The notes beneath the pieces were generated by a model. That model was not told the origin of the DNA, did no database searches, and saw nothing but the letters and a program-made list of their open reading frames with translations. 64,000 bases of DNA from Rhodococcus wratislaviensis (lineage in GTDB: Bacteria > Actinomycetota > Actinomycetes > Mycobacteriales > Mycobacteriaceae): positions 62,001 through 126,000 of the forward strand of contig NZ_UAUI01000004.1 in NCBI RefSeq assembly GCF_900455735.1, in the 5' to 3' direction. The position numbers were made by a program, and so were the translations under genes. Shown here in pieces: positions 1 through 64,000 of this stretch (position 1 is its first letter; each line of letters starts with the position of its first letter).

Positions 1-1222
1 GCATCAGTGTGTTGCCGGTCCATTCGATGAGCAGTTCGTTGACCGCGGGGGCCGTACCACCGAACAGCGACGTCGACACGTTGTAGGCGATGGCGAAACC
101 CGCGAACCGCACGTGTGTCGGGAACATCGCCGGGAACGTCGCCGAAATCGTGGACAGCTGCAGGACGTACAGCAACCCGAGCACCGCGAACGCGAGGATC
201 GCCCATCCGAACCCCTGCCGCATCAGCAGATACATCGGGACGGCGAGCACGATCAATCCCACGAGCGAGCCGTACCACAACGGTTTTCGGCCCACCCGGT
301 CCGACAACCCGCCGGCGAACGGAATGACCGCCATCATCACGAGCTGCCCGACGATGAACAGGGACAGCGACGCGGTGGACGTCAGGCCGATCTGCGTCTC
401 CAGATAGGTCGGCATGTAACTGAGCAGGGTGTAATTGGTGACGTTCAACGCGATGACGAGGCCACCGAGCAGCAGCAACGGCTTCCAGTACTCGGTCACC
501 AGATCCTTGAACTCGTGGGTCGGTGTCGACTCCACCTCGCCCTCCGCGTCCAGTTCCCGGAACACGGGTGTCTCCTCGAGCTTGGTCCGCAGGTAGAGGC
601 CGATCAGACCCATCGGTCCGGCGATCAGGAACGGGATACGCCAGCCCCAGGTCGACATGAACGGATCGCTGGAGAACAACTCCACCGCCAGGACCACGAT
701 CGCACCCAGCGCGTACCCGCCGAGGGTGCCGAACTCGAGGAAACTTCCGCAGAACCCGCGCTTGCGGTCCGGCGAGTACTCGGCCATGAACGTTGCCGCG
801 CCGCCGTATTCGCCGCCGGTCGAGAAGCCCTGGATCATGCGCAGCAGCACCAGCAGCAGGGGCGCCCAGAAACCGATGACGTCGTATCCCGGCACGAGGC
901 CCACGCAGAACGTCGCACCCGCCATCAGGATGATCGTCAAGGCCAGAACCTGGCGGCGTCCGAGCCGGTCACCCAGCGGACCCCACACGAGGCCGCCGAG
1001 CGGGCGCACGACGAACGACACCGCGAACACGAGCAGGGCGTACAGGGTGGCCGAACCGGTGTCGCCGGGGAAGAACGCGGCCGAGATGTACGACACGGTG
1101 AACGCGTAGACACCGTAGTCGAACCATTCGGTGGCGTTACCCATCGCCGACGCCGCGATCGCGCGACGGAGAACACCTGGTGGGAGGGTTTCCTGCTCGG
1201 CTGACGAATGCGCAGATGCCAT
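1..1222 (-). CDS. MFS metabolite:H+ symporter (ProP/MHS type), 3' end cut by window
   Basis: Inner-membrane secondary transporter of the major facilitator superfamily, metabolite:H+ symporter branch, which takes up small carboxylates or compatible solutes. Read on the minus strand it starts at the ATG at 1222-1220 and runs off the left edge after about 407 codons; the family is usually 430-500 residues. After a short polar N-terminus comes the family-typical A-x-G-N-x-x-E-W-F-D-Y-G-V-Y segment, then the loop 2-3 signature G-D-R-L-G-R-R and the S-T-G-G-E-Y-G-G motif in helix 4. A second signature, S-D-R-V-G-R-K, follows in the C-terminal half. It is divergent from the VOC gene across a 156-base gap. 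The substrate cannot be read from the sequence. Confidence 0.9.
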   Translation of the reverse strand, partial: MASAHSSAEQETLPPGVLRRAIAASAMGNATEWFDYGVYAFTVSYISAAFFPGDTGSATLYALLVFAVSFVVRPLGGLVWGPLGDRLGRRQVLALTIILMAGATFCVGLVPGYDVIGFWAPLLLVLLRMIQGFSTGGEYGGAATFMAEYSPDRKRGFCGSFLEFGTLGGYALGAIVVLAVELFSSDPFMSTWGWRIPFLIAGPMGLIGLYLRTKLEETPVFRELDAEGEVESTPTHEFKDLVTEYWKPLLLLGGLVIALNVTNYTLLSYMPTYLETQIGLTSTASLSLFIVGQLVMMAVIPFAGGLSDRVGRKPLWYGSLVGLIVLAVPMYLLMRQGFGWAILAFAVLGLLYVLQLSTISATFPAMFPTHVRFAGFAIAYNVSTSLFGGTAPAVNELLIEWTGNTLM

Positions 1223-1378
1223 GTGATCCCGTCTCCTCGGGCCGGTTTCGCGTTCACTCATTGTGGCCCGAGTGGCACGTGTTGTCGCGCGTTTGCCGTT
1301 TACAGAGACGTCACGGAGGCGCGCCCGAGCCGTCCCCGGGACAGTGTGCGACCACCGTCGCGCGGGTATCCGCAACCC

Positions 1379-1762
1379 ATGACCAGCCGAATCATCGCCA
1401 TCGCCGTCGACTGCCGTGACGCCGAATCACTGGCACGATTCTGGTGCGACGCCCTGGGCTACCCGTCGACCGGCCGATGGAAGGACTCGTACGGGCTCGA
1501 GTACGTCGAATCGAAGGCACCGGGGTCCCCGTCACTGGTGTTCCAGCCCGTCGACGACCCGAAGCCCGGGAAGAACCGCCTGCACCTCGACATCGCGCCG
1601 TCGTCCGGATCCCGCGACGAGGAGGTCCGGCGACTCCTCTCGCTCGGCGCACGCCTGCTGAGCGACGACCCGAACGTTCCCTGGGTGGTCCTCGCAGACC
1701 CCGAGGGCAACGAATTCTGCGTGCTACCGGAACGTGGGGCCGACGACGGGACGGCCACGTAG
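1379..1762 (+). CDS. VOC / glyoxalase-like domain protein
   Basis: A 127-residue single-domain protein of the vicinal oxygen chelate superfamily (glyoxalase-like type). Two beta-alpha-beta-beta-beta modules are visible: residues 1-55 with the A-x-D-C-x-D-A-E-S-L-A-R-F-W opening, and 60-120 ending in the typical D-P-E-G-N-E-F-C-V. The ATG at 1379 is chosen because it begins the domain directly; longer in-frame starts only add low-complexity residues. Its last 39 bases overlap the 3' end of the convergent hydrolase gene. Members include metal-dependent lyases, dioxygenases and resistance proteins; the substrate is unknown. Confidence 0.85.
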   Translation: MTSRIIAIAVDCRDAESLARFWCDALGYPSTGRWKDSYGLEYVESKAPGSPSLVFQPVDDPKPGKNRLHLDIAPSSGSRDEEVRRLLSLGARLLSDDPNVPWVVLADPEGNEFCVLPERGADDGTAT

Positions 1763-2803
1763 CCCTCGCCACCAGGCGGCGGGCCCGCCGTGCGCGACCC
1801 AGTGCCGTGCGTGGTCCGCGTAATCCGTCGCCACCCGGACCCACTCGCTCCAGGCACTCGGCGTGGGAAGAGTCTCGACCGAACGGGTCAGGAGACGATC
1901 GATCGCGTCCGAGACGAGCTCAGCGCGCTCCAACTGCACCATGTGCCCCGCACCCGGAACCTTCACCAGTTCCGCGTCGGGCAGATGCCCGGCGATCGAC
2001 TTCGAATACCGGAACGGGGTCAGGAGATCGCGATCGCCGCACACCACCAGCGTCTCGATGGGGGCGAGCAACGGCACCGCCGCCGTCTCGTCGTGATTCT
2101 TGAACGACGGCAGGAAGTCGACGAGCGTCTTGAGGGACGTGTCGTTGATCATCTGCTCGGAGTGCCACATGATTGCCGGGCTGATGCTGCGATCACCGAA
2201 CGACGCAGACCTCAGGATCGGCGCCAGCACCCTCTTGCTCGCGCCGCGACCGCTCTGGACCACCCGGGGCAGGTGCCGGGCCGCGGTGCTGAATCCGGCG
2301 ACGACCGGCGTGTTGAGGGTCCGCGCGAGCCCCACGTCACCCAGCTTCTCCGCAGCGGTGGCGATCAGACCCACCCCGACGACGCGGGAACCGATCAGAT
2401 CGGGATGCTGTCCGACGTACGACAGGACCGCCATACCGCCCATCGAATGGCCGACCAGCACGATCGGCCCCTCCGGCACGAGCGCACGGATCACGGCGTC
2501 GACGTCCTGCGCGAGATGCGGAATGGTGCAGGTGGCGCGCCGCGGCACCCCGGAGTCGCCGTGCCCCCGCAGATCGAAGAACACCATGCGGATCGTCGAG
2601 CCCCACGCCTCCTCGAGCTGAACCCGCTGGAAGTGCCAGCCGGTCATCCGGTTGCAGAAGCCGTGGACGAACACCACCGTCAAGGGGGCGAACGCCGGAC
2701 CCACCTCGCGCACCGCGAGCGGCACACCGTCGTCGGCGGCCACGACACTGCCGCGGTCGCGGCCGAGCAGGTCGAAGGTCTCGCCTGCGAACTCGTCGAA
2801 CAT
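1724..2803 (-). CDS. Alpha/beta-hydrolase fold protein
   Basis: Cytosolic serine hydrolase of the alpha/beta-fold superfamily, 359 residues from the ATG at 2803. An H-G-F oxyanion-hole segment lies near residue 48, a D-L-R-G-H-G strand near 78, and the nucleophile elbow G-H-S-M-G-G places Ser at about 120. The acid is Asp about 257 in G-D-R-D, and the base is His about 287 in G-A-G-H. A longer in-frame start (TTG/GTG, up to 2932) would add about 43 residues and overlap the neighbouring membrane-protein gene. The ATG at 2803 has a GGGAG sequence just upstream and starts at the conserved part, but the choice is not certain. Substrate unknown; esterase, epoxide hydrolase and lipase relatives exist. 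Confidence 0.85.
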   Translation of the reverse strand: MFDEFAGETFDLLGRDRGSVVAADDGVPLAVREVGPAFAPLTVVFVHGFCNRMTGWHFQRVQLEEAWGSTIRMVFFDLRGHGDSGVPRRATCTIPHLAQDVDAVIRALVPEGPIVLVGHSMGGMAVLSYVGQHPDLIGSRVVGVGLIATAAEKLGDVGLARTLNTPVVAGFSTAARHLPRVVQSGRGASKRVLAPILRSASFGDRSISPAIMWHSEQMINDTSLKTLVDFLPSFKNHDETAAVPLLAPIETLVVCGDRDLLTPFRYSKSIAGHLPDAELVKVPGAGHMVQLERAELVSDAIDRLLTRSVETLPTPSAWSEWVRVATDYADHARHWVAHGGPAAWWRGLRGRPVVGPTFR

Positions 2804-2900
2804 AGTCTCCCAGCCGTTGCCGAAGTCACGGATGATCGCGCGGACGCCTGTCGTGTGGAGGATAGCGCGGCGCGCGAATCGTCTGCGCGCAGCTTCGCCG

Positions 2901-3545
2901 CTACCGGTCCTGGCCGAACCGCCGGCGCGCACCGAGACGTCCCACCGCGTTCACGGCGAGGGCCATCAACGCCATCGCCAGCAACAACACGACCGCTGTG
3001 ACGGCGAGCTGAAGGTACCCCTGCTGCCGGGGGTCCAGGAACGGATACGGGTACCAGTCGACGATCGGACCTCGTATCAGGGAATAGGCGCCGTAGACGG
3101 CCGGGAACACCAGCCAGCTGAGGCTCTGCACCTCGGAGATCCGTACCCGGGACGGGGCGAGCACCCAGTCGAGCAGCAGCACGAGCGGCAGCAGGCGGTG
3201 CAGAGCCGTGTTGATCCAGCCGTCCTGCAGCATGACGTCGATGTTCGCCAGCAGCACCGCGTACACGATTCCGGTGATCACCATGTACAGCGTCGTTGCG
3301 CCCCGGAACAGCTGCCAGCCCCGCGACTGCGGATCCCGGAGCGCGCCGACGAGCAGGACGACGACGGCGAGGATGTTGCTTTCGATGGTGAAATAGCTGA
3401 GGTAGTTGGCCGATGAGAAGTCGTCGCTAGCGAGGTTGCGGAGGGGAATCCACAGCAACGCGATCAGGCCGTAGACGGCGAAGACCGCCCGCAGAACCCG
3501 AACGATCCTCTGACCTCGCAGGTCCGTGACGACGGCAGCGTCCAT
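2901..3545 (-). CDS. Pr6Pr family membrane protein
   Basis: Integral membrane protein of 214 residues, ATG at 3545. Six hydrophobic segments can be picked out, starting at about residues 14-32, with the family-like S-Y-F-T-I-E-S-N-I-L motif after the first and an L-H-R-L-L-P-L motif in the middle. This matches the Pr6Pr (FAR-17a/AIG1-like) membrane family common in actinobacteria, whose function is not settled. It is divergent from hrpA, whose start lies about 70 bases away, so both promoters share that gap. Confidence 0.8.
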   Translation of the reverse strand: MDAAVVTDLRGQRIVRVLRAVFAVYGLIALLWIPLRNLASDDFSSANYLSYFTIESNILAVVVLLVGALRDPQSRGWQLFRGATTLYMVITGIVYAVLLANIDVMLQDGWINTALHRLLPLVLLLDWVLAPSRVRISEVQSLSWLVFPAVYGAYSLIRGPIVDWYPYPFLDPRQQGYLQLAVTAVVLLLAMALMALAVNAVGRLGARRRFGQDR

Positions 3546-3614
3546 CCGCCGATATTCGCACACGGGCGGGCGCGGCACAGGTGTTCCGCCGGGTTGGCTA
3601 GGCTGGGGTCCAGC

Positions 3615-7502
<3,888 letters not shown>

Positions 7503-7511
7503 GGCGTCGGC

Positions 7512-7976
7512 TCAGGCGTCGTCGCGGGATTCGCGGTGTTCGCGTAGCTCTTTGATCTCGCGGGCGAAGTCCTCGGCAGAGCTGAACGACCGGTACACGG
7601 ACGCGAAGCGCAGGTACGCCACCTCGTCGAGATCACGGAGTGGACCGAGAATCGCGAGGCCCACCTCGTTGCTCGGGATCTCCGCGGAGCCCGACGCCCG
7701 GACCGCGTCCTCGACCTGCTGGGCAAGAAGATTCAATGCGTCGTTGTCTACCTGCCGGCCCTGGCAGGCGCGGCGAACACCCCGCACCACCTTCTCCCGG
7801 CTGAACGGTTCGGTGACACCACTGCGCTTGACCACCGACAGCACGGCGGTCTCGACGGTGGTGAATCGGCGACCACACTCAGGGCACGAACGGCGGCGGC
7901 GGATGGCCTGTCCTTCGTCGGCTTCTCGCGAATCGACCACACGTGAATCGGGGTGCCGGCAGAACGGGCAGTGCAT
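7512..7976 (-). CDS. nrdR: Transcriptional repressor NrdR
   Basis: NrdR is a nucleotide-sensing repressor of ribonucleotide reductase genes. The 154-residue protein begins M-H-C-P-F-C and has a zinc ribbon with Cys 3, 6, 31 and 34, followed by an ATP-cone domain (about residues 46-136) that binds ATP/dATP. The ATG at 7976 is the family start; the open frame continues upstream but only adds unrelated residues. The nrdR-divS-lexA order is the same as Rv2718c-Rv2719c-Rv2720 in M. tuberculosis. No NrdR box was found in this window, so its targets lie elsewhere. Confidence 0.95.
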
Positions 7977-8156
7977 GGCGATTCCTTCGTCGTAGCCGTC
8001 GTGGCCGCAACTGTTCGCCTCCCCCGATGGCGAACCGACGAAAACGGATTCACGCAGCGGATGCACGATCTCGACGCGACCACACGAAGTGGTGGGACTG
8101 ACAGCATCCGAGACTACTCGGCCGCGTGATGGGACAGTCATGCAGAGCCACCCCCG

Positions 8157-8672
8157 TCACCGGGTAGTGGACGACGGGACGATCAGACTCTGGCCCGGGT
8201 GGAGCGCCGAATTGGACATGGCGTTCAGCTCCATGATCCGCTCGACCACCTGTGCCACCGGCAATTCCGGGGAGATCCGCGCCGCGAGCGCGGCCAGGCT
8301 CTCACCCTGCTGCACCTGCACGACCTCCGTGGCCGCCGAGTTGCTCACACCGTCAGTCGTGGCCAGCTGAGCCACCCCGACGAGCCCGCACAACACACCC
8401 GCGGTGATCACGACACTCGCGAGCACCATCCGCCAGCCGACCTCGTTCGCCCCGCGCACGTGATCGGCGCGGGAGACACCGGTGTGGGTGGGCCGGTACG
8501 CGACGGCACCGGACGACGGGCGCCGCAGCTCGCCGTCGGTGCGCCTGCGGCGAGGCTCGGTCCGGTACGACCGCGCGGCCCCGGAACGGACGGCACCCCG
8601 TTCGAGTGCCTGCCGGTTCAGCACTGCCTGTTGGTTCAGCACTGCCTGCCGATGGAGAACTGCGTTGCTCAT
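8157..8672 (-). CDS. divS: LysM membrane protein, DivS/ChiZ/YneA-type SOS division suppressor
   Basis: A 171-residue protein with a basic, repetitive cytoplasmic N-terminus (about 1-85), one transmembrane helix (about 88-112) and a C-terminal LysM domain (about 120-168) that would bind peptidoglycan outside the cell. Position and architecture match Rv2719c/ChiZ of M. tuberculosis and DivS of C. glutamicum, which are damage-induced and delay cell division. The start codon follows a GGAGG at good spacing. Upstream lie two abutting LexA-like boxes and a RecA-NDp-like promoter, so DNA-damage control is expected. A perfect 16-base direct repeat (8615-8630 and 8633-8648) encodes a doubled six-residue unit in the tail. 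The assignment rests on synteny plus LysM; hydrolase activity cannot be judged from sequence. Confidence 0.85.
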   Translation of the reverse strand: MSNAVLHRQAVLNQQAVLNRQALERGAVRSGAARSYRTEPRRRRTDGELRRPSSGAVAYRPTHTGVSRADHVRGANEVGWRMVLASVVITAGVLCGLVGVAQLATTDGVSNSAATEVVQVQQGESLAALAARISPELPVAQVVERIMELNAMSNSALHPGQSLIVPSSTTR

Positions 8673-8756
8673 CGGTACCTCCGCTGCTCGTGTCCGTTGT
8701 CAGATCCGTTGTCGTATCCGCTACCGACCCGGTCGGTGTCCGATCCCGCCGGGCGT

Positions 8757-8772
8757 TCGATCACGCGTTCGA
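8757..8772 (-). promoter_or_regulatory. LexA-like box 1 upstream of divS
   Basis: The sequence TCGATCACGCGTTCGA differs at one base from the actinobacterial SOS consensus TCGAAC-N4-GTTYGA. It directly abuts a second box (8773-8788). It lies 85-100 bases upstream of the divS start. Confidence 0.7.
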
Positions 8773-8788
8773 AAGAACACATGTTCGA
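8773..8788 (-). promoter_or_regulatory. LexA-like box 2 upstream of divS
   Basis: AAGAACACATGTTCGA has a perfect GTTCGA half-site and the preferred RNRY centre (ACAT), with two mismatches in the other half. It sits immediately downstream of the -10 element of the divS promoter motif, where a bound repressor would cover the start of transcription. Confidence 0.65.
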
Positions 8789-8811
8789 TTTCTACCACGG
8801 CACTCCGACAA
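8789..8811 (-). promoter_or_regulatory. RecA-NDp (PafBC-type) promoter motif for divS
   Basis: Read on the minus strand: TTGTCGGAG, eight bases, TAGAAA. The LexA-independent damage promoter of actinobacteria has the consensus tTGTCRGTG-N8-TAnnnT, so the -35-like half has one mismatch and the -10 half lacks only the last T. The M. tuberculosis counterpart of divS is known to be damage-inducible without RecA, which fits. Confidence 0.6.
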
Positions 8812-8835
8812 AGTCTCTACTTCTCGCGACACGTG

Positions 8836-8851
8836 TCGAACAGATGTTTGA
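8836..8851 (+). promoter_or_regulatory. LexA box upstream of lexA
   Basis: TCGAACAGATGTTTGA is a perfect match to TCGAAC-RNRY-GTTYGA. It overlaps the -35 element of the lexA promoter, so LexA would repress its own gene. It lies 98-113 bases before the lexA start. Confidence 0.9.
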
Positions 8852-8876
8852 AACTCCGAGGAAAGCGGGATAGATT
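8848..8876 (+). promoter_or_regulatory. Predicted sigma-A promoter of lexA
   Basis: TTGAAA (8848-8853), a 17-base spacer and TAGATT (8871-8876) form a near-consensus housekeeping promoter. The LexA box 8836-8851 covers part of the -35 element. Confidence 0.7.
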
Positions 8877-8948
8877 CGTGTCACGCGGCACAGCAGTCAC
8901 ATGCGACCCATACCGAGAAGATCCACATACAGACGGAGGCACCTCGCC

Positions 8949-9680
8949 ATGAAGGACGACAGCTCGACCGACGGTTCGACTCCACGTGTGAGCGGTGGCT
9001 CCGCCGCCGGGTTGACCGACCGGCAGCGCCGTGTCCTCGAGGTGATTCGCACGTCCGTGAACGAGCGCGGTTATCCGCCGAGCATCCGCGAGATCGGCGA
9101 CGCCGTGGGGCTCACCTCGACGTCCTCGGTCGCTCATCAGCTGCGCACGCTGGAGCGGAAGGGCTTCCTCCGCCGGGATCCCAATCGTCCGCGCGCCGTG
9201 GACGTGCGCGGTCTCGACGAGGTGGCGGCGGGAGCGGCGGCGAACGCGAGCGCCGCCGTCGGATTGGCTGCGGTCAAGTCCGGTGCCGACGGCGCACCCC
9301 TGCCGGAACCCACGTTCGTCCCGGTACTCGGCCGGATCGCCGCCGGTGGCCCGATCCTCGCCGAGGAAGCCGTCGAGGACATCTTCCCGCTCCCCCGTGA
9401 ACTGGTGGGCCAGGGCTCGCTGTTCCTGCTGAAGGTCGTCGGCGAATCGATGATCGATGCCGCGATCTGTGATGGCGACTGGGTGGTGGTCCGCCAGCAG
9501 AACGTGGCGGAGAACGGAGACATCGTGGCAGCGATGATCGACGGCGAAGCCACCGTCAAGACGTTCAAGCGCACCGACAGCGAGGTGTGGCTGATGCCGC
9601 ACAATCCCCTGTTCGATCCGATCCCCGGCAACGACGCAGTCATTCTGGGCAAGGTCGTCACGGTCATGCGCAAGATCTAG
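8949..9680 (+). CDS. lexA: SOS repressor LexA
   Basis: LexA represses the SOS regulon and is inactivated by RecA-stimulated self-cleavage. The 243-residue protein has an N-terminal winged helix (about 22-85), an Ala-Gly cleavage site at about 132-133 inside R-I-A-A-G-G-P, and the Ser/Lys dyad at about Ser167 (V-G-E-S-M) and Lys204 (T-V-K). The linker is long and alanine-rich, as in actinobacteria. The ATG at 8949 is preceded by GGAGG; an upstream start at 8901 in the same frame would lie in the leader. A perfect LexA box overlaps its promoter. Confidence 0.97.
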
Positions 9681-9700
9681 TCACTGCCGCTGGTAGACAC

Positions 9701-9736
9701 GAGGAGGCCCCACGGCGATTGCCGTGGGGCCTCCTC
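9701..9736. terminator. Bidirectional terminator between lexA and acyl-CoA dehydrogenase
   Basis: A perfect 16-base-pair inverted repeat (arms 9701-9716 and 9721-9736, loop GATT) lies between two convergent genes. There is no long T-run, as is common in high-GC actinobacteria. The stem can fold on either strand and so would serve both genes. Confidence 0.85.
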
Positions 9737-9768
9737 GCATCCACCCCGGATACGCAGGTCGTGCCTCG

Positions 9769-10911
9769 TCAGAGATTGAGGCCACGACCGATGATTTCCT
9801 TCATGATCTCGGTCGTTCCGCCGTAGATGGTCTGGACACGAGAATCCATGTACGCCTTGGCGATCGGGTACTCCTTCATGTATCCGTAGCCGCCGTGCAG
9901 CTGCAGGCACCGGTCGATGAGCCGCACCTGCGCCTCGGTGGTCCACCACTTGGCCATCGCCGCTTCCTGCACCGACAGCTTCTCGTCGTTGAGCAGTTCG
10001 ATGAACTTGTCGACGAGGACTCGGACCGCCGTTGCCTCGGTGGCGAGTTCGGCAAGCACGAAGCGTGTGTTCTGGAAGCTGCCGATCGACTTGCCGAAGG
10101 CCTTCCGGTCGCGGCAGTACTGGATCGTCATGTCCAGCGCCGATTCCATTGCGGCGGCGGCCACCACGGCGATCGACAGCCGCTCCTGGGGGAGGTTCTT
10201 CATCAGGTAGAGGAAGCCCATCCCCTCCTCGCCGAGAAGGTTGGCGGCGGGAACGCGTACGTCGGTGAAGCTGAGTTCCGCCGTGTCCTGCGCCTTCATC
10301 CCGATCTTGTCGAGGTTGCGGCCGCGCTCGAAGCCCGGCATGTCCCGTTCGACGACCAGGAGGCTAAATCCCTGCGCTCCCTTGTCGGGGTCGGTACACG
10401 CGACGACGATCACGAGATCGGCGTTGATGCCGTTGGTGATGAAGGTCTTGGAACCGTTGAGGACCCAGTCGTCGCCGTCGCGCACGGCGCGCGTCTTGAT
10501 GCCCTGCAAGTCGCTGCCGGTCCCCGGTTCGGTCATCGCGATGGCCGTGATCAGCTCACCCGACGCGAAGCCGGGCAGCCAGCGCTGTTTCTGCTCCTCG
10601 TTGCTCAGTTCGAGCAGGTACGGCGCGACGACGTCGTTGTGCAGAGTGAAGCCGATGCCGCTGTATCCCCCGCGGGTGGTCTCCTCGGTGACGATTGCGT
10701 TGTACCGGAAGTCGCGCACGCCGCCGCCGCCGAATTCCTCCGGCACGGCCATGCCGAGGAATCCCTGCTTGCCGGCCTCGACCCACAGGCTGCGGTCGAC
10801 GATGTTCTGCTCTTCCCACTTGGCGTGGTTCGGCTCGGCGTGCTGTGCGAGAAACTTGCGGTACGACTCCCGGAACAGTTGGTGCTCCGGTTCGAACAGG
10901 GTGCGCTCCAC
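9769..10911 (-). CDS. Acyl-CoA dehydrogenase
   Basis: FAD-dependent acyl-CoA dehydrogenase of 380 residues, making 2-enoyl-CoA in beta-oxidation or a related acyl-CoA pathway. The three family domains are present: N-terminal helices, a central beta domain with the A-M-T-E-P-G-T-G-S-D-L motif near residues 125-136, and a C-terminal helical domain with D-R-K-A-F-G. The terminal motif reads Y-G-G-T-T-E-I, without the glutamate of Y-E-G-T in medium-chain enzymes; long-chain-type enzymes carry the base elsewhere. The GTG at 10911 is chosen because GAGGAG lies five bases upstream; a TTG at 10929 is also in frame. Chain length is unknown. Confidence 0.92.
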   Translation of the reverse strand: MERTLFEPEHQLFRESYRKFLAQHAEPNHAKWEEQNIVDRSLWVEAGKQGFLGMAVPEEFGGGGVRDFRYNAIVTEETTRGGYSGIGFTLHNDVVAPYLLELSNEEQKQRWLPGFASGELITAIAMTEPGTGSDLQGIKTRAVRDGDDWVLNGSKTFITNGINADLVIVVACTDPDKGAQGFSLLVVERDMPGFERGRNLDKIGMKAQDTAELSFTDVRVPAANLLGEEGMGFLYLMKNLPQERLSIAVVAAAAMESALDMTIQYCRDRKAFGKSIGSFQNTRFVLAELATEATAVRVLVDKFIELLNDEKLSVQEAAMAKWWTTEAQVRLIDRCLQLHGGYGYMKEYPIAKAYMDSRVQTIYGGTTEIMKEIIGRGLNL

Positions 10912-11022
10912 GCCGACTCCTCGTATCAACTATCTGGGTACGTCTCGTTCGACGGTAGAGGCGAGGAACTACGTGGTGAATGACCCAGGTGATCGGGATT
11001 CGTGACCCATCCGGTCACCGGG

Positions 11023-12351
11023 TCAGGGCTTGCGGAACCGCGCGAGCGAGCGCATCACCGGGTAGGCGACGAGGATGCCGACCGAACCCCACGCGATGCC
11101 ACCGAGTTCCACCGATCCGATCGTCAGCGTCAGGTCGCCGATGCCGGCGACGAGCGCTGCGGCGACCACGGTGAGGTTCACGGGGTCGGTGAAATCCACC
11201 TCGGCATCCATCCAGATGCGCACACCGAGGACGCCGATCAGCCCGTACAGCACGAGGGTGGCGCCGCCGATGACACCGTTCGGCACGGTGAACACGAGGG
11301 CTCCGAACTTCGGTGAGAACGCGAGGACCACGGCGGTGGCCGCCGCGACCCAGTAGGCGGCGGTGGAGTAGACCCGCGTCGCGGCCATGACTCCGATGTT
11401 CTCGGCGTACGTGGTGGTTCCGGACCCACCACCGAATCCCGCGAGGGTCGTGGCCAGTCCGTCCGCGACGAGCGCATCGCCGGCGACGTCGTCGAGCGAC
11501 CGACCCGTCATGGCCGACACCGCCTTGACGTGGCCGACGTTCTCGGCGATCAGGACGATGACCACCGGCAGGGTCAGTGCGATCACGGACCATTCGAACG
11601 TCGGTCCCCGCAGTTCGGGCACGCCGAACCAGGCCGCTTCCCGCAGCGCCGTCACCCGCTCCTCGGCGAGCCCACCGATCACGGCGGCGAACACCCAGCC
11701 GACGGCGACCCCGACCAGAATTCCGAGGCGGCCCAGCAATCCCGGACCGAGCACTGTCACGAGCAGGATCGCCAGCAGCGTCACCCCGGCGATCAGCGGC
11801 TGCGATTCGAACGAATCCACCGCGGTGGGTGCGAGATTGAGTCCGATCAGCGCGACCACGGCGCCGGTGACGACGGGCGGCATGACGGCGTCGATGACCC
11901 GCGATCCAGCCAGCTTCACGGCGATACCCACCACGAGCAGCAACAGACCCGCCGCGGCGACACCGCCGAGTTGCGCGGCGGGTCCCGAACTCTGCGACGC
12001 CGTCAGCGGCGCGATGAACGCGAACGACGACCCGAGATAGCTGGGAATACGGCCGCGGGTGATGAGCAGGAACAGGGCCGTCCCGATACCAGAGAACAGC
12101 AGTGTCGTCGTGACCGGGAACCCGGTGATGGTCGGCACCAGGAGGGTGGCGCCGAACATCGCAATGACGTGCTGCATCCCGATTCCGACCGTGCGCGGCC
12201 ACGTGAGGCGCTCGCCGGGAGCGACCACCTCACCCTCACTGATCCGCCTGCCGTCACCGTGCAGCGTCCACCCGAACGCCCGCGTGGGGGCGGACTGACC
12301 GGCAGAGCCGCCGGCGGGACCGTCGGGGGCGTCGGTTTCTCTTTTCGTCAC
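11023..12351 (-). CDS. NCS2 family uracil/xanthine permease
   Basis: Membrane nucleobase transporter of the NCS2 (nucleobase-ascorbate) family, 442 residues with about 12-14 hydrophobic helices. It carries the E-N-V-G-H-V helix motif and the family signature E-N-I-G-V-M-A-A-T-R. A 45-residue hydrophilic N-terminus precedes the first helix. The start is a GTG at 12351; the frame stays open to 12558 but those residues look non-coding and no good ribosome binding site is seen for either. Uracil is the likeliest substrate by similarity to UraA-type proteins, but xanthine is possible. It appears monocistronic. Confidence 0.88.
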   Translation of the reverse strand: MTKRETDAPDGPAGGSAGQSAPTRAFGWTLHGDGRRISEGEVVAPGERLTWPRTVGIGMQHVIAMFGATLLVPTITGFPVTTTLLFSGIGTALFLLITRGRIPSYLGSSFAFIAPLTASQSSGPAAQLGGVAAAGLLLLVVGIAVKLAGSRVIDAVMPPVVTGAVVALIGLNLAPTAVDSFESQPLIAGVTLLAILLVTVLGPGLLGRLGILVGVAVGWVFAAVIGGLAEERVTALREAAWFGVPELRGPTFEWSVIALTLPVVIVLIAENVGHVKAVSAMTGRSLDDVAGDALVADGLATTLAGFGGGSGTTTYAENIGVMAATRVYSTAAYWVAAATAVVLAFSPKFGALVFTVPNGVIGGATLVLYGLIGVLGVRIWMDAEVDFTDPVNLTVVAAALVAGIGDLTLTIGSVELGGIAWGSVGILVAYPVMRSLARFRKP

Positions 12352-12421
12352 AGTTCGCCAATAGTAGGCACGATCTGGGAGTTTCGCGCCGTCGGGACCG
12401 GATCCCCCGCGAAACCCGGGA

Positions 12422-14092
12422 CTACGCCCCCAGCACCCGGACCGCCGCGGCCCGCGCCTCCGCGGGATCGCTCGTGGCGAGCACGTCCTCGGCGGCACGA
12501 CGGCAGTCGTCCAGCGAGACCGACCCCACCTTCGCCCCCACACCGGACACGGCGGCACCCGCGCAGGACAGCGACGTGACCCCGAGTCCGATCAGCACGC
12601 AGGCGAGTAGCGGGTCGGCGGCCGCCTCGCCGCAGACGCCGACGGGCTTGCCTGCCGCGATTCCCGCCTCGGCCGTGCGGGCGACGAGCGCGAGGACCGC
12701 AGGTTGCCAGGGGTCGGTGAGCGACGCCAGATCGGAGGACATCCGGTCGGCGGCCATCGTGTACTGCGCGAGGTCGTTCGTGCCGATGGACAGGAAGTCG
12801 ACGTGCCGCAGAAGACGGTCGGCCAGAAGCGCGGCGGCCGGTACCTCGACCATCACACCGGGCACGAGCCCGCGGGCGCGGACCTCCGCAGCGAAGGATT
12901 CTGCCTCGGCGGGAGTCGAGATCATCGGTGCCATCACCCACGGCTGCGACTGCGTCTGCTTCGCCGCGGCGGCGACCGCGTCGAGTTGCCTGCTGAGGAT
13001 GCCCGGGTTCTGTTCGGCGATCCGGATTCCGCGGACGCCGAGCGCCGGGTTCGCCTCTTCGGCATGGTTGGCGAAGCGCAGCGGCTTGTCCGATCCCGCG
13101 TCGAGCGTCCGGATCACCACTTTCCGGCCGGCGAACGCGTCGAGCACCTCACCGTAGATCTCGGCCTGCTCGTCGACGCCGGGCTCGGAATCGCGGTCCA
13201 AGAAGCACAACTCGGTACGGAACAGTCCTACGCCCTCGGCGGCGGTCGTGGCGGCCGACCGCGCACCGGCCCCGTCCTGGACGTTGGCCAGAATCGACAC
13301 GGCGTGTCCGTCGCTCGTGCGACCGGGACCTTCCCACGACTGGATGCGGATCCGTTCGGCGCGGCCGTGTTCCACGGCGGCGCGGGCCTCGACGGGATCC
13401 GGTTCCACCACGAGTTCGCCCACCGAGCCGTCGAGGAGGACGGGGGTGCCCGAGACGACGGATTCGAGGTCGCGCACCGCGACGACGCACGGGATTCCCA
13501 GCTGGCGCGAGATGATCGCGGTGTGGCTCGTCGGGCCGCCGAGGACGGTCACGAGTCCGACGATCAGCTCGGGATCGAGACCGGCGGTGTCGGCGGGTGC
13601 GAGGTCCTGGGCGCACAGGATCGACGGTGTCGCGGGCACGGGGATGCCGGGTTCGGGCAGGCCGAGGAGTTCGGACACGACACGGTCCCGGATGTCGCGC
13701 AGGTCGGTCACGCGTTCGGCCATCAACCCGCCCATCTTGGTGAACAGGGTCGCGAACTGCTCGGTGGCCTCCGCCGCCGATTCCTCGGCCGGGGTTCCAC
13801 CGGCGATCAGCTTCTGCGCGGCACCGAGCCAGCCGCGGTCGGCCGCCATCGCCGCGTTCGCCTGCAGCACCTCTGCCGCGGCGCCGGAGACGCTCGCCGC
13901 TCGGTCGCGGAGTCGCTGCGACACCACGGCGGCCGCTTCCTCGAAGCGGACCTTCTCCGCGTCGCGCGACGCCTCGTCGATGCGGGCCGATCCGGGTGCG
14001 ACCTCCGGCCGCGGAGCCGGCCAGATCACCGGCGCGTAGGCAATGCCCGGTACCACCGGCGTACCTCGCACGATTTCACGGTCTTCGGTCAT
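12422..14092 (-). CDS. ptsI: PTS enzyme I (phosphoenolpyruvate-protein phosphotransferase)
   Basis: Cytosolic first enzyme of the sugar phosphotransferase system; it takes phosphate from PEP and passes it to HPr. The 556-residue protein has the HPr-binding domain (about 35-145), the phosphohistidine domain with active His at about 190 in G-G-P-T-S-H-T-A, and the PEP-binding barrel with R-x-L-D-x-G-x-D-K near 295 and the Cys of V-G-V-C-G-E near the C-terminus. The ATG follows AGGAGG at five bases. It is divergent from the fruR-fruK-fruA-ptsH cluster and shares its control region. Confidence 0.96.
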   Translation of the reverse strand: MTEDREIVRGTPVVPGIAYAPVIWPAPRPEVAPGSARIDEASRDAEKVRFEEAAAVVSQRLRDRAASVSGAAAEVLQANAAMAADRGWLGAAQKLIAGGTPAEESAAEATEQFATLFTKMGGLMAERVTDLRDIRDRVVSELLGLPEPGIPVPATPSILCAQDLAPADTAGLDPELIVGLVTVLGGPTSHTAIISRQLGIPCVVAVRDLESVVSGTPVLLDGSVGELVVEPDPVEARAAVEHGRAERIRIQSWEGPGRTSDGHAVSILANVQDGAGARSAATTAAEGVGLFRTELCFLDRDSEPGVDEQAEIYGEVLDAFAGRKVVIRTLDAGSDKPLRFANHAEEANPALGVRGIRIAEQNPGILSRQLDAVAAAAKQTQSQPWVMAPMISTPAEAESFAAEVRARGLVPGVMVEVPAAALLADRLLRHVDFLSIGTNDLAQYTMAADRMSSDLASLTDPWQPAVLALVARTAEAGIAAGKPVGVCGEAAADPLLACVLIGLGVTSLSCAGAAVSGVGAKVGSVSLDDCRRAAEDVLATSDPAEARAAAVRVLGA

Positions 14093-14173
14093 CGGGTCCT
14101 CCTGGCCGGCTCGTTCTGTCTTCGCACAGTCGGAAATGCGAATCGACTATGTGACGGAGATTACTCTCAACTC

Positions 14174-14185
14174 TTGACATGTCAA
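14174..14185. promoter_or_regulatory. 12-base palindrome in the ptsI-fruR spacer
   Basis: TTGACATGTCAA is a perfect palindrome. It contains TTGACA, which could serve as a -35 element for fruR, and by symmetry also toward ptsI. It could also be a protein-binding site. Confidence 0.45.
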
Positions 14186-14201
14186 CACACTCGGGCGTAA
14201 A

Positions 14202-14218
14202 ACAACATGACACAACAT
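14202..14218. promoter_or_regulatory. Candidate FruR (DeoR-type) operator
   Basis: Two perfect 7-base repeats ACAACAT (14202-14208 and 14212-14218) are spaced exactly one helical turn apart; on the other strand they read ATGTTGT-GTC-ATGTTGT. DeoR-family sugar regulators often bind such 10-base-phased direct repeats. It sits between divergent ptsI and fruR. Confidence 0.5.
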
Positions 14219-14289
14219 TTCGTGTGATGCAGACCATAACGGACAACGTCACCGAACACTTCATCGACGAGAACAGGAACGGGGTCACG

Positions 14290-15057
14290 GTGTATCCGGA
14301 AGAACGCCAGCAAGCGGTCACCACGCTGATCTCGCAGCGGGGTCGCATGTCCGTGGCGGACCTCTCCGACACGTTCGGCGTCACCACCGAAACCGTGCGA
14401 CGTGACCTGGCGCTGCTCGAGCGTCTCGGCCACGTCCGCCGCGTGCACGGCGGCGCGGTCCCTGCGGGTTCCCTCACCGTCACCGAGCCCGGCATGACGG
14501 AACGCGATCACACCCGCGCCGAGCAGAAGGACCGGATCGCCAAGCGCGCCGCCGCCTACCTGCCGCCGTCCGGAGGCAGCGTGCTGTTCGACGCGGGAAC
14601 CACGACGGGGCGCATCATCCCGGAACTCCCGTCCGATCTGGACCTCACCGTGATCACCAACTCCGTCCCGATCGCGGCCCGGCTCGCGGGACTCAATTCG
14701 GTGACGCTCCACATGCTGGGCGGCCGGGTGCGCGGCATCACGCAGGCCGCCGTCGGCGAGGAGGCGCTGCGCATCCTCGACGTCCTCCGCGTCGACGTCG
14801 CGTTCATCGGCACCAACGCGCTCAGCGTCGGCCACGGCCTGTCCACACCGGACACCGAGGAGGCCGCCGTCAAGCGCGCGATGGTCCGGTGCGCCAACCA
14901 CGTCGTCGTGGTCGCCGACTCGTCGAAGGTCGGCCGGGAGCACCTCGTGAGCTTCGCCCCCATCCACAGCGTCGACATCCTCGTCACCGACGCCGACATC
15001 AGTTCCGCAGACCGAGCCCACTTCCACGACCAGGGAATCGAGGTGGTGATCGCATGA
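14290..15057 (+). CDS. fruR: DeoR-family regulator of the fructose PTS (FruR/SugR type)
   Basis: A 255-residue regulator with an N-terminal winged helix (about residues 15-55, with the family V-x-D-L-S-x-x-F-G-V-T-x-E-T-V-R-R-D-L pattern). The C-terminal sugar-phosphate sensor domain carries D-A-G-T-T-T near residue 100 and D-T-E-E-A-A-V-K near 210. The GTG at 14290 is chosen because homologues begin Met-Tyr-x-Glu-Glu-Arg; the frame is open upstream to 14179. It overlaps fruK by four bases (ATGA), so the two are co-translated. It probably represses the divergent PTS genes and responds to fructose-1-phosphate, inferred from context. The frame of the symbol is by analogy. Confidence 0.88.
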   Translation: MYPEERQQAVTTLISQRGRMSVADLSDTFGVTTETVRRDLALLERLGHVRRVHGGAVPAGSLTVTEPGMTERDHTRAEQKDRIAKRAAAYLPPSGGSVLFDAGTTTGRIIPELPSDLDLTVITNSVPIAARLAGLNSVTLHMLGGRVRGITQAAVGEEALRILDVLRVDVAFIGTNALSVGHGLSTPDTEEAAVKRAMVRCANHVVVVADSSKVGREHLVSFAPIHSVDILVTDADISSADRAHFHDQGIEVVIA

Positions 15058-16034
15058 TCGTCACGCTGACCGCCAATCCGAGCATCGACCGCACCGTCAA
15101 CCTGGTGGGGCGCCTCGAACGCGGAACCGTCCTTCGCGCCGCCGCCACCCACAGCGACCCCGGAGGCAAGGGCGTCAACGTCGCCCGCGCGCTCACCTCG
15201 GCCGGTGTCGCCGCAGTCGCGGTGCTCCCGGGCAACGAGGGCGACCCCCTGCTCACCGCACTCTCCGAGCACGGGATCGAGCACGTGACCGTGGCGACGT
15301 CCGGTCCGGCGCGCACCAACATCACCATCACCGAACCCGACGGCACCACCACCAAGGTCAACGAACCCGGTGTCGTCATGTCGGCCGAGTCCCTCGCCGA
15401 TCTCCAATCGGAGATCATCGAACGCGGGTCCCGGGCCGAGTGGGTGGTGCTGTCCGGTTCCCTACCCCCGGGCATTCCCACCGACTGGTACGCCACCCTC
15501 GTCGAGGCATTGCGCTCCGCGTCGTGCAGGGTCGCCGTCGACACGTCGGACGCCCCGCTGCTCGCGCTCGCGGAACGGTTCCCCGCGGCCGCCCCCGACC
15601 TCGTGAAACCGAACAGCGAGGAACTCGCGCAGCTCACCGGCGCCAACGGGCAGTTACTCGAGGAGTCCGCGCTGCGCGGGGACCCGACGGCCACCGCCCA
15701 TGCCGGCAGGCAACTCGTGGACCGCGGTGTCGAAGCCGTCCTCGCCACGCTCGGCGCCGCGGGTGCGGTTCTCGTGACGGAGGCCGGCGCCTGGTGGGCC
15801 ACGCCACCACCGATCGTCGCCCGCAGCACCGTCGGCGCCGGCGACTCGTCGCTGGCGGGCTACCTGGCAGCGCACATGTCCGGTGCCACGCCCGCGGACT
15901 GCCTCCGATCCGCCGTCGCCTACGGCAGCGCGGCGGCAGCCCTTCCCGGCACCACCCTGCCGACCCCCGACCACGTCGACATCGACGCCGTCACTGTCAC
16001 CGCCCTCAGCTCCCCCGCCCCCGATCCGGCCTGA
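15054..16034 (+). CDS. fruK: 1-phosphofructokinase
   Basis: Cytosolic PfkB-family kinase of 326 residues that turns fructose-1-phosphate, made by the PTS, into fructose-1,6-bisphosphate. N-terminal sugar-binding motifs include N-P-S-I-D-R-T and G-G-K-G-V-N-V-A-R near 37-45. The C-terminal G-A-G-D motif places the catalytic base at about Asp264. The ATG overlaps the fruR stop. Neighbours fruA and ptsH fix the substrate as fructose-1-phosphate rather than tagatose-6-phosphate. Confidence 0.94.
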   Translation: MIVTLTANPSIDRTVNLVGRLERGTVLRAAATHSDPGGKGVNVARALTSAGVAAVAVLPGNEGDPLLTALSEHGIEHVTVATSGPARTNITITEPDGTTTKVNEPGVVMSAESLADLQSEIIERGSRAEWVVLSGSLPPGIPTDWYATLVEALRSASCRVAVDTSDAPLLALAERFPAAAPDLVKPNSEELAQLTGANGQLLEESALRGDPTATAHAGRQLVDRGVEAVLATLGAAGAVLVTEAGAWWATPPPIVARSTVGAGDSSLAGYLAAHMSGATPADCLRSAVAYGSAAAALPGTTLPTPDHVDIDAVTVTALSSPAPDPA

Positions 16035-16050
16035 ACCAGAAGGAAACACC

Positions 16051-18138
16051 ATGTCTCACTCGACACCCGACCGCGATTCGGGGCCGCAGATCATCAGCGA
16101 AGATCTGATCTCCCTGGACACCGACCTCGGAGCCTCCAAGGAGGACGTGATCTCCGCGCTCTCCCGGCGTCTGGCCGACGCCGGTCGCGCCACCGAGGCG
16201 GACGGCCTCCGTGACGCCGCGCTGGCGCGTGAATCACAATCGGCGACAGGACTTCCCGGTGGGATCGCGATCCCCCACTGCCGTTCCGAAGCCGTTGCGG
16301 CGGCGTCCCTCGGATTCGCGCGGCTCGACCCGAAGGTCGATTTCGGCGCCCCCGACGGACCCGCAGATCTGGTGTTCCTCATCGCCGCACCCGAAGGTGC
16401 CGGCGCGGAACACATGAAGCTGCTCTCCTCGCTCGCGCGGGCGCTGGTGCGCCCCGCCTTCGTCGGGGCCCTGCGTGACGCGAAGACCCCCGCCGAGATC
16501 GTCACCCTGGTGAACGACGTCCTGGCACCCGCACCGGCACCCGCCGCGGCGGCCGCTGCAGCACCCGCGGCGGCCGCCGCGGCCCCGGCTCCGGCTGAGG
16601 CTCCCGAACCGGTCGCCCCGGAAAAGGAACCCGAGCCCGAAGAGGGACCGAAGCACATCGTCGCGGTCACCGCCTGCCCGACCGGCATCGCCCACACATA
16701 CATGGCCGCCGACTCCCTCGTCGCCGCAGGCGAACGCGCAGGCGTCGTCGTCCACGTGGAGACGCAGGGTTCGAGCGGAAGCACACCCCTGGCACCGGGA
16801 GTGATCGCGGGCGCGTCCGCCGTCATCTTCGCCACCGATGTCGGGGTGAAGGGCAAGGAACGCTTCGCAGGCAAGCCGGTGGTGGCGTCGGGCGTCAAAC
16901 GCGCCATCAACGAGCCCGACACCATGATCACCGAGGCACTGCGCGCGGGCATGAACCCGTCCGCGGCGACCGTGGACGGCACCAGCGCGGCCGGCGCCCC
17001 CGACGAACCGGCCGGATCGGTCGGCTGGGGCACCCACCTGCGCCAGGTGCTGCTCACCGGTGTCAGTTACATGATCCCGTTCGTCGCCGCCGGCGGTCTG
17101 CTGATCGCCCTCGGCTTCCTACTCGGCGGGTACGAGATCTCCGGTCCCGCGGAGGACATCGTCCTCAGCAACTCCCTCGGCCAACTCCCCGAGGGTGGCC
17201 TGGCGACGTACCTGGGCGCGGTGCTGTTCCAACTGGGTTCGCTGGCGTTCAGCTTCCTCGTACCCGCTCTGGCCGGTTACATCGCCTTCGCCATCGCCGA
17301 CCGGCCCGGTCTGGCGCCGGGCTTCACCGCGGGCGCCGTTGCTGTCTTCGTCGGCGCCGGATTCATCGGAGGCCTCGTCGGTGGTCTGATCGCCGGCGTG
17401 GTCGCGCTGTGGATCAGCCGGATCCCGGTTCCCCAGTGGTTGCGCGGCCTGATGCCGGTGGTGATCATCCCGCTGTTCGCGACTCTGATCGTCGGCGCAC
17501 TCATGTTCCTGGTCCTGGGCCGTCCGCTCGCCTCGATCACGTCGGGCCTGACGAACTGGCTCAACGGTCTGTCCGGCAGCTCCGTCATCTTCCTCGGCAT
17601 CATCCTCGGTCTGATGATGTGCTTCGACCTCGGTGGCCCGGTGAACAAGGCGGCATACGCGTTCGCGGTGGCCGGCCTCAACGTCAACGATCCCGCCTCG
17701 CTGCGCATCATGGCGGCCGTGATGGCCGCGGGCATGGTCCCGCCGCTGGCGATGGCTCTCGCGTCGACCGTCCTGCGTCCCAGCCTGTTCAGCGAGGCGG
17801 AACGCGAGAACGGCAAGGCGGCCTGGCTCCTCGGCTCGGCGTTCATCTCCGAAGGTGCCATTCCGTTCGCCGCCGCCGACCCGCTGCGCGTCATTCCCTC
17901 GATGATGGCCGGCGGCGCCGTCACCGGCGCCCTGATCATGGCGTTCGACGTCACCCTCAGCGCACCACACGGCGGAATCTTCGTCTTCTTCGCCATCGGC
18001 AACCTGCTGTGGTTCCTGGTGGCGCTGGCCGCCGGTGTCGTCGTCGCCGCACTCTGCGTCGTCGGCGCCAAAGAATTCATCAAGCCCGGCGCGTCCGACG
18101 CCGAACTCGACCCCGACGTTGCGACAGTCGCAGCGTAA
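16051..18138 (+). CDS. fruA: PTS fructose transporter subunit EIIABC
   Basis: Membrane permease that imports fructose and phosphorylates it at C1. The 695-residue protein has domains in the order A-B-C. EIIA (about 15-155) has its phosphorylated His near 76 in I-P-H-C. An Ala/Pro-rich linker spans about 160-200. EIIB (about 200-300) has active Cys near 209 in A-C-P-T-G-I-A-H-T. EIIC (about 345-690) has roughly nine to ten membrane helices and the G-G-P-V-N-K-A-A motif. AAGGA precedes the ATG at 16051. It lies 16 bases after fruK and 56 before ptsH. Confidence 0.95.
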   Translation: MSHSTPDRDSGPQIISEDLISLDTDLGASKEDVISALSRRLADAGRATEADGLRDAALARESQSATGLPGGIAIPHCRSEAVAAASLGFARLDPKVDFGAPDGPADLVFLIAAPEGAGAEHMKLLSSLARALVRPAFVGALRDAKTPAEIVTLVNDVLAPAPAPAAAAAAAPAAAAAAPAPAEAPEPVAPEKEPEPEEGPKHIVAVTACPTGIAHTYMAADSLVAAGERAGVVVHVETQGSSGSTPLAPGVIAGASAVIFATDVGVKGKERFAGKPVVASGVKRAINEPDTMITEALRAGMNPSAATVDGTSAAGAPDEPAGSVGWGTHLRQVLLTGVSYMIPFVAAGGLLIALGFLLGGYEISGPAEDIVLSNSLGQLPEGGLATYLGAVLFQLGSLAFSFLVPALAGYIAFAIADRPGLAPGFTAGAVAVFVGAGFIGGLVGGLIAGVVALWISRIPVPQWLRGLMPVVIIPLFATLIVGALMFLVLGRPLASITSGLTNWLNGLSGSSVIFLGIILGLMMCFDLGGPVNKAAYAFAVAGLNVNDPASLRIMAAVMAAGMVPPLAMALASTVLRPSLFSEAERENGKAAWLLGSAFISEGAIPFAAADPLRVIPSMMAGGAVTGALIMAFDVTLSAPHGGIFVFFAIGNLLWFLVALAAGVVVAALCVVGAKEFIKPGASDAELDPDVATVAA

Positions 18139-18194
18139 GAGAAACAGATCGACCCGCTCGTCCGCATCAACCCCACCGACAGAGGAGAGAGTCC

Positions 18195-18452
18195 ATGCCC
18201 AGCACCACAGTCGCCGTCGGTTCGTCCATCGGCCTGCACGCCCGTCCCGCCGCCGTCATCGCCGAAGCGGTTGCCGCCGCCGGTGTGCCCGTCACCCTCG
18301 CCGTGGCGGACGGCGAACCAGTGGACGCCGGTTCCGCACTGCTCATCATGACGCTCGGCGCCACCAAGGGCACCGACGTCACGGTCACCAGCGACGACGC
18401 CGACGCCGTCGAGAAGGTGGCTCAGCTGGTGGCGGCCGACCTCGACGCCTGA
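18195..18452 (+). CDS. ptsH: Phosphocarrier protein HPr
   Basis: Small (85-residue) PTS carrier that passes phosphate from enzyme I to the fructose EIIA. The active histidine is His15 in G-L-H-A-R-P. A serine sits at the place of regulatory Ser46 (G-S-A-L-L), although HPr kinase is rare in actinobacteria. A GGAGAGAG ribosome binding site precedes the ATG. As the last gene of the fruR-fruK-fruA-ptsH run, it completes with ptsI a self-sufficient fructose PTS. Confidence 0.95.
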   Translation: MPSTTVAVGSSIGLHARPAAVIAEAVAAAGVPVTLAVADGEPVDAGSALLIMTLGATKGTDVTVTSDDADAVEKVAQLVAADLDA

Positions 18453-18466
18453 CCGGTACCCGGCCG

Positions 18467-19789
18467 TCAGCTGGTGAGACCCAGCCGGCGGCCGGTCCAG
18501 TCCATCTCCCGTTCGAGCGCCGCGCCCCAGGTGGCGCCCTCGTGGCCACCGGGGAGCTCGTAGTACCGCACGTTCAGACCGGCCGCCCGCGCGGCAGCGA
18601 ACATCCGCTGCTGCTGCGGGCGGTATTCGTCGTCCGCGGCCCCGGCGACGAACACCCCGGTCAATTCCGGGAACTGCCGTGTCCTCATCACATCGACCGG
18701 GTTGACCGCCGCGAACGCATGCTCGTCGCCTGCGAACGTCGCCGCGACCGTCCCTGCGTGATCGCCCAGCGAGGGTTCGTCCTGACCGAGGAAGTCGAGA
18801 AACGTCGGGTAGATCCGCGGATAGTTCACGGCCAGCTGGATCGAACAGGTTCCCCCGTAGGAGAATCCGCCGATCGCCCACTGCGCCGGATCGTGCGACA
18901 CCTGCAGGGACTTCTCGATCCACGCGGGGACGTCGTGGGCCACGTAGGTGGCGGCGTTGCCCAGCGCCGAATCGAGGCACAGCGGATTCGCGTCCTGCGA
19001 CCCCAGTGCGTCGACCACCACGACGACCGGCGCGAGGCCGTCGTGCCGCGCCGCATACGCATCCACCGTGGACCCCAGTCGTCCGCTGCTGAACCAGTCC
19101 TGGGGGCGCCCCGGCTGTCCCGCGATCATCACCATGACGGGGAGCACCGCCCGGGGTGACGTCAGGTACGCCGGCGGCAGATACAGCACGGCCGGGCGGG
19201 CCGGGAATCCGGATTCGGTGCCCGGGATCTGCACCTCCGTCACCACACCGGAGCCGGGTGTGCGCACCGGGCGGGTCCACACCGAGTCCATCGGGGTCCC
19301 GGATTGCACGGCGCTTTCGAACCCGGGGACGTCACCGAACGACACCGGCTCGACGACGGTCGGCGGGCGGTGTCCCACCAGCGACCCGACGGTCGGATAC
19401 ACGCCGACCTCTGCATTGACCTGCCCCGCCGCCGCGGCCGCCACGACTACGCCCGCCACACCGATCACCCAGGCGCGCCGGGCTCCGGGCCTCCGGAACA
19501 GGAGCGACGCGACGAGTACTAGGGTGCCGACCGCGAGCCAGATCCACGCGTATCCCGTCGGCGGTAACTGATTGGGAAGCGGCCGGTACGCCGCCCACAC
19601 GGCACCCCCGACCGCTGCGGTCACGGGCACCGCGACCGCGGCGGCGCGGAGGATGGGCGGCCGGGCGGCACGCGACAGCGCGAGGATCACGACGATGCCC
19701 GCCACCGCGGCGACGGTCGATGCCGCCCGGGCGCGACCGTGCGCCAGCGACAGATGGGCAATATGCGACAACAACTCGTGGGCCTGCAC
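18467..19789 (-). CDS. Membrane-anchored esterase (Ag85-like alpha/beta hydrolase)
   Basis: A 440-residue protein with four predicted membrane helices in the first about 130 residues, then a secreted-side hydrolase domain of the esterase D / antigen 85 superfamily (PF00756-like). The nucleophile elbow is G-F-S-Y-G-G near residue 320, and a late G-G-H-E supplies the likely His. Related multi-helix esterases occur in mycolic-acid bacteria near cell-wall genes. The start is a GTG at 19789. Whether it acts on mycolates, other lipids or foreign esters cannot be decided. It converges on ptsH with only 14 bases between the stops. Confidence 0.78.
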   Translation of the reverse strand: MQAHELLSHIAHLSLAHGRARAASTVAAVAGIVVILALSRAARPPILRAAAVAVPVTAAVGGAVWAAYRPLPNQLPPTGYAWIWLAVGTLVLVASLLFRRPGARRAWVIGVAGVVVAAAAAGQVNAEVGVYPTVGSLVGHRPPTVVEPVSFGDVPGFESAVQSGTPMDSVWTRPVRTPGSGVVTEVQIPGTESGFPARPAVLYLPPAYLTSPRAVLPVMVMIAGQPGRPQDWFSSGRLGSTVDAYAARHDGLAPVVVVVDALGSQDANPLCLDSALGNAATYVAHDVPAWIEKSLQVSHDPAQWAIGGFSYGGTCSIQLAVNYPRIYPTFLDFLGQDEPSLGDHAGTVAATFAGDEHAFAAVNPVDVMRTRQFPELTGVFVAGAADDEYRPQQQRMFAAARAAGLNVRYYELPGGHEGATWGAALEREMDWTGRRLGLTS

Positions 19790-19858
19790 ACCGCCCAGTA
19801 TTCACACGAGGTCGCGCACCGAAAGAATCAGGCTCACAACATTTCTCGCAAAACAGAC

Positions 19859-20974
19859 CTATCGGGCACGGCGGCGGACCAGGAAGCCCGCGCCGACCAC
19901 GAGCACGACCGCGCCGCCGGCGATGCCGATTCCCCACAGCGTTCCCGGCGACTGCGCCGACGCCTCGTCCCCGACGGTCTGCGCGCGGGCCTGCTCCTGC
20001 ACCCTCGACACCGCCCCGGGCAGCATCTGAATCGGCGGAACGGGCCCCTCCCGCGCCTCGGAGGCGATCAACAGGTCGCCGTTCTCGGTGAACGAGATCG
20101 ACTCCCCCTGTGGCTGCTGCGGCACGTGCGCGCGCACCACGGGCCCCGCGGCGAACGCCGCGGCCAGGTCGCCGTCCGGTGCCGAGAACAGGAACACGTC
20201 GGAGTAGCTGCGGACGGCGGCCACGGTTCCGTCGCCGGAGACGGCGCCGCCCGTGAACATCGTCGAATGCAGTGCCGGGGCCGTGGTGCCGCTCCCGGTG
20301 GTGGCGTCGTCGGCGCCGTTCGTCTCCGCGACGTCCAGCGTGCCCACCTTTTCGAGCGGGGTCGGCCCGGGGCTCGCGAGATCACCCACAGCGGCACCCC
20401 CCGCAGGCCGGTACACGTTGCCTGCCCCGAACACTTCCTTCGTGACGATCAGCGGGGTGCCGTCGCGCTGGACGAGAACGGTCTCGGCGTCGTGCGGGCC
20501 GTCCGGATACGTCAGCCGATGCAGTTCTCCCGCGCCCGTGTTGCGGTCCATCGCGATCAGCGCCACCGTGTCGCGTCGGCGTCCGTTGTCCCCGGTGTCG
20601 GCGAGCCACAGCCGGCCGTCGGGACCGGACGCCAGGTCCTCGACGTCGTACGGATCGACCGGCAGCGGTAGCCACCGCTGCACGGCGCAGTTCCCGTCCA
20701 TCACCGCGACCGCACGATCGGACCCGCTGTCACCGACCGCGTAGAGCAGTCCCCCCGCCGATGCGAGCCCCGACAGCTCTTCGAGGGAGGCCTCGTCCGG
20801 GGTGCCGACCGCCGAATTGTCGGGAGTGCAGAGCGGACCGAACTCCGACGCGTCGACGGCGGTCTGATCACGGAAGAACGGCTCGGCGGATCCGACCCCC
20901 GCCACGGCGAGCGGTGTGCACGCAGCGAGGACTCCGACCGCGACACGGGCCGACCACCGTGAGCGGTCAGGCAC
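19859..20974 (-). CDS. Exported beta-propeller-like protein with C-terminal membrane anchor
   Basis: A 371-residue protein with a Sec signal peptide (about 1-34, ending G-V-G-S-A-E) and a long extracytoplasmic part with repeated beta-strand pieces such as E-E-L-S-G-L-A-S and V-E-D-L-A-S-G-P-D-G-R-L-W-L-A-D-T-G-D-N, typical of propeller blades. One C-terminal helix is followed by Arg-rich residues. The GTG at 20974 is chosen because it gives a clean signal peptide and overlaps the hflX stop by eight bases; a longer frame to 21031 would spoil the signal. Function unknown. It is probably translated with hflX. Confidence 0.75.
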   Translation of the reverse strand: MPDRSRWSARVAVGVLAACTPLAVAGVGSAEPFFRDQTAVDASEFGPLCTPDNSAVGTPDEASLEELSGLASAGGLLYAVGDSGSDRAVAVMDGNCAVQRWLPLPVDPYDVEDLASGPDGRLWLADTGDNGRRRDTVALIAMDRNTGAGELHRLTYPDGPHDAETVLVQRDGTPLIVTKEVFGAGNVYRPAGGAAVGDLASPGPTPLEKVGTLDVAETNGADDATTGSGTTAPALHSTMFTGGAVSGDGTVAAVRSYSDVFLFSAPDGDLAAAFAAGPVVRAHVPQQPQGESISFTENGDLLIASEAREGPVPPIQMLPGAVSRVQEQARAQTVGDEASAQSPGTLWGIGIAGGAVVLVVGAGFLVRRRAR

Positions 20975-22421
20975 TGCCGCTGTACTGAACCAGTGCCGAC
21001 GCCAGCGCTTCGGGCACCCGCGCATGAACACGCGTGCCGTCCTCCTCGTGGGAGGAATCGAGGATCTGACCGTCCGAGTGGATCCGGGCCATCAGATCTC
21101 CCCTGTTGTACGGGAGGAGCACGCTGACCTCGATCTCCGGGCGGATCAGTACGTCGCTGAGATGCGCTCGCAACTCGGCGATGCCTTCTCCGGTCCGGGC
21201 GGAGACGAACGCCGCACCGGGCAGCAGGCCTCGCAGCTGGGTCAGCGTGACCGGGTCGGCCGCGTCGATCTTGTTCACCACGATGAGCTCCGGCGGCGCC
21301 GCGGCGTCGTTCTCCCGGATCACCTCGGTGATCACCTCGTGGACTGCCCTGATCTGATCCGTGGGCAGCGGGTCGGAGCCGTCGACGACGTGGAGCAGCA
21401 GATCCGCGTCCGTGACTTCCTCGAGCGTCGAGCGGAACGCCTCGATCAGCTGGGTCGGCAGGTGACGCACGAACCCGACGGTGTCGGTGAGGACGTACTC
21501 GCGGCCGTCGTCCAGCGCCGCCCGCCGAGTGGTGGGATCGAGGGTGGCGAACAGGGCGTTCTGCACCAGCACCCCGGACCCGGTCAGCGCGTTGAGCAGG
21601 CTCGACTTGCCGGCGTTGGTGTAGCCGACGATCGCGATGGACGGCGTCTCGCTGCGCAGACGCCTGGTGCGTTTGGTGTCGCGGGCGGCCTTCATGCCCT
21701 TGATCTCACGCCGCAGCTTCGCCATCCGCTCACGGATTCGCCGGCGGTCCGTCTCGATCTTGGTCTCACCGGGACCACGCAGACCCACACCGCCGTTGCT
21801 GCCGGCGCGACCACCCGCCTGCCGGGACATCGATTCACCCCAGCCACGCAGTCGCGGCAGCATGTATTCCATCTGGGCCAGCGCCACCTGCGCCTTACCC
21901 TCCCTGGACGTCGCATGCTGAGCGAAGATGTCGAGGATGAGGGCCGTCCGGTCGATGACCTTGACCTTGACGACCTTCTCCAGCGCGGTCAGCTGCGCCG
22001 GAGTGAGCTCACCGTCGCAGATGACGGTGTCGGCGCCGGTCGAGAGGACGACCTCACGGAGTTCCTCGGCTTTACCGGAACCGATGTAGGTGGCCGCGTC
22101 GGGTTTGTCCCGCCGCTGGACGAGGCCCTCGAGGACCTCGGACCCGGCGGTCTCGGCCAGAGCCGCGAGCTCGGCCATGCTGGATTCGGCCTGCGCCGCG
22201 GTTCCCTGCGTCCAGACACCGACGAGCACCACGCGTTCGAGGCGCAGCTGCCGGTATTCGACCTCGGTGACGTCTGTGAGCTCGGTGGAGAGCCCGGCAA
22301 CCCGGCGCAGCGCGCTGCGGTCCTCGAGTTGCATCTCGCCGACCGAAGGGCGCCCGTCGTCGTAGGCGAACTCAGTGGAGTCGGAGATCGGCGATTCTTC
22401 TGTGCGATGTGTTTTCGTCAT
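20967..22421 (-). CDS. hflX: GTPase HflX
   Basis: Ribosome-associated GTPase of 484 residues that splits stalled or stressed ribosomes. The N-terminal HflX domain (about 55-250) carries the family G-x-G-K-A-E-E-L and G-L-R-G-P-G-E-T segments and a coiled-coil stretch. The GTPase domain has G1 G-Y-T-N-A-G-K-S at about 266-273, G3 D-T-V-G-F near 315 and G4 N-K-I-D near 380. The N-terminal 30-residue extension is acidic and low in complexity. M. tuberculosis keeps hflX next to dapF and miaA in the same way. Confidence 0.95.
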   Translation of the reverse strand: MTKTHRTEESPISDSTEFAYDDGRPSVGEMQLEDRSALRRVAGLSTELTDVTEVEYRQLRLERVVLVGVWTQGTAAQAESSMAELAALAETAGSEVLEGLVQRRDKPDAATYIGSGKAEELREVVLSTGADTVICDGELTPAQLTALEKVVKVKVIDRTALILDIFAQHATSREGKAQVALAQMEYMLPRLRGWGESMSRQAGGRAGSNGGVGLRGPGETKIETDRRRIRERMAKLRREIKGMKAARDTKRTRRLRSETPSIAIVGYTNAGKSSLLNALTGSGVLVQNALFATLDPTTRRAALDDGREYVLTDTVGFVRHLPTQLIEAFRSTLEEVTDADLLLHVVDGSDPLPTDQIRAVHEVITEVIRENDAAAPPELIVVNKIDAADPVTLTQLRGLLPGAAFVSARTGEGIAELRAHLSDVLIRPEIEVSVLLPYNRGDLMARIHSDGQILDSSHEEDGTRVHARVPEALASALVQYSGSA

Positions 22422-22479
22422 ACACCCTCATGATCCCACGGAATGTCGAGGGCGTGCACGTGCATTTCGCGCAGGGCGA

Positions 22480-23349
22480 TCAGCCGAGGCCGTTCCACCA
22501 GCCGTCGTCGAGGTTCCCGGACGCCACCAGGACGGACGGTCCGCGCAACGTCGCGCGGCCGTCCGACACCGCAACAGTGACCTGACCACCGGGAATACGG
22601 ACATTCACCTCACCGGAGTCGGCCCCGTCGAAGCGCAGCGCGGCGGTGGCCGCGGCCACCGTGCCGGTGCCGCACGACCGGGTTTCGCCCACCCCGCGCT
22701 CGTGCACCCGCATGTCCACGGCGCCGGATTCGATGCGGGTGAGGATCTCCACGTTGACACCGTGCGGGAAGAAGCCGGGATCGAACCCGGGTGCGGCCGT
22801 CAGGTCGAGGGCCGACAGGGACGCCGCCGTGAGGTGCGCATCGACACATGCCAGGTGCGGGTTGCCGACGTCGATGCCGATCCCGTTGAACACCTTGCCG
22901 TCGATGGTCGCGGCGCTGGTTCCCAGATCCCGCACCACCCCCATGTCGACGGTGACCTCGCCGAAGGCGCCGTCCGCCGAGTGCACGATCACCGGTTTGC
23001 CGCCGGCCCGGCTGCCGACGACGAACTCGTCGCGCGTCTCGAGCCCCGCCGCCCGGAGGTAGTGGGCGAAGACGCGGACGCCGTTGCCGCACATCTCCGC
23101 GATCGAGCCGTCGGCGTTGCGGTAATCCATGAACCAGTCGTCCTCGGACGTGCCGTCGGGGAGTTCGGCGAGCACACCGGCGCCGGCCAGCGCACCGGCC
23201 TTCGCGACGCGCAGGATTCCGTCGGCGCCGAGCCCGCGCCTGCGATCGCACAGCGCCGCCACCCGCGGGGCCGACAGGTCGATGCGGACGTCGGGATCCG
23301 GGAGGACCACGAAGTCGTTCTCGGTGCCGTGTCCCTTGCTGAAATCCAT
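22480..23349 (-). CDS. dapF: Diaminopimelate epimerase
   Basis: Cytosolic cofactor-free enzyme that turns LL- into meso-diaminopimelate for lysine and peptidoglycan. The 289-residue protein begins [13 protein letters not shown]. The two catalytic cysteines are visible in E-M-C-G-N-G (near residue 88) and R-S-C-G-T-G-T (near 225). The ATG at 23349 is chosen over an open-frame start at 23367 because it matches the family N-terminus. With dapA and dapB elsewhere in the window, three DAP-pathway genes are present. It follows the methyltransferase gene by 10 bases. Confidence 0.96.
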
Positions 23350-23359
23350 GCGCACCACT

Positions 23360-24235
23360 CTAACCAACGGTCGAGCGGGTGCGGGTTCGTCGACGCTGCC
23401 GGGCGATTTCGTACAGGGCGACGGCGCCGGCGGAGGGGGCGCCGAGGGAACTCGCGGCGCCTCCGATCGGAATGTTGACCACCGTGTCGCAGGCGTCGCG
23501 CCACGCAGCGCTCATCCCGCGGGTCTCGTTGCCGATCACGAGCACCGTGCCGCCGCCGAAGTCGTGGGCGTCGATGGTCACGGAGCCGGTCTCGTCGGTG
23601 CCGACGATGTGCAGGTCGGTTCCGGACGCACGCCGGGCGTCGCGGAAGGCGAGGATCTCGTCGACGGACGAGACCGTGACGACGGGCATCGCGAAGAGGG
23701 ATCCGGTGGAGGCGCGGACGCTCCGGGGGTCGAACGGGTCGGCGCCGTGGCCGACCACGACGACCGCGTCGGCGCCGAACGCGTTGGCGGAACGCACGAG
23801 GGTGCCCAGGTTTCCGGGTGAGGCGGGCCGATCGAACACGACGATCAGGGGGACGGACTGCAGTCGCAGGTCCTTCAGTCGCGGGGTTCGTGTCTTCGCG
23901 ACGGCGATCAGTTCCGGCGCGGTGGTGGTCTTCTCACCCAGTTCGGCCATCAGTTCGGCACTGACCCCGATCTGTTCGACGGACCGGGTCTCGAGCAGTT
24001 CCCGCGCCCAGTCGGACAGCGGCGGGCCGTCGATGCGGTGCAGCAGCGATTCGATCGGCCAGTCGTGTTCCAGCGCCAGGTTGAGGGGACGGACACCCTG
24101 AATCAGAAAGCGTCCCGCTTTCGTTCGTTTGGCGCGGTTGGTGAGGTACGACTGCCACTGCTGGAAGCGGGCGTTGCGGGCGGTCACCAGCAGGGACGGG
24201 GCCGGACGGTTGCGTCCGGATGGTGCGCGGCTCAT
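23360..24235 (-). CDS. TrmH/SpoU-family RNA 2'-O-methyltransferase
   Basis: Putative SAM-dependent rRNA or tRNA ribose methyltransferase, 291 residues. After an N-terminal substrate-binding domain (about 20-115) come SPOUT motif 1 [14 protein letters not shown], motif 2 I-G-N-E-T-R-G-M, and motif 3 [16 protein letters not shown]. In motif 3 the usual S-L-N is S-L-G. Its ATG overlaps the miaA stop by four bases, so it belongs to the miaA operon. M. tuberculosis has no gene at this spot between dapF and miaA in the order I recall, so this may be a lineage insertion. The RNA target is unknown. Confidence 0.85.
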
Positions 24236-25161
24236 CGTTCTCCCAGTGTTCGGGTCTCGCCGAGGGTGCGGATCGTGGTGTCCGCGAGGTCGGGGTCGCT
24301 TCCGTCGACCCAGTGGATGCGGGTGTCGCGGCGGAACCACGACCGTTGCCTGCGCACGTAGCGCCGGGTGCCGATGAATGTGCGTTCCTGCGCCTCGTCG
24401 AGGTCGTATTCGCCGTCGAGCCAGGCGAGGACCTGTGCGTAGCCGATGGCCCGGGGAGCGGTGACGCCTTCGCGCAGGCCCACGTCGATCAGCCCGCGCA
24501 CCTCGTCGACGAGTCCCCGTTCGAACATCAGCCGGGTGCGGAGCCGGATCCGGTCGTCGAGTTCGGCGGTATCGCGGTCGACGCCGACGATGTGTGTGCC
24601 CCAGCGCGGTTCGCCGATGCGAGGGGCCGACGCCGCGAACGGCTTTCCGGTGATCTCCACGACTTCGAGGGCACGGACCAGGCGCCTGCCGTCGGTGGGG
24701 AGGATCGACGCCGCGGCGTCGGGGTCCACCCGGCCGAGTTCGGCGTGGACGGCGGCGACGCCCTTCTCGGCGAGGACCGCTTCCCAGCGCGCCCGCACCG
24801 ACGCATCGGTGGCCGGGAAGCTCCACTCGTCGAGCAGCGACTGCACGTACATCATCGATCCGCCGACGATGACCGGCACGGCGCCGTGTGCGGTGATGGC
24901 CTCCACATCGCGGACCGCCGCCTGCTGATAGTTCGCGACGGTGGCCGTCTCCGTCACGTCGAGCACGTCGAGCTGGTGGTGCGGTATTCCACGGCGGTCC
25001 GCCGGGGCGAGTTTGGCGGTGCCGATGTCCATGCCCCGGTACAGCTGCATCGCGTCGATGTTGACGATCTCGCCGCCGAGACGCTCGGCCAGGTCCAGTG
25101 CGAGATCCGATTTTCCGGTCGCGGTCGGTCCGACAACGGCGATCGGCACGGGTGACGTCAC
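24232..25161 (-). CDS. miaA: tRNA dimethylallyltransferase MiaA
   Basis: Adds the dimethylallyl group to A37 of tRNAs that read UNN codons; miaB at 28087-29604 then methylthiolates the product. The 309-residue protein has the P-loop G-P-T-A-T-G-K-S at about 11-18 and D-A-M-Q-L-Y, where most homologues have D-S-M-Q. The R-R-Y-V-R-R-Q motif near the end is also family-typical. The GTG at 25161 is favoured: it forms a four-base GTGA overlap with the upstream gene and has GGGGGA at a suitable distance. A second GTG lies at 25170. Confidence 0.95.
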
Positions 25162-25874
25162 GGTCGCCACTCCCCCACGTGGTAGCCGACTCCGTACGGT
25201 GCCGCGCTGTACAGCGTCCGGCAGGAGGCGGGCGGCGCGTCGAACACGCCTGCGAGCACCTGCCACGGGACGCGCCCGCCGATGCCGAGGGAATCGCACA
25301 CCGTGGGTTCGAGGGCCAGCAGCGCGTCGCGGTCGCCGGTGTCGAGCGCCGCGTCGATCCCGGCCTGCACGCCTTCCGCACGCGGGTCGAATGCGCCCGG
25401 CGCCTTCGCCGTGAGCGTGTTCGCGCCGTCCGCGACGATCACCAGCCCGCGCGGCTCGGAGTCTCGGTCGAGAAGCCTACGCAGTTCCGCGCCGTACTCG
25501 GCGCACTGCTCCGGAGACAGGTCGGCGGGGAGGATCCGCGCGTCGACGACGGCGTCCGGCGCGCACGTCCCCCGGATCCACCCGGCCGTCAGCGCCACGA
25601 GCGGCAGGTCCGGGTCGGGATCGGCTGCCGGACCGGGCCGCAGCGTGACCCGCACGTCGACGCCGTAGCCGCGATAAGTGCCCTGGGCGTCGGGTCGAAC
25701 GTCCACCGCGGCGGGTGCCGCTCCGACCGCGACCCACTCGGTGGCGAGCGCGGACAACGCCTTCGCCGCCGTCTGCACCGCGTCCCGCAACGGCGCCGTC
25801 TCCGTAGCGGCCGCCCCGGTCAGTTCGGGTACCAGTAGCGGTGGGGACGGCACGAGGATTGCGGCGGTGAACAC
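25158..25874 (-). CDS. Class III extradiol dioxygenase-fold protein, probably non-catalytic (Rv2728c type)
   Basis: A 238-residue protein of the LigB/extradiol-dioxygenase superfamily, located like Rv2728c immediately upstream of miaA in M. tuberculosis. The opening strand reads [12 protein letters not shown], where active LigB-type enzymes have P-H-P-P; the missing His is a metal ligand, so ring cleavage is unlikely. The rest is alanine-rich with A-D-G-A-N-T-L near residue 150. It starts with GTG at 25874 and its stop overlaps the miaA start. Translational coupling suggests a role with tRNA modification or cell envelope genes, but nothing in the sequence names one. Confidence 0.75.
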
Positions 25875-25980
25875 ACAGTCACGCTAGTCGACCGTCCGCG
25901 CGGACCCGGCATCCGATTCGGACGCTGCCGTCAATCGGTACCAACGCGGACCGTCCGACCTGATTCAATAGTCCACGGGG

Positions 25981-26032
25981 CCCGTACCGGGTTGAATGGA
26001 GCCAGCACCCGTCCCGGGTCGTATGGAGCCAG
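25981..26032. repeat. Two 25-base direct repeats with 27-base period
   Basis: Copies at 25981-26005 and 26008-26032 match at 22 of 25 positions; both end ATGGAGCCAG. They lie in the 203-base spacer between the divergent Rv2728c-type gene and the DUF349 gene, 46-97 bases before the latter. They may be paired binding sites or a simple tandem duplication. Confidence 0.7.
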
Positions 26033-26077
26033 TATTGCGTTCAGGCAGCCGTGACGCGCGGCAGAGATGAGGAACCG

Positions 26078-27463
26078 ATGACCGACAGCAGCGACGCGAA
26101 GCCCGCCGTGGAGCCTGCCGCTCAGCAGCACGACACACCGACGTCCAGCGTCCCGAAGCCCGGTGCCGCCGCGAAACCGGGTGCACCCAAGCCCCACCCC
26201 ACCCCGACACACGCCCTCTCCGCCCCCGCCGTCGCCGCCCCCGCCCACAGTGACCCGAGCAAGTTCGGCCGCGTGGACGACGACGGCACCGCCTGGGTGA
26301 AGACCGCGGACGGCGAACGGCAGATCGGGTCGTGGCAGGCCGGAGACGCGGCGGAAGGTCTGGCGCACTTCGGTCGGCGCTTCGACGATCTGGCAACGGA
26401 AGTGGCACTCCTCGAGGCCCGGCTCAGTTCCGGTGCGGGCGACGCGAAGAAGACCAAGGCGGCTGCGCTCGCGCTCGCCGAATCCCTCCCGACCGCCGCG
26501 GTGATCGGTGACATCGATTCACTCGCGGCGCGGCTCGACGTCATCATCGCCGGATCCGACGAGGCAGCGGCCCACGCCAAGCACGAGAAGGAACTGTCGC
26601 GGCAGGCTCACACCGAACGCAAGGAAGCGCTGGCCGCGGAGGCGGAACAGATCGGTGCCGAATCCACGCAGTGGAAGGCCGCCGGCGACCGGTTGCGCGA
26701 GATTCTGGACGAGTGGAAGACGATCCGCGGTATCGACCGGAAGGTCGACGACGCCCTGTGGAAGCGCTACTCGAAGGCGCGGGAGGCGTTCAACCGGCGT
26801 CGCGGCGCCCATTTCGCCGAACTCGACCGCGAGCGCGCCGCCGCGAAGACCAAGAAGGAAGAGCTCGTCGAACGGGCCGAGGCTCTGTCCGACTCCACCG
26901 ACTGGGGTCCCACGGCCGGGGCTTTCCGTGATCTGCTCGCCGAGTGGAAGGCCGCGGGCCGCGCACCGCGAGAAGCGGACGACAACCTGTGGAAGCGGTT
27001 CAAGGGCGCTCAGGACGTGTTCTTCGCCGCCCGCAACGCCGCGTCCTCCGAACGCGACGCCGAGTTCGAGGAGAACGCGGTCGCCAAGGAAGAGCTGCTG
27101 AAGAACGCCGGCCACATCGATCCGGCCAAGGACATCGACGCGGCGAGGGCCGCACTCCGCGACCTGCAGGAGAAGTGGGACGCCATCGGCAAGGTGCCCC
27201 GCGAGCGGATGCACGACCTCGAGGGCAAGCTGCGGGCAATCGAGAAGCGTGTCCGCGATGCCGCCGACGAGGAATGGCGCCGCACCGACCCGGAGGCCCT
27301 CGCCCGGGCCGCGCAGTTCCGGGAACGGGTCACTCAGTTCGAGGAGCAGGCCGCCAAGGCGACCGCCGCGGGCAAGACGAAGGACGCCGAGAGCGCCCTC
27401 GCGCAGGCCCAGCAGTGGCGCGAATGGGCCGAGGCGGCCGAGGGCGCCGTCAGCGGCCCGTAG
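26078..27463 (+). CDS. DUF349 domain-containing protein (Rv2731 type)
   Basis: A 461-residue, highly charged, largely helical protein. The first about 70 residues are Pro/Ala-rich and probably disordered. Then come at least three repeats of the DUF349 type, with the recurring W-K-x-x-x-x-x-R...D-x-x-L-W-x-R-F/Y pattern near residues 225, 300 and 370. The C-terminus is a coiled coil. A GAGGA ribosome binding site supports the ATG at 26078. The same gene, Rv2731, sits in the miaA-miaB neighbourhood of M. tuberculosis. Its biochemical role is not established. Confidence 0.85.
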
Positions 27464-27469
27464 GCACGA

Positions 27470-28090
27470 TCAGCCGACGTTCCAGTCGCCGCGTCGCTCC
27501 GCTTCGGCGGCAGCGGCGCGGCGTTCTTCTTCTGCGGCCAACTGCAGGGCGGTCCGGCTCCAGACCACCTTCAACCAGTGGAACGTGAGCACGATGACGG
27601 TGAGCCAGCCGATGATCAGACCGATCCCCGGGCCGGCCGCCTCGACCCCGGGCGCCGGTGTCTGCCGCGACCAGATGGCGAGCATGCCGAACACGATGGA
27701 CACGGCGGTCCCGGCGAGGGCGACCCAGGCGAGGGCCCAGCGGCGGGTGACGAGCGCCAGCATCGACACGACGACCCCGAACACCACCTCGAACCACACG
27801 AACAGCCGCGACGGCAGCGCGATCGTCTCCGCGCGGGCGTCGTCCCCGTACACCAGCACCTCCCAGCCGTTGGCGATGCCGGAGTGCGGCAACGTCAGTG
27901 AGCCGAGGAGCACGACCACCGCGACCGCGACGACGAGCGCACGCGCGCCGGGATCGATCTCGCCGGCCACCTTCTTCTCGGCGGCGTCGAAGTCCTTCAG
28001 GTAACTCTCGATCGGCTCGTTCCCGGCACTCGAACCGCTGTCGCCAGTGTGGTTTCCGTCGTGCCGCTTGTCGTCGAACGGGGAGGTCAT
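27470..28090 (-). CDS. Conserved membrane protein (Rv2732c type)
   Basis: A 206-residue membrane protein with a polar N-terminus (about 1-45) and four hydrophobic segments (about 48-66, 95-115, 118-138, 155-175), then a charged helical tail of Glu, Arg and Ala. The ATG at 28090 overlaps the miaB stop by four bases (ATGA), so it is translated with miaB, as in M. tuberculosis. Function unknown. Its stop is seven bases from the convergent DUF349 gene. Confidence 0.8.
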
Positions 28091-29604
28091 GCGTTGCATC
28101 CCATCTGGGCGGGTAGTGGTGCGGGCGCACCGATCTGCGGAAGTCCGAGTCCCACACCGATCGGCGGGGTCTTCGGGGTCACGCCCTTCTCGAAGGAGTC
28201 GCCCGCACGGGTGCGGCGGTGGGTCAGGACCGGGGTGTCGGCAACGAGATGGTGGGGGGCGGCGGCACTGACGACGACGGTGACGACGTCGCCGGGCCGG
28301 ACGTTCCCGTCGAGGTTGCCCTCGGGCCGGAAGTGGACGAGCCGGCCGTCGCGGGCGCGCCCGCTCATCCGGGCGGTCTCCGCGTTCTTGCGACCCTCCC
28401 CGGCGGCGACGAGAAGTTCCACCTCGGCGCCCACGAGCTTCTGGTTCTCCTCGAGGGTGATCTGTTCCTGCAACGCGATGAGACGTTCGTACCGTTCCTG
28501 GACGACCGCCTTGGGCAGCTGCTCGTCCATCTCCGCTGCCGGGGTGCCGGGCCGCTTGGAGTACTGGAAGGTGTAGGCGCTGGTGAAGCGCGCCTGCCGG
28601 ACGACATCGAGCGTGTCCTGGAAATCTTCCTCGGTCTCACCCGGGAATCCCACGATGATGTCGGTGGTGATCGCCGCGTGCGGCATCGCGGTGCGGACCT
28701 TGTCGATGATCCCCAGGAATCGCGACTTCCGGTAGGAGCGGCGCATCGCCTTCAGCACGCGGTCCGAGCCGGACTGCAGCGGCATGTGCAGCTGGGGACA
28801 CACGTTGGGGGTCTCGGCCATCGCCTCGATGACGTCGTCGGTGAATTCGGCCGGGTGCGGAGACGTGAAGCGCACCCGCTCGAGCCCGTCGATCTCTCCG
28901 CATGCGCGCAGCAGCGCGGCGAACGCGCCGCGGTCGCGGGGCTGGTCCGGATCCGCGAAGGACACGCCGTACGCGTTGACGTTCTGCCCGAGCAGGGTGA
29001 CCTCGACGACGCCCTCGTTCACCAGGGCCTGCACCTCGGCCAGGATGTCGCCGGGGCGCCGGTCGACCTCCTTGCCGCGCAGCGCGGGCACGATGCAGAA
29101 CGTGCAGGTGTTGTTGCATCCCACCGAGATGGACACCCAGCCCGCGTACGCCGACTCCCGCTTGGCGGGCAGCGTCGACGGGAACGCCTCCAGCGCGTCG
29201 AGGATCTCGACCTCGGCCCGCTGGTTGTGGCGGGCCCGGTCCAGCAACGCGGGGAGTGAACCGATGTTGTGGGTGCCGAACACGACGTCCACCCACGGCG
29301 CCTTCTTCACGACGACGTCGCGGTCCTTCTGCGCCAGGCACCCGCCGACCGCGATCTGCATGTCGGGGTTCTGTTCCTTCGCAGGCGCGAGGTGACTCAG
29401 GTTGCCGTACAACTTGTTGTCGGCGTTCTCCCGCACCGCGCAGGTGTTGAAGACGACGAGGTCGGGTGCCTGCCCCGCGGCCGCCTTCGTGTAGCCGGCG
29501 TCCTCGAGGAGCCCCGACAGCCGCTCGGAGTCGTGCACGTTCATCTGGCAGCCGTACGTGCGCACCTCGTAGCTGCGGTGAGGGGTCTGGTCGATCGTGT
29601 CCAC
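28087..29604 (-). CDS. miaB: tRNA-2-methylthio-N6-dimethylallyladenosine synthase MiaB
   Basis: Radical-SAM methylthiotransferase that completes the ms2i6A37 tRNA modification begun by miaA. The 505-residue protein has the UPF0004 domain with three cluster cysteines (in Y-G-C-Q-M-N, N-T-C-A-V-R and G-G-C-L-A-Q). The radical-SAM triad C-N-N-T-C-T-F-C lies near residue 165, followed by a TRAM domain (about 385-450). About 50 extra C-terminal residues, rich in Pro and Gly, follow; this is seen in actinobacterial homologues. The GTG at 29604 is chosen as the first start before the conserved N-terminus; a weak ribosome binding site leaves some doubt. Confidence 0.94.
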
Positions 29605-29760
29605 GTATGCCAGGGTACGGCCCGCGCCAAATCGCCTCGTCGCGGCCGGTGTGCGCCCGGACACACGCCCGAAGCCGGACAGTAAAGTTTCCGTGACATC
29701 CCGAGGATTCTCGGAGCAAATGGCAGGTGCTCCCGCTCCGAACACATAGGGTCATCGACT

Positions 29761-30543
29761 ATGACGCAAGCCGACGACGCGACGCCGACACCCTCCACGG
29801 GCGCGGCCCCGTCCATGATCTCGATGAAATCGGTGAACAAACACTTCGGCGCCCTCCACGTCCTCCAGGAGATCGACCTCGAAGTCCCCCGCGGACAGGT
29901 CGTGATCGTCCTCGGACCGTCCGGCTCGGGTAAGTCGACGCTGTGCCGCACCATCAACCGCCTCGAGCCCATCGACTCCGGTGAGATCGCGGTGGACGGC
30001 AAGGTTCTCCCGGCCGAGGGCAAGGCCCTCGCGGCGCTGCGCGCCGACGTGGGCATGGTGTTCCAGTCGTTCAACCTGTTCGCCCACAAGACGATCCTCG
30101 AGAACGTGATGCTCGCACCGGTCAAGGTGCGGAAGAAGAGCAGCGCCGACGCGAAGGCGAAGGCCTACGAGCTTCTCGAGCGGGTCGGCATCGCCAATCA
30201 GGCGGACAAGTACCCGGCGCAGTTGTCGGGCGGTCAGCAGCAGCGAGTCGCAATCGCACGCGCACTCGCTATGAACCCCAAGGTCATGCTGTTCGACGAG
30301 CCGACGTCCGCACTCGACCCGGAAATGGTCAACGAGGTCCTGGACGTCATGACCTCGCTCGCCAAGGAAGGCATGACCATGCTCGTGGTGACACACGAGA
30401 TGGGCTTCGCCCGCAAGGTCGGCCACCGTGTCCTCTTCATGGCCGACGGCCAGATCGTCGAGGACGCCGAGCCCACCACGTTCTTCACCGCTCCCAAATC
30501 CGAGCGCGCGAAGGACTTTCTCGGCAAGATTCTCAGCCACTGA
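29761..30543 (+). CDS. gluA: Glutamate ABC transporter ATPase GluA
   Basis: Cytosolic ATP-binding subunit of a polar amino acid importer, 260 residues. Walker A G-P-S-G-S-G-K-S is near residue 58, the signature L-S-G-G-Q-Q-Q-R near 158, Walker B V-M-L-F-D-E-P-T near 178, and the switch His lies in V-T-H-E-M. The gluA-gluB-gluC-gluD order, and its place between miaB and recX-recA, match the corynebacterial glutamate uptake operon. A perfect hairpin separates it from gluB. Confidence 0.93.
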
Positions 30544-30544
30544 C

Positions 30545-30568
30545 CCGAAGGAGCCGGTGCTCCTTCGG
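30545..30568 (+). other. Intercistronic hairpin gluA-gluB
   Basis: Perfect 10-base-pair stem (30545-30554 with 30559-30568, loop CGGT) starting just after the gluA stop. With no T-run it may act as a partial terminator or as an RNA-stability element that sets GluA below the binding protein GluB. Confidence 0.75.
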
Positions 30569-30618
30569 TCGACCGTGCTCCACACGCAACACCCGTCATT
30601 TTCAATTGGAGGAACTCG

Positions 30619-31452
30619 ATGAGGATCAATCGCTCGATTCGCGTGGGAATCGGCGTCATGGCGCTCGCCGTCGTCGCATCTGCTTGTGGCGGAGGTGAAG
30701 AGAAGAGCGCCTCCCAGAGCGCGTCGGAGGGCAAGCTCACCGTCGGAATCAAGTACGACCAGCCCGGCCTCGGATTGCGTAACCCGGATGGTTCCTTCAG
30801 CGGCTTCGACGTCGAGGTGGCCGAGTACGTGGCCGGCAAGCTGGGTGTCGCGCCCGAGAACATCGAGTTCAAGGAGTCTCCGTCGGCTCAGCGCGAGACG
30901 TTGATTCAGAACGGTGAGGTCGACTACATCGTCGCGACCTACTCGATCACCGACGCCCGCAAGGAGAAGGTCGACTTCGCCGGGCCGTACTTCATCGCCG
31001 GACAGTCGCTCCTGGTGAAGTCCGACAACACCGACATCACCGGCCCCGATTCGCTCAACGGCGGCAAGAAGCTGTGCTCCGTCACCGGGTCCACTCCCGC
31101 GCAGAAGGTCAAGGACACGTACGCGCAGGACGTGCAGCTGCAGGAGTTCGACACGTACTCGGCCTGCGTCGAGGCGCTGCGCAACGGTGCGGTGGACGCC
31201 GTCACCACCGACGACATCATCCTCGCCGGTTACGCGGCGCAGTACCCCGGCGAGCTGAAGGTGGTCGGCGAGCCGTTCACCGAAGAGCGCTACGGCATCG
31301 GCCTGGCCAAGGGCGACGACGAGACCCGCGCCAAGATCAACGACGCCATCGACGCCATGATCGCGGACGGCTCGTGGGAGCGCGCGTTCAACGAGACCGT
31401 CGGTGCGTCGGGCTACCCGATCCCCGCCCCGCCGACCGTCGATCGGTACTGA
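30619..31452 (+). CDS. gluB: Glutamate-binding lipoprotein GluB
   Basis: Extracytoplasmic substrate-binding lipoprotein of a type-3 periplasmic-binding fold, 277 residues. The signal peptide ends in the lipobox V-A-S-A-C, placing the lipidated Cys near residue 23. The binding domain follows, with G-F-D-V-E-V-A and E-x-x-P-S-A-Q-R-E-T segments. TTGGAGGA precedes the ATG. It is flanked by two strong hairpins, which fits the common need for more binding protein than membrane subunits. Glutamate as substrate is by family and synteny. Confidence 0.92.
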   Translation: MRINRSIRVGIGVMALAVVASACGGGEEKSASQSASEGKLTVGIKYDQPGLGLRNPDGSFSGFDVEVAEYVAGKLGVAPENIEFKESPSAQRETLIQNGEVDYIVATYSITDARKEKVDFAGPYFIAGQSLLVKSDNTDITGPDSLNGGKKLCSVTGSTPAQKVKDTYAQDVQLQEFDTYSACVEALRNGAVDAVTTDDIILAGYAAQYPGELKVVGEPFTEERYGIGLAKGDDETRAKINDAIDAMIADGSWERAFNETVGASGYPIPAPPTVDRY

Positions 31453-31465
31453 GCAACTCACTCAT

Positions 31466-31506
31466 CCGGGTCGGACGACTTCCATTCGTGGAGTCGTCCG
31501 GCCCGG
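31466..31506 (+). other. Intercistronic hairpin gluB-gluC
   Basis: A 15-base-pair stem (31466-31480 with 31492-31506, one G-T wobble), extended by a CCA/TGG inner helix around a TTCG loop after a one-base bulge. It lies 13 bases after the gluB stop. It is likely an RNA-stability or attenuation element rather than a full terminator, because gluC and gluD follow. Confidence 0.75.
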
Positions 31507-31543
31507 TTCGACACCAACCACCGGTGACCTGGGGAGACGGTAA

Positions 31544-32224
31544 GTGGACCTACTGAGCAAATACAGCGATCAGCTGATCGACGCATTCTGGACGACGGTG
31601 CAACTCACCGCGTTCTCGGCTGTCGGTGCTCTGATACTCGGCACCATCCTCGCGGCGATGCGGGTGTCACCGATCCCGGTCGCGCGTGGCGTCGGCACGG
31701 CGTACGTGACGATCTTCCGCAACACTCCCCTGACGCTCATCATCATCTTCTGCTCCTTCGGACTCTTCCAGACGATGGGCGTCAAACTTGCCCCCGAGCA
31801 GTCGCCGACGTTCTTCGAGGAGAACAACTTCCGGCTCGCCGTGCTCGGCCTCAGCGTCTACACCGCGGCGTTCGTCTGCGAGTCGCTGCGGTCCGGCATC
31901 AACACCGTGCACGTCGGACAGGCGGAGGCGGGCCGCTCACTCGGCCTCACGTTCTCCCAGAATCTGCGGTTGATCGTGCTGCCGCAGGCATTCCGCGCGG
32001 TCACCGCCCCACTCGGCAGTGTGTTGATCGCCCTGACCAAGAACACGACGATCGCCTCGGTGATCGGTGTGGCGGAGGCGTCGCTCCTGATGAAGGAAAT
32101 GATCGAGAACGAGGCCGCCATCTTCGTCGTCGGTGGCATCTTCGCGCTCGGCTTCGTGATCCTGACCCTGCCGATGGGGCTTCTCTTCGGATACCTGAGC
32201 AAGCGATTCGAGGTTGCACGATGA
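31544..32224 (+). CDS. gluC: Glutamate ABC transporter permease GluC
   Basis: Inner-membrane permease of the His/Glu/Gln/Arg/opine family, 226 residues with about five helices. The cytoplasmic coupling loop carries E-A-G-R-S-L-G-L-T near residues 127-135. It starts with GTG at 31544, preceded by GGGGAGA. The stop overlaps the gluD ATG, so the two permeases are translated together and likely form a heterodimer. Confidence 0.92.
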
Positions 32225-33120
32225 GCAATTCCGCCACCGTCCTCTACGACGCACCGGGCCCGAAGGCGAAGAACATCTACCGCCTGATCTCGGTCGCGGT
32301 CGCAGTCGTCCTACTGGGAATCGGCTACCTCGTCTACGCCGCGCTCGACGACAAGGGTCAGCTGACGGCCGCGAAGTGGGATCCGTTCCTCGAATCGACG
32401 TCGTGGACGACGTATCTGATTCCCGGCATCCGCGGCACCCTCGTGGCGGCCGCCGTATCGATCCTGTTCGCACTGATCCTCGGCGCGATCCTCGGTATCG
32501 GACGCCTGTCGAACCACCGGCCGGTGCGATGGGTGGCCGGCGGGATCGTCGAACTGTTCCGCGCCATCCCGGTGCTGATCCTGATGATCTTCTCGTACCA
32601 GCTGTTCGCCGAGTACGAGGTCTTCAAGTCGAAATACCTTGCGCTCGCCGCGGTCATCGTCGGCCTCACGCTGTACAACGGCTCGGTGATCGCCGAAATC
32701 GTCAGGGCAGGCATCAACTCGCTCCCCAAGGGACAGAGCGAGGCCGCCATGGCATTGGGTATGCGTAAGGGCCAGGTCATGCGGACCATCCTGCTTCCGC
32801 AGGCCGTCACGGCGATGCTGCCCGCGATCATCTCCCAGATGGTGGTGGCCCTGAAGGACTCCGCGCTCGGTTACCTCATCGGCTACGTCGAAGTGGTGCG
32901 GTCCGGCCAGCAGCTCGGTGCGTTCTACGGCAACTACCTGCCCGCCCTGATCGTGGTGGCGATCATCATGATCATCCTCAACTACACGCTCACCGTGGTG
33001 GCGACCAAGGTGGAGAAGCGACTACGGGCCAGCCGGAAGGGCGGAGGCCCCGGGGGGGCCGTTCCCGAGCTTCCGGCGGTGTCGGTTCCGGGTATGGACA
33101 TCACCGACAAGCGGTTGTGA
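32221..33120 (+). CDS. gluD: Glutamate ABC transporter permease GluD
   Basis: Second permease subunit, 299 residues, with a long N-terminus before the first helix (about 20-40). The coupling loop E-A-A-M-A-L-G-M is near residue 178. The C-terminal about 45 residues are basic, Gly- and Pro-rich and probably cytoplasmic. The ATG overlaps the gluC stop (ATGA). A strong hairpin terminator follows within 25 bases. Confidence 0.92.
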
Positions 33121-33140
33121 CATGACGCGGGTGTGACATG

Positions 33141-33184
33141 ACACTGCGGTCGGACGGGAACTCTGTTCCGCCCGACCGCAGTGT
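33141..33184 (+). terminator. Terminator after gluD
   Basis: A 13-base-pair outer stem (33141-33153 with 33172-33184) plus an inner GGAAC/GTTCC helix with a TCT loop. No T-run, but the stem is long and lies between gluD and the convergent recX. Confidence 0.8.
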
Positions 33185-33237
33185 GGTCGTCTGGTCAGTG
33201 TTGGTGCCTCGTCAGTGTTGTTGTCGTGACGACGTGG

Positions 33238-33753
33238 TCAGGTCTCGTCGAACAGGCAGTCGGTTTCCGCACCGGCGCGATCGAGTTGTTCCTTGACCAC
33301 CTCGAACGCCATGCCCTGGGGGAATCCGCGGCGCGCGAGCATCGACACCAGCCGGCGGACCGCACGGTCCCGATCGTCCGCGGACACCGTCCGCAGTTTC
33401 TTCGCGACCAGTTCCGTCGCTCGCGCTCGTTCGTCTTCGCTGTCGATCTGAGCGAGCGCCTCGGCAGCGTCGTCCTGACCGATCCCCTTGCGGCGCAGTT
33501 CCAGTGCGAGCGCACGTTTCCCCTTACCGGAGTACGTGTGCCGCGAATGCACCCATTGCTGGGCGAAGTCGGCGTCGTTGACGAGTCCGACCTCGGTGAG
33601 ACGATCCAGCACACGCTCAGCGATCTCGGCCGAGTAGCCCTTCTTCGCCAGACGCTCGGCCAACTCCGCTCGACTCCGGGCACGGTCCGTCAGAAGACGC
33701 AGGCACAAATCCTTGGCCTGCGTCTCCGTTCCACCTTCGCCCGTCGGACGCAC
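33238..33753 (-). CDS. recX: Regulatory protein RecX
   Basis: RecX binds RecA filaments and limits their activity. The 171-residue protein is made of three-helix RecX repeats with typical L-x-x-R-x-R-S-x-x-E-L-x-x-R-L and G-x-V-N-D-x-x-F-A segments. It starts with GTG at 33753, nine bases after the recA stop, so it is co-transcribed with recA and should share its damage induction. Confidence 0.94.
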   Translation of the reverse strand: MRPTGEGGTETQAKDLCLRLLTDRARSRAELAERLAKKGYSAEIAERVLDRLTEVGLVNDADFAQQWVHSRHTYSGKGKRALALELRRKGIGQDDAAEALAQIDSEDERARATELVAKKLRTVSADDRDRAVRRLVSMLARRGFPQGMAFEVVKEQLDRAGAETDCLFDET

Positions 33754-33762
33754 GGCGGCGCC

Positions 33763-34806
<1,044 letters not shown>

Positions 34807-34847
34807 CGTCGTCCCCATTCCTCGAGTCTCATCAGTGATCTGCGGTC

Positions 34848-34870
34848 AGGTTAGATCCAGGTACCGACAA
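34848..34870 (-). promoter_or_regulatory. RecA-NDp (PafBC-type) promoter of recA
   Basis: On the minus strand: TTGTCGGTA, exactly eight bases, TAACCT. The consensus is tTGTCRGTG-N8-TAnnnT, so only one position differs. It lies about 42-64 bases before the recA ATG. Confidence 0.8.
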
Positions 34871-34901
34871 GAACCGTGACCACCGAACATCTCCAGCATA
34901 G

Positions 34902-34917
34902 GGGAACGTGTGTTCGA
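34902..34917 (-). promoter_or_regulatory. LexA box upstream of recA
   Basis: GGGAACGTGTGTTCGA on the plus strand; the GTTCGA half and the RNRY centre are perfect, and two bases differ in the other half. A TATGCT -10-like element follows a few bases downstream on the minus strand (34899-34894), so LexA would sit between -35 and -10 of the SOS promoter. Confidence 0.75.
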
Positions 34918-34951
34918 TATGTGCGGTCGGTCCGTTCGACACGCCGGATTT

Positions 34952-35146
34952 CTACCGGCGCTGCGGCGGGACGTCGAACTCTACGCAGAGTTCACGCCAC
35001 ACCTCGCGGGGTTCCCTGCCGTCCTCGATGGCTTCGGCGGCGGTCTTGCCCCCGAGACTGAGCAGCACGTGGTCGACGAGTAGTGCGTCGCCGCGCATCT
35101 GCCCGAACTCTTCGCGGACGAGTTGGTGAAATTCGGTCAGTCGCAC
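34952..35146 (-). CDS. DUF3046 family small protein (Rv2738c type)
   Basis: A 64-residue soluble protein with the family start M-R-L-T-E-F-H and the motif L-G-G-K-T-A-A-E-A-I-E-D-G near residues 31-43. It starts with GTG at 35146. It lies directly upstream of recA in the same direction, as in mycobacteria, but the recA promoters sit between them. Function unknown. Confidence 0.85.
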   Translation of the reverse strand: MRLTEFHQLVREEFGQMRGDALLVDHVLLSLGGKTAAEAIEDGREPREVWRELCVEFDVPPQRR

Positions 35147-35179
35147 GCATCCACGCTAGCCGAACCTCGAGCCGGGCTC

Positions 35180-36328
35180 TCACCGCAGCGCGTCGCGGCA
35201 CACCTCCACCGGATCGGCGACGTCCGCGTTGCTCCGCGCGGCCCGCCGCGCGGCGTCCGCGTGGGCACCGTTCGAGAGCACCTGTTCGACCGCCGCGCGG
35301 AGCGCTTCCGCACTCGGGGGACGAACCACGACGGCGCTCCCCTGCCGCGCGGCCCGGTTCGCGAGCTCCCACTGATCGCCGCCGCCGGGAACAACCACCG
35401 CCGGAACCCCTGCGAGCAGTGCCTTGGCCAGCATTCCGTGTCCGCCGCCGCAGACTACCGCCGACGCCTCGCGCAGCATCGCGTCCTGCCGGCCCAGACC
35501 GGCTCGCGCCCACGGCGGAACCGTCGCCGGCGATCCGTCCAGTATCGACGCGATCACCCGGACGCCAGCCCCATCGAGACCCGCGAGCGTCGTCTCGAGC
35601 ATGCCCTCGGCACCGGTGAATGCGGTCGACGGAGCCACCATGACCAGAGGATCGGCGCCGTCCGGCGCCTCGAGCACCTCGTTCGTCGGTTCCCACAGCA
35701 ACGGACCGACGACGTGCGCCTCGGCAGGCCAGTCCGGCCTCGGCACCTCGAGCGCGGGGAGCGTCGCGATCAGCCGGCGCACCGGTCCCGGGTCCTTTGC
35801 AGGCAGTCCGACGCCGACCCGGGCCGCGGAGCGCTGCCGCTCACCCTGCCGGATCGACCGCGCCGTCGCGGCGCGCATGAGCGTGTCGCGGAGCCTGCCC
35901 CTGATTCCCACGCCCGGAGCCAATCCGCTTCCGATGGGCGGCAACCCCGTGGACGCGGCGTACAGCGGGTGCGGGGACAGCTCGACCCATGGAATCCCCA
36001 GCCGCTCCGCGGCCATCCCCCCGCCTGCGGTGAGGATGTCCGAGACCACGAGGTCGGGTCCCATCGCGCGCAGGTCGGGGAGCAACTCGGTGGAGATGTG
36101 CGCGGCGCGGGCGTGAATGCGCGCGCCCGCATCGAGGTCGTCGTCCGTCGGGCGGGGCGCGAGACCTTTCAGCAGCTCGGCAGGCACGCCGGCCGAGCGT
36201 GCGGGCTCGACCCACCGTGTGCCTGTGAACAGGACGGGATCGTCTCCGGCCTCGATGAAGGCGAGGCACAACGCAAGGGCGGGAAAGGCATGTCCGGGAT
36301 CAGGCCCGGCGACCACGGCGACTCGCAC
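35180..36328 (-). CDS. GT1-type glycosyltransferase (MGT-like, Rv2739c type)
   Basis: A 382-residue GT-B fold enzyme. The N-terminal acceptor domain opens with G-P-D-P-G-H; the C-terminal donor domain carries C-G-G-G-H-G-M near residue 295, followed by P-G-G-G-D-Q-W-E-L-A-N-R. This is the nucleotide-sugar binding pattern of the UDP-glucosyl/macrolide transferase family. It starts with GTG at 36328. The same gene neighbours recA and DUF3046 in M. tuberculosis (Rv2739c). Sugar donor and acceptor are unknown; a lipid or secondary metabolite is possible. Confidence 0.85.
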   Translation of the reverse strand: MRVAVVAGPDPGHAFPALALCLAFIEAGDDPVLFTGTRWVEPARSAGVPAELLKGLAPRPTDDDLDAGARIHARAAHISTELLPDLRAMGPDLVVSDILTAGGGMAAERLGIPWVELSPHPLYAASTGLPPIGSGLAPGVGIRGRLRDTLMRAATARSIRQGERQRSAARVGVGLPAKDPGPVRRLIATLPALEVPRPDWPAEAHVVGPLLWEPTNEVLEAPDGADPLVMVAPSTAFTGAEGMLETTLAGLDGAGVRVIASILDGSPATVPPWARAGLGRQDAMLREASAVVCGGGHGMLAKALLAGVPAVVVPGGGDQWELANRAARQGSAVVVRPPSAEALRAAVEQVLSNGAHADAARRAARSNADVADPVEVCRDALR

Positions 36329-36355
36329 GAACCACAGAGTGTCACACGGTCGGCG

Positions 36356-37900
36356 TCACCGTTTCTCGAACACTGCTTCGGCGGCACCGAGAGACCGGGC
36401 ACGGTCGGCGGGGACGAGCCCGATCCGGGTGCGCCGGTCGAGCAGGTCGTCGACGTCGAGTGCCCCCTCGTGGGTCATCGCGAACTGGAGCTCGGCGCGG
36501 CTCACGTCCACACCCTCGGCGATCGGTGCGAGCAGTTCGGCGTCTGCGGCGGCGATCAGCGCCGCCTCCGTTCCGTAGCGGGCGAGCAGCGCGGGCGGGG
36601 CCGAGACCTTCTGCAGCGCTTCGGGTGTCGCGGCGCCGACGAGCGGCAGGGCCCGAGTCCGGCACCGGCCCGCGTCCAGTCCTGCCACTTCGACCGCGGC
36701 GTCGACGGCGTCCTCCGCCATCTTTCGGTAGGTGGTCAGTTTGCCGCCGACCACACTGACGAGACCCGTGTCCGAGCGCAGGATGGCGTGGTTGCGGGAG
36801 AGGTCCGCGGTGGATCCGTCCCCGGTGTCGAGCAGAGGGCGCAGGCCCGCGAAGGTACCGAGGACGTCCGAGCGCTGCAACGGAACCTCGAGCGCGGTGT
36901 TGACCGTGTCGAGAAGGAAGTCGATCTCCTGCTCCGATGCCACCGGAACATCCGGAACGGGTCCCGGCGCCGCCTCGTCGGTCAAGCCGAGGTACACGCG
37001 GCCGAGCTGTGCGGGCAGCGCGAAGACGAAGCGATTGGTCTCACCGGGGATCGGCACCGTGAGCGCCGCGGTCGGGTTGCCGAGCCGCTCGGCCGGGAGC
37101 ACCAGATGCGTGCCGCGACTGGGCCGCAACGTGATTCCGGGATCGATCTCCCCCGACCACACTCCCGCCGCGTTGACCACGGCGCGCGCCCTGATCGGCA
37201 GTTCCGAGCCGGTCAGCTCGTCGCGCAGGGTCGCGGACGTCCCGGTCACGTCGTACGCGCCTGTCCGCGTGAGCACCTTCGCACCGTGGAGCGCGGCAGT
37301 GCGTGCGAGGGACACCACGAGTCTGGCGTCGTCGACGAGCTGGCCGTCGAACGCCATCAGGCCTCCGCGCAGGCCTTCCCGCCGCACCGCGGGGGCGAGT
37401 TCGACCACCCGGTCGGCCCGGACCGTCCGTGACCGCGGGAGGACCGACGACGGTGTGCGAGCACTGGCACGCAGCAGGTCGCCGGCCAGGAATCCCGTAC
37501 GGACGAGGCACTTGCCGAACAGGGTCGTCGACTCGAGGACGGGCACCAGCTGTGGGAGCGCCCGGACGAGATGGGGAGCGGTACGGGTCATGAGGATTCC
37601 GCGTTCGACCGCGCTCTCGCGGGCGATGCCGACGTTGCCCGATGCCAGGTACCGCAGCCCGCCGTGGGCGAGTTTCGAACTCCACCGGCTGGTCCCGAAC
37701 GCGAGATCCCGCTTCTCCACGAGCACGACGTCGAGGCCGCGTGACGCCGCGTCGAGCGCGACACCGACGCCGGTCACTCCGCCGCCGATCACCAGGACGT
37801 CGACGAGTGCACCGTCCGACAGCTGGTCGAGTTCGCGCGCCCTTCGCGCGGCATTCAGAGCCGACGAACGGCTCACGGGCGGCGTGTTCGGATGGTTCAC
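36356..37900 (-). CDS. glpD: Aerobic glycerol-3-phosphate dehydrogenase
   Basis: FAD-dependent membrane-associated enzyme, 514 residues, that oxidises glycerol-3-phosphate to dihydroxyacetone phosphate and feeds electrons to quinone. The N-terminal FAD motif G-G-G-V-T-G-V-G is near residues 38-45; S-S-K-L-A-H-G-G-L-R-Y near 75 and G-G-K-L-T-T-Y-R near 395 are diagnostic. The GTG at 37900 overlaps the tetR stop (GTGA) and follows GAGGAG. No glpF or glpK is nearby. Control by the coupled TetR protein is likely. Confidence 0.92.
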   Translation of the reverse strand: MNHPNTPPVSRSSALNAARRARELDQLSDGALVDVLVIGGGVTGVGVALDAASRGLDVVLVEKRDLAFGTSRWSSKLAHGGLRYLASGNVGIARESAVERGILMTRTAPHLVRALPQLVPVLESTTLFGKCLVRTGFLAGDLLRASARTPSSVLPRSRTVRADRVVELAPAVRREGLRGGLMAFDGQLVDDARLVVSLARTAALHGAKVLTRTGAYDVTGTSATLRDELTGSELPIRARAVVNAAGVWSGEIDPGITLRPSRGTHLVLPAERLGNPTAALTVPIPGETNRFVFALPAQLGRVYLGLTDEAAPGPVPDVPVASEQEIDFLLDTVNTALEVPLQRSDVLGTFAGLRPLLDTGDGSTADLSRNHAILRSDTGLVSVVGGKLTTYRKMAEDAVDAAVEVAGLDAGRCRTRALPLVGAATPEALQKVSAPPALLARYGTEAALIAAADAELLAPIAEGVDVSRAELQFAMTHEGALDVDDLLDRRTRIGLVPADRARSLGAAEAVFEKR

Positions 37901-38529
37901 CGGTCTCCTCGATCTGTCGGGTGGTTGTCGGCGGCGTCCGGGGCCAGATAGGCGCCGACGGCGTGCCGGAGTTGCTCCGTGAGGGCGTCGCCGGGAAGTT
38001 CCTCGGCCACCATCGCGGCCGACTGAACCGCGGACTGCGCGATGAGCAGCACCATCGTGGCGATCTGACGGCTGTCCCCCGCGCGGATCGAGCCCTGGTC
38101 CTGCCCCGTCGACACCGCGAACGCGACCTGGTCGATGATCGCCCGCTGGCTCGTACCCAGCCGCTCGAGGATGTAGGTGGTGAACAGTTCCTGATCCGAA
38201 CGCAGGATCTTCACGAACAGCGGATGGTCGCGCACCTCGGTGGACACGTGGACCACGGCGTCGACCAGCTGACGGTGGACCGAGTCCTCCGCCGAGAATT
38301 GGGGCATCACGGCAGCGATCTCGCGGGTCATCAGATCGGCGACCACGGCCCTGGTGTCCGACCAGCGCCGGTAGACGGTCGGCCTGCTGACGCCGGCGCG
38401 CCGGGCGACCTCCGCCAGCGTGGTGCGACGCAGTCCGAAATCGAGGATGCACGAGCGTGCGGCGTCGAGAATGGAGTCCTCGACGCTCGCTGAGGCGTCG
38501 TCTCGCGACGGAGAATTACGAATAGACAT
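37897..38529 (-). CDS. TetR-family regulator coupled to glpD
   Basis: A 210-residue repressor. The N-terminal helix-turn-helix (about 20-65) has the family pattern T-T-L-A-E-V-A-R-R-A-G-V-S-R-P-T-V-Y-R-R-W. The ligand domain follows with no name-giving motif. Starts at 38529 and 38541 (both ATG) are possible; neither has a clear ribosome binding site, and a TACGAT element just upstream suggests a leaderless or near-leaderless mRNA. GTTAC occurs twice, eight bases apart, around this start and could be a binding site. It shares a four-base overlap with glpD. Confidence 0.85.
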   Translation of the reverse strand: MSIRNSPSRDDASASVEDSILDAARSCILDFGLRRTTLAEVARRAGVSRPTVYRRWSDTRAVVADLMTREIAAVMPQFSAEDSVHRQLVDAVVHVSTEVRDHPLFVKILRSDQELFTTYILERLGTSQRAIIDQVAFAVSTGQDQGSIRAGDSRQIATMVLLIAQSAVQSAAMVAEELPGDALTEQLRHAVGAYLAPDAADNHPTDRGDR

Positions 38530-38803
38530 TGTGTGTAACATCGTAACGCACGAATCTCCCGCCGGCACCGGACCGGCACGCGAATCACCTTCGCCCAGGC
38601 CGTTCACGTCCGCCCGACCGCCCGTGACGCCGGGGATTCGGGTGGCGTAAGCATGGCCGGAGCGTGAGCGGACAGGACAGGCGTGCACGTCGGGTGAGAG
38701 TCGGCCAGAACCACCCAATTTCGGATAATTATGGCATTCCGTCCCCGCCGGAGTCACTCTCCGGGGAGATCGGTACGCCGGCACGATCCCGACGGTTCGG
38801 GCC
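38530..38803. other. 274-base spacer upstream of tetR-glpD
   Basis: Between the PIG-L stop and the tetR start. It holds an AT-rich patch near 38718-38740 and the tetR promoter region. I see no convincing hairpin, repeat or small gene; the open frame running through it upstream of tetR lacks coding character. Confidence 0.5.
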
Positions 38804-39520
38804 TCAGCCGAAGTAGTAGAGCTCGAATCCCACCGCGCGTTCGGCGTCGAATCCCGGTTGCGGCCCGGTCACCATCTCGACCTGAGCCCTCGCCTGCTGC
38901 CCCACCGGGACGTCGCTGAGCGCTTCGAGATAGCGGACGTGCTCGGCCAGCGAGAGCACCGCCCGATCCACCGTGTGAGTGACATCCACCGCGTGGGTCG
39001 GGGTCATCGTGTTGACGGCGACCCAGCGGACACCGCGCCACGGCGGCAACCCCGACTCCCCCAGCTCGGGAAAGATCCATTCGTTCGCGGCATCCGCGGT
39101 GGCGTCGAGAACGGAACGGCCGAGCGCGCGGTGGTCGGCACTGTTCAGCTGGCCCGGCCCCCAGGTGTCCGCGAAGTTCGCCGTCACCACGAGATCCGGG
39201 CGATGACGACGGATCGCCGTCGCGAGATCGCGGCGGAGTGCGAGACTCTCCACGAGAGTGCCGTCGGGGTACCCGAGGAACTCCACGTCGGTCACTCCGA
39301 CCACGGCTGCGGAACGCCGCTCCTCCACCTCCCGCAGCGGGCCCGACTCCGTGGGATGCAGGCCCGCGATCCCCGCCTCCCCGCTGGTGGCGAGCACGTA
39401 GCGGATGTCCTTGCCCTGCTCGGTCCAGCGCGCTACGGCCGCCGCTGCGCCGTATTCGATGTCGTCGGGGTGCGCGACGACGACGAGCCCACGATGCCAG
39501 TCCTCGGGTACCGGTTCCAT
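38804..39520 (-). CDS. PIG-L family deacetylase
   Basis: Zinc-dependent amidohydrolase of the LmbE/PIG-L/MshB family, 238 residues. Zinc-binding A-H-P-D-D is near residues 16-20, and a distal S-A-D-H-R-A-L-G near 124 supplies the third ligand. MshB-type relatives deacetylate N-acetylglucosaminyl-inositol for mycothiol or act on mycothiol conjugates (Mca), but this protein is shorter, about 240 rather than 290-300 residues. The substrate is therefore open; another N-acetyl sugar is likely. Confidence 0.85.
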   Translation of the reverse strand: MEPVPEDWHRGLVVVAHPDDIEYGAAAAVARWTEQGKDIRYVLATSGEAGIAGLHPTESGPLREVEERRSAAVVGVTDVEFLGYPDGTLVESLALRRDLATAIRRHRPDLVVTANFADTWGPGQLNSADHRALGRSVLDATADAANEWIFPELGESGLPPWRGVRWVAVNTMTPTHAVDVTHTVDRAVLSLAEHVRYLEALSDVPVGQQARAQVEMVTGPQPGFDAERAVGFELYYFG

Positions 39521-39536
39521 GGGTAGAGCATGCCTG

Positions 39537-39713
39537 TCAGCTCCGCGTGATGTCCGATTTCTCGCCGGATCCGGACATCGCCTTGATCAACAGGTACACG
39601 CCGAACACCACGGCGCTGACCACGAGAATCCAGAACAGACCCTTGACGAGGGCACCGACGACCGCCAACGCGATCCAGATCGCCGCGACCGCTAGAACAA
39701 TCTTCCAGAACAT
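39537..39713 (-). CDS. Small two-helix membrane protein
   Basis: A 58-residue protein almost wholly made of two hydrophobic helices (about 3-25 and 27-48) with a short charged tail. The ATG at 39713 follows GAGGAAATC; a further in-frame start at 39725 adds four residues. It lies downstream of pspM in the same direction with a 190-base gap, and 16 bases upstream of the PIG-L gene. Not recognised beyond its membrane character. Confidence 0.7.
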   Translation of the reverse strand: MFWKIVLAVAAIWIALAVVGALVKGLFWILVVSAVVFGVYLLIKAMSGSGEKSDITRS

Positions 39714-39831
39714 GATTTCCTCCACTCACGTCTCCCCGATCGATTTCTGCGCCCGACATCTGGTCGACCCCACTTATCGGGTACGCACACCAGCGTGGCA
39801 CGGCGGAGCGGGTAAATCACCAGGTCAGCGT

Positions 39832-39853
39832 AAAGATCAGGGAAAGATCAGGG
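39832..39853. repeat. Perfect tandem 11-base repeat
   Basis: AAAGATCAGGG occurs twice in direct contact (39832-39842, 39843-39853). It lies in the 190-base gap between pspM and the small membrane protein gene. The 11-base period is near one helical turn, so a paired binding site is conceivable. Confidence 0.7.
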
Positions 39854-39903
39854 TTCTCCCCCACAGACTTCCCGGAAGTCGCCGGACGGGTCGATCGACG
39901 ACA

Positions 39904-40734
39904 TCAGCGATAGCGGCGAACGATCTCGTCGATCTCGCCGAGAGCCGCCGCGAGGCCGGCGAGCTTCTCCGTCGCCGACACCAGTTCTGCACGTTCGTAG
40001 GCCAGTTCGCCGACGGCACTCGTCGTTCCGGGAACGGCGACCTCGGCGGCAGCGGCCACCAGTTCTTCGAACTGGTCGACGCCGTCGTCGAGTTGCGCGG
40101 CAGCGGAGGCGATCGCACGGTGGAGCGGCGCTGCCGCGGCCCGGCTCCCCTGGGCGGCGTCCTCCATGGACGTGATGTCGAGGGCGACCGCCTGCAGGGC
40201 GGCGGCCGCGGAACGGGCCGTGGAATGGGTGTCCTCGACGTCCTCGCCGCTGATGGTCCCGGACCGGGACAGCACGCCGAGAATGCCGTGCAGTGCCCGT
40301 TCGCTGTGCACGAGTCGCTCCATCGGCTCCCGGGCGGCCGAGGACGGCGGAGGAAGCACCCGACGGGCAGGCAGGCCCGGTGGCAACGTCACGGCGGCGA
40401 GCTTGCGGTAGCGGCTGGCGGCCAGCACCGCAGGGACCGCGAACACGACGGCGCCGCCACCGGCCATCAGCATCGACCACTCCGGTGCGGCCATCAGGGC
40501 GAGACCCGCGGCACCGGTGGCCGAGGATCCGGACACGATGCCGTAGCGCTTCGCGCGGCGCCGGGCCCGCCGCTTCTTCCGCAGCAGCCGTTCCCGGGGG
40601 TCACGCCACCTCTGCGCCGCGTCCGCGACGGACTCACCGGCGTCGCGCAAAGCGCCCTGGATCCCGGCGAGCCCGGACACGACAGTGGCCGACCGGACTG
40701 CGCGTCCAGGTCGGCCACCTCGGGTGGAACTCAT
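39904..40734 (-). CDS. pspM: Envelope stress protein PspM (Rv2743c type)
   Basis: A 276-residue membrane protein with a basic N-terminal domain (about 1-65, rich in Arg and Lys), two adjacent transmembrane helices (about 66-110) and a long helical C-terminal domain rich in Ala and Glu. Gene order clgR-pspA-pspM equals Rv2745c-Rv2744c-Rv2743c of M. tuberculosis, where Rv2743c (PspM) is the membrane partner of PspA. The ATG is 15 bases after the pspA stop. The next M. tuberculosis gene, pspN (Rv2742c), is missing here. Confidence 0.82.
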   Translation of the reverse strand: MSSTRGGRPGRAVRSATVVSGLAGIQGALRDAGESVADAAQRWRDPRERLLRKKRRARRRAKRYGIVSGSSATGAAGLALMAAPEWSMLMAGGGAVVFAVPAVLAASRYRKLAAVTLPPGLPARRVLPPPSSAAREPMERLVHSERALHGILGVLSRSGTISGEDVEDTHSTARSAAAALQAVALDITSMEDAAQGSRAAAAPLHRAIASAAAQLDDGVDQFEELVAAAAEVAVPGTTSAVGELAYERAELVSATEKLAGLAAALGEIDEIVRRYR

Positions 40735-40749
40735 GCGAATACTGTTCGG

Positions 40750-41577
40750 CTACTGCGCCGCGCCGGTCTGGCCCGCTGCCGGCGGCTGCTTGTCGAGGTT
40801 CGGGCTGGCAGGAGTCGCCGGCGCGTTGGCGGCGCCGCCGGACGGCAGGGCGTCGCCCTTCATCGAGGCCCGGATCTGCTCGAGCCTGCTGTGTCCGGCC
40901 ATCTGGATGCTCGCCTGCTGCACCTCCATCATGCGGCCCGACACCGAGTTCTGCGCCAGCTCCGCGGAACCGAGAGCGTCGGCGTAGCGGCGCTCGATCT
41001 TGTCGCGCACGGCGTCGAGACTGGGGGTGTTGCCGGGAGCGGACAGGGTGCTGTCCATCGAGCGCAGCGACTCGCTGACCCGTTCCTGCATCTTGGCCTG
41101 CTCGAGCTGGCTGAGCAGCTTGGTGCGCTCCGCGACCTTGGCCTGCAGAGCCATCGCGTTCTGCTCCACGGCCTTCTTCGCCTGTGCGGCCGCCTGCAGC
41201 GACTGGTCGTGCAGTGCCTTGAGGTCCTCGACCCCCTGCTCGGCGGTGACGAGCTGGGCGGCGAACGCCTCGGCGGCGTTGGAGTACTGGATGGCCTTCT
41301 CGGTGTCGCCCGCAGCCTGGGCCTGGTCGGCCAGGTTGACGGCCTGACGGGCGTTGGCGTTGAGCTTCTCCACCTCGTCGAGCTGGCGGCTGAGCTTCAT
41401 CTCGAGCTGGCGCTGGTTGCCGATGACAGACGCGGCCTGCTGCGACAGGGCCTGGTGCTGGCGCTGCGCATCCTCGATCGCCTGCTGAATCTGAACCTTG
41501 GGGTCAGCCTTCTCATCGATCTTGGAATTGAAGAGCGCCATCAGGTACTTCCATCCCTTGACGAAAGGATTAGCCAT
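40750..41577 (-). CDS. pspA: Phage shock protein A (PspA/IM30)
   Basis: ESCRT-III-like peripheral membrane protein that coats damaged inner membrane, 275 residues. The N-terminal amphipathic helix starts [12 protein letters not shown]. The body (about 25-215) is the long coiled coil of the family. The last about 40 residues are Ala-, Pro- and Gln-rich and look disordered, as in mycobacterial PspA. The ATG at 41577 is chosen by family match. A 157-base gap separates it from clgR. Confidence 0.92.
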
Positions 41578-41734
41578 GGGTTTGATCCTGCCTCCATCTG
41601 TTGCGCCGCGCGATGCGCGACCCGATACGCGACCGTCACGCACCGGAACAAGGGCTGCGCCCCGACTGCCTGTCTGACCCGCCGACAACGAGATCGGCGG
41701 TTAACTGAAATCTATCGGTTCGGCACGGGTGTTG

Positions 41735-42121
41735 CTACGCGGCAGCCAGCGCCTGCGCGGGTGCAGGGATGACCACCCGGGTGTCGCGGGCGATGGTCGT
41801 CGAACCCGGTCGTGCGCTCGCGGCAGGAGCCTCGGCGGGCGCGGATTCGACCGCGTGCCGCTCGGTGTCCGCACGCTTGGCCGAAGAACCGTCGGACAGC
41901 GATTCGCTGACGTCGACGAGCACATCGGAGAGTGGGACCTCCAGTGCGTCGCAGATCGCCGCCAGGAGCTCACTCGAAGCTTCCTTACGCCCTCGTTCGA
42001 CCTCGGACAAGTACCCGAGGCTCACACGAGCACTGTTGGAGACCTCACGCAGGGTCCGGCTCTGCGAAACGCGCGTACGCCGAAGACTGTCACCGATTGC
42101 CTCACGCAATAGCAGCGCCAT
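41735..42121 (-). CDS. clgR: XRE-family activator ClgR
   Basis: Stress activator of clp protease and envelope-stress genes, 128 residues. The helix-turn-helix (about 12-66) includes R-T-L-R-E-V-S and [14 protein letters not shown]. The C-terminal half is disordered and ends A-Q-A-L-A-A-A, a degron of the type read by ClpC/ClpX-ClpP, which keeps ClgR unstable. GGAGGAG precedes the ATG. A SigE-type promoter lies 39-67 bases upstream. It is followed by pspA and pspM. Confidence 0.93.
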
Positions 42122-42159
42122 CTCGCTCCTCCTTCATCCGTCACCTGTCTCGCCTATCT

Positions 42160-42188
42160 CAACGCGCGAACAGGACCGATTGGTTCCC
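42160..42188 (-). promoter_or_regulatory. SigE-type (ECF) promoter of clgR-pspA-pspM
   Basis: On the minus strand: GGGAACC (42188-42182), 17 bases, CGTTG (42164-42160). This is the GGAAC...CGTT pattern of SigE/SigH-type ECF sigma factors. The M. tuberculosis clgR-psp operon is known to be SigE-dependent, which supports the call. It starts five bases after the cinA stop. Confidence 0.8.
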
Positions 42189-42192
42189 GACC

Positions 42193-42693
42193 TTAGCCTG
42201 CGGATGTTTCCTGCACACGATCGAGGAGTCCCGACACGGCGGCGGAAACCGCAGATTTCCGGATCTGCCACCGGTCACCGGTCAATCCGAGCTCGCGGAC
42301 GGCCGTACCGGACGCCCCGGAAATGCTCAGGAACACGGTGCCGACCGGGTGTCCGTCCTGCATGTCCGGGCCCGCGACACCGGTCAATCCGACGCCCCAG
42401 TCGGCGCCGCAGCGGGCGCGGGCACCGTCCGCCAGTGCGCGTGCCGTGGACGCGGCCACGGGCCCGTCCGCCGCCAGCCGGGTGGGATCGACCCCGGCGA
42501 GGGTGGCTTTCAGGTCGGTGGCGTAGACGACGAGCCCGCCGCGGAGCACGTTGCTGGCGCCGGGCACTCCGGCGATGGTCGCGGTGAGCAGTCCCGCGGT
42601 GAGCGATTCCGCGGTGGCCACCGTCTCGCCGCGGGCGGTGAGGACGGCGACGAGGTCACCGGCCCGCGTGCCGTCCACCAGCGGGTCGGTCAC
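42193..42693 (-). CDS. cinA: CinA-type nicotinamide-nucleotide amidohydrolase (PncC domain)
   Basis: A 166-residue stand-alone C-terminal CinA domain that deamidates NMN to nicotinate mononucleotide in pyridine nucleotide salvage. The motifs T-A-E-S-L-T-A-G near residues 29-36 and G-V-A-G-P near 105 are diagnostic; V-G-T-V-F-L follows. The GTG at 42693 overlaps the pgsA stop by four bases. The N-terminal molybdopterin-like domain found in long CinA proteins is absent, as is usual for this group. Confidence 0.9.
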   Translation of the reverse strand: MTDPLVDGTRAGDLVAVLTARGETVATAESLTAGLLTATIAGVPGASNVLRGGLVVYATDLKATLAGVDPTRLAADGPVAASTARALADGARARCGADWGVGLTGVAGPDMQDGHPVGTVFLSISGASGTAVRELGLTGDRWQIRKSAVSAAVSGLLDRVQETSAG

Positions 42694-43352
42694 GCCCCGG
42701 TGCTCGCGTTCGCCTCGACCTTGTGCACGCCGGCTCGCAGGCGGACGGCCTGCACGACGTAGTCCAGCCCGGTCACCACCGTCAGCAGCACGGCGGCACC
42801 CATGAGAATCCAGCCGGCGACCTCGAATCCGTCGGGCAGCGGCAGCAGGTAGTAGCCGATCGCGATCGTCTGCACGAGAGTTTTGAGCTTGCCTCCCCGG
42901 CCTGCCGGGATGACGGCATGTCGCAGGACCGCGAACCGCAGCAGGGTGATGCCCAGTTCCCGGACCGCGATCACCGCCGTCACCCACCAGGGCAGGTCTC
43001 CGAGAATCGACAGCCCCACGAGGGCTGCTCCGATCAGCGCCTTGTCCGCGATCGGATCGGCGAGCTTGCCGAAGTCGGTGACGAGGCCGTACTTGCGGGC
43101 GAGTTGCCCGTCGATCCGGTCGGTGATGGCCGCGACCGCGAACACACCGGTGGCGATCAGGCGCCACGTCGTCGAGTGCCCGTCGCCGACGAACAGCACG
43201 ACCAGGAAGACCGGGACCAGCAGGATCCGGAGAATCGTCAGGATGTTCGCGATGTTCAGAAGTGGTACGGCAGTCTCACTCGCGGGCTCCACCGAGGGGT
43301 CCGGGGCCGCCGGTTTGTCGGCGGCCGTCCAATCCTCGCGCTGCGCGCTCAT
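42690..43352 (-). CDS. pgsA: CDP-alcohol phosphatidyltransferase (phosphatidylglycerophosphate synthase type)
   Basis: Inner-membrane enzyme of 220 residues joining CDP-diacylglycerol with glycerol-3-phosphate. The CDP-alcohol motif D-x2-D-G-x2-A-R-x8-G-x3-D-x3-D is complete (D-R-I-D-G-Q-L-A-R ... G-K-L-A-D-P-I-A-D). About five helices follow a 30-residue polar N-terminus. The gene sits where M. tuberculosis has pgsA3 (Rv2746c). Translational coupling with cinA is suggested by the GTGA overlap. Confidence 0.9.
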   Translation of the reverse strand: MSAQREDWTAADKPAAPDPSVEPASETAVPLLNIANILTILRILLVPVFLVVLFVGDGHSTTWRLIATGVFAVAAITDRIDGQLARKYGLVTDFGKLADPIADKALIGAALVGLSILGDLPWWVTAVIAVRELGITLLRFAVLRHAVIPAGRGGKLKTLVQTIAIGYYLLPLPDGFEVAGWILMGAAVLLTVVTGLDYVVQAVRLRAGVHKVEANASTGA

Positions 43353-43469
43353 CGCAGCACCGCAGCGTCGAACTGCACCCCGGGACGCAGCGGGGAGTGG
43401 GGAGGATTCGTAGGTCGTACCGGCACGTGCCTAAGAATATCGGTACGGCCGTTGGCTAATGTTCACGAC

Positions 43470-43994
43470 ATGACTTCTCGGACGCCGGACACCGCCGACA
43501 ATCAGCTGATCGTGCGGCGAGCACGAACCTCCGACATCCCCGAGATCAAGCGCCTGATCGACATCTACGCCGGCAAGATCCTGCTCGAGAAGAACCTCGT
43601 GACCCTGTACGAATCCGTCCAGGAGTTCTGGGTGGCCGAACGCGACGGCAACGTGATCGGTTGTGGCGCAATGCACGTGCTGTGGGCCGACCTCGGCGAG
43701 GTACGCACGATCGCGGTCGATCCGTCGGCCAAGGGCCAGGGCGCGGGACACCACGTGGTGGCCAAGTTGATCGAGGTCGCGCGGGAACTCGAACTCGAGC
43801 GTCTCTTCGTTCTCACGTTCGAGGTGGACTTCTTCGGCAAGCACGGATTCGTCGAGATCGACGGCACACCCGTGACCGCCGAGGTCTACGCCGAGATGTG
43901 CCGCTCGTACGACACCGGTGTCGCCGAATTCCTCGATCTGAGCTACGTCAAGCCGAACACCCTCGGCAATACCCGAATGCTTCTCACCCTCTGA
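43470..43994 (+). CDS. argA: Short-form N-acetylglutamate synthase (GNAT)
   Basis: A single GNAT domain of 174 residues, equal in place and size to Rv2747 of M. tuberculosis, the first enzyme of arginine synthesis. V-R-R-A-R-T-S-D-I-P-E-I-K-R-L-I opens the fold, and the acetyl-CoA loop V-D-P-S-A-K-G-Q-G-A-G-H is near residue 90. The ATG has no Shine-Dalgarno sequence. TAATGT at 43457-43462 is placed so that transcription would begin at or next to the ATG, so the mRNA may be leaderless. It is divergent from pgsA. Confidence 0.87.
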   Translation: MTSRTPDTADNQLIVRRARTSDIPEIKRLIDIYAGKILLEKNLVTLYESVQEFWVAERDGNVIGCGAMHVLWADLGEVRTIAVDPSAKGQGAGHHVVAKLIEVARELELERLFVLTFEVDFFGKHGFVEIDGTPVTAEVYAEMCRSYDTGVAEFLDLSYVKPNTLGNTRMLLTL

Positions 43995-44068
43995 AATCCC
44001 AGTGCGTGAGACGGAAGTGCCCTGATCCCATTTTTTGTTCGACGAACCCGTCCCGAGAGAGCGAGAAC

Positions 44069-44353
44069 ATGTCCCTGTTCGTAGTGGAGTACACGTATTC
44101 GGCCGATACCGTCGCCGGACGCGACGAGCATCGCCCCGCCCACCGCGAGTGGCTCGGTGAGCTCGCCGAGCGCAAGACCGTCGTCTCGTCCGGCCCCTTC
44201 GCCGATGGCAGCGGCGCATTCATCATCGTCGACGCCGCCGATGCGGAGACCGTGGAACTGCTCTTCACCCACGACCCGTTCGCCCGCAACGGACTCGTGG
44301 CGGCCTCGCGGATCGTCGAATGGGTTCCGGTGCTCGGCGAATTCAGTTCCTGA
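44069..44353 (+). CDS. YciI family protein
   Basis: A 94-residue ferredoxin-like alpha/beta barrel protein of the YCII-related family. The family H-R-P-A-H-R-E-W-L segment near residues 20-28 and the H-D-P-F-A motif near 70 are present; the histidine and aspartate are the proposed active pair. GAGAG precedes the ATG. It lies 74 bases after argA behind a short T-run, so it may have its own promoter. Function in this organism is unknown. Confidence 0.85.
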   Translation: MSLFVVEYTYSADTVAGRDEHRPAHREWLGELAERKTVVSSGPFADGSGAFIIVDAADAETVELLFTHDPFARNGLVAASRIVEWVPVLGEFSS

Positions 44354-44396
44354 CTCACCGAGCACCGGACACCCTCGAGCACGACGCCCGGCGGAA

Positions 44397-45380
44397 CTAC
44401 TGCGCCGGCGTCGTGTTCCGCGTCTTGAGAAGGCTGGCGACGGTGGTCACTGCCAACACACCGAGGATGACGGCGAGCGAGAACACCGTCGACACCTCCG
44501 GCACGGCCACGTGCTCGCCGCCGTTGACGAAGCCCAGCGTGTTCTCGTGCAGGGCATGCAGCACGAGCTTGACGCCGATGAACGCCAGGATGATCGACAG
44601 GCCGTACGACAGGTACACCAGTCGGTCCAGCAGGCCGCCGATGAGGAAGTACAGCTGACGCAGACCCATCAGCGCGAACGCGTTGGCCGTGAAGACCAGG
44701 TACGGCTCCTGGGTGAGCCCGTAGATCGCGGGAATCGAGTCGAGCGCGAACAGCACGTCGGTGAATCCGATGGCGACCAGCGCGAGCAGCAGCGGCGTCA
44801 CGACACGCTTGCCGTTGATTCGCGTGACGAGCTTGTCGCCGTCGTAGGTGTCCGTGGTGGGGAGGATCTTCTTCGCGACGGCGACGATCTTGCTGTCGCG
44901 TTCCTCCTCCACCTCTTTCTCGTGCCCGTGATCACGTACGAGCGTGTACGCGGTGTAGATGAGGAACGCACCGAACAGGTAGAACACCCAGCTGTAGGCG
45001 TTGATCGCCGCGGCACCGACCCCGATGAAGATTCCGCGCATCACCAGCGCCATCACGATGCCGATCAGCAGTACCTTCTGCTGGTATTCCCGCGGCACCG
45101 CGAAAGTTCCCATGATGATGACGAACACGAAGAGGTTGTCGACCGACAACGCCTTCTCGGTGACGTAACCGGCGAAATACTCGCCGCCGTACTGACTTCC
45201 CCACAACCACATCACGACCAGGCCGAACAGGATGGCGATACCGATGTAGACCGACGACCAGAACGCCGACTCACGGAATGTGGGGGCGTGCGGTGTGCGC
45301 ACGTGCGCGAAGAAGTCGAAGACGAACAGTCCGAGAATCACCACACAGGTGATGACCCAGACCAGCGGTGACACATGCAT
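44397..45380 (-). CDS. TerC family membrane protein (probable manganese exporter)
   Basis: Integral membrane protein of 327 residues with about nine helices. Both family acidic motifs are present: E-K-A-L-S-V-D-N-L-F-V-F near residue 75 and F-T-D-V-L-F-A-L-D-S-I-P near 205. TerC/Alx-type proteins move Mn2+ out of the cell. The ATG at 45380 follows GGAGG at nine bases; a GTG at 45386 is too close to it. A yybP-ykoY manganese riboswitch and a hairpin hiding the GGAGG occupy the leader, which argues strongly for a manganese role. Confidence 0.93.
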   Translation of the reverse strand: MHVSPLVWVITCVVILGLFVFDFFAHVRTPHAPTFRESAFWSSVYIGIAILFGLVVMWLWGSQYGGEYFAGYVTEKALSVDNLFVFVIIMGTFAVPREYQQKVLLIGIVMALVMRGIFIGVGAAAINAYSWVFYLFGAFLIYTAYTLVRDHGHEKEVEEERDSKIVAVAKKILPTTDTYDGDKLVTRINGKRVVTPLLLALVAIGFTDVLFALDSIPAIYGLTQEPYLVFTANAFALMGLRQLYFLIGGLLDRLVYLSYGLSIILAFIGVKLVLHALHENTLGFVNGGEHVAVPEVSTVFSLAVILGVLAVTTVASLLKTRNTTPAQ

Positions 45381-45387
45381 GAACACA

Positions 45388-45420
45388 GACCTCCGGTAGA
45401 CCTAGCGGGTACCGGAGGTC
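45388..45420 (-). promoter_or_regulatory. Hairpin hiding the terC ribosome binding site
   Basis: Perfect 11-base-pair stem (45388-45398 with 45410-45420, 11-base loop). The GGAGG of terC (45394-45390) lies in the 3' arm on the minus strand. The 5' arm holds the CCTCC strand that also closes the manganese aptamer, so the two folds exclude each other. Confidence 0.88.
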
Positions 45421-45531
45421 TCTCCCGCCGCGCCGGAACCTCGTGTCCGAGCGACTGACAGCCCCGGATCGGCAATGGTGCCGATCGTGTTGACGATGCT
45501 GCCACAGAGGTGGGGATACTCCCCTCCAATT
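45414..45531 (-). ncRNA. yybP-ykoY manganese riboswitch
   Basis: On the minus strand the leader has GGAGG-GGAGTA (45527-45517) and, about 95 bases later, GAGAGA-CCTCC ending at 45414. These are the two conserved loops of the yybP-ykoY aptamer that meet to hold Mn2+, closed by a GGAGG/CCTCC stem P1. CGTCAACACGATC in the middle matches the conserved internal strand. The gene behind is terC, a classic partner of this class. Ends of the aptamer are approximate. Confidence 0.9.
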
Positions 45532-45590
45532 CGGTGACCATTCAACCACACTGCGCGTGAATCGCCCATTTCGGACACGCGCGCCGGGCC

Positions 45591-48221
45591 CTACTCCTGG
45601 TCGGACGGCGCCTCGTTCGGGTCACCGCCGCGGATCGACCACAGCAGACCGTCCAGTTCCTCGGGCTTGATGAGCACCTCACGGGCTTTCGAGCCCTCGC
45701 TGGGGCCCACCACTCCCCTGGTCTCCATCAGGTCCATCAGCCGGCCTGCCTTCGCGAAACCGACACGCAGCTTCCGCTGCAGCATCGACGTGGACCCGAA
45801 CTGACTGGAGACGACGAGTTCCACCGCCTGCAGCAGCACGTCCATGTCGTCGCCGATGTCGGGATCGACGTCCTTCTTCTCCCCGACCTTGGCGGCGGTG
45901 ACGCCCTCGGTGTACTCCGGCTCCGCCTGGTTCTTGCTGAAATCGACGACCGCGGAGATCTCTTCATCGGTGATGAACGCGCCCTGCAGGCGTGTCGGCT
46001 TGCCTGCGCCCATCGGCAGGAACAGCCCGTCACCCATACCGATCAACTTCTCGGCGCCCGGCTGGTCCAGGATGACCCGCGAGTCCGTCAGGGACGACGT
46101 CGCGAAGGCGAGCCGTGACGGCACGTTGGTCTTGATCAGACCCGTCACGACGTCCACCGATGGCCTCTGTGTAGCCAGCACGAGGTGGATACCGGCGGCG
46201 CGCGCCTTCTGGGTGATGCGCACGATCGCGTCCTCGACGTCACGCGGCGCGGTCATCATGAGGTCCGCGAGTTCGTCGACGATGGCGAGGATGTACGGAT
46301 ACGGCCGGTAGACCCGTTCACTGCCGAGCGGCGCGGTGATCTCACCCGACTTCACCTTGGCGTTGAAGTCGTCGATGTGGCGCACCCGGTTGGCCTGCAT
46401 GTCCTGGTAGCGCTGTTCCATCTCCTCCACGAGCCAGGCCAGCGCGGCTGCGGCCTTCTTCGGCTGGGTGATGATGGGGGTGATGAGGTGCGGAATGCCC
46501 TCGTAGGGCGTCAACTCCACCATCTTGGGGTCGATGAGGATCATTCGCACTTCGTCGGGTGTCGCACGGGACAGCAGCGACACCAGCATCGAGTTCACGA
46601 AGCTCGACTTACCGGAACCGGTGGAACCGGCGACGAGCAGGTGCGGCATCTTCGCGAGGTTGGCGCTGACGAAGTCGCCCTCGATGTCCTTGCCGAGACC
46701 GATCACCAGCGGGTGGTGGTCCTTGCGGGTGCTCGGGGCGGTGAGGACGTCGGCGAGGCGCACCATCTCCCGGTCCGAGTTGGGGACCTCGATGCCGACC
46801 GCGGACTTACCGGGGATCGGCGCGAGCAGGCGCACGTTGTCGGTGGCGACGGCGTACGCGATGTTGCGGGCGAGCGCGGTGATCTTCTCGACCTTCACAC
46901 CCGGTCCGAGTTCCACCTCGTAGCGGGTGACGGTCGGGCCGCGGGTGAATCCGGTGACGGCCGCGTCGATCTTGAACTGCTCGAGGACCTCGGTGATGGC
47001 CTCGATCATCGCGTCGTTGGCGGAACTGCGCTTCTTCGGCGGATCGCCCTCGATGAGCAGCGACGTCGGCGGCAACGTGTAGTCGCCCTCGATCACCCGA
47101 TCGGTCACGAATTTGTCGACGTCGGGCAGCGGTTCCGGTTCGGGTTCCGGCTTCGGGGCAGCGACCGGCTTGGCCTTGGCGCGCGCCGGTTTCGGCGCCG
47201 GGGCCGGCGACGGCACCGGTTCCGTGGCGGGCTCGGACTCCCAGAGCCCGAGCACCTCCGTCTTCGCGGTGTCGCTGACGTCGTACTCGTCGGTGGGATA
47301 GTTGTCGGCCGGGGCACCCCGGACCCCGGTCTTGAAATCGTCGACCGGGTAGCCGTCGGCATCGAACAGCGTGGGGTCGTATTCGCCGTCCTCGTAGTAC
47401 TCGCTGTCGTAGTCGGCGTAGTGGTCGCGGCCGAACGACATCCCGAAGTACGACTGCAGCTTGCCGGGCACCTCGCGGACCGTGGTTCCGGTCAGCAGCA
47501 GGACACCGAACAGTGCGGCCATCAGCAGCAGCGGCGCGGCGAGCCACACGGTCAGGCCGTCCGTCAGTGGTCCTCCCGCCGCGTACCCGACGAAACCGGC
47601 GCCGCGGGATCTGCCCTCGGCGTCGGTGGGCGACCCGGTCGCGATGTGCCAGAGACCGAGGGCAGGCAGACCGACCAGCAGCGACCCCAGGACCAGCCGC
47701 GGCCGGATCTCGGGTTTCGGTTCGGTCCTCATCAGGATCACCGCGACGGCGACACCGATCAGGGGCAGGACGCCGGACGCCCCACCGAACACGGCGCGGA
47801 CTCCGGTCTCGATCCACTCGCCCACCGGACCGCCTGCGGAGAACCAGATTCCGCCGGCGACGACGACGCTGATCGCGATCAACCCGAGCGCGATGCCGTC
47901 GCGCCGGTGACCCTGTTCGATCTCGGCAGCCTTGCCGACGGTGCGGGTGGTGGCCCCGACGCCCTTCGCCATGAGTGACCAGCCGGCACCGATCCCCCGG
48001 CCCACCGACTTGAGGGGGCCGGACGTCGACGACTTCTTCGCGGCGGGCCTTCGTGCGCCGCCGCGGGAGCCGCCACCGCGCGGCGAGGTCGACTTACGCG
48101 GAGTGCTGACCGTCCGGGTCGTGCGGGACTTGGGCTTGGACGGGGTCGAGCCGCCTCGCACGCCCGTCCTCGCCGTGGACGTCGTCGTGCTCGAACCGCG
48201 GGCGCTCGCCTTACCTGCCAT
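45591..48221 (-). CDS. ftsK: DNA translocase FtsK
   Basis: Septum-located DNA pump of 876 residues that moves chromosome ends apart at division. The N-terminal about 85 residues are Ser/Thr/Arg-rich and cytoplasmic; four helices follow (about 105-255). A Pro/Ala/Glu linker spans about 290-375. The motor domain has Walker A G-S-T-G-S-G-K-S near 537 and Walker B-type I-L-A-I-V-D-E-L-A-D-L near 640, and there is a C-terminal gamma winged helix (about 795-865). The ATG at 48221 is well supported. Same neighbourhood as Rv2748c. Confidence 0.96.
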   Translation of the reverse strand: MAGKASARGSSTTTSTARTGVRGGSTPSKPKSRTTRTVSTPRKSTSPRGGGSRGGARRPAAKKSSTSGPLKSVGRGIGAGWSLMAKGVGATTRTVGKAAEIEQGHRRDGIALGLIAISVVVAGGIWFSAGGPVGEWIETGVRAVFGGASGVLPLIGVAVAVILMRTEPKPEIRPRLVLGSLLVGLPALGLWHIATGSPTDAEGRSRGAGFVGYAAGGPLTDGLTVWLAAPLLLMAALFGVLLLTGTTVREVPGKLQSYFGMSFGRDHYADYDSEYYEDGEYDPTLFDADGYPVDDFKTGVRGAPADNYPTDEYDVSDTAKTEVLGLWESEPATEPVPSPAPAPKPARAKAKPVAAPKPEPEPEPLPDVDKFVTDRVIEGDYTLPPTSLLIEGDPPKKRSSANDAMIEAITEVLEQFKIDAAVTGFTRGPTVTRYEVELGPGVKVEKITALARNIAYAVATDNVRLLAPIPGKSAVGIEVPNSDREMVRLADVLTAPSTRKDHHPLVIGLGKDIEGDFVSANLAKMPHLLVAGSTGSGKSSFVNSMLVSLLSRATPDEVRMILIDPKMVELTPYEGIPHLITPIITQPKKAAAALAWLVEEMEQRYQDMQANRVRHIDDFNAKVKSGEITAPLGSERVYRPYPYILAIVDELADLMMTAPRDVEDAIVRITQKARAAGIHLVLATQRPSVDVVTGLIKTNVPSRLAFATSSLTDSRVILDQPGAEKLIGMGDGLFLPMGAGKPTRLQGAFITDEEISAVVDFSKNQAEPEYTEGVTAAKVGEKKDVDPDIGDDMDVLLQAVELVVSSQFGSTSMLQRKLRVGFAKAGRLMDLMETRGVVGPSEGSKAREVLIKPEELDGLLWSIRGGDPNEAPSDQE

Positions 48222-48301
48222 GGCTCTCAGATTAGTCGCTACGGCACCTTCCGGACCATCCGCAACACCCGTAACACGGTGAGACCTGCGGCGAAATGCC
48301 C

Positions 48302-48925
48302 TCAGAACCCTCGGTCGAGGGAGGTCACGGCCTCGATGTCGGCGGCCTCACCGTCGGTCTCGATCCGTACCTGGTCCCTGCCGAACGCGTGCAGGGCGAG
48401 TTCCGACGGTTCACCGCGCAGAATCACCCGGCCGGCTCCGGCCTTACGGACTGTGGCCTGCTCTCCGGACGGCCGCTCGAGCACCACCGTCACCGGGGAG
48501 TGCCGGTAGCCGAGCTTCCCGACCTTCCGTGCGAGACCCCACAACGCGTCCTGGCGCTCGCCGGGCAGGACCCGCGGCTCCCATCCCTCGTGGGCGCGGC
48601 GCACGTCCTCGTGGTGGACGAACATCTCCCCCAGGTTCACCTGCGCGTCCACCCAGTACATCGGGGACCACATCGGCGGGCCCGACCGGACCTCGTCCAG
48701 CAGGCGGCTCCACGGACGTTTCGCCGTCTCGTTCTGGACGTGCTCCGTGTAGCCGGCGAGCCGACCCACGACGATGCCGGGGGCAGCGTCGAGGCGCCGT
48801 TCGCGCACGATCAGGTGGGCGGCCAGGTCCCGGTTGGTCCACGTCCCGCAGAGGGTCGGGGCGTCGGGACCGAATTCGGCCATCGAGTCGACGAGGGCGA
48901 GGCGTTCTTCTCGGGCGAAGGTCAC
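48302..48925 (-). CDS. TIGR03085 family metal-binding protein
   Basis: A 207-residue actinobacterial protein of the DinB / mycothiol-dependent maleylpyruvate isomerase-like superfamily. The N-terminal four-helix part has L-C-G-T-W-T-N-R-D-L-A-A-H-L near residues 25-38 and F-V-H-H-E-D-V-R-R-A near 102-111; the histidines are likely metal ligands. A small C-terminal domain follows. It starts with GTG at 48925, 25 bases before the rnj stop. Substrate unknown; mycothiol-linked chemistry is possible. Confidence 0.82.
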   Translation of the reverse strand: MTFAREERLALVDSMAEFGPDAPTLCGTWTNRDLAAHLIVRERRLDAAPGIVVGRLAGYTEHVQNETAKRPWSRLLDEVRSGPPMWSPMYWVDAQVNLGEMFVHHEDVRRAHEGWEPRVLPGERQDALWGLARKVGKLGYRHSPVTVVLERPSGEQATVRKAGAGRVILRGEPSELALHAFGRDQVRIETDGEAADIEAVTSLDRGF

Positions 48926-48950
48926 CCGACCGAATCTACCTGCCGGAGAA

Positions 48951-52658
<3,708 letters not shown>

Positions 52659-52851
52659 TGCGCTGTTCCTCCTACCGAACTCCCTGGTCGGAAGTCCTCC
52701 TGAATGCATCGACCCTAGTCGCAGCGTTGATCGGGGTCTCGGTGTGCCCCGCCCCGGCAACGGCCCGGTTCCCGTGTGGTCGCCCGCGCGTGTCACTCTT
52801 CGTCTCGCCCACACTTTCCGTGGTGCCGCTTATTCGCGAGGGAGACTTCCT

Positions 52852-53664
52852 GTGCAGTACCGGACCGGCCGCGCGCGCCGCGCCGTCGTGATCGCAGTTC
52901 TCGGGACCGCCGTTCTCGGGGCCGCTCCCCCGGCGTTCGCCGGGCCGCCCGCGACGGGACCGTCGGTTGCCGAGAGTCCGGCGCAGCCCGGGGCCGGGCA
53001 GCGCTCGCTCGGGCTCGAGGGTGCCCGAAATGCTCGTGACATCGGTGGATACCCGACGGCCGACGGTTCCGTCGTCCGTTCCGGTCTGGTGTTCCGCACG
53101 GACGCGCTGGACAGGCTGACCCCGCGTGACCTCGCGCGGCTCGAATCCTCGAACGTGACGGTCGTCGACGACCTCCGCACGACGTACGAGCGGGCGCTCG
53201 CGCCGGACCGGCTTCCGGCCGGCGCAGCCGGGAACTGGTACGACGTGCTCGGGCAGTCGCCGATCGCCACTCTGGTCGACATGCCCGCCGCCTACCGCGC
53301 CTTCGTGACGGGTCCGGGGGCGAACGAGGCGTTCTCCGCGGTTCTCCACGACATCGCGGCGTCCGACGGCGCCGTGATCTACCACTGCAGCGCAGGCAAG
53401 GACCGCACCGGATGGGCGACGGCCGTGCTGCTCACCATCCTGGGGGTCCCGCGGGACACGGTCACCGCGGACTACCTGCTCAGCAACACCTACCGCGGGG
53501 CCGACCCGGAACATCCCGGCCTGGACGGCGTCGACCAGGCGTGGCTCGACATCGCGTTCGACACGGCCGTCGCCACGTACGGCAGCTTCGACGCCTACGT
53601 GTCGGAGGGGCTGAAGTTGTCCGAGGGCGACATCACCGAGCTGAAGTCACGACTGCTTGACTGA
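52852..53664 (+). CDS. Secreted PtpB-like tyrosine/lipid phosphatase
   Basis: Exported protein of 270 residues with a Sec signal (about 1-31, ending A-F-A-G). The phosphatase domain opens with G-A-R-N-A-R-D-I-G-G-Y near 57-67 and has the catalytic loop H-C-S-A-G-K-D-R-T-G with Cys about 179 and Arg about 185. The H-C-x-x-G-K-D-R-T-G form is that of triple-specificity PtpB and inositide phosphatases. GAGGGAGA precedes the GTG at 52852. Physiological substrate unknown. Confidence 0.87.
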   Translation: MQYRTGRARRAVVIAVLGTAVLGAAPPAFAGPPATGPSVAESPAQPGAGQRSLGLEGARNARDIGGYPTADGSVVRSGLVFRTDALDRLTPRDLARLESSNVTVVDDLRTTYERALAPDRLPAGAAGNWYDVLGQSPIATLVDMPAAYRAFVTGPGANEAFSAVLHDIAASDGAVIYHCSAGKDRTGWATAVLLTILGVPRDTVTADYLLSNTYRGADPEHPGLDGVDQAWLDIAFDTAVATYGSFDAYVSEGLKLSEGDITELKSRLLD

Positions 53665-53672
53665 CGTCACCT

Positions 53673-53693
53673 ATGACGCCATGCTGGCGTCAT
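53673..53693. promoter_or_regulatory. Inverted repeat over the start of the HicB-like gene
   Basis: Perfect 9-base arms ATGACGCCA / TGGCGTCAT with a three-base centre. The right arm runs into the ATG at 53692, and the left arm overlaps a TATGAC -10-like element. This is a good place for autorepression by a ribbon-helix-helix protein. Confidence 0.6.
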
Positions 53694-54168
53694 GGACCTC
53701 GGCATCTACGTCTCCCGGCTGCGAGACGACCTGAACGCAGCAGCAGCACTCGGCGACGAGCAGACGCGTGCGACCGCGGCGGCACTCGCTGCCGCGGTCG
53801 AACCCGCAGCCCGGCTGCTCCTCCTCTCGGCGCTCACTGATTTCGCGGGTGAAGTGTCGTCCGAACTGGGCAATCGCACCGTCGGTGTGCGACTGGACGG
53901 CAGCGAGGTGGCGGTCGACGTGCATCGCACACCCACTGCGCCGGGGCCGGAGGGGGAAGGGACGACGGCTGCCGAGGACATCGGTGCCGCCTTCGATGAC
54001 GTCACCGGAGACATCAGCCGCGTCACTCTGCGTCTGATGGATCAGATCAAGTCGAAGGCCGAGGAGGCCGCCTCCCAGAACGGGGTGTCGCTCAATTCCT
54101 GGGTGTCGCAGGCGGTCCAGGGCGCGCTCAAGGACCAGATGCGCCGCAGCGGGAGAGACAATTTCTGA
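53692..54168 (+). CDS. HicB-like / ribbon-helix-helix protein
   Basis: A 158-residue protein. The N-terminal half is Ala-rich and helical; the C-terminal about 45 residues carry V-S-L-N-S-W-V-S-Q-A-V-Q-G-A-L, the N-S-W-x-x-x-A pattern of HicB-type Arc/MetJ ribbon-helix-helix domains. No HicA-like toxin gene is adjacent on either side. The ATG lacks a Shine-Dalgarno sequence and lies in an inverted repeat. Probably an autoregulator rather than half of a toxin-antitoxin pair, but that is inference. Confidence 0.7.
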   Translation: MDLGIYVSRLRDDLNAAAALGDEQTRATAAALAAAVEPAARLLLLSALTDFAGEVSSELGNRTVGVRLDGSEVAVDVHRTPTAPGPEGEGTTAAEDIGAAFDDVTGDISRVTLRLMDQIKSKAEEAASQNGVSLNSWVSQAVQGALKDQMRRSGRDNF

Positions 54169-54270
54169 GCACCGGCGCACTCACTCCACGCGCCCGTCGG
54201 CGGCGGTGATGTAATTACGTCGCATCAGCCACACGGTGAGAGTCGCCACGGGCTCGAAGGAGCGAAGAAC

Positions 54271-54705
54271 ATGGCCGTTTCCGGCGTCAAGGAATTCGAG
54301 ATCAAGGCCGATCCGGCCACGGTGATGGCCGCGATCGCTGCGGTGGATCGCCTGCCCGAGTGGTCCTCGGCCCACAAGTCGGTCACCATCGAGAGCACAC
54401 ACGACGACGGCCGCCCCCATCGAGTCCGGATGAGCGTCTCCATCCTCGGGATCAGCGACGAGCAGGTCGTCGACTACACGTTCGAGGGCGACGACACCGT
54501 GTCGTGGCACCTCGTCGAGAGCGGCCAGCAGAACGCCCAGGACGGCTCGTACGTCCTCACCGAGTCCGGCGCAGGCACCAAGGTCACCTTCGAGTTGACG
54601 GTCGATCCGAAGATCCCGCTGCCCGGGTTCCTCGTGAAGAAGGCACAGAAGACGGCACTCGAGACCGCGAGCAAGGGCCTGACGAAGTTCGTCGAGAGCC
54701 TGTAA
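54271..54705 (+). CDS. SRPBCC family protein
   Basis: A 144-residue START/Bet v1-like protein with a deep hydrophobic pocket by family. The domain spans almost the whole protein, from V-K-E-F-E-I-K-A-D-P-A-T-V near residues 6-18 to the long C-terminal helix. GAAGGAGCG precedes the ATG. Actinobacteria carry many such genes; ligand and role are unknown. It converges on the AlkX-like gene with four bases between stops. Confidence 0.82.
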   Translation: MAVSGVKEFEIKADPATVMAAIAAVDRLPEWSSAHKSVTIESTHDDGRPHRVRMSVSILGISDEQVVDYTFEGDDTVSWHLVESGQQNAQDGSYVLTESGAGTKVTFELTVDPKIPLPGFLVKKAQKTALETASKGLTKFVESL

Positions 54706-54709
54706 TTCC

Positions 54710-55942
54710 TCACTCTCCTCGCGGCCGCGCCGCCGCGGCCGCGAGGAGGGCACCGAGGTTGCCGCGATCGTCCACCCGGATGTCGTCCAGACCCAACCAC
54801 GTTGCCATTCTTCGCAGTTCCGGGAGCAGCGCCTCCACCACGCGCCCCGGATTCCGGTCGGGTTCCACGAACGCGGATCGCACCTCGAGCGTTCCCGACG
54901 CGCGGTCGGCCTTGAGATCGACCCTCGCGACCAGTTCACCGTTCAGCAGGAACGGAAAGACGTAGTAGCCGTGGACACGTTTGTGCGCGGGGGTATAGAT
55001 CTCGAGTCGGTACCGGAAGTCGAATATCCGCTCGGTCCGGGGACGGCAGAAGACCAGCGGATCGAACGGGCACAACAGCGCCGCCCCCTCCACCTTTCGG
55101 GGAATTCGGACGTCGCGGTGCACGAATGCCGGCGCATCCCAGCCGCGGACCCCGACCCGTTCGAGCACCCCGTCCTCGACGAGTTCCTCGATGGCCGAGG
55201 CGGTCTGCCCCGGCGACAGTCGATAGTAGTCCCGCAGATCGGGTTCGGTAGCCACACCGAGGGCCCGCGCGGACCGCTGCACGAGCCCACGGACGGCGTC
55301 CTCCTCCGAGATTTCCTCGGCGAGTATCGCTTTCGGCAGCACACGTTCACTCAGGTCGTAGTGACGGGTGAAGGCGACCCGTTTGTCCACCGCCAACGCG
55401 CCGGACGCGAATAATTGCTCGCACACCACTTTGGTGTCGCTGCGATCCCACCACGGCCCCTTGCGGTCCGGACGGTCGACCTCGAGGTGTTTCTCCACGT
55501 CGCTCGCGCTGCACGCACCGACGGCGCCGATCACGTCGAGCACGTCGGCGGCGAGCGTGGGATTGCGGTCGAGTACGCGGGATTCGCCGGACCAGCGACC
55601 GTGCCGGTACCGGTGCATCCGCCAGCGCATCAGCGGCCAGTCCTCGACGGGGATGAACGCGGCCTCGTGCGCCCAGTACTCCGCCAGCATCCGGGGTGCG
55701 CGGGCGGAATGCGACCACGCCGCCGAATCGACCAGCCCCCGGTCGTAGCCACCGAGACGGCTGAACAGCGGGACGTAGTGGGCACGCACAGCCACCGACA
55801 CCGAGTCGATCTGGAACAGCCGCACCCGGTCGAGGACCGAGCGGACGTGCCTGCGCGTCGGCGCCCCGGCCGGTTTCCTGTCGGCGAACCCCTGCGCCCA
55901 GAGCGCCGATCTCCGGGCCGCGGCAGCGGTCATCTCACGCAT
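54710..55942 (-). CDS. AlkX/YcaQ-like crosslink DNA glycosylase
   Basis: A 410-residue protein of the HTH_42 / YcaQ family, whose studied members unhook DNA interstrand crosslinks and remove bulky N-alkyl adducts. The hallmark Q-I-D catalytic motif is at about 44-46 in L-F-Q-I-D-S-V. Tandem winged helices follow, with an R-x-x-x-x-Y-x-x-P-F-L-L-x-G-E-L-V beta-barrel segment near the C-terminus. Starts at 55942 and 55933 are both possible. Activity here is inferred from the motif. Confidence 0.82.
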   Translation of the reverse strand: MREMTAAAARRSALWAQGFADRKPAGAPTRRHVRSVLDRVRLFQIDSVSVAVRAHYVPLFSRLGGYDRGLVDSAAWSHSARAPRMLAEYWAHEAAFIPVEDWPLMRWRMHRYRHGRWSGESRVLDRNPTLAADVLDVIGAVGACSASDVEKHLEVDRPDRKGPWWDRSDTKVVCEQLFASGALAVDKRVAFTRHYDLSERVLPKAILAEEISEEDAVRGLVQRSARALGVATEPDLRDYYRLSPGQTASAIEELVEDGVLERVGVRGWDAPAFVHRDVRIPRKVEGAALLCPFDPLVFCRPRTERIFDFRYRLEIYTPAHKRVHGYYVFPFLLNGELVARVDLKADRASGTLEVRSAFVEPDRNPGRVVEALLPELRRMATWLGLDDIRVDDRGNLGALLAAAAARPRGE

Positions 55943-55987
55943 GACCGCAGCCTGCCATCAACCACCGACACGGTCCCGGCCGCGACG

Positions 55988-56446
55988 TCACGCATCCTCG
56001 GCCAGCGTGACCGCGACCGTCGCACCGAGTTCGTAACACCGCTCCCGCGCACTCGCGTCGAGCGATCCGGTCAGTTCCAGGATCTCCGCCACCTGCGTGA
56101 GTGCCAACCCGGTCACGATCTTCTGCACCGACTTCACGGCGCCGGCGGTGTCGTTGTTGCCGTGCACCCAGAGTCCGTAGGGACGTCCGGCGACCGCGTC
56201 GAGGCACGGGTAGTAGACGGTGTCGAAGAAATGCTTCAGCGCACCGGACATGTAGCCGAAGTTGGCGGACGTCCCGAACAGGAACCCGTCGGCTGCCAGG
56301 ACGTCGGGCACGGTCGCGCCGAGAGCGGGGATCGACTTCACCTCGACGCCGTCGATGTCGGGATCGCGCGCGCCTTTCAGCACGGCTTCGAGGCACTCAC
56401 GGGTCACCGGTGACGGTGTGTGGTGGACGACGAGTAGTGACTTCAC
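55988..56446 (-). CDS. Flavodoxin-family / NADPH-dependent FMN reductase-like protein
   Basis: A 152-residue flavodoxin fold. The phosphate loop region reads H-H-T-P-S-P-V-T near residues 8-15, and F-G-T-S-A-N-F-G-Y-M-S-G near 57-68 is the isoalloxazine-side loop of this group. It likely binds FMN. Partner unknown; it stands alone between the AlkX-like gene and the dapB cluster. Confidence 0.8.
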   Translation of the reverse strand: MKSLLVVHHTPSPVTRECLEAVLKGARDPDIDGVEVKSIPALGATVPDVLAADGFLFGTSANFGYMSGALKHFFDTVYYPCLDAVAGRPYGLWVHGNNDTAGAVKSVQKIVTGLALTQVAEILELTGSLDASARERCYELGATVAVTLAEDA

Positions 56447-56475
56447 AGTCGTCAGCGTACGACCGCGTCCGTCAC

Positions 56476-58431
<1,956 letters not shown>

Positions 58432-58475
58432 TGTCGGCACCTCGTCACTCGACTCGAATTGATATGCGTTCGCTT

Positions 58476-58497
58476 ATCATCTACCTATGTAGATGAT
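58476..58497. promoter_or_regulatory. Predicted MarR operator
   Basis: Perfect inverted repeat ATCATCTAC-CTAT-GTAGATGAT, 22 bases, in the 90-base gap between divergent genes. Size and symmetry fit a MarR dimer. It lies 25 bases before the marR start and 45 before the other start. Confidence 0.8.
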
Positions 58498-58521
58498 CGG
58501 TCAAGGTGTATTTTCTGCGAT

Positions 58522-59007
58522 ATGCCCAGCCTCGACCCGACGAACGGACAGCACGAACGCACCCGCCCCGACCTCGCGGCGATGACGACCGCCCTGAACC
58601 GTTCGCTGGTGGCGGCTGAACTCCCCGTGCTCGCGGAGCACGGGCTGACCATGTGGGGATACGTCGTGCTCCTGGCACTCGACGAGCATCCGCTGCGCAC
58701 CCAGGCCGCGCTCGCGGAGGCGATCGGCGCCGACAAGACCCGGATCATCGGCGTGCTCGACGAACTGCAGGACCGTGGCCTGATCGACCGGCAGCGCGAT
58801 CCCGCGGACCGCCGGGCGCGCCTGCTGTCGCTGACTCCTGCCGGGCACGACGTGCGCGATTCGGCGCAGGCGGCGATCCGGCGGGGCGAGGAGCGGCTCT
58901 TGGCCAGGTTGCCGGAGCGCGACCGCGAGAGTTTCCTGGCCGGTCTGATTGCGCTGTCGGCGCTGCCGGTCGAGGATGTCACCGGGCGACCGGGCGACTC
59001 CCCCTGA
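58522..59007 (+). CDS. MarR-family transcriptional regulator
   Basis: A 161-residue winged-helix regulator. The recognition region reads T-Q-A-A-L-A-E-A-I-G-A-D-K-T-R-I-I near residues 59-75, and the wing D-P-A-D-R-R-A-R near 94-101 is the family hallmark. The ATG at 58522 lacks a strong ribosome binding site. It probably represses itself and the divergent TIGR03086 gene through the operator at 58476-58497; the inducer is unknown. Confidence 0.88.
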   Translation: MPSLDPTNGQHERTRPDLAAMTTALNRSLVAAELPVLAEHGLTMWGYVVLLALDEHPLRTQAALAEAIGADKTRIIGVLDELQDRGLIDRQRDPADRRARLLSLTPAGHDVRDSAQAAIRRGEERLLARLPERDRESFLAGLIALSALPVEDVTGRPGDSP

Positions 59008-59028
59008 CGGAATCCGCGCCGGTTCGCC

Positions 59029-59469
59029 TCAGCCCTGCCGGAGCGCGTCCACGGCCTTTCCGATCCGGCGCTGCCGGGTCTCGTCCGTCTTGGCGCCCTC
59101 GATCGAGAGCACGTGCCGCCGCTGATTGTTGTACGACAGTGCATCGAACGCCGTCCTCGCGTCCGGCTCCCGGTCGAGCGCCGCGGCGAAGTCGGGCGGA
59201 ACCGTGACGACCCTGGGTTCGCTGTCGAGTTCGACGTCGACGTCCACCTCGTCGCCTGCCGCGACCCCCGCACCTGCCCTGTTCTCGGCGCTGAGCGGAA
59301 TCATGAACACGCCACCCATCGGCGCGACCGTGGTGCGGTAGGTGTGACCGCCGATCGTGACCCGGACCGCGGGGCGCTTACCCGACCCCAGTTCCGCGAC
59401 GACGTCCTCGGGGATCCGGAAACCGGTCGCGGTCTTGCCGCCCAACTCGATGGTGGTGCGAAACCTCAT
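59029..59469 (-). CDS. DUF1905 / YdeI-OmpD-associated domain protein
   Basis: A 146-residue two-part protein. A small beta-barrel DUF1905 domain (about 1-95) is followed by a C-terminal helical YdeI/OmpD-associated segment with F-D-A-L-S-Y-N-N-Q-R-R-H near residues 108-119. Such proteins are widespread in actinobacteria with no settled role. It starts at the ATG at 59469, 33 bases after the alcohol dehydrogenase gene in the reading direction of neither; the genes are simply tandem. Confidence 0.8.
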   Translation of the reverse strand: MRFRTTIELGGKTATGFRIPEDVVAELGSGKRPAVRVTIGGHTYRTTVAPMGGVFMIPLSAENRAGAGVAAGDEVDVDVELDSEPRVVTVPPDFAAALDREPDARTAFDALSYNNQRRHVLSIEGAKTDETRQRRIGKAVDALRQG

Positions 59470-59502
59470 GGGCGGAATTCTGCCCGCGACCGGCCCGCCG
59501 GG

Positions 59503-60609
59503 TCAGTCGAACACGATGATCTGCCGGATCGCCTTGCCGTCGGCGAGTTCGTCCATGCCGCGGTTGATGTCGTTCAGCGTGATGCGAGAGGAGATGAGTT
59601 TCTCCACGGGTAGCTTCCCGGCGCGCCAGAGGTCCTCGTAGATCGGGATGTCCCGGGACGGCACCGCCGACCCGAGGTAGCTGCCGATGATGGTGCGGGC
59701 CTCGGCCACCAGGGTGAGCGGCGAGATCGACGACCGCGCGTCGGGGGACGGCAAGCCGACGGTGATCGTGCTGCCACCGGGAGCGGTCGCGCGAACAGCC
59801 GATTCGAACGCGCGCGCGTTTCCGGCGGCTTCGATGACGATGGGCGCCCGGACACCGGCCTCCTCGAGCTCCGCAGGGGTGTAGACAGCCGTCGCGCCGA
59901 GTTCGCGGGCGGTCTGCAGCTTCTCGGGAACGGCGTCGACGCCGATGACCTCGCCGACTCCCAGGGAGACCGCTGTCAGGATCGCGGCCATCCCCACCCC
60001 GCCGAGTCCGACGACCATCACAGCCTGGCCGGGTTGCGGATCGCCCGCGTTGAGGACGGCGCCGCCGCCGGTGAGGACGGCGCATCCGAGCACGGCCGCT
60101 ACCTCGGCGGGGACGTCGTCGCCGACGGGAACGACCGAGCGGCGGTTGACGACCGCGTGCGTCGCGAATCCGGACACCCCGAGGTGGTGGTGGACGGTGT
60201 CGCCGCCGCGGTGCAGTCGCGCTCCCCCGTCGAGCAGGGTTCCGTCGTTGTTGGCACCGGTGCCGGGCACGCACGGCATCCGGCCGTCGGTGGCGCAGCC
60301 CTCGCACTCCCCGCAGCGTGGGAGGAACGTCATGACGACGCGCTGTCCGACCGCGACATCGTCGACTCCGGCGCCGAGTTGGGTGATCAGCCCCGCGGCC
60401 TCGTGCCCGAGCAACATCGGGACCGGGCGCACGCGGTTGCCGTCGACGACGGACAGGTCGGAGTGGCACAGTCCCGCGGCCTCGATCCTGACGAGGATCT
60501 CGCCCTCGCCGGGCTCGTCGAGGTCGAGTTCGGAGATCGAGATCGGTGCCGACTCGGCGAACGGGCGCGTTCTCCCGATCTCCTCGAGTACCGCTCCACG
60601 GATCTTCAT
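59503..60609 (-). CDS. Zinc-dependent alcohol dehydrogenase (class III type)
   Basis: Medium-chain NAD(P)-dependent dehydrogenase of 368 residues. Catalytic zinc ligands lie in G-L-C-H-S-D (near residue 45) and G-H-E-A-A-G. The four-cysteine structural zinc site C-G-E-C-E-G-C-x7-C is complete. The cofactor loop is G-L-G-G-V-G-M. The ATG at 60609 begins the family N-terminus. The substrate could be an alcohol, aldehyde or mycothiol adduct; nothing nearby decides. It follows the M16 peptidase gene by 34 bases. Confidence 0.9.
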   Translation of the reverse strand: MKIRGAVLEEIGRTRPFAESAPISISELDLDEPGEGEILVRIEAAGLCHSDLSVVDGNRVRPVPMLLGHEAAGLITQLGAGVDDVAVGQRVVMTFLPRCGECEGCATDGRMPCVPGTGANNDGTLLDGGARLHRGGDTVHHHLGVSGFATHAVVNRRSVVPVGDDVPAEVAAVLGCAVLTGGGAVLNAGDPQPGQAVMVVGLGGVGMAAILTAVSLGVGEVIGVDAVPEKLQTARELGATAVYTPAELEEAGVRAPIVIEAAGNARAFESAVRATAPGGSTITVGLPSPDARSSISPLTLVAEARTIIGSYLGSAVPSRDIPIYEDLWRAGKLPVEKLISSRITLNDINRGMDELADGKAIRQIIVFD

Positions 60610-60643
60610 CTCGGGCTTCTCCTCTTGTTTCGGCGAATCCTCG

Positions 60644-61990
60644 TTACCGCACGATGCCGCGCACCGAGGCCGGCAGGTCACGCTTGCGACGATACGGTCC
60701 GACGACGGCGGCTCCGAACGGGCGCTGCAGCAGGACTCGCGCGACGTCGCGCACCTCGTCGGTGGTGACCGCGTCGATCTTGCTCAAGGTTTCGCTGATG
60801 CTGCGGTGATTGCCGTAGTTGAGTTCGCTGCGACCGATGCGGTGCATCCGGGAGCCCGAATCCTCCAGTCCCAGAACCAGTCCGCCGCGCAGCGATCCCT
60901 TGGCGCGGGCGCACTCGGCGTCGGTGATGCCCTCGGCGGCGACGTTCGACAGCACCTCCCGGATCACCGTGGTGACCTCGCCGAGGTTCTCGGGCTGGCA
61001 TCCGGCGTAGATCGAGAACGCGCCGGTGTCGGAGAACGTGTCGATGCCCGAGTACACGGAATACGCGAGGCCCCGGATTTCCCGCACTTCCTGGAAGAGC
61101 CGGGAACTGAGTCCGCCACCGACCGCGGCGTTGAGCACCGACAGCGCCCAGCGGTGCGACTCGTGCCGCCCGAACGCGCGCACCCCGAGGGAGAGGTGCA
61201 CCTGTTCGCTGTCCCTGTTGGTCAGGCTGAGTGTCGGCTCCGTCCGCAGGCGCAGCGTCCCTGCGCGTCGGGGGGCGGGCTCGGACGCCGATTCGAGATG
61301 CCCGGCGAACGCGCGCCGGACCAGCTCGACCGTCGGTTCGTGCTCCACGTTGCCGGCGACGGCCACCACCATGCGCGGCGGCGTGTAGCGCCGCACGTGG
61401 AAGGAGTGGAGTTGGGTACGGGTCATCGATTCGATGGATTCGACGCTGCCGATGACGGGCCTGCCGACGGGATGGTCGCCGTAGAGCGCGGTCAGGAACG
61501 CGTCGCCGAGGAGGTCTTCCGGGTCGTCGTCGCGCATCGAGATCTCTTCGAGGACCACCTGGCGTTCCACGTCGACGTCGGCGGACCGGCACCGGCCCCG
61601 CAGCACGACGTCACTGACGAGGTCGATGGCGAGGGGCAGGTCGTCGTCGAGCACGTGCGCGTAGAAACAGGTGTGTTCCTTGGACGTGAACGCGTTGAGC
61701 TCGCCGCCGACGCCGTCCATCACCTGCGCGATGTCGAGGGCGCTGCGCGACGGCGTGGCCTTGAACAGGAGATGCTCGAGGAAGTGCGCGGCCCCGGCGA
61801 CGGTGGGCTGTTCGTCGCGTGATCCGACACCCACCCAGACGCCCACGGACGCGGAGCGGACACCGGGAACGTATTCGGTGACCACCCGGAGTCCGCCGGG
61901 AAGCACGGTGCGCCGGACGCCGGCATCCGGCTCGTGGAGGGTCGGCGCTTGGGTCAGTGCGGCAGTGCGGCTGCGATCGATCTTGGCCAT
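60644..61990 (-). CDS. M16 family zinc peptidase (PepR type)
   Basis: A 448-residue insulinase-family peptidase. The inverted zinc motif H-F-L-E-H is at about residues 69-73, and the distal Glu lies in V-L-E-E-I-S-M-R near 150. The second, non-catalytic half domain follows with S-R-L-F-Q-E-V-R near 305. The M. tuberculosis relative is Rv2782c (pepR). Probable role: turnover of small peptides, but the target is unknown. Confidence 0.9.
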   Translation of the reverse strand: MAKIDRSRTAALTQAPTLHEPDAGVRRTVLPGGLRVVTEYVPGVRSASVGVWVGVGSRDEQPTVAGAAHFLEHLLFKATPSRSALDIAQVMDGVGGELNAFTSKEHTCFYAHVLDDDLPLAIDLVSDVVLRGRCRSADVDVERQVVLEEISMRDDDPEDLLGDAFLTALYGDHPVGRPVIGSVESIESMTRTQLHSFHVRRYTPPRMVVAVAGNVEHEPTVELVRRAFAGHLESASEPAPRRAGTLRLRTEPTLSLTNRDSEQVHLSLGVRAFGRHESHRWALSVLNAAVGGGLSSRLFQEVREIRGLAYSVYSGIDTFSDTGAFSIYAGCQPENLGEVTTVIREVLSNVAAEGITDAECARAKGSLRGGLVLGLEDSGSRMHRIGRSELNYGNHRSISETLSKIDAVTTDEVRDVARVLLQRPFGAAVVGPYRRKRDLPASVRGIVR

Positions 61991-62063
61991 GTAGTGGTTC
62001 AGCAGTCCTCGAAAGCTGGGCGTCGTCGAACGGCAAACTTTACACGCGGCACCCGGCCGTCGG

Positions 62064-63131
62064 TCACCAGCCTCGGCGATGTGGTTGCGAGCCGATCAGC
62101 TCGCCGTTCCGGGCGACGTCGCGACTGCGGTAGACGATGTAGGGGCGGAACAGATAGGCCACGGGGGCGCTGAACGCGTGCACGAGCCGGGTGAACGGCC
62201 AGAGCGCGAACAACACCATCGCGATCGCGACGTGGATGTGGAAGGCGAGCGACGCCTGGGCCATGAGGTCGCCGCGGGGCTGCAGAATCCAGATCGACCG
62301 GAACCACGGCGACACCGTCTCGCGATAGTTGCTCTCCTCCCCGACGACGCCGGATCCGAGCAGGGTCGTCGCCAGCCCCGCGACGATCGCGGCGAGCAGC
62401 ACCGCGTACATCAGCTTGTCGTTCCAGGTGCTGCCGACGCTCGCGGCCGGGGATCGGCGCGCCACCCACGCGAACACACCGCCCGTCCCGATGCCGAGGA
62501 ACACGGCCAGCGTGATGAACGTGACGGCCGACCAGAAGTCCGGTGGGGGTTGGAATGCGGCCACCACCGCCATCACCCCGGTGCCCGCGAGGGACGTGAG
62601 CACCACGAACTTCGGAGGTATGCGGTCCGACAGCGCACCGCCGATCGGTCGCGCGGTCACCGCGGCGAGTGCGAATCCTGCTGTACGCGTGCCCGCGTCG
62701 ACGGCGGAGAAGTCGTAGATCGTCTTTGATGTAGGTGGGCAGCTAGTTGCTGAATGCCACGAAACCACCGAACACCACCGCATACAGGAACGACATCTCC
62801 CACGTGACCCGCAGGCGGGCAGCGGCTTTCAACTTCGGCAGCACCGGTTCGGTGTGCGGTGCGAATGCCGGCGCGTCGCGCATCACGGCGATACACACCA
62901 GCGCGGTGACGCCGAGTGCGGGCTCGAAACCAGCCGGTGCCCAACGGTTCGGCCACGATCGCGTGCGTGGGAAGAAGGCCGAACCAGCCCACCATCCGAC
63001 GCCTCGGCGTACGTGGTCGACAGGGGGCCGATCATGTTCCATGCCCAGAAGTTGATCGCGGAAACCCAGGTGGCCAACGCCAGATTCAGAGTCCGCGCCG
63101 AATTCGTTACCTCAGGATGTCCTAAACGCAC
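62064..63131 (-). pseudogene. Decayed narK'-'narI fusion (nitrate transporter and nitrate reductase gamma remnant)
   Basis: Minus-strand remnant in several frames. From 63131 a NarK N-terminus (R-T-L-N-L-A-L-A-T-W-V-S-A-I-N-F-W-A-W) breaks off near 62997 after T-T-Y-A-E. Most of the N-terminal helices are missing. Pieces G-L-L-P-T-H-A-I-V-A (about 62985) and N-T-E-type P-H-T-E-P-V-L-P-K-L (about 62865) follow in other frames. After A-F-S-N the Tyr codon is TAG (62745-62743). A one-base shift then leads into I-Y-D-F and NarK helices to about 62444. There the frame joins the C-terminal part of NarI (Y-R-E-T-V-S-P-W-F-R-S-I to R-P-Y-I-V-Y-R-S-R-D). narGHJ are absent. The 62064-62783 frame could still be translated but would give a non-functional chimera. 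Confidence 0.85.
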
Positions 63132-63211
63132 CCATTCATGGAACCGTCAGTTGCCGCGAGATCGTGATAATTCGGACAAACATCCGGGGACGTGGCGGCG
63201 CCATCGCCGGG

Positions 63212-63883
63212 TCAGCGTGGAGCGTCGCCGTACCGGAGGTCGGTCGCGGCGAGCACCGCGATGCGCTCGGTGCGCTGGCCCGGCCGGATCATCTCCCGCG
63301 CCTCCAGCATCCTCGTGCGGGACGAGAGCGCGGGACCGAACGGCACGTCCTCCGACGCGACCACGTCCACCCGCAGTCCCCGTTCCTCCAGCATTGCCCG
63401 GGTCTTGTCCACACCGTTGAGCGTCGACTGGACGAGGAGCAGGGTGCCGCCGGGGGCGAGAAGGTCGGGGGTCTCGCTGCAGATCCGGTCGAGCACGGCG
63501 CGCCCGTCGACGCCGGCATCCCAGGCCCGCGCGAGTACCCGGCCCGGCCTGCCGTCGTCCGTCGCCGGCGCGTAGGGCGGGTTGGCCACCACCACGTCGA
63601 AGCGCAGGGTCCGGACCGAGTCCACCAGGTCACCCCGCACGACGCGGATCGTCCGGCGGTTCAGTTTGGCGTTGAGCCAGGTACTGATCGCGGCCCGGCG
63701 CGACACGTCGACCGCCGTCACCCACCCCGCTCCCGCCGCGCACGCCTCGACGCTCAACACCCCTGTGCCACAGCAGAGATCGAGCACGCGGGTACCCGGT
63801 CCGAGATCGCGGGCCGCCAGCACCTCGGCGAGCAGCCAGGTGTCACGCTGGGGGCGATACACCCCGGGCAGACGAACGAGCAT
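63212..63883 (-). CDS. HemK2/PrmC-like protein methyltransferase
   Basis: SAM-dependent methyltransferase of 223 residues. Motif I V-L-D-L-C-C-G-T-G-V is near residues 33-42, and the glutamine/lysine-methylating N-P-P-Y motif is near 101-104, as in PrmC/HemK and Mtq2/HemK2 enzymes that modify release factors or other proteins. It lacks the N-terminal helical domain of PrmC, like the HemK2 group. The ATG at 63883 follows a GGGAGGGAG run. Target unknown. Confidence 0.87.
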   Translation of the reverse strand: MLVRLPGVYRPQRDTWLLAEVLAARDLGPGTRVLDLCCGTGVLSVEACAAGAGWVTAVDVSRRAAISTWLNAKLNRRTIRVVRGDLVDSVRTLRFDVVVANPPYAPATDDGRPGRVLARAWDAGVDGRAVLDRICSETPDLLAPGGTLLLVQSTLNGVDKTRAMLEERGLRVDVVASEDVPFGPALSSRTRMLEAREMIRPGQRTERIAVLAATDLRYGDAPR

Positions 63884-64000
63884 GATCGGCTCCCTCCCTC
63901 GCCGTTCCCTACAAGCGTGGCCAGTACCCCGAGTTACACGCAACTCGACACGGGCCAATTCACCCGGTGTTCACCTCCGGCCCCTCCCCGAACCGCATCT
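63884..64000. other. Non-coding right edge
   Basis: Upstream region of the HemK2-like gene. It should hold that gene's promoter; no clear element or other gene is visible before the window ends. Confidence 0.4.

Follow-up and report, generated by a model that had tools for sequence, protein, structure and literature searches.

The terC gene of Rhodococcus wratislaviensis lies on the minus strand of the window, that is, the whole stretch of 64,000 nucleotides that was analysed, and the leader in front of it raises the question of whether the gene is controlled by a yybP-ykoY-type Mn2+ riboswitch and by what means. We consider that this leader is very probably such a riboswitch, acting as a translational ON switch. 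The motifs reported in a preliminary description of the locus all have the right letters and coordinates when read as minus-strand sequence (GGAGG, GGAGTA at 45522-45517, GAGA at 45422-45419, CCTCC at 45418-45414 and the GGAGG of terC). The aptamer occupies 45530-45410 on the minus strand, where the order of elements is GGAGG-GGAGUA-UCCC ... CGUCAACACG ... GGGA-GAGA-CCUCC-GGUA ... UACC-GGAGG-UCU ... AUG. The spacing from the GGAGG and the relatives of the gene point to the ATG at 45380-45378 as the terC start. An ftsK-type gene (45591-48221) precedes terC, and ftsK presumably adjoins cg2157, the terC locus of Corynebacterium glutamicum, as well. By the terC protein, the nearest named relatives are R. 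opacus and R. koreensis, at 98%, among the best 80 of 363 listed, where the own record of the organism was possibly omitted. The preliminary description had overlooked a third conserved piece, CGUCAACACG, together with the helices P3.1, P3.2 and P4. The features are as follows, with the loop L1 named after PMC6754395 and A1 denoting an alignment of 37 leaders.

44397..45380, minus strand: terC coding sequence (Pfam PF03741 TerC, E 1.6e-52)
45523..45527, minus strand: GGAGG, 5' strand of P1.1, partner 45418-45414; 97.8% of cells paired (37 leaders)
45517..45522, minus strand: GGAGTA, 5' strand of loop L1, invariant in A1
45513..45516, minus strand: UCCC, 5' strand of P1.2, partner GGGA at 45426-45423; 99.3% paired, both-side changes in 2 of 4 pairs
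45494..45503, minus strand: 5' strand of P3.1, partner 45466-45457, from the RNAalifold consensus; both-side changes in 8 of 11 pairs
45486..45495, minus strand: L3 region CGUCAACACG; C36 G37 T38 C39 A40 and A43 C44 G45 invariant in A1
45467..45486, minus strand: P3.2 hairpin, 45486-45480 with 45473-45467; both-side changes in 5 of 6 modelled pairs
45427..45455, minus strand: P4 hairpin, 45455-45446 with 45437-45427 and one bulged C; both-side changes in 6 of 7 modelled pairs
45419..45422, minus strand: GAGA, 3' strand of loop L1
45414..45418, minus strand: CCUCC, shared switch strand, either the 3' strand of P1.1 or the anti-ribosome-site
45387..45421, minus strand: sequestering hairpin, 12 perfect pairs and an 11-base loop
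45390..45394, minus strand: GGAGG, ribosome-binding site of terC

In many Rhodococcus leaders, a TGTGGTTGAAT-like stretch that resembles a -10 region is located just upstream; a scan for sigma-70 promoters gave no hit.

For comparison, we searched 28 genomes of the genus and 298 of the order for terC-type genes, with matches in 27 and 276 of them, respectively. The loci are best matches only, together with 80 named contigs (the best 80 of 363) and 40 upstream pieces, and they amount to 179 oriented loci, which include repeats of one genome and paralogues; the loci L001 and L002 lie outside this set. Both L1 strands were found by motif alone at 86 of the 179 loci, and at 92 when the loops were relaxed and P1/P2 pairing was required; at least 6 of 9 pairs were demanded, and all of these loci scored 8 or 9. 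Therefore, their presence is not due to chance. The carriers span six families of the order (f1, f2, f5, f14, f15 and f16). Thinning at 88% likeness left 59 non-redundant leaders, and A1 comprises 37 of these with aptamers of up to 118 bases (the window's own and 36 others), the 22 longer aptamers being left out.

From A1, RNAalifold recovered P1.1, P1.2, P3.1, P3.2 and P4 unaided, with compensatory changes in 22 of 32 pairs; when one extra P1.1 pair is counted, both sides change in 22 of 33 pairs across the 37 leaders. The cells were paired at 95.3% versus 78.0% in shuffles, none of 500 shuffles reached as high, and the value was at most 51.2% when the structure was slid. Since P1.1 and P1.2 took part in choosing the loci, the covariation they contribute (3 of 9 pairs) does not count as independent, while P3.1, P3.2 and P4 had no part in that choice. 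GGAGUA, GAGACC, CGUCA and ACG are invariant in all 37 rows. In the window, P3.1 contains one A.G mismatch, and P4 is also present when the aptamer is folded alone. The leader has P1.1, L1 (GGAGUA/GAGA) and P1.2, with the arms P3 (P3.1-L3-P3.2) and P4 extending from a multi-way junction. No conserved P2 is present in A1, and P2 seems not to be required for membership because E. coli alx also aligns without it; the leader, once called unusually compact, is so in a relative sense only. The fold stability of the leader against shuffles is moderate (z -2.17), and the support for the aptamer is comparative, not energetic.

The Rfam yybP-ykoY covariance model, RF00080, had been proposed as a check, and a failure to match as grounds for refutation. 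With Rfam 15 this outcome did occur: the model found nothing in the window at the gathering cut-off, and nothing over 401 bases with E allowed up to 10. Matches to DUF3800-XI and Ms_AS-8 in the window or leader were far under gathering and were judged to be chance. This check proved to be insensitive. Across 41 related genomes, RF00080 gave no match over its cut-off and two under it, both of which (L001 and L002) precede GDT1-type genes, not terC, the gene downstream of L001 being assigned by eye. On 20 related terC leaders there was one weak match, at 19.7 bits versus a cut-off of 45. Among 14 control genomes, it matched in four, including E. coli, and exceeded the cut-off in two. The alx and mntP leaders of E. 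coli are experimentally established Mn2+ riboswitches (PMC9603457). At neither region does RF00080 match at gathering: mntP reaches 41.6 bits (E 9.5e-9), under the cut-off of 45, and alx gives nothing up to E 1. Considering that the window behaves like the proven switch alx, the missing Rfam match means little. The consensus of RF00080 (177 positions) shows no P1.1 pairs in the alignments inspected, which may explain its poor reach. We also observed a weak match of RF02617 (Streptococcus sRNA 10) to an actinobacterial Mn2+ aptamer (L161:250-314, 24.0 bits, gathering 56). The RF02617 consensus contains AGGGAGUAG and CGUCAAUACG, and this family may itself be an Mn2+ riboswitch.

Two covariance models were of use, R1, which includes the aptamer of the window itself, and R2. 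Because R1 contains that aptamer, its score in the window (85.6 bits) was not used as proof, and R2 was built to avoid this from 23 leaders of three families, with the window's own family excluded. R2 ranked the window leader (45530-45410) first, at 72.7 bits and E 2.5e-13, followed by L002, L001, L185 (another copy, carried by the same genome as the window) and E. coli alx, the last at 41.8 bits and E 1.1e-6. With filters off only, R2 also reached E. coli mntP at 22.1 bits (E 0.0016), in an alignment that keeps L1 and GAGACC in register; with default filters mntP was absent. On 71 of the 87 motif-less loci, R2 found nothing with E allowed up to 1. R1 aligned E. coli alx through GGGGAGUA, CGUCA..UACG and GAGACC, missed mntP, and, with E limited to 1e-4, matched 130 of the 197 genomes from the class, counted as genome matches whatever the gene downstream. 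Judged by these models, the window leader is akin to E. coli alx, and weakly so to mntP. The proposal of an Mn2+-riboswitch-type aptamer before terC is thus borne out by a conserved, covarying fold and by an independent model match.

In terms of metal recognition, solved structures assign L1 to P1 and L3 to P3, and the Mn2+ site in them involves phosphates together with N7 of an adenosine that is invariant (PMC6754395). In the X. oryzae riboswitch, GAGACCAGGGAU constitutes the 3' half of L1 together with P1.1 (PMC6754395). Accordingly, GGAGTA and GAGA both belong to L1; the earlier description counted as separate conserved loops what are opposite strands of one. The true second loop, L3, had been missed, and it is present at 45495-45486. 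By analogy with these structures, CGUCAACACG in L3 would supply the second half of the metal site. The M_B-site residues of the L. lactis riboswitch are G9, U39, C40, A41, U44 and C45 (PMC9190785), and the UCA motif suggests that the A at 45491 is likely the counterpart of the Mn-sensing A41. If the Mn2+ reading is true, GGAGUA/GAGA and UCAACACG would be protected in an Mn2+-dependent manner, with 45394-45390 released.

The aptamer shares one strand with a hairpin over the ribosome-binding site. As had been proposed, CCUCC has two mutually exclusive uses, pairing either in P1.1 or over the terC site, and the hairpin is indeed perfect; it has 12 base pairs (45421-45410 with 45398-45387) rather than the 11 counted before. 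This exclusive pairing is conserved. A site and a start codon could be found in all but one of the 59 non-redundant leaders, and in each of these 58 the dinucleotide following the P1.1 strand pairs with that preceding the site. The seven-position core is fully paired in 51 of them, has one mismatch in two (L050 and L150) and has an extra site base in five (GGAAGG or GGGAGG); in L046, L048 and L165, AG replaces GG and the pairing is kept via CU. Covariation at the positions flanking the core was not significant (144 of 2000 permutations were as high), which is expected because both strands have other duties. Gene starts are known for 64 of the 92 aptamer-positive loci, and 61 of these have GGAGG. 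When aptamer-positive and aptamer-negative loci are compared, in counts that include near-identical species, a helix of 8-13 bp covers the site in 60 of the 61 (the exception, L050, has no helix over its GGAGG site) versus a helix of at least 7 bp in 0 of the 18 aptamer-negative loci with GGAGG, out of 75, three of which have 6 bp.

We propose the following mechanism. At low Mn2+, CCUCC and its flanks, including part of L1, would pair with the CCGGAGG over the terC site, and the site would be shut. When enough Mn2+ is available, L1 and L3 would dock around the ion, and the docked aptamer would stabilise P1.1 (GGAGG:CCUCC) during transcription, so that CCUCC is occupied, the ribosome site is left free and TerC can be made. 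Mn2+ as the ligand, the ON direction and a choice made during transcription are what we infer from the aptamer and its pairing. The energetics present a real weakness of this simple picture. Folded alone, the aptamer adopts the structure seen by covariation (-53.3 kcal/mol), and the sequestering hairpin by itself reaches -23.5 kcal/mol. By nearest-neighbour energies the whole leader favours the shut state by about 15 kcal/mol (-80.3 versus -65.2), with a median of 12 over 58 leaders. When the aptamer fold was imposed, 52 of the 58 leaders gained more than 0.1 in accessibility of the site, and in this constrained state the site is predicted to be open only 26% at the median. Docking of the metal-bound aptamer and the order in which the RNA is transcribed would have to offset the roughly 15 kcal/mol. 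In L. lactis, P1.1 nucleates in the exit channel, aided by Mn2+ and a paused polymerase (PMC11087558). The letters of P1.1, L1 and P1.2 can also form a hairpin of their own, GGGGAGUAUCCCC (window 45512-45524); it occurs in the minimum-energy fold of the shut state and may help to hold the metal-free form.

The stability of the hairpin over the site, very high at -23.5 kcal/mol, could suggest that it is the sole functional part, as an RNA thermometer or stability stem, and that the likeness to an aptamer is incidental. We regard this as scarcely credible, considering that five helices covary over the order, which refutes it unless the alignments are wrong, that independent models match both the leader and E. 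coli alx, and that only aptamer-bearing loci showed helices of at least 7 bp over the site. It is also improbable, though less so, that an intact aptamer senses another ion or condition in this lineage, for example Cd2+, Ni2+ or alkaline pH. Regulation of E. coli alx and of mntP does respond to alkaline pH too (PMC9603457). Against such a ligand, all 37 rows of A1 share the same core letters in L1 and L3, including the A of UCA that likely makes the N7 contact, and the two switch-bearing genes of the genome, terC and GDT1, belong to families tied to Mn2+ (PMC13274385).

A more serious alternative, which we still hold to be rather unlikely, keeps the Mn2+ aptamer and places the control mainly in Rho-dependent termination coupled to translation: a shut ribosome site would let Rho stop transcription, and Mn2+ would restore both processes. 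E. coli mntP does so (PMC11647493), and the leader in the window is without an intrinsic terminator; the platform had been called purely translational, which holds to the extent that no terminator-like site was found in 45300-45700. The short and highly structured leader would disfavour Rho loading. Even if it operates, this mode would add to the translational switch and not replace it, and the translational ON reading remains the one we prefer.

The same genome contains a second copy that looks like an Mn2+ riboswitch (L185; G000:C19:345800-345921, minus strand), located before a GDT1/UPF0016 gene (Pfam GDT1). Its platform comprises the segments A (CCUUCGGCC, in P1.1), B (GGCCGGAGGA), C (UCCUCCG) and D (the ribosome site GGAGGA), in which A:B pair over 7-9 bp, B:C over 6-8 bp and C:D over 6-8 bp. 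By script, 22 of the 27 GDT1 leaders of the genus (L216-L242) have four segments, four have two segments and one is without an aptamer end; L243, more distant and motif-less, was left out of the script. L241, a two-segment leader by script, has four segments by eye, which leaves three relatives with the short form, in which segment B is the ribosome site itself. Since pairing between A and D is possible as well, over 5-7 bp, the four-segment chain is not the sole possible reading. From their pairing, both forms would be predicted to act as ON switches.

The terC aptamer is missing from some relatives. Its motif is absent from 10 of 26 Rhodococcus orthologues (L015-L022, L024 and L025), including R. 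qingshengii and R. globerulus, and there the GGAGG of terC lies in no helix of at least 7 bp. The same ten genomes retain the L1/GAGACC motif at GDT1 (L228-L237), and the ten terC loci are natural switch-loss controls. None of the Nocardia terC loci (among L083-L141) has the aptamer motif. GGAGG is absent near the matched start in 57 of the 75 aptamer-negative loci, including loci of Nocardia, and either the start site or the regulation at those Nocardia loci must differ. The leader of a second terC-type gene in the genome of the window (L179, G000:C13:18680-19280) is also without the aptamer motif.

Compared with known systems, the leader resembles E. coli alx in its TerC gene family, in the core GGAGUA/GAGACC plus CGUCA..ACG and in having no aligned P2 hairpin, whereas alx has an AU-richer P1.1 and a longer P4 region. 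The translational ON platform is shared with E. coli mntP, in which the site is inaccessible without Mn and freed with it (PMC11647493), so that the translational ON mode, presented earlier as out of the ordinary, already has a precedent; mntP differs in an insert between P1.2 and P3.1, where a hairpin is possible, and in its gene family. With the crystal structures of L. lactis yoaB and X. oryzae, the leader shares the P1.1 switch helix and the metal core of L1 and L3 (PMC6754395, PMC9190785, PMC11087558), whereas those have a four-way junction with P2 and a terminator platform and the window has no conserved P2 and no terminator-like site. The terC leader of C. glutamicum cg2157, likely the orthologue of the window leader, belongs to the same gene family. 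It was listed under RF00080 at 49.13 bits with the Rfam release then in use, and its start was seen by RNA-seq 6 bases inside the 5' edge of the RF00080 match; it is described there as an Rfam prediction with a start site (PMC3890552). In Vibrio, terC and UPF0016-type (mneA) genes are predicted to be under Mn2+ switches and are Mn-induced (PMC13274385). In the open-licence literature we found no manganese riboswitch of Rhodococcus, and among open-licence titles and abstract beginnings for Mycobacterium and Actinobacteria, and among the matches listed for Corynebacterium (15 of 62) and Streptomyces (12 of 268), none showed that the function of an Mn2+ riboswitch from Actinobacteria had been tested. 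Because the translational ON mode of mntP, the Vibrio terC/mneA predictions and the RF00080 listing of cg2157 are already published, the terC leader is a well-supported further example of an established type of Mn2+ switch and no new switch type.

In summary, the terC leader of Rhodococcus and its relatives gains a function-bearing annotation. The Rfam Mn2+ model misses an actinobacterial branch, as R1 matched 130 of 197 genomes of the class versus none of 41 related genomes over the cut-off for RF00080. On balance, we favour the view that Actinobacteria have a large Mn2+ riboswitch branch mostly missed by Rfam, in which a P1.1 strand that doubles as the anti-ribosome-site would form an ON platform at terC in six families of one order, the sister leaders at GDT1 would turn ON through a longer four-segment chain, and one Rhodococcus lineage would have lost the terC switch and kept that of GDT1, providing natural knock-outs. 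The switch would be unusually legible, with one five-base strand deciding between the aptamer and the shut site and with switch-less relatives as controls.
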